A model generated the notes under the pieces. The model worked only from the letters and a program-made list of their open reading frames with translations, had not been told where the DNA came from and did not search any database. DNA of 64,000 bases from Polyangium mundeleinium (lineage in GTDB: Bacteria > Myxococcota_A > Polyangia > Polyangiales > Polyangiaceae): the NCBI RefSeq assembly GCF_028369105.1, contig NZ_JAQNDO010000001.1, positions 11,440,501 to 11,504,500 on the forward strand, read 5' to 3'. Position numbers and translations under genes: made by a program. Within the stretch, counting starts at the first letter, position 1, and the number at the start of each line of letters is the position of its first letter. Below are positions 1 through 64,000 of this stretch, one piece after another.

Positions 1-199
1 CCCGAGGTGGCTTACTTAACGGGCGTCAGTTGTATGGCGCCTGGTCATTGCGGGTATCGCTCCTCCGCTGGGGCGTCAAGGGCGTTTTCCAGAACGGGCG
101 GTTTGTTCAACGTGCGGCATCGGACCGGCGGGCGCCCCTCAGAGGCACGAGGACGGCGTCGACGAGCGCTCGGGCCTGGGGTATGGCTTGCCCGTCGCC

Positions 200-1144
200 A
201 TGACGTTCCAAGACATCATCCTGACGCTCCAGCGCTTCTGGGCCGAGCGCGGCTGTCTCATCGTGCAGCCCTACAACTCCGAGGTCGGCGCAGGCACGTA
301 CAACCCTGCGACGTTCCTCCGCGCGCTCGGACCGGAGCCGTGGAACGTGGCCTTCGTGGAGCCCTCGCGGCGGCCGTCGGACGGCCGCTACGGCGAGAAC
401 CCGAACCGCGCGCAGCAGTTCCACCAGTTCCAGGTGATCCTGAAGCCGAGCCCGCTGAACATCCAGGAGCTCTACCTGGAGTCGCTCCGCGCGCTCGGCA
501 CGGACCCGCTGCAGCACGACGTGCGCTTCATCGAGGACGACTGGGAGTCGCCGACGCTCGGCGCCTGGGGCCTCGGCTGGCAGGTGTGGCTCGACGGGCA
601 GGAGATCTCGCAGTTCACCTACTTCCAGCAGATCGGCGGCATCGACTGCAAGCCGATCTCGGGCGAGCTGACGTACGGGCTCGAGCGCATCGCGATGTAC
701 CTGCAGGACAAGGACAGCATGTACGACCTCGACTACTCGCGCGCCGGCGGGCACGTGGTGCGCTACGGCGAGCTCTACCAGCGCGCCGAGTGGGAGTGGT
801 CAACCTACAACTTCGAGGAGGCCGATGTGGAGGAGCACTTCGCGGCCTTCGACAAGTGCGAGTCCGAGGTGAAGCGGCTGCTCTTCCGCGGCGTGGACGC
901 GACGGCGAAGGGCGCAAAGCCCGACCCGAAGAAGGCGCTCGTGTTGCCCGCGTACGACTTCGTGGTGAAGGCTGCGCACCGGTTCAACGTGCTCGACGCG
1001 CGCGGCGCGATCAGCGTCACGGAGCGGCAGAGGTTCATCGGTCGCGTGCGCGCACTCGCGAGGCTCGTGGCGGAGAGCTATCTGGCGCAGAGGGAAGCGC
1101 TCGGGTACCCGCTGATGCCGAAGGTGGCCGAAGCGGCGGAGTAG
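200..1144 (+). CDS. glyQ: Glycyl-tRNA synthetase alpha subunit
   Basis: Catalytic alpha chain of the heterotetrameric (alpha2beta2) glycyl-tRNA synthetase, which charges tRNA-Gly with glycine in the cytoplasm. The protein (about 314 aa from the ATG at 200) keeps the hallmark stretches of the family: EVGAGT near the N-terminus, [16 protein letters not shown], the FQVILKPSP strand, [12 protein letters not shown] and [14 protein letters not shown] at 188 is in frame, but the ATG at 200 places [14 protein letters not shown] where the family normally starts. The partner beta subunit (glyS) is not in the window, so the two chains are probably encoded apart or upstream. The first 199 bases hold no gene I can support. 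Confidence 0.95.
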
Positions 1145-1194
1145 CAAGCGCGGAGGTTGGCAGCCGGAGGGCGGTTGGGGCAGAGTGGCGGCGT

Positions 1195-2538
1195 ATGGCT
1201 GTCAACCCCCGGATCGTCCTCTCGGAACAGCTGAAGTTGCCGGCGCGGACGGCGCGGGATGTCCGGGCTGCGTGCAATCCTCGCATCGAACTCGCAGGGA
1301 ATGATCTGCGCGAGTTGCGGGAAGACCTGTCGAGCGTGCGCGGCGGAGATCGTATCCGTCGCATGGAGGAGTGCATCCGCGGCGCGCTCCCCGGGGACTA
1401 TCAAGTCCAGCTCCTCAGCGGTCATCCCGGGAGCGGGAAGTCGACCGAGCTCCACTGGCTCGCGGGCGAGCTCAAGAAAAATAATAAGGACAACGTCGAA
1501 TATCATCCGCTCGTCATCGACGTGCAGGACTACCTGAACGCCCGCGATGTGCAGCTCCCGGACTTCATCACGGCCATCTTCACGGCCATCCTCGATGATC
1601 CGCTGCTCGGCAAGCTCGTGAGCACTTCGGCGACCGCGAAGAAGATCTGGAAGGATCTCACGGCGTGGTTCAACGAGATCGGGATCACCCTGGAGGCAGA
1701 GGTCCCCGTCGGAAACGCCAAGGTAAAACTCGGCGTCTTGAAGTCGCCGACCGTCCCCGAGCGCTTCCGCGGGGTGAGCCACAAGCACATCATGTCCCTC
1801 GTGGAGGGGCTGAACGAGTTGTTGCAGGCGCTCCGGCCGCCGCTCGCGAACCACGGCACGGATGACGTGGTCATCATCGCGGACAACCTCGAACGGATGG
1901 AGCGGCTGCCGCTCCCGGACGGGACGAAGCGCACGACGCACGACCTGTTTTTCCTGGAGCAGCTCCCGCTCATCCAGGAGGTCGCGGTGCACCTCATCGT
2001 GACCGTGCCGGTGTCGCTGCATTTCACGCAGGGACGGCTCCGACAAGCCTTCCGTAGCCCCGGCGACGTCGTGCTGCCCATGATCGCGATCCGCAATCGA
2101 GGAACGGACCAGCCGAACGAGGCAGGCGTGGCGGCGCTGGAGCGGCTCCTCGCGCGCCGCATCGACTTCGACGTGGTATTCGCGGACAAGGCGGCTCGTC
2201 GCCACGCGATCGCCGAATCCGGCGGCTGTTTGCGGGATCTGCTGAAGATCGTGGCGCAGGCGGCGCTCATGAAGCCGGAGCTCAGGCTCACGCAGGCCGA
2301 CGTGGACGCGGCCGTGAAGGAGTACGTGGGGGGAATGGAGCGGTTTCTCCAGGGGAAAGGGTATCTGCGCAGCCTGCATCACGTCGTGCGGACGGGCTCG
2401 TTCCCGGAGAACTTCGACGACGACCTGAGGCAACTCCTGCTTCATGAGCTCATCGTCCTCGAATACAATGGCGACACGTGGTTCGATGTCCATCCGTTCG
2501 CGAAGCGGACGCGGGCGTTCCGTGACGCGGGGACATGA
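1195..2538 (+). CDS. P-loop ATPase paired with a TPR protein (split STAND-like)
   Basis: A 447-aa P-loop NTPase with Walker A GHPGSGKST at residues 76-84 and a hydrophobic Walker B strand ending in AD (VVIIAD, about 225-230). The rest is helical with no further recognisable domain. The ATG at 1195 begins MAVNPRIVLSEQ; the longer open frame upstream is only the glyQ shadow. The stop overlaps the start of the next gene in an ATGA, so the two are translationally coupled. The partner carries TPR repeats, so ATPase and sensor/scaffold are probably two halves of a STAND-like switch. A small AT-rich stretch (KKNNKDNVEY, near 1475-1505) stands out from the GC-rich codon use around it. No effector domain is visible, and the function is unknown. 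Confidence 0.75.
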   Translation: MAVNPRIVLSEQLKLPARTARDVRAACNPRIELAGNDLRELREDLSSVRGGDRIRRMEECIRGALPGDYQVQLLSGHPGSGKSTELHWLAGELKKNNKDNVEYHPLVIDVQDYLNARDVQLPDFITAIFTAILDDPLLGKLVSTSATAKKIWKDLTAWFNEIGITLEAEVPVGNAKVKLGVLKSPTVPERFRGVSHKHIMSLVEGLNELLQALRPPLANHGTDDVVIIADNLERMERLPLPDGTKRTTHDLFFLEQLPLIQEVAVHLIVTVPVSLHFTQGRLRQAFRSPGDVVLPMIAIRNRGTDQPNEAGVAALERLLARRIDFDVVFADKAARRHAIAESGGCLRDLLKIVAQAALMKPELRLTQADVDAAVKEYVGGMERFLQGKGYLRSLHHVVRTGSFPENFDDDLRQLLLHELIVLEYNGDTWFDVHPFAKRTRAFRDAGT

Positions 2539-4472
2539 TCCGCCTTGCGCTCGATATCGACGCGGATGGGCGGGCGGACGCGTTTTACCGGGCCATCGCG
2601 TGGAGTGATTCGTTTTCTCTGATCTTCGTGCGGGTCTCGTCGACGGCGGTGCGGGACGAGCTGCTCGGGCGGATGCGGGAATGGTCGGGGCAGGGGGAGT
2701 TTCCCACGCTCGTGGAGGTGGTGCTCCGGGCGTCGGAGTGGCCGTTCGAGCGGCTCCAGGAGCTCCGGCTGAATCTCGACCAGCGGCACGTGGTGGTGCT
2801 GATGGGGCTCGAGCAGCACGCGATGGGCGACCGGGTCTCACCGGCGCTGGCGAGCTTCAACCTTGCGCGCGATCTCTTGCCGGGAGTCATCCCTGGGCCG
2901 CTCGTGATCCTGGGGTTCGGCGAGGTGTTCACGTCGCTCTCGGCGAGCGCGCCAGACTTGACGAGCTGGCGGACGTTCGAGATCAGCGTGCGGGCCGAGG
3001 AAGGGCCTGCGAGCGAACCGCCGGCGAGGATGTTGCCGTACGAGCCCCCGGATCCGGACGCCGCGGCGGAGGTGGAGAGGTTATCGGGGATCTTGCAGGG
3101 AGTGCTCGAACGGAGGACGGGGCATTCGGCGCTCGAGGCGGCGCGGTTGCGGCTTCGGCTGGGGAACGCGCTCGTGCGGGCGTACCGGTACGCGGAGGCG
3201 GACGAGGAGCTTTCGCGGACGGTCGAGGCGTTCACGGCCGCGGGGCAGGACGAGGAGCGTGCGGAGGGGTTGTTCTGGTTGGGGCAGTGCGCGTACCGAC
3301 GCTCCGATCACGACGCCGCACGCGCTCGCTACGAACAGGCCCTACAGCTTTGTCGAAAGGTCGGCTCCGTCCTCGGCGAGGCCAGCTGCATCAAGGGCCT
3401 CGCCGACATCGCGCTCCGACGCTCCGATCACGACACCGCCTGCTCCCGCTATGAGGAGGCCCGCCCGCTGTTTCGAAAGGTCGGCTGGCTCCTTGGCGAG
3501 GCCAACTGCATCAGGGGCCTCGGCGACATCGCGCTCCTTCGCTCCGATCACGACACCGCCCGCGCTCGCTACGAAGAGGCCCTACAGCTTTATCGAAAGG
3601 TCGGCGCCGTCCTCGGCGAGGCCAACTGCATCAAGGGCCTCGGCCACATCGCACTCCAACGCTCCGATCACGACACTGCCCGCGCTCGGTACCAAGAGGC
3701 GCTCCTCCTCTACCGAAACGTCGGCGACGTTCTCGGCGAAGCCAACTGCATCAAGCGCCTTGGTGACATCGCGCTCCAACGCTCCGATCACGACACTGCC
3801 CGCGCTCGGTACCAAGAGGCGCTCCTCCTCTACCGAAACGTCAGCGACGTTCTCGGCGAGGCCAACTGCATCCAGCGCCTTGGTGACATCGCGCTCTACC
3901 GCTCCGAGCACGACACCGCCCACGCTCGGCACGAAGAGGCGCTCCCCCTCTATAGAAATACAGGCGACGTACTCGGCGAGGCCAACTCCATCAGGAGCCT
4001 CGGCGACATCGCACTCCATCGCGCCGATTACGACACAGCCCGTGCTCGCTACGAAGAGGCACTCCCCCTCCACCGAAACGTAGGCAACGTTGTCGGCGAG
4101 GCCAACTGCATTCAGAGCCTCGGCGACATCGCGCGCCATCGCTCCGATCACGACACCGCCCGCGCCCGCTACGAGGAAGCCCTGCCGCTCTTTCGAAAAG
4201 TCGGCGACGTCCTCGGAGAGGCCAACTGCATCAAGCGCCTCGGCGACATCGCGCGCGCAGATGCCGAGGACGACACGGCGCGCGCCCGGTTCGAGCAGGC
4301 CCTCCGGCTGTACCAGCGCATCGCCGAGCCCTTCTCCATCGGCTGGACCCACGCGCACCTCGCCGCCCTCGCCCCCACCGAAGCCCTCCGCCAGCACCAT
4401 CTCGACGCCGCCCGCGCCGCCTGGTCCAGCATCGGGCGCGACGACCTCATCGCAGCCCTTCCGCTGCCCTAA
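2535..4472 (+). CDS. TPR-repeat protein coupled to the upstream ATPase
   Basis: A 645-aa protein starting inside the stop of the ATPase gene (ATGA). Residues 1-155 form an alpha/beta domain ending in APDLTSWRTFEI, a signature I associate with N-terminal domains of TPR proteins paired with NTPases. From about residue 235 there are nine to ten 40-residue tetratricopeptide units of the form LGDIALxRSDHDTARARYEEAL. At DNA level these are 120-bp repeats, about 3290-4290, so similar that recent amplification or homogenisation is likely. TPR superhelices bind proteins, so this is probably the partner-sensing or scaffold half of the pair. No signal peptide is seen, so it is cytoplasmic. The final unit diverges and is followed by a short C-terminal cap. 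Confidence 0.8.
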   Translation: MIRLALDIDADGRADAFYRAIAWSDSFSLIFVRVSSTAVRDELLGRMREWSGQGEFPTLVEVVLRASEWPFERLQELRLNLDQRHVVVLMGLEQHAMGDRVSPALASFNLARDLLPGVIPGPLVILGFGEVFTSLSASAPDLTSWRTFEISVRAEEGPASEPPARMLPYEPPDPDAAAEVERLSGILQGVLERRTGHSALEAARLRLRLGNALVRAYRYAEADEELSRTVEAFTAAGQDEERAEGLFWLGQCAYRRSDHDAARARYEQALQLCRKVGSVLGEASCIKGLADIALRRSDHDTACSRYEEARPLFRKVGWLLGEANCIRGLGDIALLRSDHDTARARYEEALQLYRKVGAVLGEANCIKGLGHIALQRSDHDTARARYQEALLLYRNVGDVLGEANCIKRLGDIALQRSDHDTARARYQEALLLYRNVSDVLGEANCIQRLGDIALYRSEHDTAHARHEEALPLYRNTGDVLGEANSIRSLGDIALHRADYDTARARYEEALPLHRNVGNVVGEANCIQSLGDIARHRSDHDTARARYEEALPLFRKVGDVLGEANCIKRLGDIARADAEDDTARARFEQALRLYQRIAEPFSIGWTHAHLAALAPTEALRQHHLDAARAAWSSIGRDDLIAALPLP

Positions 4473-4488
4473 CACGCAGGGCGACGAC

Positions 4489-4880
4489 GCCCTTCGCGAA
4501 CGTGTCCGCCCCCTCCGCGAACGTGACCGCGCCCTCGGCGAACGGGTCCACGCCCTCCGCGAACGGGTCCACGCCCTCCGCGAACGGGTCCACGCCCTCC
4601 GCGAACGTGACCGCGCCCTCCGCGAACGGGTCCACGCCCTCCGCGAACGGGTCCGCACCCTTCGCGAACGGGTCCACGCGCTCCGCGAACGGGTCCGCGC
4701 CCTCCGCGAACGTGTCCGCACCCTTCGCGAACGGGTCCACGCGCTTCGCGAACGGGTCCGCGCCCTTCGCGAACGTGTCCGCACCCTTCGCGAACGGGTC
4801 CGCACCCTTCGCGAACGGGTCCACGCGCTCCGCGAACGGGTCCGCGCCCTCCACGAACGTGACCGCGCCCTCCGCGAGGG
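4489..4880. repeat. 21-bp tandem repeat array (minisatellite), about 18 units
   Basis: Between the convergent TPR gene and pyrE lie about 18 head-to-tail copies of a 21-bp unit, consensus CGAACGGGTCCACGCCCTCCG with small variants (GTGTCC, GTGACC, GGGTCC). Because 21 is a multiple of three, no reading frame is interrupted across the array. One frame reads as a heptad of the type LRERVHA, but I see no start or independent gene there. The array is probably non-coding. A second 21-bp array at about 60914-61250 shares the core GAACG..(N3)..CCACGCCCT. Confidence 0.9.
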
Positions 4881-4891
4881 CGTCCACGCGG

Positions 4892-5452
4892 TCACGCGTC
4901 GGGAATGAAATCCCGCCGCGTGCAGATCGAGACCACCGGCAACCCCGCCGCGCGGATCGCCTCGGCCCCACCTTCCAGCCGATCCACGATCGCCACCACG
5001 CCCACCACGCGCGCGCCCGCCGCCGTGATCTTGTCGACGGCCTTCAGCGTCGACCCGCCCGTCGTGATCACGTCCTCCAGCATCACGACCGACATCCCCG
5101 GCACGAGCGCGCGGTCCCCCTCGATGAGCCGCTTCGAGCCGTGGTCCTTCGCCTCCTTGCGCACGTACAGCGCAGGGAGCGGCCTTCCGCGGACGAAGCT
5201 CGTCAGCGAGACGGCGCTCGCGAGCGGGCAGCCGCCGAGCTCCACGCCCGCGACCGCGTCGCATCGCGGCAGGCCGTCGAGCGCGTCGAACATGAGCGCG
5301 CCGAGGAGGAAGTGCCCCTCGGCGGTCAAGGCCGTCTGCTTGCAGTCGATGAAAAAGTCGCTCTCGCGCCCGGAGGCGAGCACGACTCGTTTACGTTCAA
5401 ACGATCGTTCGCGGAGCAGCTCGACGAGCCGCTCCCGCTCGGTTTTGCTCAC
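4892..5452 (-). CDS. pyrE: Orotate phosphoribosyltransferase
   Basis: Transfers phosphoribose from PRPP to orotate, giving OMP, in de novo pyrimidine synthesis. The 186-aa protein is of usual length. It carries the type I phosphoribosyltransferase PRPP-binding motif VVMLEDVITTGGS near residue 122, the catalytic-loop lysines in YVRKEAKDHGSKR, and GVELGGCPLA. Its ATG overlaps the stop of the bactofilin gene upstream (4 bp), so it is the last gene of a leftward operon with three bactofilins. The 21-bp array begins directly after its stop codon. Confidence 0.95.
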   Translation of the reverse strand: MSKTERERLVELLRERSFERKRVVLASGRESDFFIDCKQTALTAEGHFLLGALMFDALDGLPRCDAVAGVELGGCPLASAVSLTSFVRGRPLPALYVRKEAKDHGSKRLIEGDRALVPGMSVVMLEDVITTGGSTLKAVDKITAAGARVVGVVAIVDRLEGGAEAIRAAGLPVVSICTRRDFIPDA

Positions 5453-6150
5453 TTCGCGCCCTTGCCGCGCCTGATCTGCGCCTTGGCACCCTTGGGCACC
5501 GCAGGCACGACCGGGGGCGGGGGGCCGCCCGAATGTTCGGCAGGCGCGCTCTCCGGCGCTTCCTCGCCCGCCGCGAGCTCAGGCTCGGCCGCAGGCGCAG
5601 GAGGCGGCGCAACGGGCGCAGGCGCAGGCGCAGGGCGCGCCGGGGCAGGCCGAGGCGCAGGCGCAGGACGGGCCGCAGGCGCAGGCGCAGGGCGGGCCGC
5701 AGGCGCAGGCGCGCGGGCCGGGGCCGGCGCGGGGCGCGCAGGCGCGGCGGCAGGGGCCGGCGTGGCCGCACGACCACGCGGGGCCGCCTGTGCAGGCGCG
5801 GCCGCGGCGGGCTGCGGGGCGCGGACGGGCAGCGGGGCGCCGGTCGAGACGTTGCCTCGCACGAGCGCGCCGGGCCGGATGCCGATCTGCGGCGCGCCGA
5901 TGTCGCCGACGACGCGCGCGCCGGGCTCGAGCACGACGAGCTCGGTCGCCGACACGTTGCCCGCGATGGCGCCGCGGACGATGATGCGGCGGCCGGAGAC
6001 GTCGCTCTTGACGAGCGCCGTCTCGCCGATGAGGAGCTCGCCCTGGACGGTGACGCTTCCCTCCACGAAGCCGTGGAGGTCGAGGTCCCCGTCGCCGCGG
6101 ATGGAGCCGCGGATCGTGGTCCCGCGGCCGATGGTCGAGGGGGTCGTCAT
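5449..6150 (-). CDS. Bactofilin with a long Pro/Ala-rich tail
   Basis: Bactofilins polymerise into cytoskeletal filaments without nucleotides. Residues 1-110 (from MTTPSTIGRGTTIRG) form the repetitive right-handed beta-helix core (IRGDGDLDLHGFVEGSV, GNVSATELVVLEPGARVVGDIG). The following ~100 residues are a low-complexity Pro/Ala/Arg tail, and the end is basic (IRRGKGAK). The ATG at 6150 starts exactly at the domain edge and lies 4 bp after the stop of the preceding bactofilin; an upstream in-frame start at 6192 would overlap that gene. Second-to-last gene of the bactofilin-pyrE operon. The Pro/Ala tail probably recruits partners, as in other long-tailed bactofilins (inference). Confidence 0.88.
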   Translation of the reverse strand: MTTPSTIGRGTTIRGSIRGDGDLDLHGFVEGSVTVQGELLIGETALVKSDVSGRRIIVRGAIAGNVSATELVVLEPGARVVGDIGAPQIGIRPGALVRGNVSTGAPLPVRAPQPAAAAPAQAAPRGRAATPAPAAAPARPAPAPARAPAPAARPAPAPAARPAPAPRPAPARPAPAPAPVAPPPAPAAEPELAAGEEAPESAPAEHSGGPPPPVVPAVPKGAKAQIRRGKGAK

Positions 6151-6154
6151 CGGC

Positions 6155-6469
6155 TTACACGTCCATGTCGACGTTGCCCTTGAACGAGGCACCGTCCGCG
6201 ATGGTCAGCCGCGCCGCCTTGACGTCGCCGACGAGGCGTCCGCCGGTGAGCAGATCGACGCGATCCGAGGCGCTCACGTTGCCCGTCACGTTGCCGCCGA
6301 CCGAGAGCGACGAAGCCGCGACGTCCGCTTCGACGACCGCGCCTCCCTCGACGGTCACACCGCCGTCGACGCTCAACTTGCCGCGCACCGTGCCGGCCAC
6401 GACCACCTCCTCGTCGGAGGTGATCTCACCCTCGATCGTGATGCCGCTGCCGATGATCGTACCCGCCAC
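6155..6469 (-). CDS. Bactofilin, minimal core form
   Basis: A 104-aa protein that is almost entirely bactofilin core: short beta-helical turns such as GTIIGSGITIEGEITSDEEV, VAGTVRGKLSVDGGV and GNVTGNVSASDRVDL. There is no tail, so it should be a filament-forming subunit without extra interaction regions. It starts 57 bp after the third bactofilin gene upstream and ends 4 bp before the tailed bactofilin, consistent with one leftward operon and possible co-polymerisation of the three paralogues. Confidence 0.9.
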   Translation of the reverse strand: MAGTIIGSGITIEGEITSDEEVVVAGTVRGKLSVDGGVTVEGGAVVEADVAASSLSVGGNVTGNVSASDRVDLLTGGRLVGDVKAARLTIADGASFKGNVDMDV

Positions 6470-6526
6470 CTTCCACGCTCCCTCGCCGCGCGCGCCGCAG
6501 CACGTTCGTGTTCCTCGGAAAAACTT

Positions 6527-6922
6527 TTACCGACCGCCGGCGCGGCCACCCGTGAGCTCGGCCGGCAGCTCGAAATCTGCCTCGATCCGCCCCGCAAACT
6601 CGGCGCCTTCGTCGAGGCTCACCTCGGTCCCGCCAAGGTTGCCCGAGACCTTCGCCGACGCGCGGATCGCCACGGGGCCACGCGCCGAGACGTCGCCGGT
6701 CAAGGTGCCGGCGATCGTCACGACCGTGGCCTCGACGTCGCCGTTAACCTCGGCGCCTTCTTCGATCAAGAGCTCGCCCGTGAGGCTCACGCCGCCCTCG
6801 ACGTGGCCCTCCACGCGCAGATCTCCCTCGCCCACGACGCGGCCACGCACGCGCGTGCCGCGCCCGAGCACGGAGCCGCTCGTATCGAGATCGTTCTCTT
6901 GCATCGCTGGCGCTCGGACCAT
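6527..6922 (-). CDS. Bactofilin with short tails
   Basis: First gene of the leftward bactofilin operon, 131 aa. The core beta-helix shows the usual turns (LGRGTRVRGRVVGEGDLRVEG, GELLIEEGAEVNGDVEAT) and ends with a short acidic-then-Gly tail. The ATG at 6922 is preceded by a good ribosome site (GGAGAAGAGG), which decides it over the ATG at 6904. The longer frame up to 7117 reads as arginine-rich shadow sequence. Divergent from the CPBP gene at 7078, with a shared promoter region of about 150 bp. Confidence 0.85.
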   Translation of the reverse strand: MVRAPAMQENDLDTSGSVLGRGTRVRGRVVGEGDLRVEGHVEGGVSLTGELLIEEGAEVNGDVEATVVTIAGTLTGDVSARGPVAIRASAKVSGNLGGTEVSLDEGAEFAGRIEADFELPAELTGGRAGGR

Positions 6923-7077
6923 GGACCTCTTCTCCACGTTCGCGTCCGCCACGGCGAAACACGCGCGGGGCGGAAAGCGCGCGCAAGCTACTCCAAGGCG
7001 ATCCGGCCCGCAACGCCTGTCTGTCGGGGCCGTGCGCTCCGCGGCAAGCGAAGCGTCCCTCGCGGAAACATGCCACC

Positions 7078-7893
7078 ATGCGGCCCGTGCCTTCCGCGAC
7101 CGTACGGCTCGACGCACCCACCACGACCTTGCGCGAGATCGCCAAGGGCTCCGCGTGGCTGCTCGGCACCGCGGCGGCCGTGCGCCTCGCCGAGGTCGTC
7201 GTCGGCCGCAATCCGCTCGTCGCTGCGCTCGTCGGCGCGATCATCGTGGACCTCGGGACGTACCGCGTGGGCGTGCGATGGGACCCGGATCCGAGCACCG
7301 GCAAGGAGCCACGAGCGCGCGCGTTCCGCGGGATCGGGCTCGGCCTCGGCGTCGCGCTCGTGCTCGTGGCCGTGCCGCTCCTCGTGGCCGTGCTCGCGGG
7401 GTTTGCCACGGTGAGCGCGGGCAGCCCGTCGAGCTCGCTGGGGTTTGCCCTGCTGCGCGCGGCGGCCGTGGCGACGCGGGACGAGCTGCTCTACCGCGGT
7501 TTGCCCCTCGTGGTCGCGACGCGCGCGGGGCTTGGTCCGCGCTTCGGGATCGGGTACGCGGTGCTCGCCGGTGTCGCCGCGCTCGCGCTCGTGCCGGGTG
7601 CGTCGTGGGAGGCGCTCGTGCTCACGGCCGCGCAGGGCGCGCTCTTCGCGGTGCTCTGGGCGCGCACCGGGGTCGCGTGGGCGTCGGTCGCGGCGCACGC
7701 GGGCTTCCTCCTGTTCGCGGGCGTGGGGCTGCGCGGCGGGCTCCTCGACGTGACGTGGAAGAGCGGGCTGCTCGGAGACGGACCGCGCGCGCGGGGTGGG
7801 GTCGCGCTCGTGGCTGCGGCCGTCGCCGTGGGAATGGCGATCGCGGCGTGGAAGAAACTTCCGGCGAGGGCGGTCGAAAAAGCGGACGCGTAG
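7078..7893 (+). CDS. CPBP-family intramembrane metalloprotease-like protein
   Basis: A 271-aa polytopic membrane protein with about seven hydrophobic segments. The signature of the CPBP (CAAX protease/bacteriocin-processing, ABI) family is visible as RDELLYRG at residues 134-141, followed by a His in WASVAAHAGF about 70 residues later. The canonical first motif is EExxxR; here the first acid is Asp (DExxLYR-type), so metal binding may be altered, though conservative. Diverges from the bactofilin operon. Substrate unknown. Confidence 0.75.
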   Translation: MRPVPSATVRLDAPTTTLREIAKGSAWLLGTAAAVRLAEVVVGRNPLVAALVGAIIVDLGTYRVGVRWDPDPSTGKEPRARAFRGIGLGLGVALVLVAVPLLVAVLAGFATVSAGSPSSSLGFALLRAAAVATRDELLYRGLPLVVATRAGLGPRFGIGYAVLAGVAALALVPGASWEALVLTAAQGALFAVLWARTGVAWASVAAHAGFLLFAGVGLRGGLLDVTWKSGLLGDGPRARGGVALVAAAVAVGMAIAAWKKLPARAVEKADA

Positions 7894-8014
7894 AGACGTT
7901 TTCCAACGTAATGCGACACGGGCAGCGCGGAGCGGCGACGGACGTCGTAATCGTGCGAGTTGTATCCGAGCCGGAGGCTTTACGGGAGCGGCGGGATCGG
8001 ATACCTCGAATGGT

Positions 8015-8821
8015 ATGGCTCTCTCGGGCGGCTCGATACAGGCGACGCACGTGCGTGGTTTTGTTGTGCAGGGGGCGCTCGCCGCGGCGGCTTGTTTCCT
8101 CGCCGCGGGCTGCAAGGAAGGTGGCGCCGAGCCCACCGCGGAGCCCGACCGCGCGACGATCGAGCCGGAAGCCAAGCCCGAGGCGAAGGAGGCCTCCGCC
8201 GCGCCCGAAAAGCCCACGCCAGCGGCCCCGGCCGCAAAGGCGCCCGAAAGCGAGGGAAAAGCTCTCGCGGCCCCGGCTCCCGAGGCGCCCAAAGCAAAAG
8301 CCGCCGACCCGGCACAAGCGGACGCCGCCAAGAAGGCGGCTCCCAGCGCCGCGCCCGAGCCTGCGGCAGCGCCCACGCCTGCCGCCACGCCCGATCTTCC
8401 GCCTGCGATCGCCGCCGCCCCAGCGCCCACGCCCGAGCCGCCTCCGCCGCCGCCGGTCGTATCCCCAAAGGTGGGCGAACAGAGCTTCAGCCTGTGGATG
8501 CAATCGTCGGGCCGGTACAAGGCCGGGCAGCAGGGCTTTGTCGAGGTGGTGCTCGTCCCGAAGGGCGATTTCCACTGCAATCAAGAATATCCGTACAAGA
8601 TGAAGCTCGGCGCGGCGCCCGCGGGTGTCACGTATCCCACGCCGATCGTGCGGACCGAGGGCGTGAGCGTCTCGGCGAGCCGCGCCGTGATGCGCGTGCC
8701 GTTCGTCCCGCAAAATGCCGGCGACGCGCAGGTGTCCGGCAAGTTTTACTTCTCGGTCTGCACGTCCGAGCAATGCGTGATCGACAACCGCGACGTGGCG
8801 GTAACCGTAAAAGTGGAATGA
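8015..8821 (+). CDS. Pro/Ala-linker lipoprotein
   Basis: A 268-aa lipoprotein starting at the ATG at 8015 (MALSGGSIQATHVRG), with a hydrophobic signal and lipobox FLAAGC. After the Cys comes a ~110-residue Ala/Pro/Glu/Lys-rich linker ending in a polyproline run. The folded C-terminal domain (~100 aa) contains FHCNQEYPYKMKL and FYFSVCTSEQCVIDN, suggesting a beta-sandwich with a paired-Cys motif. This layout (anchor, spacer, small domain) fits a periplasmic protein reaching from the membrane. The C-terminal domain resembles those near thiol-disulfide/DsbD-type proteins, but I cannot assign a function. It converges with the next gene. Confidence 0.75.
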   Translation: MALSGGSIQATHVRGFVVQGALAAAACFLAAGCKEGGAEPTAEPDRATIEPEAKPEAKEASAAPEKPTPAAPAAKAPESEGKALAAPAPEAPKAKAADPAQADAAKKAAPSAAPEPAAAPTPAATPDLPPAIAAAPAPTPEPPPPPPVVSPKVGEQSFSLWMQSSGRYKAGQQGFVEVVLVPKGDFHCNQEYPYKMKLGAAPAGVTYPTPIVRTEGVSVSASRAVMRVPFVPQNAGDAQVSGKFYFSVCTSEQCVIDNRDVAVTVKVE

Positions 8822-8831
8822 TCCGCGCCGC

Positions 8832-10589
8832 TTATGGCTTCTCCACCTTGATCCGCGCGTGCCCCGTCGCCGCCTGTCCGCTCCCCGCGGCGAACACCTT
8901 GATCACGTAGTCACCGACCTCGACCGGCAGCTTCACGCGAAACTCCGCGCGGCCTTCATGCAAGGCTCCTTCGAGGCGCGTGATCACCTTGTCCGAGGCC
9001 GCGGCATAGGTCTTTCGGAGCACCTCCCACGCCTTTTCCTCGGGCATCGCCTCCAGCTCGGCCTCGCCCGGGACCTTCGTCCGCACCACGCTGCGCTTCG
9101 TCTCGACCGTGAGAAGGGCCGTTCCCGCCGGAATCCCGGAGGCCTCCACCGAAATCGCCACCTCGGCGCTCGGCGCGCGTGGCGCGGGCCCTCCCGCGAG
9201 CTTCACCACGGCGCTCGCCGGGTATTGCAACACCGTCGCCGGATCGCCGAGCAGGTTGTAGAGGCCCAGGTGCTCCTCCACGAGCTCCTCCGGATCCGAT
9301 TGAAAGAGCAGCGGCGCGAGCGGGACCTCCCCCTCGTGCATTCTCCGCTTCGTGGTCACGAGCCCCTCCCCGATCGTCGGCGCGCGCTCCTCGACGAACG
9401 TCTGCACGATCGCCTCGCCATAAAGCGCATTCGGGTACGGGTGGCTCACGCGGCTCGACGCAAACGCGGCGATCACGCCCTCCGGGTTCATGACGAGGGC
9501 CTCCGCGATGGAGCGGCGCCCGCTCCCGAGATCAAAAAACCCCGTGCTGCACGTGATCGCCACGAAAAAGGGCTTGCCGTCGGGGATACGCACATGCGCC
9601 AAGTCCATCATGTCCCCGACGCTGTACCGAGCACCGTTGAAGCGGACGGTGTCGAGGAACATCGGCGACCCGTGGCCGACGTACCCCGCAATCAGCGCGC
9701 CCGCGTCGAGCCGATCGACGAGCCGATGGCGAAGCTCCGGGAAAGGATACGCATACGGCGACCCCGCCTTCGGGAAAACGATGTCCACGTCCCAGTCGTA
9801 GGGGACCTGCTCGTCCAGGACACGCGTCATCCTTCGCTCGATCAGGAGATCGGCGACCGGGCCAAACCGCGCCGGTGCGCTGAAGAGCGAGATGCTGCGG
9901 CGCCACGCGCGCTCGGGGCGTGCCGTCTCGTAGGCGACCACCTTCTTCGCAAATTCGCGCGCCTCGTCCGCGGTCCGCGCCGGCACCCGGCCGACGGCGA
10001 GCGCCGTGGGCGCTCGCTGCGCCGAGAGCTCCGGTTGTCCGGGCGCATCGACGTGCGCGAGGGCGTACGGGAAGTCCGTCGCATAACTCCCCTCCATATG
10101 ACGCAAGAGGCCGCGATCCTCTCCCTCCAGATTCTCCTCCAGGAACGCATACTCCCTGATGTCCTCGTCCTCGTAGTGGATCTTTGTCCGGTAAAACGTC
10201 GGCACGAACGAGGACCCGTCGAGCGACTCGCCATACCCCGGCGCGTCCCCGACGAGCAGGACGAACCGAAGTCGTTTCCCCGCATGCGACGCGACCTGCC
10301 GGATCGCCCCTTCGATCTGCTCCGGCGACGGCGCGCCGCCGCCGTTCGGCCGGGCGATCTCTTCGAGCGAAACCCGCGCGACCCGGAGGCCCCGCGCCTC
10401 GCGGTGCACGAGCAGCGGCTCGATTCCTTCGAGCAGCACGCGAGGACCTATCGCGACGTACTCCACGTCTGCGCGTACCTTCGTCGCGGCGGTTTTTCCC
10501 GGGAACGCAGATGGGTCCCCCGGGGCGGCCGCGCCGCAGCCCACGAGCCCGAGGAACGCGGCGATCCGTGCGAAACGACGAACACGCAT
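8832..10589 (-). CDS. Gingipain-family (C25) cysteine peptidase lipoprotein
   Basis: A 585-aa exported protein, starting at MRVRRFARIAAFLGLVGC where C18 is the lipidated Cys. The peptidase C25 fold is supported by the catalytic pair: His in YVGHGSP (about residue 306) and Cys in AITCSTGFFD (about 347), in the usual order and spacing for gingipain-like caspase-fold enzymes. The conserved closing motif NLLGDPATVLQYP follows, then a ~110-residue beta-sandwich C-terminal domain. An in-frame start at 10637 would put 16 charged residues before the signal peptide, so 10589 is preferred. Probably an extracytoplasmic endopeptidase for Lys/Arg-type sites or a secretion-maturation role; the target is unknown. 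Confidence 0.85.
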   Translation of the reverse strand: MRVRRFARIAAFLGLVGCGAAAPGDPSAFPGKTAATKVRADVEYVAIGPRVLLEGIEPLLVHREARGLRVARVSLEEIARPNGGGAPSPEQIEGAIRQVASHAGKRLRFVLLVGDAPGYGESLDGSSFVPTFYRTKIHYEDEDIREYAFLEENLEGEDRGLLRHMEGSYATDFPYALAHVDAPGQPELSAQRAPTALAVGRVPARTADEAREFAKKVVAYETARPERAWRRSISLFSAPARFGPVADLLIERRMTRVLDEQVPYDWDVDIVFPKAGSPYAYPFPELRHRLVDRLDAGALIAGYVGHGSPMFLDTVRFNGARYSVGDMMDLAHVRIPDGKPFFVAITCSTGFFDLGSGRRSIAEALVMNPEGVIAAFASSRVSHPYPNALYGEAIVQTFVEERAPTIGEGLVTTKRRMHEGEVPLAPLLFQSDPEELVEEHLGLYNLLGDPATVLQYPASAVVKLAGGPAPRAPSAEVAISVEASGIPAGTALLTVETKRSVVRTKVPGEAELEAMPEEKAWEVLRKTYAAASDKVITRLEGALHEGRAEFRVKLPVEVGDYVIKVFAAGSGQAATGHARIKVEKP

Positions 10590-10718
10590 CACGCGCAGTC
10601 TACCCGGACTCCCGGCCTTCCGGGAAGGGCCTGTCATGGTACGATCGCTCCCGTGCGTCGTTCGAGGCCGCGCCCGTGGGCCTTCAGGACGGACACGCGT
10701 TCTCCGTACCCGGCGGGC

Positions 10719-12869
10719 TCAACTTGCGCGAGATCGCGCCGCCACCTTTGAAGTAGAGAGCCGCTCGATCACGGCCGCGAGCTCGCCCGGATCGAGCGGC
10801 TTCGCCACGTGCGTGTCGAATCCATGCAAGAGCGCGCGCGTCCGGTCCTCCGGGCGCGCGTACGCCGTGAGCGCGACGACCGGCGTCGTGCTCCCCTCCG
10901 CGGGCGACGAGCTGCGGAGCTCCTCGATGAAATGGTAGCCGTCCTGCCCCGGCATGCCGATGTCGCACACGACCACATCCGGCCGCGATTCCTTGATTTT
11001 CCCGAGCCCCTCGGCGGCGCTGCCGGCCACGAAGACCGTGGCGCCTCGACTCGACAGGTAGGACGCAAGCAGTTCGAGCAAGTCCGGCTCGTCGTCGATC
11101 ACCAGAATCCGGTGACCTTCGAGGCTCGGACCCAGCGCCGGCCCGAAGCCATAGAGCGCTGACGAGGCGCCGGGCGACACGACGAACGAATCCCGCATTC
11201 GCGGCAGCCGGACCACGAAACGCGCGCCTTTGCCTTCGCCGGGGCTCGTCACCTCGATCGCGCCCCCGTGCAATTCGACGAGGTGGCGCACGATCGCGAG
11301 CCCGAGCCCGAGGCCGCCATGGGCGCGCGTCGTGCCCACGTCCGCCTGGCGAAACGGCTCGAAGATGTGCGGCAAAAACGCGGACGGAATGCCCTTGCCC
11401 GTATCCTCCACGGCGAGCTCGACGTGGCTGTCGTCGCCCAGCAACGTCACGAAAATCTGCCCGCCCGCCGGCGTGAATTTCACCGCATTCGAAAGCAGGT
11501 TCCATACGACCTGCTGCAGCCGCGCCGGATCGGCGCGCAGCGGGGGGACGCCCGCGTCGAGCGCCCGGACGATGTCCACGCCTTTTGCCGTCGCCGCGGG
11601 CCGCACCACGTCGAGCGCCGCTTCCATCACGGCGCTCGGATCGACGTCCTGCACTTCGATCCGCATCGATCCTGCGAGGATCTTCGTCACGTCGAGCAGA
11701 TCGTCGATGAGCTGCGCCTGGGCGCGCGCGTTCCGCTCGATCACCTGCAGCGCCTTGGCCAGCGTCTCCGGCGGCGGCGACCTCCCGCGCAGGATCGTCG
11801 CCCAGCCGAGGATGGCCGTGAGCGGCGTGCGCAATTCGTGGCTCATCATGCCCAGGAACAGGTCCTTCGCGTGGTTGGCCTCCTCGGCGCGCCGCATCTC
11901 GGCCTTGGCCATGTCGAAGAGCTGGCCCCGCTCGAGCGCCTGGCCCGAGAGGCGCGCGAATGTTTGCATTTCGCGACGATCGTCGTCGTCCGTGAAATGC
12001 GGGGGCGCGTCGTACAGGAGCCCGAGCGCCCCGAGCTGGCTTCCGCCCGCGCGGATCGGCAGGACGAGCAGGGCCTCCGTGCCCAGGACGCGCCGCGCGA
12101 ATTCGGGGTACCTCGCTTCGAGCGCAGCCCGATCACGGAAAAAGATCGGCGTATCGACGCGCACCGCGTCGGTCAGCGGCAGCTCCTCGACGAGCGGCAA
12201 CCGCCGGCCGAGCCAGAGCGCGCGCATCTCGTCGGGCCAGCCCTCCATTCGCACGACCTCGAGGAACCCCTGTTCCGCGACGACCTTCGCGAACACGCCG
12301 CGCGAGGCCCCGAACGCCGCGCACCCCGCCGTCACGATGGCGTCGATCACCTCGCGGTTCGTCTGCGCGGCCGAGAGCTTCGCCGTGAACGCCTGGAGCC
12401 GCACCATTCGTCTTCGCTCCCGCTCCGCCACTTCGTAGAGGCTCGCGAGGGCCGCCTCGTTGCGCTTGTGCTCGTCGATGTCCGTGAGCGCGCCGAACCA
12501 TTGCGCGGGTCGCCCGTCCGGGCCGAGCAGGGGCCAGGCGCGCGAGAGGAACCAGCGATACTGGCCGTTCACCCCCCGCACCCGCACCTCGCATTCGTAA
12601 ATCTCTCCTGTCTGCTGGCTGCGCGCGAACGCGCGCGCCGCCCTCTCGCGGTCGTCGGGATGAACGTGCTCGACCCAGCTCACGTTCCGGGCGGTCCCGA
12701 TCGTCCGACCGGTATATTCCACGAATCGACGATTGTAATATTCGGGTCCGTCCGGACCCCATATCCATACGAGGTGCGGCAGCGCCTCGGCGATCGGGCG
12801 CAGATTCGCCGCGCTCAGCGGGGCGCTTCTGTCCGAAACGGAGGATTCCCCTGGTTGCGCGTCCAGCAA
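10719..12869 (-). CDS. Hybrid sensor histidine kinase (PAS-GAF-HisKA-HATPase-REC)
   Basis: A 716-aa cytoplasmic hybrid kinase. In order: PAS with PAC (about 20-140, WGPDGPEYYNRRFVEYTGR), GAF (about 160-315), HisKA H-box SHELRTPLTAILGW (about 345), HATPase with N-box LLSNAVKFTP and G-boxes EDTGKGI and GGLGLGLAI, then a receiver with DDEPDLLELL and phospho-acceptor Asp in VVVCDIGMPG. No membrane segment or output domain, so phosphotransfer to another protein is likely. The start is unclear: TTG at 12869 is the first recognised, but the frame remains open upstream and reads as a coiled coil (SLEREIEHLRRENQRLL) up to a stop at 12954 without an in-frame ATG. An ATG at 12942 lies in another frame, hinting at a frameshift. 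Confidence 0.92.
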   Translation of the reverse strand: MLDAQPGESSVSDRSAPLSAANLRPIAEALPHLVWIWGPDGPEYYNRRFVEYTGRTIGTARNVSWVEHVHPDDRERAARAFARSQQTGEIYECEVRVRGVNGQYRWFLSRAWPLLGPDGRPAQWFGALTDIDEHKRNEAALASLYEVAERERRRMVRLQAFTAKLSAAQTNREVIDAIVTAGCAAFGASRGVFAKVVAEQGFLEVVRMEGWPDEMRALWLGRRLPLVEELPLTDAVRVDTPIFFRDRAALEARYPEFARRVLGTEALLVLPIRAGGSQLGALGLLYDAPPHFTDDDDRREMQTFARLSGQALERGQLFDMAKAEMRRAEEANHAKDLFLGMMSHELRTPLTAILGWATILRGRSPPPETLAKALQVIERNARAQAQLIDDLLDVTKILAGSMRIEVQDVDPSAVMEAALDVVRPAATAKGVDIVRALDAGVPPLRADPARLQQVVWNLLSNAVKFTPAGGQIFVTLLGDDSHVELAVEDTGKGIPSAFLPHIFEPFRQADVGTTRAHGGLGLGLAIVRHLVELHGGAIEVTSPGEGKGARFVVRLPRMRDSFVVSPGASSALYGFGPALGPSLEGHRILVIDDEPDLLELLASYLSSRGATVFVAGSAAEGLGKIKESRPDVVVCDIGMPGQDGYHFIEELRSSSPAEGSTTPVVALTAYARPEDRTRALLHGFDTHVAKPLDPGELAAVIERLSTSKVAARSRAS

Positions 12870-13043
12870 ACGCTGGTTCTCCCGTCGCAGATGCTCGATC
12901 TCGCGCTCCAGCGATCCGGGCTCGTGGGTCCTCCTCCGGCATGGCGGCCGCCCTCAGGGTCATTGCATTTCGACGCGGCGTCAAGCGGGCGCGCGGGCCG
13001 CGGCGCTCCATTTCGGCGGGGGGGGTTCCAGCAAACGAACGCG

Positions 13044-13430
13044 TCAGTGCTTTGGCAGACGCAAGCGCGCTTCCCAGCCGCTCGCGCGTGGCTCTTCTGG
13101 ATCGAGAAACACACGCTCGCCGACGTCGTATGCGAACCAGCCGTTGACCTGGCAAAGGTGCGAGAGCACGGGCACGGGGTTGCCGCCGCCGGCGACCTCG
13201 ACCTCGACCCGATCCACGACGTCGCCGGCGGACAAGGCGAGCCACATCGTGTATTCGCCTTCGTCAAAGGTAGCCCTGGACGGATCGGACCAGTCGACGT
13301 CGCAAAGCAGGGACGAAATCGACGCGCGCACGTACGCGGGCGACCCCATGGGCCGGGCCCGAAAGCCCTGCACGAGCTCGTCGGGCGGCGGGTGACCGTC
13401 GAAATTGAACAACACGACGCGCCAGCTCAC
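13044..13430 (-). CDS. Conserved hypothetical protein
   Basis: About 128 aa from the GTG at 13430 (MSWRVVLFNFDGHPPP); a TTG at 13466 would add a Val-rich leader and is less likely. No motif I recognise. The sequence is compact and mixed (FDEGEYTMWLALSAGDVVDRVEVEVAGGGNPVPVL), with no signal peptide or membrane span. It diverges from ppk2 with a gap under 50 bp and precedes the hybrid kinase on the same strand with about 170 bp between. Function unknown. Confidence 0.6.
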   Translation of the reverse strand: MSWRVVLFNFDGHPPPDELVQGFRARPMGSPAYVRASISSLLCDVDWSDPSRATFDEGEYTMWLALSAGDVVDRVEVEVAGGGNPVPVLSHLCQVNGWFAYDVGERVFLDPEEPRASGWEARLRLPKH

Positions 13431-13478
13431 CTTTCGATGGGTAGCATTTGCCACCACGACCACCAAGACGAGGTGCGC

Positions 13479-14492
13479 ATGTCGCTAGAACCGAGCAGCG
13501 GGGCCAGGCGGGACGAGGGCAATGGGGGCGTCCGGGAGACGCGCAGGCCGCAGGAAGGCGCGCGGATTCATCCGCCCGGGGTGTCGTGCGAAATCGAGCC
13601 CGTGGTGCAGGCGCTCTGCGACCTGCCGGCCGCGACCATGCCCGAATCCGTCCTTTCGCTCGAAGAGCTCTCCGACCTGCACTCGTCGCGCGAGTTCATC
13701 CAGCTCTTGCGCTCGAAGAGCGTGGACGTCCGGCGCATCAAGGCGGCCGTCGATTACGAGAACGAGCTGGAGAAGCTCCAGGTCGAGCTCGTGAAGATGC
13801 AGCGCTGGGTGCAGGAGGAGGGCCGGCGGATCGCGGTCCTCTTCGAGGGGCGTGACGCGGCAGGCAAAGGCGGCACGATCCGGCGCTTCACGGAGTACCT
13901 GAACCCGCGGGCGATGCGCGTGGTGGCGCTGCCCAAGCCGTCGGACGAGGAGACGGGGCAATGGTATTTCCAGCGGTACATGCGCCAGCTCCCGAACCGC
14001 GGAGAGATCGTGTTCTTCGACCGGAGCTGGTACAACCGCGCCGTCGTCGAGCCCGTCAACGGGTTCTGCACGCAGGAGCAATACGAGCGCTTCATGCGCC
14101 AAGTGCCGGAGTTCGAGCACATGCTCGTCGAGGACGGCGTGGTGCTCGTGAAGTTCTGGTTCTCGATCTCGAAGGGCATCCAGAGCGCGCGGATCGAGGC
14201 GCGGCGCAAGAACCCGCTCAAGCAATGGAAGCTCTCGCCCCTCGACGGCAAGGCCGAGGCGCTGTGGGACAGCTACACGCGGTACAAGGAGATCATGTTT
14301 GGCCGGACGCACACGAGCTTCAGCCCGTGGATGATCGTGCAGGCCAACAACAAGCGGAAGGCGCGGCTCGAGAGCATCCGGTACGTCCTGTCGATCCTCG
14401 AGTACCAGGGCAAGCAGGACGCGGGCGTCTCGCTCGTCCCCGACCCGAACGTCGTGATGCGCTTCCACCGCGCGGCGCCCAAGGTCGACTGA
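13479..14492 (+). CDS. ppk2: Polyphosphate kinase 2 (PPK2)
   Basis: Transfers phosphate between polyphosphate and nucleotides (family: ADP or GDP to triphosphate, reversible). The 337-aa protein from the ATG at 13479 (ribosome site GAGG upstream) has Walker A EGRDAAGKGG at 123-132, the Walker B/lid DRSWYNR at 181-187, and the PPK2 signature ARRKNPLKQWKLSPLDGKA. About 85 residues precede the core, the first 60 low in homology and probably flexible. Linked by position to a hybrid kinase and, downstream, to the twin sRNA region. Polyphosphate metabolism is tied to starvation responses in many bacteria, so the sigma-54 elements just downstream may be relevant (inference). Confidence 0.93.
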   Translation: MSLEPSSGARRDEGNGGVRETRRPQEGARIHPPGVSCEIEPVVQALCDLPAATMPESVLSLEELSDLHSSREFIQLLRSKSVDVRRIKAAVDYENELEKLQVELVKMQRWVQEEGRRIAVLFEGRDAAGKGGTIRRFTEYLNPRAMRVVALPKPSDEETGQWYFQRYMRQLPNRGEIVFFDRSWYNRAVVEPVNGFCTQEQYERFMRQVPEFEHMLVEDGVVLVKFWFSISKGIQSARIEARRKNPLKQWKLSPLDGKAEALWDSYTRYKEIMFGRTHTSFSPWMIVQANNKRKARLESIRYVLSILEYQGKQDAGVSLVPDPNVVMRFHRAAPKVD

Positions 14493-14612
14493 ACCAACGT
14501 CCGTAGGGTGCCCCACCTACATGCCCTGCAGGTTCGTCGTCGGGATTTTCACCGATGCGATGCCGCGGGGGCCGCCTGATCGCCAACCCTTCGAATTCAG
14601 GTCAGGAGGTGC

Positions 14613-14629
14613 CTGGCCCAATGCTTGCT
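14613..14629 (+). promoter_or_regulatory. Sigma-54 (-24/-12) promoter, sRNA copy 1
   Basis: CTGGCCCAATGCTTGCT matches the RpoN consensus TGGCACG-N4-TTGC with exact spacing: GG at 14615-14616 and GC at 14627-14628. Two consensus positions differ (A to C, G to A). The predicted start site, 12 nt downstream, is G14640, which is the first base of the hairpin RNA. Confidence 0.7.
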
Positions 14630-14639
14630 CTATCTCTAC

Positions 14640-14694
14640 GCGAGCGCCTGCTCCGGTCCCCCCCCCCGCCGTCGAGTAGGCGCTCTTTCTTTTT
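14640..14694 (+). ncRNA. Candidate sigma-54-dependent hairpin sRNA, copy 1
   Basis: From the predicted sigma-54 start at 14640 the transcript would be about 55 nt, almost all one hairpin. The outer stem GAGCGCCT (14642-14649) pairs with AGGCGCTC (14678-14685); inner CTC/GAG and CGG/CCG pairs surround a run of ten C. A T-rich tail (14686-14694) ends it like an intrinsic terminator. The ten-C loop is exposed and could pair with G-rich ribosome-binding sites (inference). No ORF is present. A second copy lies 336 bp downstream with the same promoter, hairpin and loop. Sigma-54-linked sRNAs are known in myxobacteria (Pxr of Myxococcus xanthus), but I cannot claim homology. Confidence 0.6.
14642..14694 (+). 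terminator. Intrinsic terminator (sRNA copy 1)
   Basis: An 8-bp perfect GC-rich stem (GAGCGCCT/AGGCGCTC) extended by inner pairs is followed by TTTCTTTTT. It lies 150 bp after the ppk2 stop, so it could also end ppk2 read-through; the promoter directly before it argues for a separate short transcript. Confidence 0.75.
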
Positions 14695-14948
14695 GTCCGC
14701 TGCAAGCCGAGACGCCGCAGCGTGCGCCCGTGGACATGTTCGTCCGCCGTCCGCGCGCGCATCCGTCCGCGCCGCAGCCGCGATCCACCGCGATCCTCCC
14801 GATGCGCGGGTCGGGCGGGCCCTCGTGATCGCCTCGCGTGCGCCCGCAGGCCGCTCCGGTCCTGCATGGTTGTCGGCGCGTGGTTGCAGGGTTGAAGGGC
14901 CGAGCGGGTCGAGTAGCGTCAACCCCTCGAATTCAGGTCAGGAAGTGC

Positions 14949-14965
14949 CTGGCCCAGAGGTTGCT
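14949..14965 (+). promoter_or_regulatory. Sigma-54 (-24/-12) promoter, sRNA copy 2
   Basis: CTGGCCCAGAGGTTGCT has the same spacing as copy 1 (GG 14951-14952, GC 14963-14964). Between the copies the GG and GC elements are conserved while the N4 spacer differs (atgc against gagg), which is what selection on a real promoter would leave. Predicted start G14976. Confidence 0.7.
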
Positions 14966-14975
14966 CTATCTCTAC

Positions 14976-15028
14976 GCGAGCGCCTGCTCCGGTCCCCCCC
15001 CCCGCCGTCGAGTAGGCGCTCTTTTTTT
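14976..15028 (+). ncRNA. Candidate sigma-54-dependent hairpin sRNA, copy 2
   Basis: About 53 nt. Stem GAGCGCCT (14978-14985) with AGGCGCTC (15014-15021), the same inner pairs and ten-C loop as copy 1, and a seven-T tail (15022-15028) that is a cleaner terminator than in copy 1. It ends about 215 bp before the lipoprotein gene at 15242, so it is not that gene's leader if the terminator works. Both stem arms and the loop length are unchanged between copies. Confidence 0.6.
14978..15028 (+). terminator. Intrinsic terminator (sRNA copy 2)
   Basis: Eight-bp GC-rich stem with inner extension followed by TTTTTTT; a classical Rho-independent signal. Confidence 0.8.
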
Positions 15029-15241
15029 GCCTTCGCGTCAGAATCGTACGCAACACAACACGCTGTCGCGCATTGCGTTGGACGCGGGTTGTCTGGGTAA
15101 ACGACGCGCCGCGTGCGAAGCGTGTATCGCGGCGATCGCGCAAGTCGCTGCGCTTTGGGCGCCACGCGGGCCCCGAAATCCCCGCAAAACGGCCGGTTCG
15201 TCGCGGGAGCGGTTCTTGCTCGGTGGGAGCCGCAAACGAAC

Positions 15242-15685
15242 ATGGTCCCAAGTACCAAGTCCGAAAGTTCCTCGTCCCCCCGCCGCGCCGCCGTCCTCGC
15301 CGCCCTCGTGGCCTCGATGGCCCTCTTGCCGGGGTGCAACCCTCAGGAGCTGGAGCGGCTCGTCGAGGCCCTCGTCCTGCTCGCCCTCGTCCTCCTCGTC
15401 GTGCACGCCCTCGTATGGGGCGCGATCGTCCTCGTCATCGTGAAAAACCTCGTGCACCTCGGGCGCGGCAAGCCGAGCCTCGGCTGGGGCGCGACGTCGA
15501 TGGCGATCGGCGCCCTGACGGGCCTGCCCCGGCTCTTCTCGATCGTGGAGCACTTCCACGTCGGCGCGCTCGGCGCGCTCCTGCTCTCGGGCGCGCTTTG
15601 CTTCCTCGGCTACAAGAACATCGCCGGCGCGCGGGACCTCGCCCGCTGGCGCGCGATCGGCGGCGACCCCCCGAAAGACGCCTGA
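15242..15685 (+). CDS. Small membrane lipoprotein of unknown function
   Basis: A 147-aa protein starting at the ATG at 15242 (MVPSTKSESSSS). A basic N-terminus and a hydrophobic stretch end in lipobox LLPGC, then come two or three hydrophobic helices (LVEALVLLALVLLVVHALVW, GALGALLLSGALCFLG) and a charged tail. The longer frame upstream would add an arginine-rich leader and is rejected. The stop lies 1 bp before the end of the convergent gene at 15687. Function unknown. Confidence 0.65.
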   Translation: MVPSTKSESSSSPRRAAVLAALVASMALLPGCNPQELERLVEALVLLALVLLVVHALVWGAIVLVIVKNLVHLGRGKPSLGWGATSMAIGALTGLPRLFSIVEHFHVGALGALLLSGALCFLGYKNIAGARDLARWRAIGGDPPKDA

Positions 15686-15686
15686 A

Positions 15687-16181
15687 TCAGCGCGTCTCCT
15701 CGGCTTCCAGCACGCGCCCGGTGAGGGCCACACGCGAGCGGGGCAGGACGTCCAGCGCGACAGCCTCGCCGCCGCGGCAACGGTCGAAGAACCGGCCGCG
15801 CGTCACGAACCGCTCGCCGCCGACCGTGACGTACGTGATGGTCTCGCCGTATGCATTGCCTTCGCTCGTGATGCGCTCGATCTTGCCCGTGATCCGCCGT
15901 TTTTCGCCCGCGGCGAGGTCCGCGCTGATGAGGGCGACGAGGCGGTAGCCGAAGGTCCAGACGAGCAGGCCGACCACGATCACGAAGGCGATCGCGAGGC
16001 CGAAGAGGGCGGCGCCCTTCGAGCCGCGCCCCATGCCATCGAGGACGACCTTCAGGACGAAAAGGGTGCTCGGAATCGCGGCGATGATCGCGAAGCGGTT
16101 CGCCACGGAGCGGCGGCTCGCGAGCTGCATCGAGACGAGGGCGCGCTCCTCCTCGGTGAGGGGCGTGGGGGCATCCGTCAT
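15687..16181 (-). CDS. Two-TM membrane protein of unknown function
   Basis: A 164-aa protein with an acidic N-terminus (MTDAPTPLTEEERALV), two hydrophobic segments (about 29-47 and 58-80) and a ~75-residue soluble C-terminal domain with beta character (ITYVTVGGERFVTRGRFFDRC, VALDVLPRSRVALTGRVLEAE). This layout resembles small bacterial membrane proteins with a cytoplasmic OB- or SH3-like tail, but I do not recognise the family. About 60 bp upstream is the end of the metallopeptidase gene, same strand. Confidence 0.65.
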   Translation of the reverse strand: MTDAPTPLTEEERALVSMQLASRRSVANRFAIIAAIPSTLFVLKVVLDGMGRGSKGAALFGLAIAFVIVVGLLVWTFGYRLVALISADLAAGEKRRITGKIERITSEGNAYGETITYVTVGGERFVTRGRFFDRCRGGEAVALDVLPRSRVALTGRVLEAEETR

Positions 16182-16243
16182 GAACGGAGGATCGCAGAGG
16201 CGCAGGCGAAAGAAAAGCCCGCGCCTCTGCGACCCGGCGCACC

Positions 16244-17668
16244 TCAGGGGCGCGGCGGCCAGGCCATGTCGAGCGAATCGACGGCCTCGCCGGGCGCCTG
16301 CATCGTGTGGAACGGCGCGGGCGCCGCGAGCGGCGAGACCTCACCCCCACGCGCATTCCCCTGGGACCGCCATTCCAGGCTGAGGTGAATGTGGTGGTGG
16401 TGGTACGGCCAGCCCGAGCCATAGGCGAGGCGGCTCGAGAACGCACTCAGCTCGGACTGGCTGATCTTCCGGCGATCCCCGGCGGGCAGCGCCGCGAGCG
16501 ATTTCGCGGTGGACTGGAGCAGGGGCGCGAGGACGGTGTCCGTGCCGATGACGCGCGTGCGCTGCGAAGCGAAGAGCTTGGCCATGAAGAAGGCCTGGCG
16601 CGGCAAGTCGACGATGTGGGTCTTCGCCGCGCCGGCCGTGCAATAGCCGTCGGCGTGGCTCGCGCCGTCGTTGCAGACGATCTCGGCGTCGTTCGACCCG
16701 TCGGTCTGGAAGTACGAGATGTCGATGTTGCCGCCCTGATCATGCGTGCTCTGCGGATGGCGCGGGTCGCCGACGTCGTAGCCGGGCGTGACGCCGTCCA
16801 TCTGGCAGATGTCGATGAGCGAGAGAGGCTTCGTGCCCGGGAAGGCCTTGCGCGTCTCGGCGAGGGCGCTGCGCACGAGCATGACGAGCTCGCGCCGGGC
16901 AAAGCGATAATTGGAGTACGAGGCGAAGTTGTAACCGTCCCCGACAACCGAATCGGAAGGATCCGGGAACGGGAACGGGATCAGGCCGCTGCCGCTATTG
17001 CCGCGCCCATCGCAATCAGCGAGGGAAAACCCGGCGCCCGTGCAGGTCTGGCCGTCCTTGTAAGTATAATGATTGAGGCGCAGGCTGTACGTGTTCGTCG
17101 CGCCCGCATGCCCGAGGACACGGACGTAATAAACCGTCCCGCCGTCCTCGGAATAAAAGCCATAATATTCGGTGTTCGTCTCCTGGCCGCGGAACGTGTA
17201 AGGATACTCGGCGCCGTTGCGGGATCCGAGCAGGCGTCCCTGCGCATCATACGCCACGAGATCCAGGTCCCCCGCGGCGTGCTTCATCTCGATGCCGACC
17301 CGCGCGATGGTGCGCGCAGGCACGACGACACGGTACCAGTCTTCATCGCCCTTCGTGATGGAGAGGTTGCTCGTGATGCCGAGCGGCACGTCCTTGGCCG
17401 TCACGCGGGCATCGTTCGGTTCGAGGCCCTCGCTGCCAGCCCGCGCGGAGCCCGGCGTGTCGCGCAGGCTCCCCGTGGCGGAGAGGGCTGCCTCGTCGCT
17501 CACCTCGGCGGGCTCGGCGTCCTCGGAATCGGCCGAACCCTCGGCCTCGGACGCAGGGGAGTCCGCCGCGTCGTCGATTCCGGTCTCGCCCAGTTCTCCC
17601 TGACAACCATGCGTCATGGCGGCGAGGGCCATGACGACGAAGTAAGACCATTCACGGCGTGCAATCAT
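16244..17668 (-). CDS. LAS-type metallopeptidase lipoprotein with PPC domain
   Basis: A 474-aa exported protein. MIARREWSYFVVMALAAMTHGC is a lipoprotein signal, followed by a long acidic linker. Residues ~100-200 form a bacterial pre-peptidase C-terminal (PPC) beta-sandwich (LEPNDARV, DEDWYRVVVPA, AGDLDLVAYDAQGRLLG). The C-terminal half carries LAS-family metal ligands: STHDQGGNIDIS (HxxGxxxD) and YHHHHIHLSLEW (HxH), as in penicillin-insensitive murein endopeptidase (MepA, M74) and related M15 enzymes. Likely periplasmic peptidoglycan hydrolase, with a Cys-rich middle (CNDGASHADGYC). The start at 17668 is favoured by the signal peptide; a GTG at 17680 would add four residues. Confidence 0.75.
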   Translation of the reverse strand: MIARREWSYFVVMALAAMTHGCQGELGETGIDDAADSPASEAEGSADSEDAEPAEVSDEAALSATGSLRDTPGSARAGSEGLEPNDARVTAKDVPLGITSNLSITKGDEDWYRVVVPARTIARVGIEMKHAAGDLDLVAYDAQGRLLGSRNGAEYPYTFRGQETNTEYYGFYSEDGGTVYYVRVLGHAGATNTYSLRLNHYTYKDGQTCTGAGFSLADCDGRGNSGSGLIPFPFPDPSDSVVGDGYNFASYSNYRFARRELVMLVRSALAETRKAFPGTKPLSLIDICQMDGVTPGYDVGDPRHPQSTHDQGGNIDISYFQTDGSNDAEIVCNDGASHADGYCTAGAAKTHIVDLPRQAFFMAKLFASQRTRVIGTDTVLAPLLQSTAKSLAALPAGDRRKISQSELSAFSSRLAYGSGWPYHHHHIHLSLEWRSQGNARGGEVSPLAAPAPFHTMQAPGEAVDSLDMAWPPRP

Positions 17669-17841
17669 TGTTTCATCCACCCGGTTGAAGTTCCCCCCCG
17701 GATGAAACCGAACGTGATTCGAGCGTGCAGCCCGATCAAGCTGGAAGGAGCGTTTGCCCGCGGATAAATGGGAGCATTGGCGGACTTTCCGGCCTCCGGC
17801 GCGGAGCACGCCTCGGGATTCACACAACAACGTCGGCAGCG

Positions 17842-19185
17842 CTACCGACGCTCGCCGATGCCCCAGAGGCTCCAACCGTCGCGGAGGTAGATGCGGCCGT
17901 CGCCGACGCTGATGGACGGCTCGTTGAGGACACGGTCGAGGACCCGCGGGCGGAAGGCGCGGCAAGGGGCCGGCAAGGTCCAGCGCCAGAGGCGGGTGAA
18001 CGGCTCTTCGAGGCGCTCGACGAAAAGCGCCTCGGGGCTCGACCAGGCAATGGCATGCTCGTCCACCGCGACGATCGCCGGCATTTCGGTCGACCAGAGC
18101 TCGAACGAGAGGCGGCCGCTCCACGGATCGTAGGGCGAGCCAGGCCAACCCGCGCCGAGCGACGAGGCGCCCCGCGCCGCGCCCGTCTCGGCGTCGAACC
18201 GATACAGATGCGCGGCCGTGCCCGCGACGCCCACGGCCGCGAGCACGCCCCCGCCCGGCCCCGCAATCGAGACGACGTCCCCAGGCACCTGCGCCTCCCA
18301 GCGGACGATCCCCGTCGCGGCGTCGAGCGCGACGATCCGCGAGGGCGCGCGGACGGGGCGCTGCGCGAGCAGGCTGCGCAGGAGCGAGTCCAAAGCCTCG
18401 CCCATGAGCGCGGGCTCCTCGGCGAGCGCTTCGAGCAGCTCCTCGTCGCAAGCGATCTTGCGCGCCGCGTCCTCGGCCACGCGGGCCGATCGATCGAGCA
18501 GGAAAAACATGCCCGCGCCGGCCCCGGCGACGGTGCGGCTGCGCGCGCCGAGCGACCAGAGGACCTGGCCGTCCTCGATCGACCGGGCCACGAGCGTCCC
18601 CCGGTCGTCGGTCCCGCGCACGGGCACGGTCACGCCGAGCACGACGTTCGTGGAGGTGGCGAGCATGGCCTCCTCGCTGCCCCAGCGAAGGCCACGCGCG
18701 AAGGAGCGGCATTCGGTCCGGTAAAACCGGACCTGGCGGTAGAGCCAGGAAACGAGGTAATGGTCGTCGGACGCGTGGGCGAGGGGCATCAGGAAGAGCT
18801 TGCAGCTCCCGTCGCTCCCGAAGATGCGCATGTCGTTGCCGCGCGCCTCCTCCTCGGCGCCGGGCGCATCGACGAGGCCGATGGCCCCCGCGGGGCTGAC
18901 GTCGTAGACCTTGAGCGAGGCGTCTTTCTGGTAGACCGGCACGAGCGCGCGGCCGTCGTTCCAGGGCATGGGCAGGCCCGTGTAGGCGTCGGTGGCTTCG
19001 AGCGGCACGTGGAGCGTGTAAATCGCGCGCCCGGTGGCGCCGTCCACGCCTACGGCGGAGGCGTCGTCGCCCGCGAGCAACAAGCCTTGCTCGGCGATGA
19101 CGGGCCGCTCCAGAAACCCCGACCAGGGGCGCGGGGCCTGGCTCGAAAAGAGGAGCTCGGGCTCGGTGAGGGGCAGGCGGGGCAT
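17842..19185 (-). CDS. PQQ-like beta-propeller protein
   Basis: A 447-aa protein with repeating propeller blades of the PQQ/quinoprotein type (VGVDGATGRAIYTLHV, IVALDAATGIVRWEAQVPG, YRFDAETGAARG). No signal peptide is seen, so it is probably cytoplasmic, unlike true quinoprotein dehydrogenases. The ATG at 19185 lies 2 bp after the aldehyde dehydrogenase stop, so the two are an operon and probably co-translated. The propeller may be a regulatory or scaffolding partner; no enzymatic residue is recognised. Confidence 0.75.
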   Translation of the reverse strand: MPRLPLTEPELLFSSQAPRPWSGFLERPVIAEQGLLLAGDDASAVGVDGATGRAIYTLHVPLEATDAYTGLPMPWNDGRALVPVYQKDASLKVYDVSPAGAIGLVDAPGAEEEARGNDMRIFGSDGSCKLFLMPLAHASDDHYLVSWLYRQVRFYRTECRSFARGLRWGSEEAMLATSTNVVLGVTVPVRGTDDRGTLVARSIEDGQVLWSLGARSRTVAGAGAGMFFLLDRSARVAEDAARKIACDEELLEALAEEPALMGEALDSLLRSLLAQRPVRAPSRIVALDAATGIVRWEAQVPGDVVSIAGPGGGVLAAVGVAGTAAHLYRFDAETGAARGASSLGAGWPGSPYDPWSGRLSFELWSTEMPAIVAVDEHAIAWSSPEALFVERLEEPFTRLWRWTLPAPCRAFRPRVLDRVLNEPSISVGDGRIYLRDGWSLWGIGERR

Positions 19186-19187
19186 GT

Positions 19188-20759
19188 TCAGGGCTCCCCG
19201 AAGGCGATGCCCTGCGACAGGGGCAGGGCCATGCCCCAGTTGAGGGTGTTCGTTTGCCGCCGCATGTAGGATTTCCAGGCGTCGGAGCCACTCTCGCGGC
19301 CGCCGCCCGTGTCTTTCTCGCCGCCGAACGCACCGCCGATCTCCGCGCCGCTCGTGCCGATGTTGACGTTCGCGATCCCGCAATCGCTGCCGGCGTGGGC
19401 GAGGAAGGCTTCGGCCTCGATGAGGTGGTGCGTGAAAATCGAGCCCGAAAGGCCCTGGGGGACGGCATTGTGGAGATCGATCGCCTCGCGCATCTCGCCC
19501 ATGAGCGTCGCGTGGTCCCGCGGCCGCGAGGCGCCGCCATAGTCGATGACGTAGAGGATCGGCGCGAACGTCTCCTCCTGCACGATGCGATATTCGTTCT
19601 TGGCCGCGGCGATGCACGGCTCGACGTAATGACCCCCGGGGAACGCGGGGCCGTCGAGCGGCGCGCCGCCGGAGAGCACCTCGCCGCCCTCCTCTTTCAG
19701 CCGCGCGAGGGCCGATTGCATGGCGGCGACGGCGTCATGGCTGACGAGGGGCCCCATGAGCGTGCCAGCCGCGCGCGGATCGCCGATCCGTACCGTGGCG
19801 TAGGCCCGGACGAGGCGCGTGACGAGCTCGTCCCGCACCGAGCGGTGGACGAGAATGCGACGGGTCGAGGTGCAACGTTGCCCGGCGGTGCCGACCGCGC
19901 CGAACAGGATGGCCCGCGTGGCGAGGTCAAGGTCGGCGTGGCTCGTCACGATCAGAGCATTGTTGCCGCCGAGCTCCAGCAAGGTGCGGCCGAGGCGCCG
20001 GCCGACGACCTCGGCCGCGCGCCGGCCCATGCGGGTGCTGCCCGTGGCTGAGACGAGCGGGAAGCGCGCATCGGCGAGCATGGGCTCTCCGACGTCCTCG
20101 ACGCTGCCGAACGCGAGCGAGAAGAGGGCCGGATCGACGCCGCTCTCGCGGCAGACACGCGCCGCGAGGTGCGTGGTGGCGATGGCCGTGAGCGGGGTCT
20201 TCGGCGAGGGCTTCCAGACCGTGGTGTCGCCGGAGACGGCCGCGATCGCCGCATTCCAGCTCCACACGGCCACCGGGAAATTGAAGGCGGTGATCACGCC
20301 GATGACGCCGAGCGGATGCCATTGCTCGTACATGCGATGGCGCGGCCGCTCGCTGTGCATGGTGAGGCCGTGGAGCTGGCGCGAGAGGCCGCAGGCGAAA
20401 TCGCAGATGTCGATCATCTCCTGCACCTCGCCCTCGCCCTCGGCCGTGATCTTGCCCATCTCCAGGGTGATGAGGGCGCCGAGGTCCTTCTTGTGGGCGC
20501 GCAGGGCGTCGCCGAGCCTGCGCACGACCTCGCCGCGCTTCGGGGCCGGCACCTCGCGCCACGTCCGGAAGGCGGCCTCGGCACGCGCCACGATGTGCTC
20601 GTACTCGGCGCGGCGGATCGGACGCACGGAGGCGATGCGCGAGCCGTCGATCGGGGTGATCACGTCGAGGGGCGGGCCGGCACCGAGCCAGTGCTCGCCG
20701 TCGAAACCGCCGAGGTTCTCGTCACGAGCGAGGCCGAGCCGGGAGAGCAGTTCATGCAT
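19188..20759 (-). CDS. Aldehyde dehydrogenase, ALDH7 (antiquitin) type
   Basis: NAD(P)-dependent oxidation of an aldehyde to the acid; ALDH7 enzymes usually act on alpha-aminoadipic semialdehyde in lysine breakdown. The 523-aa protein has the cofactor loop GVITAFNFPVAVWSWN, the LELGGNNALIV motif with its catalytic Glu, the nucleophile in GTAGQRCTSTRR (Cys) and the C-terminal GGEKDTGGGRESGSDAWK typical of this subfamily. The start is MHELLSRLGLARDENLGG at 20759; a longer upstream frame is shadow. First gene of a two-gene leftward operon with the propeller protein. A few extra residues around YGGASRPRD lie in a surface loop. Confidence 0.93.
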   Translation of the reverse strand: MHELLSRLGLARDENLGGFDGEHWLGAGPPLDVITPIDGSRIASVRPIRRAEYEHIVARAEAAFRTWREVPAPKRGEVVRRLGDALRAHKKDLGALITLEMGKITAEGEGEVQEMIDICDFACGLSRQLHGLTMHSERPRHRMYEQWHPLGVIGVITAFNFPVAVWSWNAAIAAVSGDTTVWKPSPKTPLTAIATTHLAARVCRESGVDPALFSLAFGSVEDVGEPMLADARFPLVSATGSTRMGRRAAEVVGRRLGRTLLELGGNNALIVTSHADLDLATRAILFGAVGTAGQRCTSTRRILVHRSVRDELVTRLVRAYATVRIGDPRAAGTLMGPLVSHDAVAAMQSALARLKEEGGEVLSGGAPLDGPAFPGGHYVEPCIAAAKNEYRIVQEETFAPILYVIDYGGASRPRDHATLMGEMREAIDLHNAVPQGLSGSIFTHHLIEAEAFLAHAGSDCGIANVNIGTSGAEIGGAFGGEKDTGGGRESGSDAWKSYMRRQTNTLNWGMALPLSQGIAFGEP

Positions 20760-20893
20760 GAGGAAGCTCCGGGGCGAGCGGCACGTGGCCGCCCGGTGCG
20801 CGAGTGTCCGATCATCCCGGCAGGAAAGGGAAGAACTCGGCGAAGCTTGGAGCCCCCACGGTCCCCGCGGGCGCTCTGTGCGAGGGCGGCGGC

Positions 20894-21619
20894 TCACACG
20901 AGGGGCAAGATCCCGAGGTCCAGCAGCGAGACGTACTGGCCCGTGCTCGAGACGATCACGTGATCGAGCAGGGGCACGCCCACGACCTGGCTGGCCTCGG
21001 CGACCTTGCGGGTCATGGCCACGTCGGCGTCCGAGGGCGCGGGATCGCCGCTCGGGTGGTTGTGCACGAGGATGATGGCGGCCGCCGTGTCCTGGAGGGC
21101 GACGCGCAGGACGTCGCGCGGGGTGACGCCGAGCCCGTGCACGCCGCCCTGGGCGACGCGCCGCGCGCTGCGCAGGCCGTTGCGGCCGTCGAGCGAGAGC
21201 ACCCATAACTCCTCGTACTCGCGCCAGGAGAGACGGCTCGTGAACCAAGCGGCGACGGCGGCGGAGTTGCAGACCGCGGGCCGCGGACGGATCGAGCGCA
21301 TGAGCGAGCGCCGGCCGATCTCGAGCCCGGCGAGCAGGCGCAGGGCCTTGGCGGTGCCCACGCCAGGGATCTCGGCGATGGCCGAGGGGCCGAGCCGCCC
21401 AAGCCCTTCAAGCCCGCCGACCCGCTCGAGCAGCTCGTTCGCGAGGCGGAAGACGGAGCACCCGACGAGCCCCGTGCCGAGGACGATGGCGAGCAAATCG
21501 GCGTCCGAGAGCATCAAAATCCCCTCCTCGAGCGCGCGCTCGCGGGGCCCGCGGGGCCCGGGCGTCAGCGTTTCGAGGAACCCTTCGTTGGCCGGAGCCA
21601 GTTGGAGCATCGCAACCAT
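20894..21619 (-). CDS. radC: RadC-family JAB/MPN protein
   Basis: A 241-aa RadC homologue of usual length. It has an N-terminal helix-hairpin-helix (PSAIAEIPGVGTAKALRLLAGLE) and the C-terminal metal-binding JAB1/MPN motif HNHPSGDPAPSDAD (about residues 190-203). The family is often linked with recombination or mobile elements, but its biochemical function is uncertain and the repair role is disputed. The ATG at 21619 has AGGGG upstream; the one at 21610 is also possible. Divergent from the FHA-GGDEF gene. Confidence 0.93.
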   Translation of the reverse strand: MVAMLQLAPANEGFLETLTPGPRGPRERALEEGILMLSDADLLAIVLGTGLVGCSVFRLANELLERVGGLEGLGRLGPSAIAEIPGVGTAKALRLLAGLEIGRRSLMRSIRPRPAVCNSAAVAAWFTSRLSWREYEELWVLSLDGRNGLRSARRVAQGGVHGLGVTPRDVLRVALQDTAAAIILVHNHPSGDPAPSDADVAMTRKVAEASQVVGVPLLDHVIVSSTGQYVSLLDLGILPLV

Positions 21620-21832
21620 GGCCCCTGCAGGAGCAGGATCCAGGCCGCGCAGGTTTCCCGGGCAAAGACGGGCGCGGGGGGTGGCGAAGGGGAAAATCCG
21701 CCTGGCGGGCGCCAGGGAGGAGGCCCCGTCCAAGCGCGTCGATCTCGCCTACGACCTCGCTCTTCCCCGTCGGGGTCACGCAGGTCACGCTACTCTCTGG
21801 AGCCGGCGCCAACCCCAGCGCCGCCGACCGCC

Positions 21833-22690
21833 ATGATCCTAAGCTGCTCGAACGACCAAGCAGGCCCCGACACCCTCGTCATCATCTACGCGCGCGATCG
21901 CAAGCTCCTGGGCCATCGATACAAACTCGACCCCGCCGTCACGGTGGTCACGGTCGGACGCAGCGCTGAAAATACCATCACGATCGACAGCGACGCGGTC
22001 TCGCGGTGTCATGCGCGCTTCGAGAAACGCGCCGAGGGCTGGTGGGTGGTCGACACCAACAGCACCAACGGCACCTTCGTCAACGACGAGCGGGTGCCGG
22101 GAGCGCTGCTGCGCTGTGGCGATCGGGTCAGCCTCGGCAACACGATCTTCAGGTCCTGCTGCGCCGAGTGCGGGCGACTGATCGACGAAACACGCTACAC
22201 GACGACGCCGATCGACGGCCTGACAAAGGCGTACAACCGCCGTCATTTCATCGAGCAGCTCGACAGCGCGTTGCGGCGCACGGAGCCCCCCGAGCAACCG
22301 CTGGCGATGGTGATGTTCGACCTTGACCATTTCAAGAGGGTCAACGACTCGTTCGGGCACATGGCGGGTGACCAGGTGCTGCGAGAGATCGTGTCGCTCA
22401 CGCAGCAGCATGTGCGCCCGGGTGATGTCTTTGCACGTTATGGCGGGGAAGAGTTCGCGCTGATGCTACCCGGGACAGACCTTCAGGGAGCCGCGGCGCT
22501 GGCCGAGACGATCCGCGCGGCGGTCGCGGCCCACGTGGTGACCTTCGAGGAGCACACGATCTCGCTGACGCTATCGGCGGGCGTCGCACAAGCGGATGAA
22601 AACACCTGCGTCGCCAGCGATCTCATCGGGCCGGCAGACGAGAGGCTCTACCAGGCCAAATGCGACGGCCGCAATCGCGTACGCTCGTAA
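21833..22690 (+). CDS. FHA-GGDEF diguanylate cyclase
   Basis: Makes cyclic di-GMP from two GTP. Of its 285 aa, residues ~15-100 are an FHA phosphothreonine-binding domain (VGRSAENTITID, SRCHARF, DTNSTNGTFVNDERV). A short Cys pair (CCAEC) links to the GGDEF domain with LTKAYNRRHF, MVMFDLDHFKRVND and active-site RYGGEEFALML. An inhibitory I-site RxxD (RPGD) lies exactly five residues before GGEEF, so product inhibition is expected. The FHA domain suggests it is controlled by Ser/Thr kinases of the kind encoded at 50737. ATG at 21833. Confidence 0.93.
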   Translation: MILSCSNDQAGPDTLVIIYARDRKLLGHRYKLDPAVTVVTVGRSAENTITIDSDAVSRCHARFEKRAEGWWVVDTNSTNGTFVNDERVPGALLRCGDRVSLGNTIFRSCCAECGRLIDETRYTTTPIDGLTKAYNRRHFIEQLDSALRRTEPPEQPLAMVMFDLDHFKRVNDSFGHMAGDQVLREIVSLTQQHVRPGDVFARYGGEEFALMLPGTDLQGAAALAETIRAAVAAHVVTFEEHTISLTLSAGVAQADENTCVASDLIGPADERLYQAKCDGRNRVRS

Positions 22691-22711
22691 AGGCGTCAAG
22701 CCACCCGAGCA

Positions 22712-23347
22712 TCAAAGCGAGAACAGCAGCGCGCGCACCGGGCTCGCCTCGAGCGCGACCGGCAGAGGCGGGCAAACGAGCGTGTAGCTGCCCGCCGCGA
22801 CGCCATCGAGATCGAGCGCGACGAGCGCGGGCAACCCCGCGGTCGCAAGGCGGGTGTGGGCGGGGAAGGTCGTGGAATCGAGAGGATCGAAGCTGTAGGC
22901 ATCGAATCCGACGAGGACGGGGCGGCGCGCGAGCAGCGCGTCGATCACCTGCGGATCCAGAAAGGCGAGGTCGACCGCGGGAGAAGGACCATGCCAGCAG
23001 GCGCTGCTCCGCGTGCGGAGGAGGAGGCGGCTCCGGCGCGGGATGCGGGTGAGGTCGCCGAGGTCCGAGACCTCGATGCGGTCCTTGGGGAGGCGCGCGA
23101 GATCCAGGACAAAGGCGGGGCCGACGAAGGTATCGGGCGGAAAGGCGGAGAGATCCGGGGCGCCCAGGAGGAAATGGGAGGGCGCGTCGAGGTGGGTGCC
23201 GACGTGGGCGTGAAGGTGGAGGCTGGAGACGTCGAGCGGGGCGCCGTCACGAATGCGCGCGAGGGGACGCAGCTCCGGGGGTGGATCGCCGGGAAAAACG
23301 GGGGTCGTCGCGGCAAGGGGGAGCGAGAGGTCCTTGACGAGGCGCAT
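22712..23347 (-). CDS. Cyclase-family (kynurenine-formamidase-like) hydrolase
   Basis: A 211-aa member of the cyclase family (PF04199, formamidase/creatininase-like fold). The metal-binding signature HVGTHLDAPSH is at residues 48-58, and the start MRLVKDLSLPL at 23347 is typical. Family members hydrolyse N-formylkynurenine or isatin or act on polyketides; the substrate here is unknown. Convergent with the FHA-GGDEF gene, and divergent from the RsbR-like gene at 23601 across 250 bp that must hold both promoters. Confidence 0.85.
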   Translation of the reverse strand: MRLVKDLSLPLAATTPVFPGDPPPELRPLARIRDGAPLDVSSLHLHAHVGTHLDAPSHFLLGAPDLSAFPPDTFVGPAFVLDLARLPKDRIEVSDLGDLTRIPRRSRLLLRTRSSACWHGPSPAVDLAFLDPQVIDALLARRPVLVGFDAYSFDPLDSTTFPAHTRLATAGLPALVALDLDGVAAGSYTLVCPPLPVALEASPVRALLFSL

Positions 23348-23600
23348 GTCTTGCGAAGGTAGCAAAGGTTGTGGCTTGGGGCGATTGATGAGCAACACGT
23401 CGTCGAGCCGCGTTGCGCTCTTCATGAGCTTCCTGCGGGTCGAACGCTGGGCTGTGCAGCGGACGCGGGAGCAAGCGCGCGACACCGCCGCGCCCGCGGT
23501 CGGGGTGCGTGGCATTTTTAGGCTCCTCGTCTTGGGACGCTGTAGCATGGCGGTCCGCGCGTCCGACCAGGTCGATTTTACCAGGAGTGGGTGAAGAGCG

Positions 23601-24755
23601 ATGAGCGAGCGTCCGAAGATCAGCGTGGATGGAGTGGATTTCGAGTGGGACCGAGAGAACGGCCGCATCCTGGTTTGGGGCAACCCGGCGTTGCTCATGT
23701 GGATCGAGACGACGCTGGCCGGGCTCATGGTCGGCATCCACAAGATGGTCGGTACCGAGCGTTTCGTGATCGCCGCGGAGCAGGCGGGCCGCGAAAGCAT
23801 CGAGGGCGAGGTGGCGGCCATCATGCAGCACCGTCAAAGCGTGGAGGACGGGTTCCGGTACCTTGGCACGAGCGCCGCCGCGGTCGGGCACGGCCACTGG
23901 GAGCTCGTGCGGCTCGACCACGAGAAAAAGGAGGCGTGGTTCCGGGTCCACAATAGCTGGGAGGCCCTCTACCAGAAAGCGCTCGGCGTCACCTGGGGCA
24001 CGAGCACGATGGCGGGCAAGTTCGGCGCCCATTGCTCGAGAATTTTCGAGACGCACTGTCGGGCCGAGCAGACCGCATTCCTGGCGCGCGGCGACGCCTA
24101 TGACGAGTTCGTCGTGCGCCCCACGGAGCGCACGATCGAGGACGACCTCGACGCGCTGATCGGCACCGAGAACGCCACCAGGGCGGATTTCACGGTGGCC
24201 TTCGAGCGCCTGCAACGCGAGGTCGAGGAGCGCCGGCGCATCGAGGAGGACCTGCGCCGCGAGGTCGAGGAGCGTACGCGCATCGAGGAGGAGCTTCGAA
24301 GCAAGCTCGACCTCATCCGGCGACAGGAGGAGGCGATCCGCGCGATGTCGACGCCGATCCTCAAGTTGTGGGAGGGCGTCCTGACCATGCCGGTGGTCGG
24401 GCTCGTCGACAGCACGCGCGCCGGGGGAATGATGGAGGCGTTGCTCGAAGAGATCACGCGGACGCAGACGCGCTTTACGATCCTGGATCTGACGGGCGTC
24501 GACGTGATCGACACGGGCGCGGCGGGCCACCTGCTCAAGGTCGTGCAGGCGGCGCGGCTGCTCGGCACGCAATGCCTCGTCTCCGGGATCTCGCCGAGCA
24601 TGGCGAGCACGGTGGTCAGCCTGGAGCTCGACCTCGGCGCGCTGAAGACGTTCGGGACGCTGGAGGCTGCGCTCCGCTATGCGATCAAGCAGGGGAACGT
24701 GGAGGACACAGAGGCGCCAAAGGGGGGCCCTCGCGGCGTGCGCTCTGCTCGGTAG
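23601..24755 (+). CDS. RsbR-like STAS protein with N-terminal sensor and coiled coil
   Basis: A 384-aa stressosome-type regulator. Residues 1-190 form a helical sensor (SVDGVDFEWDRENGRILVWG, then FRYLGTSAAAVGHGHWELVRLD). Residues ~195-255 are a charged coiled coil (LQREVEERRRIEEDLRREV). The STAS domain (about 262-375) has the phosphorylatable motif DLTGVDVIDTGAAGHLL typical of RsbR/RsbS. In known systems STAS proteins bind an RsbT-type kinase; none is adjacent, so this is an orphan. The ATG at 23601 has GGAGTGG upstream. Confidence 0.85.
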   Translation: MSERPKISVDGVDFEWDRENGRILVWGNPALLMWIETTLAGLMVGIHKMVGTERFVIAAEQAGRESIEGEVAAIMQHRQSVEDGFRYLGTSAAAVGHGHWELVRLDHEKKEAWFRVHNSWEALYQKALGVTWGTSTMAGKFGAHCSRIFETHCRAEQTAFLARGDAYDEFVVRPTERTIEDDLDALIGTENATRADFTVAFERLQREVEERRRIEEDLRREVEERTRIEEELRSKLDLIRRQEEAIRAMSTPILKLWEGVLTMPVVGLVDSTRAGGMMEALLEEITRTQTRFTILDLTGVDVIDTGAAGHLLKVVQAARLLGTQCLVSGISPSMASTVVSLELDLGALKTFGTLEAALRYAIKQGNVEDTEAPKGGPRGVRSAR

Positions 24756-24884
24756 CAAGCACACCCATTAGCGAAGCTGCACCTACGGCCATACGTTTCC
24801 GGTGCAATGGGTGGCGGCATCGCCTCGTCCGCCGGTCTCTGACACAGCTTTCACGTCGCGCGCGAGTGCGATAAGGTCGCGCCG

Positions 24885-25589
24885 ATGAGCGACCCAGTGA
24901 GCGATGCGCAGGCGCGCGTGTACCAAGAGAAGGCGGACGCGTACGACGCGCTGATCAACGCGGAGGATGCGGACGAGGCGCTCGCACGCGTGGTGCGCGA
25001 ATGGCTGCCGGAGGGGGCCGTGGCGCTCGACGTCGGCGCGGGTACTGGACGGCTCTCGCGCATCGCCTCCGCACGCGCGTCTCGCTTGCACTTGGTCGAT
25101 CGCGCGGCGCCTATGTTGGAGATCGCGCGCCGGCATCTGTCGCAGGCCGGCGTGCCGTTCACCATCCACCACGCGGATGCGCGCTCGTTGCCGTTGCCCG
25201 ACGCGAGCGTCGATGTCGCGATGGCCGGATGGGTGTTCGGGCATTTTCGTCACTGGATGCCGGAGGGCTGGCGCGAGGAAGTGGACGCGGCGCTGTCGGA
25301 GATGCGCCGTGTAGTGCGTCCCGGCGGTGCGCTCATGGTCATCGAGACGCTTGGCACAGGCCACGAGACGCCGCGCGTCCATCCGGGCATGGACGAGTAC
25401 TTCGCGCATCTGGAGCACGCGCACGGGCTTTCGCGCCGCTGGGTGCGCACCGACTACGTGTTCCCCGACGTCGAGACCGCGATGCGCATTTGCGGCGAAT
25501 TTTTCGGTCCAGCGCTCGTGGCCCAGATCCGCGAGCGCGCTTGGGCGCGTGTTCCGGAGTGCACCGCGATCTTCACGGGCGCTCGCTGA
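24885..25589 (+). CDS. Class I SAM-dependent methyltransferase
   Basis: A 234-aa Rossmann methyltransferase with motif I LDVGAGTGRLS (residues 48-58), acidic loop HLVDRAAPML, motif II HHADARSLPLPDASVDVAMA and post-motif EMRRVVRPGGALMVIET. Methyltransf_11-like. The N-terminal helix YQEKADAYDALIN is typical of small-molecule methyltransferases. Substrate unknown. ATG at 24885. The small zinc-ribbon gene follows 51 bp downstream on the same strand. Confidence 0.9.
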   Translation: MSDPVSDAQARVYQEKADAYDALINAEDADEALARVVREWLPEGAVALDVGAGTGRLSRIASARASRLHLVDRAAPMLEIARRHLSQAGVPFTIHHADARSLPLPDASVDVAMAGWVFGHFRHWMPEGWREEVDAALSEMRRVVRPGGALMVIETLGTGHETPRVHPGMDEYFAHLEHAHGLSRRWVRTDYVFPDVETAMRICGEFFGPALVAQIRERAWARVPECTAIFTGAR

Positions 25590-25640
25590 TCCGCTGCGCG
25601 ACGATCACTCCATCGTCGAGCACGTAGAAAGGCGCGTGAC

Positions 25641-26057
25641 ATGAGCGACCCTTTCTCGAAGAAAAAAGAAGAGACCCGCCAGCGCCTGATTGCGGCCCGC
25701 CATCCTCGGCGTGGGACCGCCGTATTGTCATCGGATCCTGACCATAATCCTCTCATCCTTGAAGACTGTTCCGCTTGTCACGGAACGGGGCTCCGCTGCT
25801 ACGAAACCTCGACCACTTACACTCGTGATGTCTGTACAACCTGTGCCGGGCGGGGCATTACAGGTCGGCTCGTCAGGTACTTCCAGGACGATTCGCCAGA
25901 GGTTCGGAACGCCGATACTGGGAACGGCTGGCTCACCTGCCCGTGGTGCAACCGCCGGTTCACCCTTCGTGATTCCGCTGTCTGGTCGGGACTCCGTCAC
26001 ATCACATGCGGGGGACGGATCGAAATCACAGCGTCTCGGGATAACGATGAACGTTAG
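25641..26057 (+). CDS. Zinc-ribbon protein with DnaJ-like CxxCxGxG motifs
   Basis: A 138-aa protein with three Cys pairs: CSACHGTG (43-50), CTTCAGRG (65-72) and CPWC (100-103). The first two are DnaJ-type CxxCxGxG halves, giving one zinc centre, and the third may join a later Cys at ITCGG. It has no J-domain, so it is not a full DnaJ. The start MSDPFSKKKEETRQR is basic. Base composition is lower in G+C than its neighbours, which with the flanking region suggests acquired DNA. Function unknown; a zinc-dependent binding protein is the safe description. Confidence 0.7.
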   Translation: MSDPFSKKKEETRQRLIAARHPRRGTAVLSSDPDHNPLILEDCSACHGTGLRCYETSTTYTRDVCTTCAGRGITGRLVRYFQDDSPEVRNADTGNGWLTCPWCNRRFTLRDSAVWSGLRHITCGGRIEITASRDNDER

Positions 26058-26311
26058 GTTTTTCTCCTTCTCTCTTGCCCCCAACCCGATACCCCGCCCG
26101 GCGAAGCCGAGGGCGACCCTTCGCCCGGGAGCACCGGGGAGGCATCCCTGAGCCCCGGAGGGGAAGAGCGCCGGGGCGTGTGAGCGTGCGAGGGACACCG
26201 CCGCGTACGTGTGCTCCCCAAGTCCGGTATTGAGCCATTGTGCGCCAACCCTGAAAGTCTGGCATGTCGCCCGGACCGCGGCGTCGGTGCGATCATTCCC
26301 GCGAAATACAT

Positions 26312-26328
26312 CTGGCCCAAGGGTTGCT
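26312..26328 (+). promoter_or_regulatory. Sigma-54-like motif before a Cys-rich lipoprotein gene
   Basis: CTGGCCCAAGGGTTGCT has correct -24/-12 spacing and is nearly the same sequence as the two sRNA promoters (all three are CTGGCCCARNNNTTGCT). The predicted start (26339) is only 4 nt before the ATG at 26343, so the mRNA would be almost leaderless. That is unusual and lowers confidence. Confidence 0.4.
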
Positions 26329-26342
26329 CCGGTGGATGGGCC

Positions 26343-26933
26343 ATGAAATGGACCAAGAGCGCATCGAGATCGCCCGCGGCGTGGCTGACATTCGCAACTG
26401 CGCTTGCTCTGGGTGCGTGTGATGGTGCCGTCACCACGGGATCAGGGGGCGAGTCCTTCGCTGAGCGACGCTGCGGCATGGGCGCCCCTTGCTCGGCGGG
26501 AGCGACCTGTGCGTATTCGGGCGTCGAGAGCGGTGTCCGATGCGCCTGTGATCCCTCCGGGCATTTCCTTTGCGACAACTGGGTCGGCGGGGGCGGTCCG
26601 CCTTTCAGCACCTGCGATATGGAGAGTGCCTGCAATGAAGGCGGCGGAGGAAGCGGCGGCGCCGGAGGAAGCGGCGGCGCCGCAGGGGCAAACGGCGGGC
26701 CGTGCTCGCTGAGCAACGGCTGGTGCACGCGGAGCTGCACCTGCGCCGGCTGCGAGGTCGAATGCACGGGCAACCCACCCGCTTCGGAAAACGGCCATCT
26801 ATGCAACTTGGACTATTGCTCGCTTGATTACCTGGGCTACGGCGGCTGCGAGATAAAGGACGGCACGTGCGATTACAAAGTCGAGTGCCTCGACACCCCG
26901 AAGATCATCGGCACGTGTCCGGACAGCAATTGA
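26343..26933 (+). CDS. Cys-rich secreted lipoprotein
   Basis: A 196-aa lipoprotein: MKWTKSASRSPAAWLTFATALALGAC is a signal with lipobox LGAC. The mature part has about twenty Cys (CACDPSGHFLCDN, CTRSCTCAGCEVEC) with a Gly-rich linker (GGGGSGGAGGSGGAAGANGG) in the middle, the usual style of myxobacterial Cys-rich surface proteins. Disulfide bonding outside the cell is likely. No enzyme motif. A sigma-54-like motif lies immediately upstream. Confidence 0.7.
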   Translation: MKWTKSASRSPAAWLTFATALALGACDGAVTTGSGGESFAERRCGMGAPCSAGATCAYSGVESGVRCACDPSGHFLCDNWVGGGGPPFSTCDMESACNEGGGGSGGAGGSGGAAGANGGPCSLSNGWCTRSCTCAGCEVECTGNPPASENGHLCNLDYCSLDYLGYGGCEIKDGTCDYKVECLDTPKIIGTCPDSN

Positions 26934-27138
26934 TGCTCGACCCAGCGCGGCAGATCATCGTACCCGCCGTTCTGCCTTGCAGCCTTACGACCCCTCGCTC
27001 GTTCCCCTCCCCGCCGACATGCTCCTCCCCGCCTCCACCGGAGAGCGACCGCGCGCCTTCGCGCACGACTGAAAGCCGCTTCGGGAACGCCCCACCGAAC
27101 GACTGCACACGTCACTCCGTGCTGCTATCGTCGGAGCC

Positions 27139-27798
27139 ATGCGAATCGTTGCCGTCGCAGACACACACCTCTATCACACGCAGCTCGTGGTCCCACAAGG
27201 CGACGTGTTCGTCCACGCGGGAGACCTGTGCCGGTTCGGGGAGCTCGACGAGCTCGCCGAAGCCGCCGCGTGGATCCGAAGTCTGCCCCATCGGTACAAG
27301 GTCGTGGTCGCGGGAAACCACGACTGGGCCTTCGTCCACCATCCGCGCGAAGCACGCGCGCTGCTCGGCAAGGGTGTCATTTACCTGGAGGATTCCGGGG
27401 TCTGCATCGATGGCATCACCGTCTGGGGCAGCCCCTGGCAGCCGGCATTCCACGACTGGGCGTTCAATCTCCCACGGGGCGAGGCGCTCGCGGAGAAATG
27501 GGCAGTCATTCCCGAGGGGATCGATGTCCTGATCACGCACTCGCCCCCGTTCGGAATCGGTGATCGCTCATGGTCCGAGGAGCGGCATGGCTGTGCGGAT
27601 CTGATGGCGCGTGTTCGTCAGGTGAAGCCCCGTCTCCACATCTTCGGTCATATCCACGAGGATGGAGGTGTGTTTCACGAGGCCGTCACGCGCTTCGCGA
27701 ACGTGACGACCTGGGAGTGCGCGCGGGGCCCGACGGTGCTCGATATCGCGGGCGACGTCGTCACGGAGATCGAGGTTCCGAAGGCGCGGCGCGAATGA
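27139..27798 (+). CDS. Calcineurin-like metallophosphoesterase
   Basis: A 219-aa enzyme with the full metallophosphoesterase motif set in order: DTH near residue 8, HAGDLCRFG (~27), GNHDW (~60), THSPPFGIGD (~135) and GHIHEDGG (~170). This arrangement matches the small MPPED1/239AB-like phosphodiesterases; substrates may be cyclic nucleotides or nucleic acid ends. Two metal ions are expected. The start at 27139 (MRIVAVADTHLY) is at the family edge. No signal peptide. Confidence 0.92.
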   Translation: MRIVAVADTHLYHTQLVVPQGDVFVHAGDLCRFGELDELAEAAAWIRSLPHRYKVVVAGNHDWAFVHHPREARALLGKGVIYLEDSGVCIDGITVWGSPWQPAFHDWAFNLPRGEALAEKWAVIPEGIDVLITHSPPFGIGDRSWSEERHGCADLMARVRQVKPRLHIFGHIHEDGGVFHEAVTRFANVTTWECARGPTVLDIAGDVVTEIEVPKARRE

Positions 27799-27915
27799 AG
27801 GGCTCGCCGCCCGAGGAGCCCGGCCCGCGTCACGGAAACAGGGTCCACCGGGACATTGGTCGGAAATAGAAATCCGGAAATTACCCTACCAATCACCGAA
27901 GAGAGGGCTCGGAAG

Positions 27916-28317
27916 ATGAATGAGAAACAGCACATCGAGGATTTCGCCGCAAGAGCAGGGGCGGACCCCGACTCGGTACGCACGCTCGGCAGCCTCGGCC
28001 GCTACTTGCTGGTCAATCCCATGTCTGACGAGGTGGCGTTGCTTGCTCGATTGGGCATCGAAGCGTCCACGTGTGTGAAGGTAGACTTGTACTGGGAGCA
28101 CGGCGACGTATGGTTCGTGCAGATCCAGGCAGAAACGTACGCGACACCGAGAAGCCTCGGAATCTACGCCCGATTGGCACCGTCCGGCTATGTCAACGTC
28201 GTTGTCGTCGCACCCGAGCGCGTCATTTCATCCGACGTCGTCACGCGGGTATTGCGAGACGTGGCCCATCGGAGCCTGCGTGCCGATCGACTGCGTGACA
28301 TCTTGCAGCCATTATGA
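27916..28317 (+). CDS. Hypothetical protein
   Basis: A 133-aa protein starting at the ATG at 27916 (MNEKQHIEDFAARAG) with ribosome site GGAAG. The mixed alpha/beta sequence (CVKVDLYWEHGDVWFVQIQAET, VNVVVVAPERVISSDVVTRVL) looks like a genuine globular protein. I do not recognise a family. No signal peptide or TM. It lies in an AT-richer stretch after the phosphoesterase, same strand, 117 bp apart. A GTG/TTG upstream at 27856 is possible but has no better ribosome site. Confidence 0.55.
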   Translation: MNEKQHIEDFAARAGADPDSVRTLGSLGRYLLVNPMSDEVALLARLGIEASTCVKVDLYWEHGDVWFVQIQAETYATPRSLGIYARLAPSGYVNVVVVAPERVISSDVVTRVLRDVAHRSLRADRLRDILQPL

Positions 28318-28530
28318 ACGTACAGCGTTCGAGGAGCTTCGTACGGAACTCCGCAAGTCCAATGAGCTTCGCGTGGATCTCGGTCGCCGCTCGCCGTGAC
28401 ACCCCTGCGTCACGTCCCCCGGCTTTCATCGCCGATCAGGCGTGCCTGGCCGCCGCGTGCCGTTGACCGGGTCCGAGGCGCCGCCCCGGACGCGGAAAGG
28501 CCGAGAGCACGTGGCGAGGACCTATGGAAG

Positions 28531-28782
28531 CTACAATTCCGTTGCGGAGCACCCGCCCGAGGCATTCCCACACGAAGAGATCCAGTTGTTGCATGCCCAA
28601 GAGGCGTCGCCGGCCGTGTGGCCCCACCAGATACTGACAGTGCCCTGTGCGACACCATTGTGCCAACACCGCCATGTGGTCGTGCGTTGTGCCAGCGCCG
28701 AGGTCGAATATGTGGCGGCGCCAAACAACGCAATCACAGCCAGCGCAGCCAATGCGCGGAGCTTCGTTCGACTGGAAAACAT
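28531..28782 (-). CDS. Small exported protein
   Basis: An 83-aa protein (MFSSRTKLRALAALAVIALF...) with a clear Sec signal peptide ending near STSALAQ. The mature part (~50 aa) contains four or five Cys and Trp-rich stretches (TTTWRCWHNGVAQGTVSIWW). The ATG at 28782 has a near-ideal ribosome site (AGGGAGGTG), which decides it over 28812. A perfect palindrome lies about 30 bp upstream. Likely a small secreted protein of unknown function. Confidence 0.7.
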   Translation of the reverse strand: MFSSRTKLRALAALAVIALFGAATYSTSALAQRTTTWRCWHNGVAQGTVSIWWGHTAGDASWACNNWISSCGNASGGCSATEL

Positions 28783-28799
28783 GGGCACCTCCCTGATGT

Positions 28800-28831
28800 G
28801 ATCCGTAGGCAACCGTTGCCTAGGTGGGATC
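28800..28831. promoter_or_regulatory. Palindrome upstream of the small exported protein (operator or hairpin)
   Basis: TAGGCAAC (28806-28813) and GTTGCCTA (28815-28822) are perfect 8-bp arms around one base, nested in a second dyad GATCC (28800-28804)/GGATC (28827-28831). Its centre is about 32 bp upstream of the start at 28782, where a repressor site or leader hairpin would sit. No T-run follows on either strand, so a terminator is less likely. Confidence 0.45.
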
Positions 28832-29354
28832 GTGTGCCGCGTGGGGATATGAGGCGAGTGGGTCTCCCACCCTCAATGGGGCCTCGTGCATCTCCTGAGC
28901 GCCGGGAGCGGTTTTGCCATCTTTTCTAGGCTGTCAAAGACCGCCCCATCAGATCCCAAGAGGGTAACCGAAGCGGATCCGCACCCCGCGGGCTCGTTCG
29001 CGTCGATCAGAGCACACATTGAGCCGGATGACCTTCCCCCTCACCGGCCCCAGCGTCCGCGACCCGAGCCGCACCATCCCCCGCGACCATAACCAGCCGC
29101 ACCGGCTCCTTCACGGTCCAGGGGATCGACGGGTCCTCGCTCCCCGGGTGTACACCGCCTCGCTCTCGTGGCTCGCCACCGACGGCCGGAGCGGCGCCAC
29201 GGGTTCGGTGCGTGATCAAATCCTCGTCCGCTGAGCGAGCGATTTATTTTCTTCGGTCCGCGTCAGGTCTCACCCCCCAGCCTCGTAGTCCCAACGTGGT
29301 CGGAGAGGGCCGCTCGAAAGGGAGCGCGCTCTTCTCGCACAGGGAGAGACAACC
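28832..29354. other. Intergenic stretch, no supported gene
   Basis: Short open frames occur (for example 29019-29234 on the + strand), but they read as low-complexity Arg/Pro-rich translations with no ribosome site or family signature. The end of one (ASLSWLATDGRSGATGSVRD) looks more protein-like and could be a decayed fragment. Promoter elements for the gene at 29355 must lie in the right part. Confidence 0.5.
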
Positions 29355-29960
29355 ATGAAGAACACCCTCAAGCTCGCCGCCGCAGGACTCGTGATCGCCC
29401 AGGCTTTCATCGCGGGCCACGCCGAGGCCGTGACCAAGAAGAGCCTCGGCGATCCGGTCGTTCGCGCCTGCTCCGCCTACGAGCCCAATTATCCCCACTA
29501 CTACCAGGCGCCCGACGGCAAGACCTACTGCTGCGAGGATCTCTACCCGGACAGCTCCCCTTCGGGCTACGGCCAGGGCTGCGTCCTCTTCCATAACATC
29601 TACAACACCATCGATCCGGGGCTCCGCGTCGACTTCCAGCTAGGCTTCGGGCAGCCGAACACCCCGGTGGGGAGCGACGACAGCCGGATCACGATCATCC
29701 CCGGAAACAACGGCTTCGCGACCGTGAACTGGGACATTGCGCTGAACGGCGCCACCATCGGCGGCGACACGGTCACGATCGCCTACGACGACGCCGACGT
29801 CGATCTCTATCCCAACATCGCCTCGCCCGCCCCCGGCGCCGCCTCGGTCTATACCTTCCATTGGACCAAGGATGTCAGCGGCGCGATCGTCGGCTGGGAG
29901 TTCACCGACAACCTCGGCCACATCGACCACGGCTGGGACTGGCAGACCGGATATTATTGA
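29355..29960 (+). CDS. Secreted protein of unknown function
   Basis: A 201-aa protein with a clean signal peptide (MKNTLKLAAAGLVIAQAFIA, cleavage near GHAEA) and ribosome site AGGGAGAG 6-8 bp before the ATG. The mature part has a Cys cluster (YCCEDLYPDSS) and a beta-rich C-terminal half with acidic loops (YDDADVDLYPN, GSDDSR) that could bind calcium. Neither repeats nor enzyme motifs are visible. Family not recognised; extracellular or periplasmic location is the main inference. Confidence 0.75.
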   Translation: MKNTLKLAAAGLVIAQAFIAGHAEAVTKKSLGDPVVRACSAYEPNYPHYYQAPDGKTYCCEDLYPDSSPSGYGQGCVLFHNIYNTIDPGLRVDFQLGFGQPNTPVGSDDSRITIIPGNNGFATVNWDIALNGATIGGDTVTIAYDDADVDLYPNIASPAPGAASVYTFHWTKDVSGAIVGWEFTDNLGHIDHGWDWQTGYY

Positions 29961-30045
29961 TGATCCGCGTCACCCGCCGAAGCGCGCGAGATCGACGTCA
30001 CGAGCACCGCCGGCGACGCCCTGAGCCGGTCGGTCAAGGGGATCA

Positions 30046-30788
30046 TTACATCCCGCGCGCGTCGCACGACAGCGCTTTCGCCCGCTTCGCCACTTCCTTC
30101 ACTGTCACCGACGGCTTTGCTTTTCCCCACCGCGAGAGCACGCGACGATACGCCTCACAAGCGCCGCTCCGATCGCCGGAAGCCTCGCGCGCGGCGCCGA
30201 GCGCGGCGACGACCTGCTGGTGCCCCAAGGCGCCGTCGAGCCCAATGCATCGCGACGCGCCCCTCTCGAGAAATGGGAGCGCCTCCATCGGCCAGCCAGC
30301 CGCGACGCGCACATAGCCGTAGAGCGCAGCAGTCGCGGGATTCAGCGCCTTCGCGCCCGCCGCGGGCAGCGGCGCAAGCTCGGGCTCCTTCTCGATCGCG
30401 AGGGCCGCAGTCGCGCCCGCGAACACCGGAAAGGCGCATCCGTCGCGCCATATCCAAAACCTACCCCTGGGCGTGGCGCTCGACTGTCGCTCGAGCCAGC
30501 GAGAGCGCGCATCATCGAGCTCCGCTCGCGATATCGCGCCCGCCCGCACGGCGACGGCCCGCCCAAAGAGGGTCGGATCTACCGTCGCACATCGATCGGA
30601 CAGCGTCGATTGCAGCGCACTCCCCGCGCATACTCCTCCGCCATCCGACCCGCGTCGCCGACACGGCCCATTTCGAGCAGCGACCAGGCCCGGATCCAGT
30701 GAAGCGAAAGCGGGGTGTTCGGAGCGTCTGCTCGACGGGCTTGAGCCTCGAGCGCCGTCGGCAGCAGGCGCTTGTTGGGCTGCGTCAC
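30046..30788 (-). pseudogene. Broken C-terminal part of a kinase/TPR-type protein
   Basis: Two frames together read like the C-terminal TPR region common in myxobacterial Ser/Thr kinases. The first (30579-30788) gives LHWIRAWSLLEMGRVGDAG and MAEEYARG. The second, entering near 30625, gives DPTLFGRAVAVRAGAISRAE and ends in RSGACEAYRRVLSRWGKAKP. The shift between them and the lack of any kinase domain or start mark it as a truncated, frameshifted remnant. It follows the CPCC gene on the same strand directly. Could also be a sequencing error plus truncation. Confidence 0.55.
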
Positions 30789-31087
30789 GCATCCGCCTCC
30801 GGTGGCGACAGCGGCTCGTACCGAAATCTTCCGCGGTCATGCACGGGGAGAACGTGCATCAGCATTTCTGCATCGCACGCGCCGAACGCGATAAAATTGG
30901 CTCTTGCTTGCCGCAGGGTCATCTTGTTGCAAACGGAATATTCATCCAATTCATTACCGATGAATGCGTCATCCTCCCATAAGCATACACAGCAGATCAG
31001 GCTCATGCCGCGCTCGGGCAGACTTATATACCCGCAGCAAGGGCATTGCTCACACGGCGTCGGATCCTTTGGTTCGTACCACGGCAT
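30785..31087 (-). CDS. CPCC-family cysteine-rich protein
   Basis: A 100-aa protein with CEQCPCCGYISLPERG and a second Cys pair ICCVCLWEDDAF, the layout of the CPCC zinc-binding family (PF14206). Then NKMTLRQARANFIAFGACD, the typical helical end. Cytoplasmic, function unknown; such genes are frequent as single small cassettes in accessory DNA. Noticeably AT-richer than the chromosome around it. The stop overlaps the start of the pseudogene frame. Confidence 0.8.
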   Translation of the reverse strand: MPWYEPKDPTPCEQCPCCGYISLPERGMSLICCVCLWEDDAFIGNELDEYSVCNKMTLRQARANFIAFGACDAEMLMHVLPVHDRGRFRYEPLSPPEADA

Positions 31088-31226
31088 GAATTTCTCCGCT
31101 CAAGCTCGATGGTCATCAACCGAAGTCGTACGCACATGACTCTGACGCCGACGCCCGAAGCGCCTGAAGCACGCTGTCGGGCACCGAACCACGAGCAGTC
31201 CGCCGGATGGACAACAAAGCTTAGGC

Positions 31227-31682
31227 TCAACCGCTGCCGATGACGATTGGGACGAGGCCGGAAAGGTCGATCTGCGCGACGGTGGCAAATCGGATGTTTG
31301 GGAAGCAGACAAGGCGTGCAGCGCGACGAAGAATGGGGGGCGCCTCTGGCTCTAGCAGAGAGCGTACGGGTGAGGCGTCGAGATAGTAGACCGTCTGTCC
31401 CCCGTAGCCGGGGTCCGCATCAAAGGAGTAGAGGCCACAGGAAGCTTCGAGCGACGGGAATGTTGGAGACGCCCCTGATTCGCGCCACCGAGCACTGAGG
31501 ATCGCCCCAGTGGTGGGGGGAGCGGATGCGAGGAACTCGTCGGCCGCGTCGACCGCTTGGTAGTCATCGAATACCGACGCAGGCCACGCCGCGTACGGGC
31601 CCGTGAAGACACCAATATGGGAATCCGCATCGACGGCGAACCAACGCGCCAGCGTACCTTCGACGTCCCTTCGGGTGGTCAT
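31227..31682 (-). CDS. Hypothetical protein (island)
   Basis: A 151-aa protein from the ATG at 31682 (MTTRRDVEGTLARWFAVDAD), with AGGGACG upstream. Sequence: DSHIGVFTGPYAAWPASVFDD, then YSFDADPGYGGQTVYYLDAS and a C-terminal VCFPNIRFATVAQIDLSG. It looks like a single globular domain, of SMI1/KNR4- or immunity-protein-like size, but I cannot assign a family. The longer frame to 31772 would overlap the upstream gene. Part of a leftward AT-richer block of four genes. Confidence 0.6.
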   Translation of the reverse strand: MTTRRDVEGTLARWFAVDADSHIGVFTGPYAAWPASVFDDYQAVDAADEFLASAPPTTGAILSARWRESGASPTFPSLEASCGLYSFDADPGYGGQTVYYLDASPVRSLLEPEAPPILRRAARLVCFPNIRFATVAQIDLSGLVPIVIGSG

Positions 31683-31708
31683 GTCATCGTCCCTGTCCGC
31701 CCAACGAT

Positions 31709-32329
31709 TTAGATCGCCTGCCGCTCGAAGCGCCACATTGCAGTGATAGCGACGACAGCGGTTGATACCCAAGCCGTTGCGGCAATTAGCTTTTGAACCA
31801 AGCCGCCGACGGCAGACAAGTCAACGCTTGTAGCCCCTGACATGACTACGCCACAAGCAACGAATGCGACTGCATTTAGAAGCAAGAACGCGCGAACCGC
31901 TCTAGGGACGAGCAAGCGCCATGCTACCCATGTGGCAATGAAAGGCATCAAAAACAAACCGATGCCAAGCGCTCCTGGATTGTGATGGGGATCGGGAAGC
32001 GGATGCAGGCTTGCCCAGAATGACGCCAAGCCTGCTGATAGCAGGAAAAGAGCTAACAAGTACGAGGCGATTTTGCTGACGCCAAGCCGAGGAAGCGAGG
32101 CTGCAAAGCCGATGCTGCCTAGGGATGCGAGCGCGCCTGTAAGAAATGCGCCCGTGTTGAGGATGCCGGGTCTTGAAGAGAGGTCGGAACCCAGCGCGCT
32201 CGCCGATGTTGTGTAGATGCTGTAGTTCGGGAAGTAGGGCGCGGCGACGGCTTGTGCCCCGAAGTAGACGATAGGCACGAGAACTGCGGCGATGAGCAGA
32301 AACGTTGGGCGAGTAGACAGTGTGGCCAT
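31709..32329 (-). CDS. DUF998-family membrane protein
   Basis: A 206-aa integral membrane protein with six hydrophobic segments; LGSDLSSRPGILNTGAFLTG after the first helix is the DUF998 signature. Function of the family is unknown. The ATG at 32329 is the only good start, and the end lies 26 bp from the next leftward gene (start 31682). Island gene, AT-richer codon use than the flanks. Confidence 0.8.
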   Translation of the reverse strand: MATLSTRPTFLLIAAVLVPIVYFGAQAVAAPYFPNYSIYTTSASALGSDLSSRPGILNTGAFLTGALASLGSIGFAASLPRLGVSKIASYLLALFLLSAGLASFWASLHPLPDPHHNPGALGIGLFLMPFIATWVAWRLLVPRAVRAFLLLNAVAFVACGVVMSGATSVDLSAVGGLVQKLIAATAWVSTAVVAITAMWRFERQAI

Positions 32330-32344
32330 CCTAGCAACCTAACG

Positions 32345-32396
32345 AGCCAACAACCCGCAAGCGACGGAGGGGCGCCTGTTGCTTGTCGAGTTGGCC
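32345..32396. repeat. Imperfect inverted repeat with attC-like layout
   Basis: AGCCAAC (32345-32351) and GTTGGCC (32390-32396) form the ends. Inner arms GCAAGCGAC and TTGCTTGTC are set off by short spacers around a central loop. This resembles the R-L-loop-L-R plan of integron attC sites, but the end boxes do not fit GTTRRRY exactly (a C replaces the third purine). It lies between the thiaminase-like gene and the DUF998 gene. Confidence 0.3.
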
Positions 32397-32403
32397 AGTG
32401 ACT

Positions 32404-33657
32404 TCACGGCACGAGGATCTCATTGTCGAGTTTCTTTCCGATGGCGCGCAGGCGTGCATTGAGCTTTTGTCCTTGCACGGGAATGGCGCCTGAAAGTGCG
32501 GGCTGTAGCTTGCTGTAGAGCGGCGCCTCGGCAAGAACATCCTCGTCCGTATACATATCGGCTCGGGCAGGGAGCAGATACCGCGGGGGCGCTCCGTAGC
32601 GAGCCGGCAACAGCGAGCGTTTCACTTCCGCTGCGCTCGTGACATGAGCGATGAACGCGGTGGCATCGGGCAAGCAATTCTCGTCGCAGGTCGTCGAGAT
32701 GGTCAACATGTCTACCCACGCAAAGGGATGCGAACCCTTGTCGGAGAGCGGAAGCGGCTTCATCTCGATGTCCTCGAGGTCGAGGCATTCACCTTTTTGA
32801 CAGGATTCGCGTTGCTCCAACGCGATATAGTACAGACGCTCGGAGTATCCCGCGAGTGCTCGACCACGCTTTCTCGCAAATTGTCGCGCGTAGAAGCCGG
32901 TTGCCTCGTGATAATCGGAATCGCGGCACATGCCTGTGTCGCAGAGAGAGATGGCTCTCTGAAGATTTGCGGTCGCGCTGCTGAGAAGGCTTGTGTCAAG
33001 CAGATACGGTTCTGCAGCGGACAGGTCCCCGAGCTCATCAAGCGTGGCATCGAGGTACAGTTCTCCTAAGGTCGACTTGCCTTTCGCGTCGACCAGAAGT
33101 CCTTGATCCGGCGAATGGTTGGCTCCTATCACCGACTCGATATCTTTGAGCGTGCCCGCGCTTTCGAGCTGGTCTCCCGATCGATAGAATAGGTAGTTCG
33201 TGCAGGCCCAATGGGGCACGCCCCACCACTCATTCTCGACTTTCGCGGAGTTCTCCGCCACCTGAACCATGGTGTTCGCGGGGGGCACCAGTTCCTCTGG
33301 AAGCGCCTGGATCCGCTTCTGGTCTATGAAGTCCGCCAAGAAGACGCCGTCGAGCTCGTAGACTTGTGCGTCGGTATTTGTGATCGCCTGGGGATCGTCC
33401 TCGTTGTAGTAATTGGAAGAAAGGTCGATGATCTGCAGGTCAACGTCGGGGTGGTCGCGCTCGAAGCTGTGTTCGATATCAGAAAAGAGGCTCTGGTAAT
33501 CAGGCAGGAAGGGGTAGAGGGCGACTGTCAACGTACGTCGAGGAGCAGGAGCACAGTCTGCGTTCGCGTTCGTCGAGGCGGCTGGGGTCGCCGTACATCC
33601 GAGAAGGAGCACGAAGGCGGCTGTCAGGGCAGTGCAACGAATGGTGGTTGATGGCAT
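32404..33657 (-). CDS. Thiaminase-I-like (thiamine pyridinylase) lipoprotein
   Basis: A 417-aa exported protein with a periplasmic-binding-protein fold. MPSTTIRCTALTAAFVLLLGC is a lipoprotein signal (C21). RTLTVALYPFLPDYQSLFSD is the usual first strand, and VPHWACTNYLFYR (Cys152) matches the catalytic-Cys segment of thiaminase I, which swaps the thiazole of thiamine for another nucleophile. The acid/base Glu should lie in the C-terminal lobe; I cannot fix it by eye. Alternatively this is a thiamine-binding relative without activity. Several additional Cys (CDTGMC, CQKGEC) suggest disulfides. Lead gene of the AT-richer island block. Confidence 0.7.
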   Translation of the reverse strand: MPSTTIRCTALTAAFVLLLGCTATPAASTNANADCAPAPRRTLTVALYPFLPDYQSLFSDIEHSFERDHPDVDLQIIDLSSNYYNEDDPQAITNTDAQVYELDGVFLADFIDQKRIQALPEELVPPANTMVQVAENSAKVENEWWGVPHWACTNYLFYRSGDQLESAGTLKDIESVIGANHSPDQGLLVDAKGKSTLGELYLDATLDELGDLSAAEPYLLDTSLLSSATANLQRAISLCDTGMCRDSDYHEATGFYARQFARKRGRALAGYSERLYYIALEQRESCQKGECLDLEDIEMKPLPLSDKGSHPFAWVDMLTISTTCDENCLPDATAFIAHVTSAAEVKRSLLPARYGAPPRYLLPARADMYTDEDVLAEAPLYSKLQPALSGAIPVQGQKLNARLRAIGKKLDNEILVP

Positions 33658-34261
33658 GACGTCTCTCCCGTCTCTCAGTTTCCGTCGGTCAAACGATCAC
33701 TGCTGTCATTTCCGAAGCTCTTCCGCGCCTGGCGAGAAGGCTTTTCGCATCTGCCCAACGACCGCTTCTGCCGCAACGCGAAGCGGACCGCTTCGGGCAG
33801 CGTCGCCGCGCCAACCGCGCGAAGTTCCGCGTACGCCCGGCAAAGTGAGCCCACTTGATCGGTGACGGGCGAAGACCCCCCCCACGAGCGTGGCTCGCTG
33901 ACCGGAATCTGCCAACACCACCCAGGCTCACAACAGCAAGGATCTCACAGCCCGTGCAGGATCTACTAGAGAAATCCAAACCCCTCCGCTAGCACACGGC
34001 ATGCCGTGTCCGCTGCTGGGAATCCACGTCCCGGGCAACCCGGGTGGGGGGACCGCGTGAGCGGTGCGTTCATCGCGGGGAGCAGGCTGCCGGTCGCGAT
34101 GGCCGTCGTGGGGCGCGTCCAGCCGCCCGTAGCAGCCCATGTCTCGTTGCCATGGCAAAACATCACGCGGTCACCGTGATCCGCCGCTGTTCCAGCTCCG
34201 CCGCGTCGAAGTGCCGCACGGGGCCCGGGGGGCGGTTTGGGAGATAGAACGGATCGTTGCG
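33658..34261. other. Intergenic stretch, no supported gene
   Basis: Only arginine/proline-rich open frames are present. One (33966-34265, - strand) starts in an ATGA overlap with the next gene's stop, but its translation (PKPPPGPRAALRRGGAG...) does not look like protein. A 12-bp palindrome TTGCCATGGCAA sits at 34147-34158, within an 18-bp box (34140-34157) that is 16/18 identical to one arm of the dyad at 44776. Confidence 0.5.
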
Positions 34262-34675
34262 TCATCGCACCGCGACCTCCTCGAACGTCGTCCTCGCGGC
34301 GATGCCCTCTTCGCTCAGGTTGAGGAGGATCGGCAATGTCTCTTGTTGCCAATCCTCGTTCGCGCCGCGGCGGACGGTGACGGGAGCTCCGGGGACACCG
34401 AGGTAAACCGCGTCCACGATATCCATGATGACGTAGAAACAATTGTCGTTGGCGAACCGCATCCGTGTGAAGTCCATCCGGATCGACGCGAAGGCGGCTT
34501 CGGCTAGGATCCGGCCGAGCTCTTCGAGGAAGCTCCACAGGCAGCGATAGGGATTGTCGACCCGAAGGACGCCCTCGAACGTCAGCACGAGACGATCCTC
34601 GTCATCCCGAGCAGCCACCACCTCGAAGACGGCGAGTTCGCCAGCCATCACCGCGCCGCGCGTCAAGACCTTCAT
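34262..34675 (-). CDS. Hypothetical regulator-like protein (slr1659/STAS-like candidate)
   Basis: A 137-aa protein from MKVLTRGAVMAGELAVFEVV (ATG at 34675). The middle (FASIRMDFTRMRFANDNCFYVIMDIVDAV) and end (WQQETLPILLNLSEEG) recall the slr1659-type proteins that resemble STAS anti-anti-sigma domains, with a conserved-looking aromatic/Asn patch. I cannot confirm this without alignment. No usual partner (slr1658-like) is present. Transcribed away from the metal-oxidation operon. Confidence 0.5.
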   Translation of the reverse strand: MKVLTRGAVMAGELAVFEVVAARDDEDRLVLTFEGVLRVDNPYRCLWSFLEELGRILAEAAFASIRMDFTRMRFANDNCFYVIMDIVDAVYLGVPGAPVTVRRGANEDWQQETLPILLNLSEEGIAARTTFEEVAVR

Positions 34676-34792
34676 CGGTCCCCAGCATACAGGATGCGCT
34701 ACGGTCTCCGCCATATCCGGCGGCCCGATCCACCACGACGACGGCCCTCCCGTCGCGCGATGGATGAGATGAGCGACATCGCGCGGGTGGAG

Positions 34793-34813
34793 GAATTGCG
34801 TTTTGCGCAATTC
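34793..34813. repeat. Hairpin GAATTGCG/CGCAATTC in an intergenic region
   Basis: Perfect 8-bp arms (34793-34800, 34806-34813) with a five-base loop, followed by CTTCCAAAAAGG. Further right, CGGGGC/GCCCCG (34876-34890) forms a second short hairpin. They lie between the divergent gene at 34675 and the operon start at 34998, with no T-run on the + strand. Either could be a regulatory dyad; the evidence is only symmetry. Confidence 0.35.
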
Positions 34814-34997
34814 TTCCAAAAAGGTCCAGGGCTGGCCCTGGTTCGGGTCGCGGGGCGAACAGCCCCCGCGGGGTCCGGGGCAGCGCCCCGACAAGGCGCA
34901 CCTGGAGGCGGCTCCGGAGGCGCCTGACCGAAGATGCGGCAAGCGCACGGCAGCTCTTCAACATCCAAGTCGCCCGAACCTGGAGACAGTGGTTACC

Positions 34998-37022
34998 ATG
35001 GAACGGAATTCTGTCGTGCAATGGGGGCGGCGGCGGCTTTGCCTCCGAGCCCTGGCGGAGCGACACGCGCTCGTCCTTTTGCTCGCCTCCTGGCTGCTGC
35101 ACACAGGCGGCTGCGCGAGGCAGGATCCCAAGGAAAAGCCCTCGCTCCCGGCGGCCGCGGGAGAAAGCGCGGGCGCGCCTTCGGCCCCGGTGTCCGTCGA
35201 GGTCGCAGAAAATGGCCTGACGATTGCGTGGTCCGCGACGTTCGAAGACGGCGCGACGAACGCCGCCGGCGCGTGGCGGGTGGCCCGCGCGAGGCTCTCC
35301 GTGATGGACGCCGCGACGGGCGCTGCGCAGGTCGGCCTCCGGCCCCGCGTATGGCTGTCCGCACGGAAAGAAGGGGGCACGAAGCTCGATCACGAGGCTT
35401 GCCGAAACCTCGTCGCGTCCTTCGCCGGGGGGTTGCTCTCCGCGCAGCCTGCTTCGGTCCTCGACGGATACCTCGTCCTTGCGCTCAATGAAGACCCGAG
35501 CCTCTCGATCATCGACCCGCGCGTCGCCCTCGCGCGCACGAAGCTCCAGAGCCTCGTCGCCCTGCCCGGCCAGGCTGCGGACTGGGCCGCGGCGCCGGAG
35601 GGCACTTCGGTCTTCGTGACGATCCCGGAGCGCGACGTGGTCGCCGAGGTGGACGTGCTCCGCGGCCGCGTGCGCAGGAACCAAGACGTCGGCGACCACC
35701 CGACGCGCATCGTGCCCCGCGGCAATACACGCTCGTTCTGGGTCGCCAATGACGGCGACGGGACCGTGAGCGTGATCGACGGGGAATCGCGGGCGAAACG
35801 GAAGACGTTGGACGGGGGCGCAGGACATCAGGAAATCGTCTTCATCGCGGGGGGGCGGCGCGCCTGGGTATCGGCGTCGGGCAGCGAGACGATGAAGGTC
35901 TTCGACGCTGAACACGGCGAGCCCCTCGCCGAGGTCAACGTGGGCCGAGGTGTCGTCGCCCTCGCGGGCAGCGACGAGGCAGCCATGATCCTCGCCGTGC
36001 GCGACAATGGCGAGCTCGTCGTCGTCGACGAAACCAGCCGGGCCGTGACCCGGCGAATCCCCGTGGCTCGCGGCGGCGCGTCGATCGCATTCGCGCCCGG
36101 CGGCAGGTTCGCCTGGCTGGCCCAGCGGGAGGCGGGCGTGGTGCACGTGTTCGATGCGTCCCAGGGCAAGATCGTGCAGACGACGAGAAGGCTGTCCCGC
36201 CCGGATCACGTCTCCTTCACGCGGCATTTCGTGTACGTGCGGGAGCTCGGGTCGAGCCACCTCTCCATGTTCGGGCTCGCGGGCGACCCGGCGAACGAGC
36301 CGCCGAAGCTCGTCCAGGTCGCCATGGGGCAAGCGGCGCCGGACGGGGACTTCGCGCCGAGCTTCGCGGCTCCGATGGCCCCGTTGCCCGAGGGGGGCGG
36401 AATGATCGTCGCGCACCCCGTGGACCGGACGCTTTATGGATACGCCGAGGGGATGATGGCGCCCATCGCGACGCACCCCGCCTACGGGCGCTCGCCGCGC
36501 GCCGTGCGAATCGTCGATCGTTCGCTCCGCGAAATTGAACCGGGGGTCTACGAAGCGCCGTTCCGCATGGACGGCGGCGGCGTCCACGACGTGGCCGTGC
36601 AAATCGACGGACCCCGCAAGGTCACGGCTTGCCTCGAATGGTCCCTCCCGGACGGGGAATCGCGCCCGGGCGAGGAGGCATTCGGCATCGAGCCCCTCTT
36701 CGATCCTGGCGAAAAGCTCGTCGCGGGTCAGGCAACGACCCTCCGCTTCCGGCTACGGGAGCCCATCGCCCCGCGCGCGCTCACGGCGCTCTTCGCGCAG
36801 GATCCGACGGGATACGTGTGGCGCGGCGTGCCGCGGGCCGAGGGAGATTCGGTCTATGCGATCACGGTGAAACCCTCCACGCCCGGCCGATATCGGCTCG
36901 TCGTGCGTCCGAACCAGAAGGCGGGGCCTTTGATGCGCCGCGCGACATGGACCCTCGGCGTCCGGGCAGGCGACTCCGAGGTTCTGCCCGCGAGCGAAGA
37001 GGGAAAGGGGGGTCGAAAGTGA
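34998..37022 (+). CDS. Beta-propeller (YncE-like) lipoprotein, first gene of the oxidase operon
   Basis: A 674-aa exported lipoprotein (lipobox at C39, LLHTGGC). A small N-terminal Ig-like domain is followed by a ~350-residue seven-bladed propeller of the YncE/cytochrome d1 type (SFWVANDGDGTVSVIDGES, AWVSASGSETMKVFDAE, VVHVFDASQGKIV). The C-terminal part (~150 aa) is another beta-sandwich (DVAVQIDGPRKVTACLEW, PSTPGRYRLVV) resembling FixH/CopC-type immunoglobulin folds. The final bases overlap the next gene (GTGA). Likely a periplasmic or surface component of the copper-dependent oxidation module. Confidence 0.75.
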   Translation: MERNSVVQWGRRRLCLRALAERHALVLLLASWLLHTGGCARQDPKEKPSLPAAAGESAGAPSAPVSVEVAENGLTIAWSATFEDGATNAAGAWRVARARLSVMDAATGAAQVGLRPRVWLSARKEGGTKLDHEACRNLVASFAGGLLSAQPASVLDGYLVLALNEDPSLSIIDPRVALARTKLQSLVALPGQAADWAAAPEGTSVFVTIPERDVVAEVDVLRGRVRRNQDVGDHPTRIVPRGNTRSFWVANDGDGTVSVIDGESRAKRKTLDGGAGHQEIVFIAGGRRAWVSASGSETMKVFDAEHGEPLAEVNVGRGVVALAGSDEAAMILAVRDNGELVVVDETSRAVTRRIPVARGGASIAFAPGGRFAWLAQREAGVVHVFDASQGKIVQTTRRLSRPDHVSFTRHFVYVRELGSSHLSMFGLAGDPANEPPKLVQVAMGQAAPDGDFAPSFAAPMAPLPEGGGMIVAHPVDRTLYGYAEGMMAPIATHPAYGRSPRAVRIVDRSLREIEPGVYEAPFRMDGGGVHDVAVQIDGPRKVTACLEWSLPDGESRPGEEAFGIEPLFDPGEKLVAGQATTLRFRLREPIAPRALTALFAQDPTGYVWRGVPRAEGDSVYAITVKPSTPGRYRLVVRPNQKAGPLMRRATWTLGVRAGDSEVLPASEEGKGGRK

Positions 37023-37621
37023 AGCGGCTCCTGGTCATCCCATTGCAGGTCTCGCTCGGGCTCCTGGCCGCGCTCGCCGCGGCGCCCGTGGTGGCCGAGG
37101 CGCCGCCAGCGTCGAGCGCGAAGGCCAACGAAGACGCGGCGGCGCGCTATTTCACCAATACGAAGCTCGTGGATCAGGACGGAAAGGTCCGCCATTTCCA
37201 CGACGACCTCCTGCGGGGAAAGAAAGTGCTCATCAACGTCGCCTTCACGTCGTGCAAGGGCGCGTGTCCCGCCATGACGGCGAACCTCGCGAAGGTGCAG
37301 CGTCTCCTCGGCGCGCGGGTGGGCAAGGAGATCCACATCATCACCGTCACGGCCGACCCGGAGAACGACACGCCGGCCGTACTCAAGCAGTACGCCGGTC
37401 GGCACGGAGCCACGGCCGGATGGTACTTCCTGACGGGCGCACCGGACGACGTGAACAAGGTGCTCGGCCGCATCGGGGGCCTCTTGCGCAAGCCCGAGGA
37501 CCACGCGACGACCCTCTACGTCGGCAATCTCTCGACCGGCAACTGGGTGAAGACCCAGGCGACCTCGCGCCCCGAGGACATCGTCTATCTCGTCGACCAC
37601 CTCGACGACCCCAAGCGATGA
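37019..37621 (+). CDS. SCO1/SenC family copper chaperone (1)
   Basis: A 200-aa exported thioredoxin-like protein starting at a GTG that overlaps the preceding stop. The signal peptide ends near PVVAEA. It has the SCO copper site: CxxxC in TSCKGACPAM and the distal His in EDHATTLYVG. DPENDTP and WYFLTG are also family marks. SCO proteins insert copper or keep cysteines reduced during assembly of Cu oxidases. Its neighbours (a second SCO and a multicopper oxidase) indicate metallation of that oxidase rather than cytochrome c oxidase. Confidence 0.9.
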   Translation: MKRLLVIPLQVSLGLLAALAAAPVVAEAPPASSAKANEDAAARYFTNTKLVDQDGKVRHFHDDLLRGKKVLINVAFTSCKGACPAMTANLAKVQRLLGARVGKEIHIITVTADPENDTPAVLKQYAGRHGATAGWYFLTGAPDDVNKVLGRIGGLLRKPEDHATTLYVGNLSTGNWVKTQATSRPEDIVYLVDHLDDPKR

Positions 37622-38265
37622 GCATGGCCATTGCAAATCATCCGCTCCGGCACGCGCGCGCCCTGGTCCTCGTGGGTGCCGCCATACTCGCCGCGGGATG
37701 CGAGGGGGAAAGCAAGGGCGCGCCGCCCGTCCCGCTCCCGACCCCGGGCGCCGACGTCCGCATCGCGCCCCTCGCCGAGGTTGTCGTGCCAGACGTGGAG
37801 CTCGTCGATCAGGACGGGCAAACGGTGCCGCTGCGCGCCGCCCTCGGCCCGGGCGCTTTTGCGATCCAGTTCGTCTTCACCACGTGCACGACGATCTGCT
37901 CGCCGATGACGGCCGTCTTCGCGCGGCTCGCCCACGACCTCGGCGATTCGTTCGGCAAAGACGTACGTCTCGTGTCGCTCACCCTCGATCCGGCCATCGA
38001 CGGCCCCGAGGCGTTGCGCCGTTACGCGGACCTATTCGGGCGGCGGGAGGGCTGGACGTTCCTCACGGGGAGGCCGGATCGTTTGTCGCGGGTCCTTCGC
38101 GCGCTCGGCGGCGATGCGAGGGTCAAGGAGGAGCATCGCCCGCTCACCGTGATCGGAGACGGCCAGGGCAAATTCGTCCTCGTCGACGGGCTCGCCTCAC
38201 CCGCGCGCCTGCGCGCCGAGATCGCGGCGCTGCGTCGTCGCGCGGAGACCACGGAGGAGCCGTGA
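37618..38265 (+). CDS. SCO1/SenC family copper chaperone (2), lipoprotein
   Basis: A 215-aa protein starting in an ATGA overlap. It is a lipoprotein (lipobox AAGC) with the SCO domain: TTCTTICSPM (CxxxC), LTLDPAIDGPEALRRYAD, WTFLTGRPD and a downstream His in KEEHRPLTVIGD. Clearly diverged from SCO1(1), so the pair is not a recent duplicate and may have separate jobs such as copper delivery and thiol reduction. The stop overlaps the next gene's GTG. Confidence 0.9.
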   Translation: MSMAIANHPLRHARALVLVGAAILAAGCEGESKGAPPVPLPTPGADVRIAPLAEVVVPDVELVDQDGQTVPLRAALGPGAFAIQFVFTTCTTICSPMTAVFARLAHDLGDSFGKDVRLVSLTLDPAIDGPEALRRYADLFGRREGWTFLTGRPDRLSRVLRALGGDARVKEEHRPLTVIGDGQGKFVLVDGLASPARLRAEIAALRRRAETTEEP

Positions 38266-39836
38266 TCGAGCGCTGGGGGATGAGCGCCGTCGTGCTCATG
38301 GGCGCTTGCTTGCTCCTCGGAGGGAGCGAAAGCCGCCCCGAGGCGCCGCGCGACCGAGGCGCTTCATGCGCGAGCCTCGGCCCCGCCGCGCGGCGCGGCA
38401 AGGCGATCTATCACCAGGGCCGGGGCGCCGAGGGAGAGCCCATCGTGGGGCTCGTCGGCGACGGCTCCGCCATGCTCTCGGGGGCGAGCGCGGCGTGCGC
38501 GCGTTGCCATGGTTTCTCGGGGGAAGGGACCGAGGAGGGAGGCATCGCCGCGCCCGCGCTCACGCCCGAGAGCCTCTTTTCGCCCGATGCACGCAAGGGC
38601 CGCCCCGGACACGACGATGCGACGCTCCTCGCCGCGATCCGGGACGGGCACGTCGGTGCGCGGCGACTCGGTCCGGCCATGCCGAGGTTCACGCTCGATA
38701 CGTCGGCCCTCGCGGATCTGAGAGCGTACCTCGTCTGCCTCGGTCACGAGCGCGAGCCGGGCGTCTCCGAGGGCGTGATCCGTGTCGGCGCAGCGTGGCC
38801 GATGTCGGGCCCAGCAATGGCGCAAGGGGCGGCGATGGCCGCGGCCGCCGCCAACGTATTCGCCGAGATTGAGGCCCAGGGCGGGGTGTTTCGACGTCGC
38901 ATCGAGCTCGTGCTCGAGGATTCGAATGGCCCCGGAGGCCCGCATGCGGCGGCAGCGCGCCTCGCCCGGCGCGAGGTCTTCGCCATGATGTCGAGTCCGA
39001 TCGCGGCCGAGCCACTCCGGGACGACGAAGGCGAGGAGATCCCCCATCTCGCGCCCCTCGGGCCGACGCCGCCGGACGCCGAGCGCGTATTCCAGGTGCG
39101 ACCAGGCCTCGATATGCTGGCGCAGATCGTGCTCGCGCACGCGGCCACGTCCCGGCGAAGCCCCGCATTCCACGTGATCGCTCCCGACGACGCCGCGGGC
39201 AGGCTGCTCCGGGACGGACTCGCGCGCGGCCAGGCAGCGCGGCGAGACCTGCCCGCGCCCTCCGAATGGCTCTTCGTGCCAGGCTCCCTCGACGCGACGG
39301 CGGCGGCCGCGGAGGCGCGCGCGCGTGTGCCCGACGCCATTCTCTTCGGCGGGACCGCCGAGGAGCTCGGCGCGTTCGTCCGGGCGCTCTCCTCCGCGGA
39401 CGAGGTGCCGATCTATGCCCCGTCCGCGATCCTCGGCGATGCGCCCGCCGCGCTCGACCCACGCGCCGCGCGGCGGACGCTCTTCGTGCACGCGGGCCCC
39501 GTCGACGATCGCGTCTCCGCCAAGGTCCGGGACCTCCGCGCCCGCCTGCAAGCGCGAGGCGCCCCGGCAGGACGGATCGGGCTCGCGATATCGGCGGAGG
39601 TCGCCGCCCGGACCCTCATCGAGGGGCTTCGCCGCGCAGGGGGTCGTCCGACACGGCGAGCCTTTGTCGCGGCGCTCGAGACGCTGCGCGATTTCGAGGC
39701 CGGCCTCTCGGCGCCGCTGAGCTTCAGCCGCGGGAATCACGTCGGGGTGACGGGCGCGTACGTCGTCCGCGTCGATCCGATCGCGCGAGAGATCGTGCGG
39801 GTATCGGAATGGCTCACCGTCGCCCCCCACCGGTGA
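38262..39836 (+). CDS. Cytochrome c domain fused to an ABC-type leucine-binding-protein domain
   Basis: A 524-aa exported protein with a GTG start overlapping the previous stop. After a hydrophobic N-terminus comes a short cytochrome c domain with heme motif CARCHGFSGEG (C79, C82, H83) and an axial Met in LGPAMPRFT. Residues ~155-520 form a periplasmic-binding-protein type I (Leu/Ile/Val-binding-like) domain (VIRVGAAWPMSGPAMAQG, VFRRRIELVLEDSN). So one chain carries a heme and a ligand-binding module. It may pass electrons between the multicopper oxidase and a ligand-bound donor or acceptor (inference). Confidence 0.8.
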   Translation: MIERWGMSAVVLMGACLLLGGSESRPEAPRDRGASCASLGPAARRGKAIYHQGRGAEGEPIVGLVGDGSAMLSGASAACARCHGFSGEGTEEGGIAAPALTPESLFSPDARKGRPGHDDATLLAAIRDGHVGARRLGPAMPRFTLDTSALADLRAYLVCLGHEREPGVSEGVIRVGAAWPMSGPAMAQGAAMAAAAANVFAEIEAQGGVFRRRIELVLEDSNGPGGPHAAAARLARREVFAMMSSPIAAEPLRDDEGEEIPHLAPLGPTPPDAERVFQVRPGLDMLAQIVLAHAATSRRSPAFHVIAPDDAAGRLLRDGLARGQAARRDLPAPSEWLFVPGSLDATAAAAEARARVPDAILFGGTAEELGAFVRALSSADEVPIYAPSAILGDAPAALDPRAARRTLFVHAGPVDDRVSAKVRDLRARLQARGAPAGRIGLAISAEVAARTLIEGLRRAGGRPTRRAFVAALETLRDFEAGLSAPLSFSRGNHVGVTGAYVVRVDPIAREIVRVSEWLTVAPHR

Positions 39837-39893
39837 TCTCGGGCCATTGCGCTTTTTCGTAGGCACATCGAATCCATGTGATGGGAGTATACC

Positions 39894-42800
39894 GTGCCCA
39901 GACTTGCACCTTCTTTGTTGCGATGTATGGCGTTCGTCCTCCTGGCGTCGGGGTGCGGAGGGAGCGGCCCCGACGGGCCACCGCCCGGCGCGGGGACGGC
40001 AGGGGCGGCCTCGCTCGCCGTCGTCGATCCGCCGAGCGAGCCCTCGCCGGGCCCCCCCCACGGAGGCCGCACGATCGTCGCGCGCGTGGTCGCGCTCGAT
40101 CAGGTGTACGTATACAATAGGTTTGGCTCGTTCAACCCCGACGGGATGATCTTCGCCCTCGAGCGGGACGTCGTCCCCATTGACGACGCGAAGCCGATCG
40201 GTCCGGGCAACGCCATGCTCGCGCCCGACAAGCGACCGAGGCCGCTCGTGCTTCGCGTCAACGTCGGGGACGAGCTCGTCGTTCATTTCAAGAACCTGCT
40301 CGCCCCCACGGTGGGCGACATCTCCCCCGACGCGGAGGTCCCCTTCCACGTGGGAGGCGACATCGGATCGGATTCGACCGCGACGAGGCGCGCGTCGTTC
40401 CACGTGAACGGGCTCCAGGTCTTCGATCAGAAATCGCTGGCCGGGAACGTCGGGAAAAACGCGCCCGCCCTCGCGGCGCCGGGCCAGACCCGCACGTATC
40501 GGTTCCTCGCCGACCGTGAAGGCACGTTCCTCGCGCACAGCGGCGGGGCCATGACGGGCGGCGAGGGTCTCGGGGGGCAAACCGTGCTCGGGCTCTTCGG
40601 CGCGGTCCACGTCGAGCCGAGAAACGCGGTCTGGTACCGCTCGCAGGTCACGGGCAAGGAACTCGCGGCCGTGGCGACGTACGACAAGGACCCGCTCCTG
40701 CCGCCCCGCATCGATTACGACGCGACGTATCCCGATGGTACGCCCATCCTTCGTATCCTCGACGACCGAGACGGCGAGCTGGAGATCGTGCACGGCGATC
40801 TCTACGCCATCATCACCGGCTACACGCACACCGAAGCGGGGACCACGAACTCCAAGGATCAGGGCCATTTCCGCGAGATGACGGTGCTCTTCCACGACGA
40901 GCTCAAAGCCGTGCAGGCGTTCCCCGAACTCGACGAGGACCCGAGCCTCCACGGCGTGCGCGACGGCTTTGGCATCAACTACGGCTCCGCGGGGCTCGGC
41001 GCGGAGCTGCTCGCCAACCGCGCCCGCCTCGGGCCCGCGGCCGATTGCGCCGAATGCAAATTCGAGGAGTTCTTTCTCTCGTCGTGGGCGAACGGCGATC
41101 CGGCGATCCTCGTGTCGCGGGACGAGGAGGGGCGAGCGCTCGGAGCCCTCTTCCCGGAGGATCCCTCGAACGTCCACCACGCCTACCTCGGGGATCCGGT
41201 CCGCATCCGGAACCTGCACGCGGGGCCCAAGGAGACGCACGTCTTCCACCTGCACGCCCACCAATGGCTCCAGTCCCCGGGCCATGACGACGCCATGGCC
41301 CGCGACTCGCAGACGATCGGCCCCGGCGCGGCCTTCACCTACGACCTCCTGTTCGGGGGAGCAGGCAACCGCGTCCTCACGCCCGGCGACGCCATTTTCC
41401 ATTGCCACCTCTATCCCCATTTCGCGCAAGGCATGTGGGCGCTGCTCCGCGTGCACGACGTCTTCGAGAACGGATCGCCGTCGCGGAGGCTGCCGGACGG
41501 AGAGATCTCGAGCGGCACCCCGACGCCCGCCGTCGTCCCCATCCCCGAGCGTGGAATGGCGCCCATGCCCACCTACGAGCCCACGCTGGTCGTCCAGGGG
41601 AACAAGAAGGTATGGCGCCCGGCGATGCCAGGATATCCCTTCTACGTCCCCGCCGACGCGGGGCACAGGCCGCCGCAGCCGCCGCTCGACATGGTCTTCG
41701 ACGGCGGCTTGCCCCGGCACAAGATCGACGCGGTCCCCGACGACGCGATCGTGCGGGGCAGCGGGGTCGCGCGGTTCGACGTGGAGATCCTCGAGGCGGA
41801 CCTCGTGCTCCTGCCGCAAAATGGAACGGCCTCGGAGCAGGGGGCCATGGCCTTCCACGCCGGCACGTTCCCTGGCGGCAAGCCAGACGCAACGCTTTAC
41901 GGCTGGACCGGCGCGAGTTACCCCACCCGCACGCCTCTCGGTCAGGTCGCGCGTTTCTTCGTCAATGGCAGGCCGCCGGCGATGGGCGCGCCGTTCGCCG
42001 ACCCCTGCCCGAAAAACGTCCCGCTGCGCACGTTCAACTTCGCGGTCGTGGAAATCGACGGCCTGCTCAACGACGCCGGCTGGCACGACCCGCAGCTCCG
42101 GATGCTGGTGCTCGAGCAGGACCTGCCCGCGACCTACGCAGGGACGCGGCCCCCGGAGCCGCTGTACATGCGGGTGAGCTCGAACGACTGCATTCATGCC
42201 GAGGCCACGAACCTGCTCCCCAAGGTGCTGGAGGAGGACGATTTCCAGGTCCGCACCCCCACGGACACCGTGGGCCAGCACATCCACCTCGTGCAATTCG
42301 ACGTGATGAGCTCGGACGGAGGGGCGAACGGGTTCAATTACGAGGACGGTACGTTCGCCGCGGGGGAGGTCGAGGAGCGCATCGCAGCGGCGAACGCGAG
42401 CGGCGGCGCCATCACGCCGAAAGGGAACCGCGTCTTCCTCGCCCCCAAGGCGCACCCGCGCATCCCCAAGGCCTTCGCCGCGCAGACGACGGTGCAGCGC
42501 CAGTGGGCCGCGCCGATCCTCGACGAGATCGGCCGGGATCGCACGAGCCGCACCGTCTTCACGCACGACCATCTATCGGCGTCCTCGCACCAGCAGCACG
42601 GCCTCTATGGCGCGCTCGTCATCGAGCCCGAGGGCTCGACCTTCCGCGATTCGAGGACGGGGCAAGCCTTCGGCACACGAAAGGACGGCGGGCCGACGAG
42701 CTTCCGCGCCGACGTCACGAGGGGCGACGGCACGTCGTTCCGCGAGTTCAACATCGCCTTCGCGGACTTCGCGCTCGCCTATGACGCCTACGGCGAGCCC

Positions 42801-44666
42801 GTGAACCCGCCCGGGACCGCCGAGGCGCCTCTGCCGCTCGCGGTCACGCACGAGCCCTTCCCGCCGGAGGCCATCTCCGCCGAGGACCCGGGGACCATGC
42901 TGATCAATTACCGGAACGAGCCCATCCCGCTGCGCATCGGGAAGCCCGGCCCGGACGGCACGCTCGTGCAAAAAGACGGCCCGGTCGGGGAGATGCACAA
43001 CGTCTTCCGCTCGGATCTGCATGGCGAGCCCTCGACGCCGATCCTCGAAGCGTACCCCGAAGACGAGGTGCAGATACGATTGATCCAAGGGGCCCACGAG
43101 GAGCAACACGTCTGGACCCTGCACGGAAACAAGTGGCTCTACGAGTTCGCCGACCCGGAGAGCGGATACATGAACAGCAATCCGATCGGGATCTCCGAGC
43201 ACCTCGAATTCGTCATGCCCGGCAATCAATGGTCGATGAGCACGGGGGCGGACCTCGTCGATTACCTTTACGCAAGCGCGCCGACGGACGACCTCTGGAA
43301 CGGGATGTGGGGGCTCATGCGCTGCTATGGGGAGCGAAAGCCCTGGCTCCGGCCGCTGCCCGGATCTACCTGGGCGGGCGTCCCCATGGGCGGCTCGTAC
43401 GACACGGATGCGCGCGTTTGCCCCGCGGGCGCGAATGTGCGCGAATACGACGTCGTCGCCATCACCGCCGCGGACAACCTGCCGGACGGACGGCTCACGT
43501 ACAATGAAGACTTCGACCTCTACGATCCGGAGGCCATCCTCTTCGTGCGCGAGGAGCACCTCTCCGATCTCCGCCATGGGCTCCGGCGCCCCGAGCCGCT
43601 CATCCTGCGCGCGGCCGCGGGGGAGTGTATTCGCGTGACCTTGCGCAACGAGCTGCCCCATGTCTTGCCCCAGACCCCGCACTGGAACTACCACCCGCCG
43701 ATCACCGACGGGTTCAATGTGAACCAGGTGCGAAAATCGACGCACGTCTCGCTGCACCCGCAGCTCGTGACCTACGACGTGGCCCTCTCCGACGGCGCGA
43801 ACGTCGGCCACAACCCTCCGCAGACCGTGGCTCCGGGAGAGAAGCGCACGTACGTCTGGTACGCCGGCGATTGGCAGGACAAGAAGCCCCGGCCCATCGA
43901 ATTCGGCGCGATCAACCTGCGCAACCTGGCGGACGTCGTGCACGGCGGGGCCCACGGCGGCGTGGGCGCGCTCGTGATCGAGCCGGAGCTCGCCACCTGG
44001 GCGACCGATCCCGGCACGGAAGCACAAGCCACCGTGACGCACCCCGGCCTCGGGGGGGCGAAATCGTTCCGCGAGCACGTCCTCCTGCTCCAGGACGACG
44101 TACCCATGCGGTCGGACGATCCTCGGTTCCGCTGCGAAAATGGGGATCTCAACTGCGGCAACGCGATCCGCAACCTCGGCGGCGAGGACGACGCCGAGGA
44201 TACGGGGCACAAGGCGTGGAACTACGCCACCGAGCCTATCTGGGCGCGCCTCGGCCTCCGCCCCGAGACCGCTTTCAACGTGTACAACGAGCTCCAGCTC
44301 GGCGACATCCACAACTCGAACGTGTTCGGCGACCCGGCCACGCCGATCCTGCAGGCGAAGGCGGGGCAAGCCTTGCGGATCCGGCAGCTCCAGCCCTCCG
44401 GGCATGCGCGGCAGCACGCCTTCACGTTGTGGGGCCACGAATGGATCGACCGCCCGTTCCTTCTCCACTCGACCGTGATCGGGCCGAACCCCGACTGGTT
44501 CGTGGTCTCCACGCAAGGCGGGGCCAGCGTCCAGACGGCGTACAACTTCTTGCCCCTTTACGGCGCCGGCGGGCAATTCGGCGTAGTCGGCGATTTCCTG
44601 TACCGCGACGAGGGCAGCTTCGGATACACGAACGGGTGCTGGGGATTCCTCCGGGTCAGCCATTGA
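39894..44666 (+). CDS. Giant multicopper oxidase (1590 aa)
   Basis: A lipoprotein (MAFVLLASGC) with several cupredoxin domains, over twice the length of ordinary laccases. Canonical copper motifs are present: HVFHLHAHQW (~447) and FHCHLYPHFAQGMW (~500, HCHx3Hx4M) form the trinuclear/T1 ligands. Further His-rich stretches are HIHLVQFD (~796), THDHLSASSHQQHG (~889), HVWTLHGNKW (~1069) and HAFTLWGHEW (~1504). This multi-domain pattern resembles manganese oxidases of the MnxG/MoxA sort, but the metal substrate cannot be read from sequence. The GTG at 39894 has GGGAG upstream. It is the last gene, preceded by two SCO chaperones. Confidence 0.85.
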   Translation: MPRLAPSLLRCMAFVLLASGCGGSGPDGPPPGAGTAGAASLAVVDPPSEPSPGPPHGGRTIVARVVALDQVYVYNRFGSFNPDGMIFALERDVVPIDDAKPIGPGNAMLAPDKRPRPLVLRVNVGDELVVHFKNLLAPTVGDISPDAEVPFHVGGDIGSDSTATRRASFHVNGLQVFDQKSLAGNVGKNAPALAAPGQTRTYRFLADREGTFLAHSGGAMTGGEGLGGQTVLGLFGAVHVEPRNAVWYRSQVTGKELAAVATYDKDPLLPPRIDYDATYPDGTPILRILDDRDGELEIVHGDLYAIITGYTHTEAGTTNSKDQGHFREMTVLFHDELKAVQAFPELDEDPSLHGVRDGFGINYGSAGLGAELLANRARLGPAADCAECKFEEFFLSSWANGDPAILVSRDEEGRALGALFPEDPSNVHHAYLGDPVRIRNLHAGPKETHVFHLHAHQWLQSPGHDDAMARDSQTIGPGAAFTYDLLFGGAGNRVLTPGDAIFHCHLYPHFAQGMWALLRVHDVFENGSPSRRLPDGEISSGTPTPAVVPIPERGMAPMPTYEPTLVVQGNKKVWRPAMPGYPFYVPADAGHRPPQPPLDMVFDGGLPRHKIDAVPDDAIVRGSGVARFDVEILEADLVLLPQNGTASEQGAMAFHAGTFPGGKPDATLYGWTGASYPTRTPLGQVARFFVNGRPPAMGAPFADPCPKNVPLRTFNFAVVEIDGLLNDAGWHDPQLRMLVLEQDLPATYAGTRPPEPLYMRVSSNDCIHAEATNLLPKVLEEDDFQVRTPTDTVGQHIHLVQFDVMSSDGGANGFNYEDGTFAAGEVEERIAAANASGGAITPKGNRVFLAPKAHPRIPKAFAAQTTVQRQWAAPILDEIGRDRTSRTVFTHDHLSASSHQQHGLYGALVIEPEGSTFRDSRTGQAFGTRKDGGPTSFRADVTRGDGTSFREFNIAFADFALAYDAYGEPVNPPGTAEAPLPLAVTHEPFPPEAISAEDPGTMLINYRNEPIPLRIGKPGPDGTLVQKDGPVGEMHNVFRSDLHGEPSTPILEAYPEDEVQIRLIQGAHEEQHVWTLHGNKWLYEFADPESGYMNSNPIGISEHLEFVMPGNQWSMSTGADLVDYLYASAPTDDLWNGMWGLMRCYGERKPWLRPLPGSTWAGVPMGGSYDTDARVCPAGANVREYDVVAITAADNLPDGRLTYNEDFDLYDPEAILFVREEHLSDLRHGLRRPEPLILRAAAGECIRVTLRNELPHVLPQTPHWNYHPPITDGFNVNQVRKSTHVSLHPQLVTYDVALSDGANVGHNPPQTVAPGEKRTYVWYAGDWQDKKPRPIEFGAINLRNLADVVHGGAHGGVGALVIEPELATWATDPGTEAQATVTHPGLGGAKSFREHVLLLQDDVPMRSDDPRFRCENGDLNCGNAIRNLGGEDDAEDTGHKAWNYATEPIWARLGLRPETAFNVYNELQLGDIHNSNVFGDPATPILQAKAGQALRIRQLQPSGHARQHAFTLWGHEWIDRPFLLHSTVIGPNPDWFVVSTQGGASVQTAYNFLPLYGAGGQFGVVGDFLYRDEGSFGYTNGCWGFLRVSH

Positions 44667-44775
44667 TAAGGACCTCCAGGATACGCTGGCCGATTTGGCC
44701 GAGGTGCCGCGCATCGTGGTGGCCTCCGCGAAATGGTTCGGCGAGCGGCCGCGCGGTGTCACGCGCCTGATACAT

Positions 44776-44813
44776 TGTCACGTTGCCATGACAGCCTTCT
44801 GTCACGGCAACGT
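44776..44813. promoter_or_regulatory. Dyad upstream of a sigma-54 promoter (candidate activator site)
   Basis: ACGTTGCCATGACAG (44780-44794) and CTGTCACGGCAACGT (44799-44813) match at 14 of 15 positions around four bases; the outer bases TGTC extend the left arm. Its centre is about 130 bp before the predicted sigma-54 start at 44926, a normal distance for an enhancer-binding site. It could instead be a weak hairpin terminator of the oxidase operon (114 bp after the stop), but no T-run follows. Confidence 0.5.
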
Positions 44814-44899
44814 ACCAGTCCTCTCGGAGAGGCGTGGGATCCTCGTCTGGCGCGTACGCGCCGTCGGCACCGAGGTCTCTGTCCGCAACGTACGGGCGT

Positions 44900-44915
44900 C
44901 GGCACGTGGCTTGCT
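44900..44915 (+). promoter_or_regulatory. Sigma-54 promoter for the secreted serine-hydrolase-like gene
   Basis: CGGCACGTGGCTTGCT fits the consensus TGGCACG-N4-TTGC in every position but the first, with exact spacing (GG 44901-44902, GC 44913-44914). Predicted start about 44926, leaving a 42-nt leader with a strong ribosome site before the ATG at 44968. Confidence 0.72.
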
Positions 44916-44967
44916 GGAAGTCGCGTAGGCACATCACGTCCTATCCGCTCCTCTGGAGGACAATTCA

Positions 44968-47883
44968 ATGAACCGGACGCGCAAGCTGAATGCTGCAACG
45001 GTTGGGCTATTTCTACTGCCCGGCGTCATGACATGGTCATGCTCGCAGGGACCGCAGCCAGGACTCGAATCGATTTCACCGGCCGAGAACGTCGCTTCGG
45101 CGCAGCAGGCCGCGGTTATCCCCTCCATCTTCTCGGACAACTACGATGACCTGGGCTACTTGTTGTCGTCGACGCATTGTGGGACGCGATTCTCGAAGCG
45201 CACGGACCGGGAGCACGAGGCGGGGTGCATCGCGGCCGTCGTTCATGGAACCCGGATCATCGCCATTGGCGCGTCAGGGCTCGCGTACAAGAACCGCTCG
45301 TTCTGGAATGCGCCCAACGCGACCAAGGACATGGAAATCAACGACGCTTTTCAGTTGGGCTCCATCTCCAAGGTCTACACCATCCTTGCGCTGTCGAAGC
45401 TCATCGAGTCGGCCCCGACGCTCAACGGCCACACGCTCACGTGGGAGTCGACCCTCGCCGACGCGATGCCGTGGGTGAACCTCAACACGCCGGAATGGAA
45501 CTTCCGGAAGCTGAAGAAGCTCAAGCACCTGGCCTCGCACCGAGCAGGATACTGCAAAGAGCCGAGTTTGGCGGACGCTGGGTATTGCTCGACGAGAGGA
45601 GAGGCATGTACAGCGGCGAACGAGGCGACCGTTTGTGACAGCGGAACGTGCCGCGCCGACGGCACGTGCAGCCAGAAGATTTGCGACGCGGATGCCGACT
45701 GCAACGTGGGCGGGGACTGTGTGACCCCCCAAAAAGGAAAGGCATACCCCGCGCCCACGGCGGCCTACTGGAAGGCGCGCACGCCTGCGCAGATGCGGCA
45801 AGAGCTCTCGTTGTTCTACAACGACAGCACAAGCGGTGTCCCCAACTGCCCGATTCCCATCACCGTCGACTACAACGACGGGGACGAAAACGATGACGGC
45901 GTTTACTCGAACACCTCCATCTTCATGGCCGCGGCGGTCATCGACTACTGGTCGCAGGTCGGCCTGGAGACCTACATCCAAACCGCACAACCCTGGGGGC
46001 CGAGCGTGTCCAACACCTTCCTTGGATACCCGGCGAGCCTGGACCGAGATTCGACGATGTTCACCGGAACGGCGGCGGAAAAGGCGAATTGGGTTGGCAA
46101 TCTGTTCCGGGAGACGCACTCGGTCCTCGTATCGAAGAACTACGCCATCGAGAACGGCTACAGCGTACCGGACGCCAACGCCTGGACATCCGGCCGCTGG
46201 GTCCCGCCTGCGCCGCAGGGATCTTATTCCGTCACCGCCGACGATGCAGCGAGGTTCTTGATTCGCATGAACCGCGACCTTTCGCCGGAAATCAAGAGGA
46301 TGACGAGGGACCCGTCTTTCTTCTCGAGCACGGGTCGAAACTTGGCGCTGAGCCGATCGAACTCGACCGACCTGAACTTCGTCGAGAACCGGACCTTCCT
46401 GAGCCATCGAGGCGTGCTGTACGGGAGTACATGGTATCAGTTCGTGCCCGAGGCGGATATCGCCTACATCGCCTTCGTGCACAACACGGGCAAGGATACC
46501 GGCGCCGTCGGCAAGGTCATCGCCGATCTCAAGCGGGCCTACCCGTACAAGAACAACCTCGGGACATGCGATGGCCTGGCGGCATGTCAGATCAACGAGG
46601 ATTGCGACAGCGGTTTCTGCGACAACGGTACGTGTTACGAGCAGCGGTGTGACGGGGACGAAGACTGTCCGGTCTCCCTCTCGTGCGTGGTCGACACCGA
46701 GCTCGCGGTGTCCCACGGGTGCACGGACACCAATGGTGGCGGCGTCAAGAATGTGCAGCGGTTCTATACGAACCCGAACCAGGCGCTGAGCGGCACGAAG
46801 ATGTTCGGCTGCTCCGGCGAGGTGACCTGGCAAAATCGCGCGAGCCTCTGTGCGCCTGGGTTCCACGTTTGCGACGCAAGCGAATACGTGAACCTGAATA
46901 CGGACAACGAGCGCCCCCTCTACAACTACTGGACGGACGATGCCCTCGGATATCGCGGAGCAGCCGCGGGCGGAATGCCGCCGTCCGGCAATTGTACGGT
47001 TGGCACGGGCACGGCCTACATTCCGTGCCCGACCGGCAAAGGGCCGATGCGCGTCACGACGGACAACACGACCGACGCGCTCGGCAGACAGGTGGACATC
47101 ATTCAATGTGGGCTCGACGGGAGCGTACAGAACAAGTGGTTCGGAGGCTGCGGCACGGCCACGACCAACAGGGCGGGCACCCTCTGCTGCGGCGACATGG
47201 CTTATGTGCCGCCGACGCCGGAGCCTTCTCCGCCTGGGCCGCCGGACGACTGCCCGTCCGAGGGCTGTGGCACCGTCGAGGGCGGGTTGTGCGCGACCGT
47301 CGACCAGGGGCCGCCCCTCGACCAGATGGATGAGTATTGGCATCCGGACGGCAATTTTGCGCAGAACAAATATTGCCTGGACGACTATCCCGATACGGGC
47401 ATCGAGCGCGTGTGCGTCGCGTATGGCACCAATCCCAACGAACACGTCGGCATTTGCCGCACGTGCACGAACGAGACGAAGTGGCCCGGCTGCGAGTGCG
47501 ATCCGAACCACGTGGATTCGTGCGGCGCGCAAAGCCCCGAGCTCATGTGCATCCCGACGACGGGCTACAACAGCAACGGGCTAGGTACGTACTCGTCGGG
47601 GAAGTGCGTCCTGGTGAGCGAGCCTTTGCCTTCGTGGGATTGCCAGGCTGACTGTACGATGATTTACGGCAACACGGGCGCCTGCTATCACCGCGAAGAA
47701 GGTGGCCTGTACGCGATGTGCCTCGACGCGCTCGACGGCCCCGACGGCATCACATGCGCGACGATGGGGACGGTTTGGAACGGCACGCAGTGCGTGAACG
47801 AGTGCGCATCCACCGCTCAATGCCACCTGAGGGGGTATCCGAGCGAGTTCGTTTGCAACGCAGAAGGCCGCTGCGTTCTGTAA
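44968..47883 (+). CDS. Secreted serine-hydrolase (beta-lactamase/DD-peptidase-like) with Cys-rich inserts
   Basis: A 971-aa exported protein, probably lipidated at C25 (MTWSC). The penicillin-binding fold is suggested by SxxK in QLGSISKVYT (S132-K135), a Tyr-Ser-Asn in GVYSNTS (~312) and a C-terminal SHRGV (~479). Cys-rich repeats interrupt and follow the domain (CTAANEATVCDSGTCRADGTC, CDGLAACQINEDCDSGFCDN, then several more), as in myxobacterial surface proteins. It starts at a clear GGAGGA ribosome site. Class C beta-lactamases act on cell wall or esters; the real substrate is open. Expected to be under sigma-54 control. Confidence 0.72.
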   Translation: MNRTRKLNAATVGLFLLPGVMTWSCSQGPQPGLESISPAENVASAQQAAVIPSIFSDNYDDLGYLLSSTHCGTRFSKRTDREHEAGCIAAVVHGTRIIAIGASGLAYKNRSFWNAPNATKDMEINDAFQLGSISKVYTILALSKLIESAPTLNGHTLTWESTLADAMPWVNLNTPEWNFRKLKKLKHLASHRAGYCKEPSLADAGYCSTRGEACTAANEATVCDSGTCRADGTCSQKICDADADCNVGGDCVTPQKGKAYPAPTAAYWKARTPAQMRQELSLFYNDSTSGVPNCPIPITVDYNDGDENDDGVYSNTSIFMAAAVIDYWSQVGLETYIQTAQPWGPSVSNTFLGYPASLDRDSTMFTGTAAEKANWVGNLFRETHSVLVSKNYAIENGYSVPDANAWTSGRWVPPAPQGSYSVTADDAARFLIRMNRDLSPEIKRMTRDPSFFSSTGRNLALSRSNSTDLNFVENRTFLSHRGVLYGSTWYQFVPEADIAYIAFVHNTGKDTGAVGKVIADLKRAYPYKNNLGTCDGLAACQINEDCDSGFCDNGTCYEQRCDGDEDCPVSLSCVVDTELAVSHGCTDTNGGGVKNVQRFYTNPNQALSGTKMFGCSGEVTWQNRASLCAPGFHVCDASEYVNLNTDNERPLYNYWTDDALGYRGAAAGGMPPSGNCTVGTGTAYIPCPTGKGPMRVTTDNTTDALGRQVDIIQCGLDGSVQNKWFGGCGTATTNRAGTLCCGDMAYVPPTPEPSPPGPPDDCPSEGCGTVEGGLCATVDQGPPLDQMDEYWHPDGNFAQNKYCLDDYPDTGIERVCVAYGTNPNEHVGICRTCTNETKWPGCECDPNHVDSCGAQSPELMCIPTTGYNSNGLGTYSSGKCVLVSEPLPSWDCQADCTMIYGNTGACYHREEGGLYAMCLDALDGPDGITCATMGTVWNGTQCVNECASTAQCHLRGYPSEFVCNAEGRCVL

Positions 47884-48057
47884 GAGCACGGTGACGGAGT
47901 CGCCGGTGGCAGCAGGCCGAAATCGAAGCCCGCAAGGTCGATAGCGTTCCCCAGCCCTTGCTCGCGAAAGAACTCGGGGGAGAACCAAGAAGGGCCGGGC
48001 GCGAAACGACTCCCGCCCGGCCACCCTCCACGGCCCCCTGCCTCCCTCACGGCCTGC

Positions 48058-48129
48058 GCATGGGTCTCATCGCCGGCCATTGCGCTGAGGCGCTACCTCA
48101 GCGCAGCACCTGCGCGATGAGACCCATGC
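48058..48129. repeat. Nested perfect inverted repeat
   Basis: Outer arms GCATGGGTCTCATCGC (48058-48073) and GCGATGAGACCCATGC (48114-48129) are perfect over 16 bp. Between them TGCGCTGAGG (48081-48090) and CCTCAGCGCA (48096-48105) form a second perfect 10-bp hairpin. It lies between convergent units, so a bidirectional terminator is possible, yet no T-run follows; it could be a REP- or MITE-like element. Confidence 0.7.
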
Positions 48130-48141
48130 AAAGACCATCGC

Positions 48142-48676
48142 TCACTCGGCCGGAACCCCCACCCCTTCCGCCCCCTTCCCCCGCGCAGCATCCTTCGTCG
48201 AAGCGCCACGGCGGTTCTTCGACCGCCGACCCTTCCACGCCGCGAGCGGCGCGAGCAGCCTCTCCGCGAGCGCCGCCGTCGCGGGGTCGTTTTCCCGCAT
48301 GTGCGCCGCGACGCGCAGCACGTAGCTCCGCAGGGCATCGATTGCCTCGCCCTGGGCCTTGCCCAAGCTGTGCGGATCGGACGCGGGCCGGGGCTTCGAG
48401 GATCCGGCGGCCGGTCTGCGGAGCGGCGATCTCTCCGCTCACGCCGCCGACTTCATCGAGCACCGCCTGTTTCCCCAAGCGGCGCGGTTGTTTCGTGCCC
48501 TTCTGCTCGGCTTGCTCCCTCAACCTCTGTCGGACATCCCGAGGAAGCCTTTCCTTTAGGCTCTCGCGAACATAGCCTCGGACGAGCATATCGAGTTCGA
48601 CAGCCTCCACTTTGAGCTGCGTCTTGAGCTCTGCCGGCAGGTCGACCTTCGGAGCGCGGTCACCACCACCCTGTTT
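48142..48676 (-). pseudogene. Frameshifted gene with an RHH-like N-terminus
   Basis: Two frames give one plausible protein. The first reads KVDLPAELKTQLKVEAVELD, LVRGYVRESLKERLPRDVRQ and LDEVGGVSGEI, resembling a ribbon-helix-helix-type DNA-binding start. The second, entered near 48390-48430, reads SKPRPASDPHSLGKAQGEAI then LRVAAHMRENDPATAALAER and ends at 48142. No start codon joins the first frame. So the gene is both start-less and frameshifted; sequencing error cannot be excluded for the frameshift alone. Confidence 0.5.
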
Positions 48677-48790
48677 GGATTCCGGCCGTCCGCGCAGGGA
48701 TCCGGGGCGGAGCGCGGTCGACCCGCGGCGAGCGAGGGGCGGCAGGTGTCCCCGCCGTGCGGCCAAAACTCGCGCGGACAGGTCGAACCG

Positions 48791-50668
48791 ATGATCTATC
48801 GAGAGATACAACGAACACCCAGCTCCGATGGCCTCCTCGGATTGACACGCCTGCTCCACAAGACACACGCGGAACGGGCGGCAACGGGATCACAGACCGT
48901 GATAGGGTGGCAGCTCCGTATGTCGCGCCATGATTTGCTCCCCGCGCTGCTCGGCCGGTTGATGGCAGCAGCTTGCTTCGAGGACGCCGCGACGGCTGCG
49001 CTCGAGGCGATCCTCGCTTGCGCGGAGGAGGCGATCGCCAAGAGCCGCTTCGCGACGAGCGCACGTCTGCTCCGCGCCGTGGTGCACCTCCGGCCGAGCG
49101 ATGGATACCAGCGCCTCTTCGGCATCGAGCACCGCACCCGCGCGCAGGTCGAGGGCACGGGCTACCTCACCTCCGCCAACGTCTGGCGGTGGGTCGCCGA
49201 GCATCGCTGCGCGGTCTCGATCGACGTGCAGCTCGGCGGCCTTCACGCGTGGCTGCCCGATGGGTCGGTCGTGCGACACGAGCCCCAGGAAGCGGCCGGC
49301 GTGCCGGGTTACGAGACGCGCCAGCGCATGCTCGGCCGCGACGCCACGCACGTGCACGTCGTCCCGCTGCGCACGCCCGGCGGCGGCGTGGGAGGCATGA
49401 TCGCGCTCGAAGCGCACGCCAAGGCCGCGATCGGGCGCGAGTTTGTGTGGGGCGACTGCGAGGAGCAGCTCGAGCTCGTCGCCAGCGCGGCGGCGCCTTA
49501 CCTCGGTGCCCTGCCACCGCGCCCGGTCCAGGGCGCGCAGACAGACGCGCTTTTGCCGGTCGTCGGACGGGCGACGGCAGGGCTCATCGAGGTCCTGCGC
49601 GTCTTCGCCCAACAAGAGGAGACCGTGCTCGTCAGCGGCCCGACCGGCACGGGAAAATCCCGGCTCGCGCGCTGGTGTCACGAGCAATCGCAGCGCAAGG
49701 GCAAGCCCTTCGAGACGCTCGATCTGCTCAGCGTGCCCGAGGAACTGCAGATGGCCGAGCTCTTCGGCTGGAAGCGCGGTGCGTTTACCGGCGCCACGAA
49801 GGATTCGGCAGGCGCAATCGCGCGCGCATCGCAGGGCACACTCTTCATCGACGAGATCGACAAGCTCTCGCTCAAGGCCCAGGCGGGCATGCTGCGGGTG
49901 CTCGAGGAGCGGCGCTACAGGCCCCTCGGCGACGAGGGCGCCGAGCAGCGCGCGGACGTGCGGTTCGTCGTCGGCACCAACGCGGACCTTCGCGCGCAGG
50001 TCCGCGCCGGCAAGTTCCGCGAGGACCTCTACTACCGCATCAATGTCCTTCCCGTGCGCCTATCGGCGCTCGCCGAGCGGCTCGACGAGCTGCCCTTGTG
50101 GGCCGAATACATGCTCGGCCGGAGGCACGAAGAGTCGGGCGGCGGCGCGGTGCGACTGGCGCGCGAGGCCATCGAGCTGCTGACGAGCGTGCCCTGGCCG
50201 GGCAACCTGCGGCAGCTCGACAACATCATTCGCAGAGCATACGCCATTTCGCTCTCGGATCGTGGCGGCGTGGGCAATGAGCTCGTGCTCGCGCGGCGGC
50301 ACGTGGAGCGGGCGCTCGCCTACGACGCCTCACCCGAGACGGGCGCGTTCGTCGAGCAGCTCTGGCGCGCGGCGAGCGCCTTCGTGCAGGAGGCCGAGCG
50401 GCGCGGGCCGAGCGCGGGCCCGCTCTCGCTCGATATGGCCGATGCCTTCCGGGGGCTGGTGCTCGTCGCCGCGGTGCAGCGGCGAGGTCGTGACGATGCC
50501 TTCGTGCTGCTCGGCCAGCAGCAGCTCCTCAAGAACAGAAACCACCACCGCGCGCTGAAGAGGGAGCTCGAGCGCGTGCGCGAGCTTTTGCGCGTGGTGG
50601 GCGGCGATGTCGATCCGGCGCTCGTTGCGGCACTAGATGCCGCCGAAGAATCCGGCGAAGGGCGTTGA
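48791..50668 (+). CDS. Sigma-54 enhancer-binding protein (AAA+ activator)
   Basis: A 625-aa activator. Residues 1-250 form a GAF-like sensor (RATAGLIEVLR precedes the AAA domain). The AAA+ domain has Walker A GPTGTGKS (283-290), the sigma-54-contacting loop GAFTGA (330-335), Walker B LFIDEIDK and FREDLYYRINVLPVRL. The C-terminal region lacks a classical Fis helix-turn-helix and instead has basic helices (HHRALKRELERVRELL), so DNA binding may be weak or unusual. ATG at 48791. A sigma-54 promoter lies 4 kb away at 44900, so it is a natural candidate partner. No receiver domain, so it is not a simple response regulator. Confidence 0.9.
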   Translation: MIYREIQRTPSSDGLLGLTRLLHKTHAERAATGSQTVIGWQLRMSRHDLLPALLGRLMAAACFEDAATAALEAILACAEEAIAKSRFATSARLLRAVVHLRPSDGYQRLFGIEHRTRAQVEGTGYLTSANVWRWVAEHRCAVSIDVQLGGLHAWLPDGSVVRHEPQEAAGVPGYETRQRMLGRDATHVHVVPLRTPGGGVGGMIALEAHAKAAIGREFVWGDCEEQLELVASAAAPYLGALPPRPVQGAQTDALLPVVGRATAGLIEVLRVFAQQEETVLVSGPTGTGKSRLARWCHEQSQRKGKPFETLDLLSVPEELQMAELFGWKRGAFTGATKDSAGAIARASQGTLFIDEIDKLSLKAQAGMLRVLEERRYRPLGDEGAEQRADVRFVVGTNADLRAQVRAGKFREDLYYRINVLPVRLSALAERLDELPLWAEYMLGRRHEESGGGAVRLAREAIELLTSVPWPGNLRQLDNIIRRAYAISLSDRGGVGNELVLARRHVERALAYDASPETGAFVEQLWRAASAFVQEAERRGPSAGPLSLDMADAFRGLVLVAAVQRRGRDDAFVLLGQQQLLKNRNHHRALKRELERVRELLRVVGGDVDPALVAALDAAEESGEGR

Positions 50669-50736
50669 GGCGTCGCGTATCGAGCGGCCGCGGCTCCTTG
50701 CAGAGAATCCATGTTCAATTGCGGCTGGAGGACTCG

Positions 50737-53700
50737 ATGACGATCCCCGAGGGGGGCGCCCTTGCTACCACCCGTGAAGCCGGGCCGGGAGTCGTGGGTT
50801 TCAGGCTCGAGCCAGGCACGGTGTTCAAACATTACGAGCTCATCCGGCAGCTCGGCGCGGGCGGGATGGGGGTGGTGTTCCTGGCCCGCGATATCCGGCT
50901 CGGGCGGCTGGTGGCGATCAAGTTCCTGCTCGATCGTACCGGAACGGCAGCGGAGCGTTTCCTCGGCGAGGCGCGGGCCACGGCGCTGTGCAGGCACGAG
51001 AACATTGTGGTCATCCACGACGTCGATGAAGTGGATGGCTCGCCTTACATGGTCCTCGAATACATCCAGGGCCGCACGCTGCGCGCGGAGATGGCGGAGA
51101 GGGCGCATGATACCGCAGCGGTCGCCATCGAAGTCATGCTGCCGGTGGCCCGCGCGCTGGCCTGTGCGCACGAAATGGGCCTCATTCACCGGGACCTCAA
51201 GCCCGAAAACATACTGCTTGGCGACGATGGCGCGGTGAAGGTGGTCGATTTTGGCATCGCCAAGCAGGTCTCCATGGGCCAGGCCGCGGCGCTGCCCGAC
51301 GCGCGGGCGATTCATCGAGCGGAAGCTTTGCTGACGCAGGACGGGGCGCTGGTCGGCACCCAGCCGTACATGTCGCCCGAGCAATGGCTGGAAGAGCCGC
51401 TCGACGCCCGGAGCGATATCTGGGCGGCAGGGATCATCCTCTTCGAGCTATCGACCGGCGCGCATCCGCTGGAGCCGCCCACGCTCGCGAGGCTCGTGGA
51501 GGTCATGGATCTGGAGACGCCCATGCCGAGCGTGCGCGAACGGCGCCCTGATCTCGGGCCGCTTGCAGACGTGATCGACAGGTGCTTGAAGAAGCGCAAG
51601 GAAGAGCGGATGGGCTCGGCCCGGAAGCTGGCCGAGGCGCTCGAACGGATCGGCGCGGATAAAAGCAAGCTCGCGCTCGCCGAGGACGAGGGGCCGTTCG
51701 CGGGCCTGTCGGCGTTCCAGGAAGCGGACGCGGCGCGGTTCTTCGGTCGTGACAACGATATCGCCGCGGTGCTCGGCAGGCTGCGCAGCCAGCAGCTCAT
51801 CATGATTGCAGGCCCCTCGGGCGCGGGAAAATCCTCGTTCCTCCGGGCAGGGGTCATTCCTGCGCTCAAGCGCGCGGGGCGGGACGCGGAGGCTTTCGTC
51901 GTTCGGCCGGGGAGGCGGCCGCTGGCCGCGCTTTCGGATGTGCTCGCGTTTCTCGCGGACACGGGCGATGCGCCTGGCGAGGCAGATCTGGAGGCGATTG
52001 CCGGGACGTTGCGGTCGCAGCCGGGGTATCTCGGCGACCGGCTGCGCTCGCGGTGCAGGAGGCGCGGGGTCGACCATCGCATCTTGCTCTTCGTGGACCA
52101 GCTCGAGGAGCTGTATACGCTGGGGAGCGGGCCGGAGGAGCGGGCGGCGTTCTGCGCGTGTTTGGAGGGCGTTGCCGATGACGCCTCTTCGCCCTTGCGC
52201 GTCGTGCTCGCCATGCGCGGGGATTTTCTCGATCGACTCGCGGAGGAGCGGCGATTCTCGGCGGAGGTGACGCGGGGGCTCTTCCTTTTGCCCCCCATGA
52301 AGCGCGAGGGCCTACGGGCTGCGCTCATGAAGCCGCTCGAAGCTGCACGGTATGCATTCGAGGACGAGGCGCTCGTCGGGGAGATGCTGGACGGCCTCGA
52401 AGGGAACCGAAGCCCGCTGCCGCTCTTGCAATTCACGGCCCTGAAGCTCTGGGAGGGGCGCGATCGGGAGAGACGGCTGCTCACGCGGGCGGCGTACCTT
52501 TCGCTTGGCGGCGTGGCGGGGGCGCTGTCGACGCACGCGGACGCGGTGCTCTCCGGGATGTCGCCTATGGAGCAGCGACTCGCGCGTGTCATTTTCATGC
52601 GCCTCGTCACGCCGGAGCGGACGCGGGCGATCGTGCGCCTGGATGAACTCTTTGCGCTGTCCGAGGACGCCGCAGCCGTGGAGGGGGTGGTGCAGCGCCT
52701 GGCGGAGGCGCGGCTGCTCGCGATCGAGTCCGGGGGCGAGCGGGAGGGCAGGACGGTGGAGATCGTCCACGAGTCGCTCATCGACAGGTGGACCAAGCTC
52801 CGTCAATGGCTGGACGCGGACGAGCAGGACGCGCAGTTTTTGGTCGAGTTGCGGAATGCTGCGCAGCAATGGGAGAAGAACGGGCAGGCGAACGATTTTT
52901 TGTGGCGGGACCGGGCCGCGCTGGAGGCGGGGCAATGGCTCGAGCGGCGCAAAGCGGAGGACATGCGCGGGCTCGGGAAAAGGGAGCGCGGGTATCTGGA
53001 GGCGGTCGTCCGGCTCGCGCAGCGCACGAGGCGCAGGCGGAGGGGGATGGTCGGGGCGCTCTTTGCAGGCCTCGGCGTGGTCACGCTCCTCATTTCGGTC
53101 CTCCTCTTCCGGGCGAACCGGGAGGCGGCGCGCGCCGAGGCGGAGAGGGACGCCGCGGAGCAGAGCGCCCTGCGCGCGAGGAATGCCACGAGGATGGCGG
53201 CGGCCCGCGAGAGCCAGCAGGGGGATCCGACGACGGCGCTCGCGCTGCTGCGCGAGATAGAGCCTGGCTCGGTCCCGCATGGGTGGGCGGAGCTCGGTGA
53301 GTGGGCACGGAGGGCTGGTGTCGCGGAGGTGGTGCTCCATGACGAGGCGGAGGTCTCTTGGGCGGCCTTTAGCCCCGACGGCCAGCGTATCGCCTCCGCG
53401 TCGGCGGAGGCCGTGCGGGTGTGGAACGCCAGCGGTGAGGGACCGCCGGCTGTCCTGAAAGGGCATGACAAGACGGTCCACGCGGTGGCATGGAGCCCCG
53501 ACGGCCGACACATCGCTTCCGCGTCGGAGGACAACACGGTGCGGGTGTGGAGCGCCGACGGCGAGGGAAATCCGGTTGTCCTCAACGGACATGGCACTAC
53601 GGTCTTCGCGGCGGCATGGAGCCCTGACAGCCAGCGCATCGTTTCCACGTCCTGGGACAAGACGGTGCGGGTGTGGAACGCCGATGGAACGGGGCAGCCC

Positions 53701-55239
53701 ATCGTCCTCAAAGGACACGACAATGCCGTCTTTGCGGCGGCGTTCAGCCCCGATGGCCAGCGCATTGTCTCCGCGTCGAATGACAAGACGGTGCGGGTGT
53801 GGAATGCCGACGGAACGGGGCAGCCCATCGTCCTCAAAGGACACGACGGTTTCGTCGGGTCGGCGGCGTTCAGCCCCGACGGCAAGCGCATCGTCTCCGC
53901 GTCCTGGGACAAGATGGTGCGGGTGTGGAACGCCGATGGAACGGGGCAGCCCATCGTCCTCAAAGGACACGACGGCACCGTTTACACGGCGGCGTTCAGC
54001 CCCGACGGCAAGCGCATCGTCTCCGCGTCGCACGATACGACAGTGCGCGTGTGGAATACCGACGGAACAGGGCAGCCCATCGTCCTCAAAGGACACGGCA
54101 ACCGCGTCGGTTCGGCGGCGTTCAGCTCCGACGGTCAGCGCATCGTCTCCGCATCCTATGACAAGACGGTGCGGGTATGGAGCGCGGACCTAAACCGTCA
54201 GATCAATGTCCTCCAAGGCCACGACGAGGTCGTCTCTGCGGCGGCGTTCAGCCCCGACGGTCAGCGCATCGTCTCCGCGTCCTATGACAAGACGGTACGA
54301 GTGTGGAACGCCGACGGGACAGGACAACCCATTGTCCTCAAAGACTCTGACGTCGCCGTCTGCGCGGCAACGTGGAGCCCCGATGGCAAGCGCATCGTCT
54401 CCGCGTCGGCGTACAAAACGGTGCGCATCTGGAACGCCGACGGAACGGGGCAGCCCATCGTCCTCCAAGGCCACGACGGCTCCGTCTACACGGCGGCGTG
54501 GAGCCCCGATGGCCAGCGCATCGTCTCCGCGGGGCACGATATGACAGTGCGGGTGTCGAACGCCGACAGAACGGGGCATCCCATCGTCCTCCTAGGTCAC
54601 GCTGGCGCCGTCCACGGAGCGGCTTTCAGCCCCGATGGCCAACGCATCGTCTCCGCGTCGGAGGACAAGACGGTGCGGGTGTGGAACGCCGACGGCACGG
54701 GACAGCCCCGGGTCCTTCTGGGTCACGACTCCACCGTCTACACGGCGGCGTGGAGCCCTGATGGCAAGCACATCGTCTCCGCGTCGGCGGACATGACGGT
54801 GCGGGTGTGGAACGCCGACGGCACGGGACCATCCATCGTCCTGCAAGGCCACCACGGCATCGCCCATGCGGCAGCTTTCAGCCCCGATGGCCAACGCATC
54901 GTCTCCGCCTCGAGCGACGGCGCGGTGCGCATCTGGAACGCCGACGGTACGGGGGAGCCGATCGTCCTGCGCGCCTCGAAGATGGCCCTCACTTCCGCGT
55001 CGTGGAGCCCCGATGGCAAGCGCATCCTCATGTCCTCGGACGACAAGACCATCATCATCTGGAGCGACCTCGCGCCGCTGCGGGACGCCGACGATCCCCA
55101 GCTCTGGACCGCCACCAGATACTGCATGCCGCTCGATATTCGCCGCCAATTGTTCGATTTTCCGGAGGATCAATCTCGCGCCGATCTCGAGCGCTGCCAG
55201 CGCCGCGTCGAAGAAGCACGTGCAAGACCCGGTCGGTGA
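50737..55239 (+). CDS. Ser/Thr kinase-NTPase-WD40 membrane protein
   Basis: A 1500-aa protein. Kinase domain (~30-300) with G-loop LGAGGMGVV, catalytic HRDLKPEN (151-158) and DFG (171-173). Next is a STAND-like NTPase (~340-740) with Walker [10 protein letters not shown] and the acidic FVDQLEELY. One TM helix (~772-790) follows a basic stretch ([11 protein letters not shown]), then 14 WD40 repeats (~864-1445), enough for two seven-bladed propellers outside the membrane. The repeats are 126-bp DNA units of high identity. The start at 50737 has a strong GGAGG. It resembles kinase-WD40 fusions typical of Polyangium and cyanobacteria. It ends 97 bp before the activator relic. Confidence 0.92.
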
Positions 55240-55335
55240 ACTCCAACTTCACAGGAAAGAACCCCGCCTGGCTGGTGAGCACACGGCTCCCTGTGGGAGT
55301 GGAGTTTGTCAGCGACGCCTGCTCGTCTCCGGCGA

Positions 55336-55440
55336 GGTGTCGTAGGCGAGGCGACGCACGGGCAGGACATTGACGCGGTCATAGAGATCCCCGCGGAACT
55401 TCGCGACATGCGGGGTGCGACCGGAGCACGCCCCATGCCA
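55336..55440 (-). pseudogene. Inverted relic of a sigma-54 activator gene with internal deletion
   Basis: The translation on the - strand reads HVAKFRGDLYDRVNVLPVR followed directly by RLAYDTSPETS. In the intact activator at 48791 the same segments are KFREDLYYRINVLPVR (about 50004-50055) and RALAYDASPETG (about 50312-50345), roughly 250 bp apart. The relic therefore looks like an inverted, internally deleted copy of this kind of gene. It is too short and lacks a start or Walker motifs. Confidence 0.6.
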
Positions 55441-56313
55441 CACCCGTTCGACGCATCGCTCGCTTTGCGGGGCTCGATCTCCGGACCTCCTTCGCCTCCC
55501 CCGGTACGTCGCTCCGGGACGCGCCGCGTCTCTCCCGGACGCGCTTCTGGAACGAATCAACGGAGCGACGGGCAGCTCCGGTGACTTTGCCTACACGAAC
55601 ACATCCCGACTCGACGTGGCACGATCGCTGCAAAGAGGGTCTCACGTCGAATCCAGGACACTGGCTCCCGCTGGCGAGCGGCTCGACAGCAATGGTGGTC
55701 GAGGTGCGCGGTTGACATCGCATCATAGCGCACTGGAAGGTGCACGATGCGTTCATTGAGTGTTTTTATCACTCAGATCGACACTCGGACGAAGGAGTGC
55801 GAACGGGGCGTCGACGCTGAGGGGTGATGAAGGGCGCGCCGCTCCCCCGTGGGGGGCGAGCGGAGATCCCGACGATACAGCGGGGATTCACGGACCGGCG
55901 CAAGCCAACGAGGCGCGCATGGTTCACCCGAGCGTGGAGATGGCGGGCGATCCGCGGTCGGTGGTGCGGGTGGCACGCTCGTGGTCGAGCCTCGATATCG
56001 ACCTGGAGGCATTGGCATTACGCGCGCGGAGAATCGCCGTCTTCCAGAGCCGGCGCATCATCGCTTGCTGTCCTACGGGGGCGGTTCCGTCGTCAACACC
56101 AATGTGAGCATGAACTTTCTCGAACGTCGTTTTCGCTGTGACCCCTGGAGATGAAAGGCTTTTTTTCTGGTCAACCCGGCCCATGGCGCAGAGCTCTGCA
56201 GAGCGCGACCGTCACTCTTGGCGATCCGCGGTCCCCGAGGCGCGTTTGTGGGTGCGGATCTCGAACGTCTCGTATCGGAAGGTCGGTCCGCCTTCGTTGG
56301 GGAAAGGGAACGC
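55441..56313. other. Intergenic stretch, no supported gene
   Basis: About 0.9 kb with only shadow-like open frames on both strands (Arg/Pro/Ser-rich, no ribosome sites). The right end must carry the promoter for the OmpA-type gene. Nothing else is recognised. Confidence 0.55.
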
Positions 56314-58221
56314 ATGAGAACCATCGTTCGTGGTCGCACGCTTTTCAGCGCGACCGTCGCTGCGGCCGTCGCCGCATCGGCGGCCGTCGCCTCGGCTCAG
56401 GAAACTCAGGACGGGACGCAAAGCGCCTTCGCCCTGGATCGTTTTCAGCCTGCCTTCGCGGGGGATCGGATGTTCGGCGTTTCTTCGCCCTTCGTCGCGG
56501 GGCACCTCACGCCGCACGCGATGCTCGTGGCCGACTACGCGCACAACCCGCTCGTGCTCCGCCGCGACGGCGAGAAGATCGGCGCGGTCGTGGGGGGACA
56601 GCTCTTTTTGCATCTGAACGCGAGCCTCGCGCTCTGGAACCGGCTCGGCATCAACCTCGACGTCCCGCTCGCCGTCTATCAGGGCGGCGACAACCCCGCC
56701 ATCGGCACCGACAACTTCACCTCGCCGCAGTCGGCTCAGATTGGCGATGTCCGCCTCGGCCTGCGCCTGAGCGTCCTCGGCAAATACTGGGACCCGGTCC
56801 AGGTCGCCGTCGGCGGCTACGTCTGGCTCCCGACCGGGAGCTCGGACGCAGGCTCGTATGTGAGCGACGGCTCGGTGCGGGCGCTCCCGCAGCTCATCGC
56901 GGGCGGCCTCGTCAAGGACCGGATCGTCTGGAGCACGACGCTCGGCGTCGAGATTCGCGGCGCGAAGACCATTGCGAACGTGCAGCAGGGCTCGAGCTTC
57001 CAGTTCGGACTGGGCGCGGGCTACCTCCTCGGCGAGCAGAAGCACGTGCAGATTGGGCTCGAGAGCTCGATCGGCACGGTGCTCGACGACCCGAATTCGC
57101 GCAACACGAACGCCGAGCTCCTCGCGTCGGCGCGCTTCCGATTCTTGAACGATTTCGAGGCGGGCCTCGCCGCCGGCCCCGGCCTCACGTCGGGCCAGGG
57201 CACGCCGAGCTTCCGCGGCGTGCTCACGTTCGCGTACACGCCCGAGCAAAAGAAAAGCGACAAGGACCATGACGGCATCCCGGACGCCGAGGACGCGTGT
57301 CCCGATGTGTTCGGCGTGTCCGATCCTGATCCCAACAAGAACGGCTGTCCGCTCGACAAGGACAACGACGGCATTCCGGATGCGAAGGACGCGTGTGTCG
57401 ACGTGCCCGGCGTGAAGAATGCAGATCCGAAGAAAAACGGCTGTCCGTCCGACAAGGACAACGACGGCATTCCCGACGCGAAGGACGCTTGCCCGGACGT
57501 GCCCGGCGTGGCCGATCCCGATCCGAAGAAGAATGGCTGTCCGCCCGACAAGGACAACGACGGCATTCCGGATGCGAAGGACGCATGTGTCGACGTACCC
57601 GGTGTGGCCGATCCCGATCCGAAGAAGAACGGCTGTCCGCCAGATAAGGACAACGACGGCATTCCGGATGCGAAGGACGCCTGTCCGGATGCGCCCGGCA
57701 AGGCCCATGCGGATCCGAAGCTCAACGGTTGCCCGGACACGGACGAGGACAAGATCCTGGATCCGGAAGACGCGTGCAAGGACGTGAAGGGCGTGAGGGA
57801 CCCCGATCCGACGAAGAACGGCTGCCCGCCGAAGAACGTCATCATCAAGCCGACCGAGATCGTCATCACGGAGCAGATCCAGTTCGATCTGAACAAGGCC
57901 ACGATCAAACCGGTAAGCAACGCAATCCTCGATTCGGTGGCCAGGGTCTTGAAGGACTACCCGGAGCTCGCGCTCGTGGAGGTTCAGGGGCACACGGACA
58001 GCACGGGCTCGGCCAAGCTCAACGAGAAGCTCTCGCAGGCGCGCGCCGATAGCGTCAAGGACGCGCTCGTCAAGCGCGGCATCGACGCGAGCAGACTCAC
58101 GACGAAGGGGTACGGCCCGTCGGTGCCGATCGCCGAAAACAAGACGGCAGCGGGGCGCGAGAAGAACCGCCGCGTGCAGTTCGTGGTGCTCAACAATACG
58201 GTCAAGGCCGAGAAGAAGTAG
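56314..58221 (+). CDS. OmpA-family outer-membrane protein with calcium-binding TSP3 repeats
   Basis: A 635-aa outer-membrane protein. A signal peptide (AASAAVASAQ) is followed by a ~270-residue beta-barrel-like N-terminal part. Next come six to seven thrombospondin type-3 repeats (DxDxDGIPD..DACP..NGCP, ~315-500), which bind calcium. The OmpA peptidoglycan-binding domain (FDLNKATIKPVSNAILDS, VQGHTDSTGSAKLNEKLS, GYGPSVPIAENKTA, REKNRRVQF) ends the protein. It links the outer membrane to the cell wall. The ATG at 56314 has a GGGGAAAGGG site. The MopE-like gene follows 11 bp downstream, so they may be co-transcribed. Confidence 0.92.
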   Translation: MRTIVRGRTLFSATVAAAVAASAAVASAQETQDGTQSAFALDRFQPAFAGDRMFGVSSPFVAGHLTPHAMLVADYAHNPLVLRRDGEKIGAVVGGQLFLHLNASLALWNRLGINLDVPLAVYQGGDNPAIGTDNFTSPQSAQIGDVRLGLRLSVLGKYWDPVQVAVGGYVWLPTGSSDAGSYVSDGSVRALPQLIAGGLVKDRIVWSTTLGVEIRGAKTIANVQQGSSFQFGLGAGYLLGEQKHVQIGLESSIGTVLDDPNSRNTNAELLASARFRFLNDFEAGLAAGPGLTSGQGTPSFRGVLTFAYTPEQKKSDKDHDGIPDAEDACPDVFGVSDPDPNKNGCPLDKDNDGIPDAKDACVDVPGVKNADPKKNGCPSDKDNDGIPDAKDACPDVPGVADPDPKKNGCPPDKDNDGIPDAKDACVDVPGVADPDPKKNGCPPDKDNDGIPDAKDACPDAPGKAHADPKLNGCPDTDEDKILDPEDACKDVKGVRDPDPTKNGCPPKNVIIKPTEIVITEQIQFDLNKATIKPVSNAILDSVARVLKDYPELALVEVQGHTDSTGSAKLNEKLSQARADSVKDALVKRGIDASRLTTKGYGPSVPIAENKTAAGREKNRRVQFVVLNNTVKAEKK

Positions 58222-58232
58222 GTGGAGGGAGC

Positions 58233-60728
58233 ATGAAACGCGTATTGCTTGCGTTCTTGTTCGCCTTGGTGGGGCTGCTCGGGAGCAGAACTGCGGAGGC
58301 GGACCATTTCCGGTTCGGGACGATCTCGTGGAGGGTACCCAATCTACAAGCCTCGCCGCGCACGGTCGAGTTCACCGTTCGGACGGCATGGACCACAGGT
58401 TCGAGCTATGTCACGACATTGAATTTCGGCGATGGTGTCACCTTCACGCCCAACCCGGTGACGGAGATCAAGGAAAAGGGGAGCGGTACCTCGATCGCTG
58501 GCGGCAGTTACACCGTCGTCGAGTACAAGGCCTCCCACACCTACGCTTCGGCTGGGCCGTGGGTAGCCTACTTCGACTCCGGGAACCTCAAGCGCATTGC
58601 AGGGCTCGAAAACGGCAGCAACCAGCCGTACCGGGTCCAGGCCACGGTCGACCTGGCCGGCCCTCCCGCCAACGGGGTCCACAACACCGGCGGCCCTGTC
58701 GCGACCGTACCCCCCGTCGTACAACTGCAGCGGGGTGATCTTCGGTCCTACACGCTGCCAGTGACGGATCCGGATTTCGACAACGTGACGTGTCGATTCG
58801 GCACGTCGACCGAGTCGGGACTCTTGGCGGCGAATGCTGTGCCCGTGGTGACGAACACCGCATCGCAGCCGTCCCTGTCAATGACCAGCAACGGGTGCAG
58901 GTTCTCGTGGGATCTCACGCAAGCCAACGATGCCCAACAGTACGTCCTTCACATCGTCATGGAGTCGGAGCACAACAAGATAAAGAGCTCGACGGCCGTC
59001 GACTTCATCGTCGAGATTGTGTCATCGCCGCTGCCCACCTGCAGCATCATAACCCCCAGCAACGGCATGATTCCAACCAAGGTACTCAATCAAGCCGTCA
59101 CGGTGACCGTGCAGGGCGTCGACAACGTCGGAGCGGGGGGCCAATTGCTGCACAGCGCACAAGGCGCCTCGGCTGGGGCGACCTTCAATCCGCCGTTGGG
59201 TGGAATGCCGGTCGCGAGCCCGCTCACGGTCACGTTCTCGTGGACGCCGAACTCGGCGAGCGACTACGGAACCCACTACGTGCTCATCAATTTCACGAAT
59301 CAGATGGGCCTCGTGGGCACGTGCTTCTTGAAGATCTATGTGGCCGAGTGCTCGGACTACGGAACGCCCTGTGCGGCGAACGCTCCGGGCGTGTGCGGAA
59401 CAAACGGCCAAAAGGTATGTACGGGCCCGAACATGTCGACATGCGCGCCCGGCCCCTCCTCGGAGGAGACGTGCGACGGCCTGGACAACGACTGCAACGG
59501 GACTGCGGACGATAACATCCCGACGGTCGGCAAGAATTGCACCAACAACATGCAGTACGGTGTTTGCAAGGCTGGAAAGTGGAAGTGTGAGAACTCGCTC
59601 CTCTCTTGCGATCCCGACATCAAGCCCATGACGCAAACGGAAGTTTGCAACGACCAGGACGACGACTGCGACAATGCCACGGACGAGGGCTTCGGTGTCG
59701 GCAATGAGTGCACCGAGGGCGTCGGCGCGTGCAAGACCATAGGCGTGCTCATTTGCGACCCGAGCGGCACCATGAAGCCGGCCATATGCAACGCGAAGCC
59801 AGGCGTGGGAACCGAGGATGAGCTGCTCTGCGACGGGGTAGACAACGACTGCAACGGCGAGACCGACGAGGGCTTCATGATCGGCGAGGTATGCACCGTC
59901 GGCGTTGGCGAGTGCCAGACCTCCGGCAAGCGCGTATGCGATTCCGACCCCACGAAACCGGCCATCTGTGATGGGACACCGGGCCCGGCAGGCACCGAGA
60001 TCTGCGACGGCAAGGACAACAACTGCAACGGCGAGACCGACGAGGGCTTCATGATCGGCGAGGTATGCACCGTCGGCGTCGGCGAGTGCCAGACCTCCGG
60101 CAAGCGCGTATGCGATTCCGACCCCACGAAACCGGCCATCTGTGATGGGACACCGGGCCCGGCAGGCACCGAGATCTGCGACGGCAAGGACAACAACTGC
60201 AACGGCGAGACCGACGAGGGCTTCATGATCGGCGAGGTATGCACCGTCGGCGTCGGCGAGTGCCAGACCTCCGGCAAGCGCGTATGCGATTCCGACCCCA
60301 CGAAACCGGCCATCTGTGACGCGATGGCGGGCGAGCAGGACGACGAGATCTGCGACGGGAAAGACAACGACTGCGACGGCGAGACCGACGAGGACTTCGA
60401 TATCGGCAAGGTTTGCACCATCGGCGTCGGCGCCTGCGCGGCGGAGGGCAAGACCGTCTGCGATACGGCCACCGGCGAAGCCAAGTGCGACGCTACGCCC
60501 CTTCCGCCGGGTGAGGGCGAAACCTGCGGCGACGGCATCGACAACGATTGCAACGGCACCGTGGACGACGCCTCGATCTGCAACCAGCCGGGGACGTACT
60601 TCGGCGAGGGCTCGGGCCTCTGCAGCGTGCAGCAGCCCGGCAATGACAACGGCTCGGCGAGCCCCGCGTGGCTGCTTGGGCTGATGGCGCTCGCCCGCCT
60701 CGTCTCTCGCAACCGCAAGGCGGCCTGA
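58233..60728 (+). CDS. MopE-like Cys-rich surface protein with sorting-type tail
   Basis: An 831-aa exported protein. The signal peptide (LLGSRTAEA) is followed by beta-sandwich domains (residues 25-380) and then Cys-rich repeats of the MopE type, C(D/G)G.DNDCNG..DEG, from residue ~410. Three copies of a 58-aa unit (ICDGKDNNCNGETDEGFMIG...) are nearly identical at DNA level (174-bp period). The C-terminus has a GSASPAWLLGLMALARLV helix and a basic end, reminiscent of MYXO-CTERM surface sorting, but without the usual Gly-Cys, so the fit is partial. Likely cell surface, possibly metal- or calcium-binding. Confidence 0.85.
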   Translation: MKRVLLAFLFALVGLLGSRTAEADHFRFGTISWRVPNLQASPRTVEFTVRTAWTTGSSYVTTLNFGDGVTFTPNPVTEIKEKGSGTSIAGGSYTVVEYKASHTYASAGPWVAYFDSGNLKRIAGLENGSNQPYRVQATVDLAGPPANGVHNTGGPVATVPPVVQLQRGDLRSYTLPVTDPDFDNVTCRFGTSTESGLLAANAVPVVTNTASQPSLSMTSNGCRFSWDLTQANDAQQYVLHIVMESEHNKIKSSTAVDFIVEIVSSPLPTCSIITPSNGMIPTKVLNQAVTVTVQGVDNVGAGGQLLHSAQGASAGATFNPPLGGMPVASPLTVTFSWTPNSASDYGTHYVLINFTNQMGLVGTCFLKIYVAECSDYGTPCAANAPGVCGTNGQKVCTGPNMSTCAPGPSSEETCDGLDNDCNGTADDNIPTVGKNCTNNMQYGVCKAGKWKCENSLLSCDPDIKPMTQTEVCNDQDDDCDNATDEGFGVGNECTEGVGACKTIGVLICDPSGTMKPAICNAKPGVGTEDELLCDGVDNDCNGETDEGFMIGEVCTVGVGECQTSGKRVCDSDPTKPAICDGTPGPAGTEICDGKDNNCNGETDEGFMIGEVCTVGVGECQTSGKRVCDSDPTKPAICDGTPGPAGTEICDGKDNNCNGETDEGFMIGEVCTVGVGECQTSGKRVCDSDPTKPAICDAMAGEQDDEICDGKDNDCDGETDEDFDIGKVCTIGVGACAAEGKTVCDTATGEAKCDATPLPPGEGETCGDGIDNDCNGTVDDASICNQPGTYFGEGSGLCSVQQPGNDNGSASPAWLLGLMALARLVSRNRKAA

Positions 60729-60742
60729 CAGCCGCCTTCGGT

Positions 60743-60772
60743 GGGCGGCTCGGGCCTCGGCTCGGGCCGCCC
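60743..60772 (+). terminator. GC-rich hairpin after the MopE-like gene
   Basis: GGGCGGC (60743-60749) pairs with GCCGCCC (60766-60772) across 16 bases, 15 bp after the stop at 60728. No T-run follows, so it may stop transcription only with Rho or merely protect the 3' end. Confidence 0.4.
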
Positions 60773-60913
60773 TTCGTTCCATAAGTCCTCGCCCATCCCC
60801 GTCGTGACACCGACGGCGTGCTCCTGCGACGCTGGTGCCCCGAGTGGTATCGAGAAGCTGCGCAATCCGCTCTCCCGTTACCAGAGCGTTACCACGGCGA
60901 GTTGACCGCCCGG

Positions 60914-61250
60914 GCCACCCCGCCCTCGCGGAACGCCACCCCGCCCTCGCGGAACGCCACCACGCCCTTGCGGAACGCCACCACGCCCTTGCGGAACGCC
61001 ACCACGCCCTTGCGGGACGTCACCCGGCCCTTGCGGAACGCCACCACGCCCTCGCGGAACGCCACCCCGCCCGTGCGGAACGCCACCCCACCCTCGCGGA
61101 ACGCCACCACGCCCTTGCGGAACGCCACCACGCCCGTGCGGAACGCCACCACGCCCGTGCGGAACGCCACCACGCCCGTGCGGAACGCCACCACGCCCTC
61201 GCGGAACGCCACCACGCCCTCGCGGAACGAGCCCCCGCCCTTGGGAAATG
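60914..61250. repeat. 21-bp tandem repeat array, about 16 units (second array)
   Basis: Head-to-tail units of GGAACGCCACCACGCCCTTGC with small variants (CTCGC, GTGCG for TTGCG). Same length and partly the same core (GAACG...CCACGCCCT) as the array at 4489-4880. All frames stay open across it, which produces long but meaningless open frames. It lies between the MopE-like gene and the sigma-factor gene. Confidence 0.9.
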
Positions 61251-61405
61251 CCACTCCGTCCTTACGAAGCACGGCCTCGCCCTCCGCTCGTGCCGCCCAT
61301 GCGCACCATCGTCCGCTCAGGCGTTGTGTGAGAGACCATCCACGCTCAGCAAAAATCGACCGGCCCCGTCGGTATGTTTGCCCGCGTGGTCGGCATATAG
61401 CCAGC

Positions 61406-62371
61406 GTGACCAGTTTCGCGCACGCCTCCACCGATCCCCCTTCCGCTTCCCGTCCGCGCCTCGCCGCGCTTGCGGCGCTCCGTCCCGTCATCTTCGCGTG
61501 GACGGGCCGCTGGGTGAGTTCCCCGGCCGATCGCGACGATATCACGCAGGACGTCTTGTGGGAGGCCGCGACATGCCGCACGGGCGCAGACGTCCCGGAG
61601 GACGAGCTGCGCCCGTGGTTGTTCGTCATCACGGCGCGGATGGCCTGCAAGTACCTACGTCGCGAGCGACGCCACACGTCAGGCGGGGACGTCTCTCCCG
61701 AGGAGATCGTGTCCCCCAACGTCTCGCCCGAGGTTGCGGCCGAGCGCGCCGAATTCCTTCGGTTCCTCCAGGACGCGCTCGCCAAGTTGACCCCGTGGCA
61801 ACGCGCGGCTTTCATTGGGTACGACATCGAAGAAAAATCACACGAGACGATCGCTCGATCGCTCGGCATTCCGGTGACCTCGGCGCGGAATGCGGCATTC
61901 GAAGCGCGTATGCGGCTCTACGCCGCGCTGTGCGAGCGCGACCGCGACCGGCGCGGTGTCCTTCCGCTTCTGCTTCTTTTCCTTTCCGACCGTGGGTGGC
62001 GTGGATCGCCGGGCGGGGAATCGTCCAAGGGGACTCGGCTCCCGTGGTCGCCGGACAAGATTGTCGCGCCATTGGTCGGCCTTCTCGTCGGTACGGCCGT
62101 TGCGGCGTGGTTGCGCCCGTCGGCCGATGCGCCGCGCGTTCGCCACCTTCACCACGCGCCGTACGTGCTGGTCATCTTCTGCGATCCCCCACAAGAGCCC
62201 GTCGTCTCCCTCGAGCCCCCTGCGCCCGCCCCGGATCCGGCCCCGGATCCGGCTCCCGTCCGTCGTGCTCCTCGGGCCCCGATCACGTCGTTTACCTTAA
62301 CCCCCGAGGCAGAGCGCAAGGTCGACGAGGTCCTTCGAGGAAGGACCCATGATCCCAAAAACGGGCGATAG
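61406..62371 (+). CDS. Sigma-70-family (ECF-like) factor with a membrane-anchored tail
   Basis: A 321-aa protein starting at the GTG at 61406 (after the repeat array; a longer frame through the array is rejected). Region 2: SPADRDDITQDVLWEAATC and RPWLFVITARMACKYLRRER (~40-88). Region 4: LTPWQRAAFIGYDIEEKSHETIA, SLGIPVTSARNAAFEARMRL (~128-171). An unusual C-terminal extension carries one TM helix (218-236) and a Pro-rich end, as in myxobacterial sigma factors that are membrane-tethered. It may release its sigma part on cleavage (inference). No anti-sigma gene is next to it; a broken TPR gene follows 84 bp downstream. Confidence 0.85.
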   Translation: MTSFAHASTDPPSASRPRLAALAALRPVIFAWTGRWVSSPADRDDITQDVLWEAATCRTGADVPEDELRPWLFVITARMACKYLRRERRHTSGGDVSPEEIVSPNVSPEVAAERAEFLRFLQDALAKLTPWQRAAFIGYDIEEKSHETIARSLGIPVTSARNAAFEARMRLYAALCERDRDRRGVLPLLLLFLSDRGWRGSPGGESSKGTRLPWSPDKIVAPLVGLLVGTAVAAWLRPSADAPRVRHLHHAPYVLVIFCDPPQEPVVSLEPPAPAPDPAPDPAPVRRAPRAPITSFTLTPEAERKVDEVLRGRTHDPKNGR

Positions 62372-62455
62372 TCGAGCCCTCCGGCATTCCTTGTGCCCGG
62401 GTTCGTCTTTCCCGAACCCCTTGCCTCACTTCCTCGGTTTGTCTACCCTCGTGCC

Positions 62456-62902
62456 ATGCGGACAGGCTGTCTCTCGATCGTCGGGCTCCTCGGGCTTGCC
62501 GCGCCTGCACGAGCAGATGACACGCCCCCGCATGGCGAGCTGGATCCAGAGACGATACAGGCGGCTGCCGAGGAAGCGCGGTTCACGGAGTACGTGCAAC
62601 GCGGCGACCGCGCACGGGCCTCGGGACAGATGGCCGACGCGGTGATCGCCTACTCCGAAGCATTGAAGGTCCGGCCGGATCCATGGATCGCGGGTCGGCT
62701 GGGCGTTCTGCTCGTGAAGGCAGGGAGGCCGGCCGAGGGTGCCGCTCTTCTGCATGATGCCGTAAACCGTGATTGGCGTGCCAGCCCTGCGGAGCGGGAG
62801 CAATTGCGAGGCCGGCGGGGGGGAGCCCATCGGGGAGGCGGTCGAGGACGAGGAGAACGCGGTGACGTTCTGTTGTCGAGAATCGTATTTTTTGATTTTT
62901 GA
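62456..62902 (+). pseudogene. Truncated TPR protein gene
   Basis: Starts well (MRTGCLSIVGLLGLAAPARA, signal peptide) and continues through TPR units (AADAVIAYSEAL-type, GRLGVLLVKAGRPAEGAALL) to ASPAEREQL at about residue 119. It then breaks into Gly/Arg-rich nonsense. In a different frame the sequence beyond reads GEPIGEAVEDEENAVTFCCR and FLIFDA with a stop, which looks like the end of another protein. The gene is therefore probably truncated and joined to a foreign fragment. Related intact genes in myxobacteria often carry a PEGA domain after the TPRs. Confidence 0.5.
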
Positions 62903-62931
62903 CGCGTAGGCATCGAAGAGCCCCCATCGCC

Positions 62932-63531
62932 ATGGCGCAGATCATCGCTACTTTGGGAATCGGCGTTGTCGTGTTTGCCTCCACGAACGTCGACGACATC
63001 TTGCTGCTTTCGGCCTTCTTCTCCGATCCGAGGTACACCCCGCGCCAGGTCATCGCCGGTCAGTTTCTCGGGATTGCGGCGTTGGTCGGAGCGAGTGTGC
63101 TATGCGCGCTGCTCGCGATCGCTATCCCGCCTGGTTGGATCGGGCTGCTTGGCATCGCTCCGCTCGTGCTCGGCGTGCGCGGTTTGTGGAGGCTTCGCGG
63201 GTCTGCAAAGAAGGACGAATCGGACGAGACGCGCCCCGTCAACCCCGGGTCGCGCGTGTTCGAAGTGGCGAGCATCACGATAGCGAACGGAGGAGACAAC
63301 CTCGGCGTCTATATTCCGCTGTTTTCCAGAGAGCCGCGGCTCGTCCCTGCTTATGTCGTGGTGTTCGCCGTCATGACCGCTGTCTGGTGCGCGGCTGGGT
63401 ACTACCTCGTCAACAATCCGATCCTCGGAACACAAATCGCGCGCTACGGCCGCATCGCCCTACCGTTCGTTCTCATCGGACTGGGCCTATGGATCTTGTC
63501 CAGTGCCCTTGTGCTCGTCGTGCCTTCCTGA
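62932..63531 (+). CDS. CadD-type cadmium resistance transporter family protein
   Basis: A 199-aa membrane protein with five or six helices. The N-terminal IGVVVFASTNVDDILLLSAFF and the internal VASITIANGGDNLGVYIPLF are the two conserved DD/GD stretches of the cadmium resistance transporter family (PF03596). Members export Cd or organic amines in Staphylococcus; here the substrate is a guess. ATG at 62932; an upstream start at 62899 would add 11 unlikely residues. It follows the broken TPR gene by 29 bp. Confidence 0.85.
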   Translation: MAQIIATLGIGVVVFASTNVDDILLLSAFFSDPRYTPRQVIAGQFLGIAALVGASVLCALLAIAIPPGWIGLLGIAPLVLGVRGLWRLRGSAKKDESDETRPVNPGSRVFEVASITIANGGDNLGVYIPLFSREPRLVPAYVVVFAVMTAVWCAAGYYLVNNPILGTQIARYGRIALPFVLIGLGLWILSSALVLVVPS

Positions 63532-63569
63532 GCGCTTCGCGCGGCGCGGGGGATTGGGATTCGTGGAGC

Positions 63570-64000
63570 TCACGGAAGCCGCACCGGATCCTGGTAGTTC
63601 TTGAGCGCGAACGGCAGCGTCAGCGCTCCGAAGTCCGGAATGCCGCCTGGGGGGGCGGTCTCCCCCTCGTCCGTCGGTTCGTCAGGCTTGGCGTTCTGCT
63701 CCAGCGCAATGTCCTGATTGCGAATCACATAGGCGCGCAGGCCGTGCTCGTACGCGGCTATCCCAAGAACCAGATCATCCTTGTGCGTGGCGAGCTCACC
63801 GGCCAGGACGTAGGCGCCGACCATCGCGACCGAGGTGGCCTGACCCGTACCCAGAGAGACGGCGTAGCCAGCATCGCCGACCAACACGACCCGCCCGCGT
63901 GACCAACTGTTCATGCGGACCTGACTCAACGAGTAGAAATGGAAGTCGGTCGCGTGCAGCATGTGTTCCACGATCTGCGGAATCACCCAGCCCGCGCCGG
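63570..64000 (-). CDS. FAD-dependent monooxygenase, C-terminal part (5' cut by window edge)
   Basis: The frame is open to base 64000 with no start in the window, so the N-terminal FAD-binding Rossmann part lies beyond the edge. The visible ~140 aa contain the second FAD motif of the PF01494/UbiH-type group: GRVVLVGDAGYAVSLGTGQA (GD, then GxG), followed by helices (YVLAGELATHKDDLVLGIAAYE). The in-frame GTG at 63984-63986 is an internal Val, not a start. Probable hydroxylase of an aromatic or polyketide substrate. Convergent with the CadD-type gene. Confidence 0.85.
   Translation of the reverse strand, partial: GAGWVIPQIVEHMLHATDFHFYSLSQVRMNSWSRGRVVLVGDAGYAVSLGTGQATSVAMVGAYVLAGELATHKDDLVLGIAAYEHGLRAYVIRNQDIALEQNAKPDEPTDEGETAPPGGIPDFGALTLPFALKNYQDPVRLP

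Follow-up and report, generated by a model that had tools for sequence, protein, structure and literature searches.

We identify in the window, the stretch of 64,000 nucleotides analysed here from the 13.25-Mb genome of Polyangium mundeleinium, a block of five plus-strand genes that is probably a myxobacterial operon of the mnxG family, of Polyangium type, in which a giant multicopper oxidase (MCO) would most likely oxidise Mn(II) and be loaded with copper by a pair of SCO proteins. The block spans positions 34998-44666 and, from its open reading frames, contains:

34998-37022, plus strand: gene 1, YVTN-type beta-propeller protein, 674 aa, probably exported (Pfam, NCBIfam and PDB matches)
37019-37621, plus strand: gene 2, SCO1/SenC copper chaperone A, 200 aa, GTG start (PF02630, 2.1e-20)
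37618-38265, plus strand: gene 3, SCO1/SenC copper chaperone B, 215 aa (PF02630, 5.8e-16)
38262-39836, plus strand: gene 4, fusion of a cytochrome c domain with a periplasmic binding protein of type 1 (LivJ-like), 524 aa, GTG start (PF13458, 3e-32)
39894-44666, plus strand: gene 5, giant MnxG-like MCO, 1590 aa, GTG start (NF041487, PDB 9bxa)

Genes 1 and 2, 2 and 3, and 3 and 4 overlap by 4 bp each, and 57 bp separate genes 4 and 5, which confirms the overlapping or nearly abutting arrangement described in the first-pass annotation; the Pfam, NCBIfam and PDB matches agree with the identities it had assigned to the five products. The same gene set, here adjacent and on one strand, is known from pseudomonads. 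The putative mnxG operon of Pseudomonas putida GB-1 is reported to contain mnxG, a YVTN propeller gene, two SCO1/SenC genes, a gene for an amide ABC substrate-binding protein with a cytochrome c domain and SurA (PMC11409713), a similar mnxG operon is described for Pseudomonas OF001 (PMC8218464), and the same five gene kinds, with a propeller of the YVTN/lactonase type, are reported also for strains MS-1 and DSV-1 (PMC11409713, PMC8218464). The annotation had taken the pairing of two SCO genes with an MCO as a sign of a self-contained extracytoplasmic oxidation system, perhaps for manganese. Such a system is favoured by the MnxG-like MCO and the GB-1-type gene set, while the pairing itself is no surprise since it is already in print for Pseudomonas, so that the Polyangium block adds one more example to a kind of gene set known before.

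The two arrangements differ in that mnxG is reported as the first gene of the GB-1 operon whereas the MCO gene is the last in the window, and in that the SurA-domain gene is absent from the window block: there is no gap to hold it within 34998-44666, and Pfam found none in the five flanking frames scanned. We take PputGB1_2447 to be mnxG of P. putida GB-1; the mnxE and mnxF partners of Bacillus MnxG are not among the five genes of the block. At 1590 aa, the window MCO is shorter than PputGB1_2447, given as 1944 aa (PMC3600357). Giant manganese-linked MCOs accompanied by a cytochrome c gene are also described for the Leptothrix mofABC and Rubrivivax A210 mof operons, the latter including a copper metallochaperone; unlike the window, these have a Mip-like MofB, and the available part of the source mentions no propeller or binding-protein fusion (PMC8218464). 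The manganese MCO gene mcoA of P. putida GB-1 is reported to adjoin an SCO1/SenC gene, as in the window, but with a single SCO and different further genes (PMC11409713).

The best NCBIfam match of the MCO is the MnxG model NF041487 (975.2 bits, E = 5.5e-293) and its best PDB match is the MnxG of 9bxa (E = 7.7e-131). The score lies far below the 3100 bits required by the NF041487 equivalog cut-off, which counts against an MnxG-type manganese oxidase. The window MCO and the 9bxa protein share several homologous stretches that together cover most of the length, and their copper motifs are permuted alike; the 9bxa protein is shorter, and we judge its source to be Bacillus from its length, 1227 aa, which is that given for the MnxG of Bacillus sp. 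PL-12 (PMC3600357). Pfam finds Cu-oxidase_3 and Cu-oxidase_2 domains in the window MCO, which is probably exported; by eye, its N-terminus resembles a lipobox. The copper-binding motifs are:

41238-41261, plus strand: HVFHLHAH, T1 His449 and trinuclear His452 and His454 (each in 80 of 80 rows, and in 81 of 81 with the gammaproteobacterial MnxG-like rows)
41400-41435, plus strand: HCHLYPHFAQGM, His503, T1 Cys504, His505, T1 His509 and axial Met514 (80 of 80 rows; Met in 79 of 80)
42279-42287, plus strand: HIH, trinuclear His796 and His798 (80 of 80 rows)
42564-42572, plus strand: HDH, trinuclear His891 and His893 (80 of 80 rows)

The laccase-type C-terminal motifs precede the N-terminal ones, as in MnxG. 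All twelve copper ligands are present in this permuted order, and in a MAFFT alignment (faster setting) of 79 relatives and the window protein, eleven of the twelve ligand columns are invariant (80/80) and the axial Met is found in 79 of 80 rows. An alignment of 81 rows, with three gammaproteobacterial MnxG-like sequences added and two short rows dropped, had the same outcome (Met in 80 of 81). The loss of T1 or T3 ligands, which the annotation had named as a point against its reading, is thus not seen, and long homology to MnxG, along with a full set of T1 and trinuclear ligands in the permuted arrangement, places the protein in the superfamily of MnxG-like giant MCOs. In its pairwise alignment with the window MCO, the 9bxa protein has Ala (HCHLYPA) at the canonical position of T1 His509, a His in all 80 aligned rows; its T1 site may be built differently.

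Both SCO proteins have the CxxxC motif and the distal copper-binding His of the SCO1/SenC family:

37253-37267, plus strand: SCO A CxxxC, residues 79-83, with partner His162 at 37502-37504
37885-37899, plus strand: SCO B CxxxC, residues 90-94, with partner His173 at 38134-38136

They match the Sco1 structures 1xzo and 1on4 with E-values of ∼1e-12 (SCO A) and ∼5e-12 (SCO B). Across 94 SCO domains, a few of them duplicates, the two cysteines are kept in 94 and 92 and the His in 93; neither SCO domain of locus L109 has CxxxC. Two SCO domains occur in 37 of the 53 SCO-bearing loci, and in 17 of these 53 a single reading frame encodes both (L059, L061, L064, L069, L074, L075, L077, L079, L082, L092, L093, L098, L101, L114, L115, L117 and L118), suggesting that the two SCOs act as a pair. 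In the SCO tree, first and second positions cluster, with 6 and 5 changes against ∼30 when shuffled. We rejected fixed clades of "first" and "second" SCOs, as support is weak for many branches and SCO A, the first in the window, sits in the half made up mostly of "second" SCOs, so that a division of labour cannot be read from the tree.

The fusion encoded by gene 4 has a haem c motif and an axial Met, as in class I cytochromes c:

38496-38510, plus strand: CARCH, residues 79-83, with the codon of axial Met140 at 38679-38681

Its binding-protein part is a Peripla_BP_6 domain (PF13458, 3e-32), and Pfam cytochrome c matches over the CXXCH fall just under their cut-offs (22.1 against 27 and 20.4 against 21.3 bits). 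CXXCH is present in 50 of 51 fusion hits, three of which are duplicates, and Cys79, Cys82, His83 and Met140 are invariant in an alignment of 22 members hand-chosen from these hits. A structure model (mean pLDDT 86.4, pTM 0.83) matches LivJ-type binding proteins with a best E of 8e-17; the 50 fold matches listed cover the binding-protein part and include no cytochrome. The few conserved columns of this domain leave its ligand specificity unreadable. A search of the genome at E ≤ 0.001 gave no second match to the fusion.

The propeller of gene 1 has weak Pfam and NCBIfam matches that stay under the cut-offs, among them TIGR03866 with an E-value of 6.3e-20; it matches the propeller of PDB 1l0q at 6.2e-22. 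The annotation had called it a lipoprotein, for which the sequence, by eye, offers a weak lipobox. TIGR03866 describes a propeller linked to PQQ-dependent catabolism, and a LivJ-like protein is likewise encoded in gene clusters for PQQ alcohol dehydrogenases; the propeller and the LivJ-like protein are possibly a helper pair shared with those clusters.

We compared the locus with its relatives. One scan of named genomes gave 108 stretches encoding an MCO relative, of which we kept the best 80, representing 79 distinct loci. The sample is not random, as the loci were found with the window's own MCO, and it includes some genomes twice and many metagenome bins whose titles may mislead: locus L072, titled Bacillota, is nearly identical to L080, titled Acidobacteriota. 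Partners were sought in the fetched stretch, up to ∼10 kb on each side of the MCO, with at least 80 bits required for a propeller homologue and two SCOs called from two frames or from one frame above 300 bits. We call testable the 56 loci that extend 8 kb or more downstream of their MCO. Of these, 52 have a propeller near the MCO, 41 an SCO, 29 two SCOs and 40 the fusion; 39 have all three partner types, an association that exceeds chance. On the strand of the MCO the counts are 50 for the propeller, 40 for SCO, 34 for the fusion and 33 for all three. With cut contigs included, 45 of the 79 loci have all three types. The co-conservation that the annotation had proposed to check therefore holds in most loci and breaks down in 17 of the 56, which lack at least one partner type; four lack all three (L066, L068, L073 and L088), so the partners are not obligatory.

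Gene order sets Polyangium apart. The MCO closes the gene block in the window, as it does in the two further named loci from Polyangium (L040 and L050), and these two are the only ones among the 59 named loci with the best propeller on the MCO's strand in which it lies 5' of the MCO; in the other 57 it lies 3'. In three further named loci the best propeller is on the opposite strand. Sorangium strains So ceGT47 and So ce26 and Minicystis rosea each have two MnxG-like loci (L041/L045, L051/L068 and L042/L049, respectively), some without nearby partners, and So0157-2 (L046) has two adjacent MCO frames.

The nearest named relative of the MCO is that of Polyangium fumosum DSM 14668, with 94% identity over the best segment. 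In a FastTree phylogeny rooted at the midpoint, the window MCO pairs with L040, L050 joins them next, and all three belong to a group of 12 rows, all Polyangiaceae; under this rooting, that group and the gammaproteobacterial MnxG-like rows sit far apart in opposite halves of the tree. These rows (L139-L141) are stand-ins taken from a search of 369 genomes of the class, and L139 (2422 bits) and L140 (2183 bits) are likewise under the 3100-bit cut-off. No protein above this cut-off was found in the 377 genomes of the phylum, in the 369 of the gammaproteobacterial class or in two smaller sets of 24 genomes and one genome. The order in L140 is MCO, propeller, a parvulin-like gene (by eye), SCO, SCO and cytochrome fusion. 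Within the phylum the MCO is patchy: eight of 377 genomes, the window's own included, have a match at E ≤ 1e-20. The genus is represented in this sample by three other genomes, of which two have none. A plasmid search returned 30 records, each below 60% identity. A phylogeny from 2013 had listed MnxG-like proteins from Sorangium and Stigmatella (PMC3600357).

Around the block, a protein with a Thiaminase-1 domain (6.9e-10) and, by eye, a lipoprotein-like start is encoded at 32404-33657 on the minus strand, and directly 3' of the operon (44968-47883) lies a gene whose 971-aa product has a domain of the beta-lactamase family (7.7e-9) and stretches that look rich in Cys. Within 34500-45000, we found no sigma-70-type promoter (0.5 expected) and six terminators, no clear excess over the 4.3 expected (sd 2.0). 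The consensus -24/-12 pattern of sigma-54 promoters, allowing up to two mismatches, matched 25 times in the 64-kb window against 18.6 expected, a count reached in 6 of 100 shuffles; none of the matches falls within 32700-39100, and hence none lies directly upstream of the operon. Myxobacteria carry many sigma-54 activator genes, and one (3.1e-52) is found at 48746-50668, ∼4 kb downstream of the operon. Manganese oxidation by P. putida GB-1 is reported to depend on a regulator of the sigma-54 type (PMC11409713).

Two other readings of the locus have to be weighed. The Polyangiaceae branch of this operon family could have another main substrate, such as Fe(II), Cu(I) or a phenolic compound, acting for example as a copper- or iron-detoxifying oxidase for which manganese is incidental. 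Multicopper oxidases are described as promiscuous for their reducing substrate (PMC3738974), which makes Fe(II) or Cu(I) possible for this enzyme too, and the deep split from the gammaproteobacterial MnxG-like rows, the score far under the equivalog cut-off and the two loci each in two Sorangium strains and Minicystis, which allow for specialisation, all point the same way. The enzyme nevertheless retains all of its copper ligands and the full set of partners, and we saw no feature specific to another substrate, so that we regard this alternative as rather unlikely. Our open-access literature search, as far as the texts were available, gave no account of a cultured myxobacterium oxidising manganese and no activity data for this MCO clade, and in the texts seen on the subject no manganese oxidase is assigned to Myxococcota.

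SCO proteins classically load the CuA site of cytochrome oxidase, and the pair could in principle serve the respiratory enzyme and merely adjoin the MCO. This is very improbable given that an SCO lies near the MCO in 41 of the 56 testable loci and that the five flanking frames scanned include no gene for cytochrome oxidase. The genome also has four other SCO-like genes, one of which outscores the operon pair (108 bits against 74 and 60); in a weak tree, three of the four branch apart from the operon SCOs, while the remaining one is placed within the operon group on a long branch that calls for caution.

From the kinship with MnxG and the gene set shared with the Pseudomonas operons, we favour Mn(II) as the substrate of the MCO. 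The enzyme, probably exported, would most likely act outside the inner membrane and turn Mn(II) into Mn(III)/Mn(IV) oxide, and from what is known of the family, electrons from Mn(II) would enter at the T1 copper and pass to the trinuclear cluster, where O2 would be reduced to water. The SCO pair most likely reduces and loads the copper sites of the MCO, with perhaps one protein as thiol reductant and the other as copper donor. The cytochrome c/binding-protein fusion would most likely carry single electrons during MCO assembly or turnover, and the propeller could be a scaffold that helps assembly or electron flow.

More speculatively, the SCO proteins could form an MCO-specific two-step copper relay, made of a reductant and a donor. 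Such a relay would have coevolved across many phyla with the giant oxidases of MnxG type, and Polyangiaceae would use it for a metal other than manganese. We consider this doubtful; if the relay does exist, giant MCOs would have a maturation and electron module of their own, defined by the fused SCO-SCO proteins and the binding protein that carries haem.

The mnxG gene set of pseudomonads recurs in records titled as Myxococcota-type, Acidobacteriota, Planctomycetota, Bacteroidota, Chlorobiota and Pseudomonadota. Within this family, the Polyangium operon would offer a compact case for testing the loading of a manganese oxidase by two SCO proteins.
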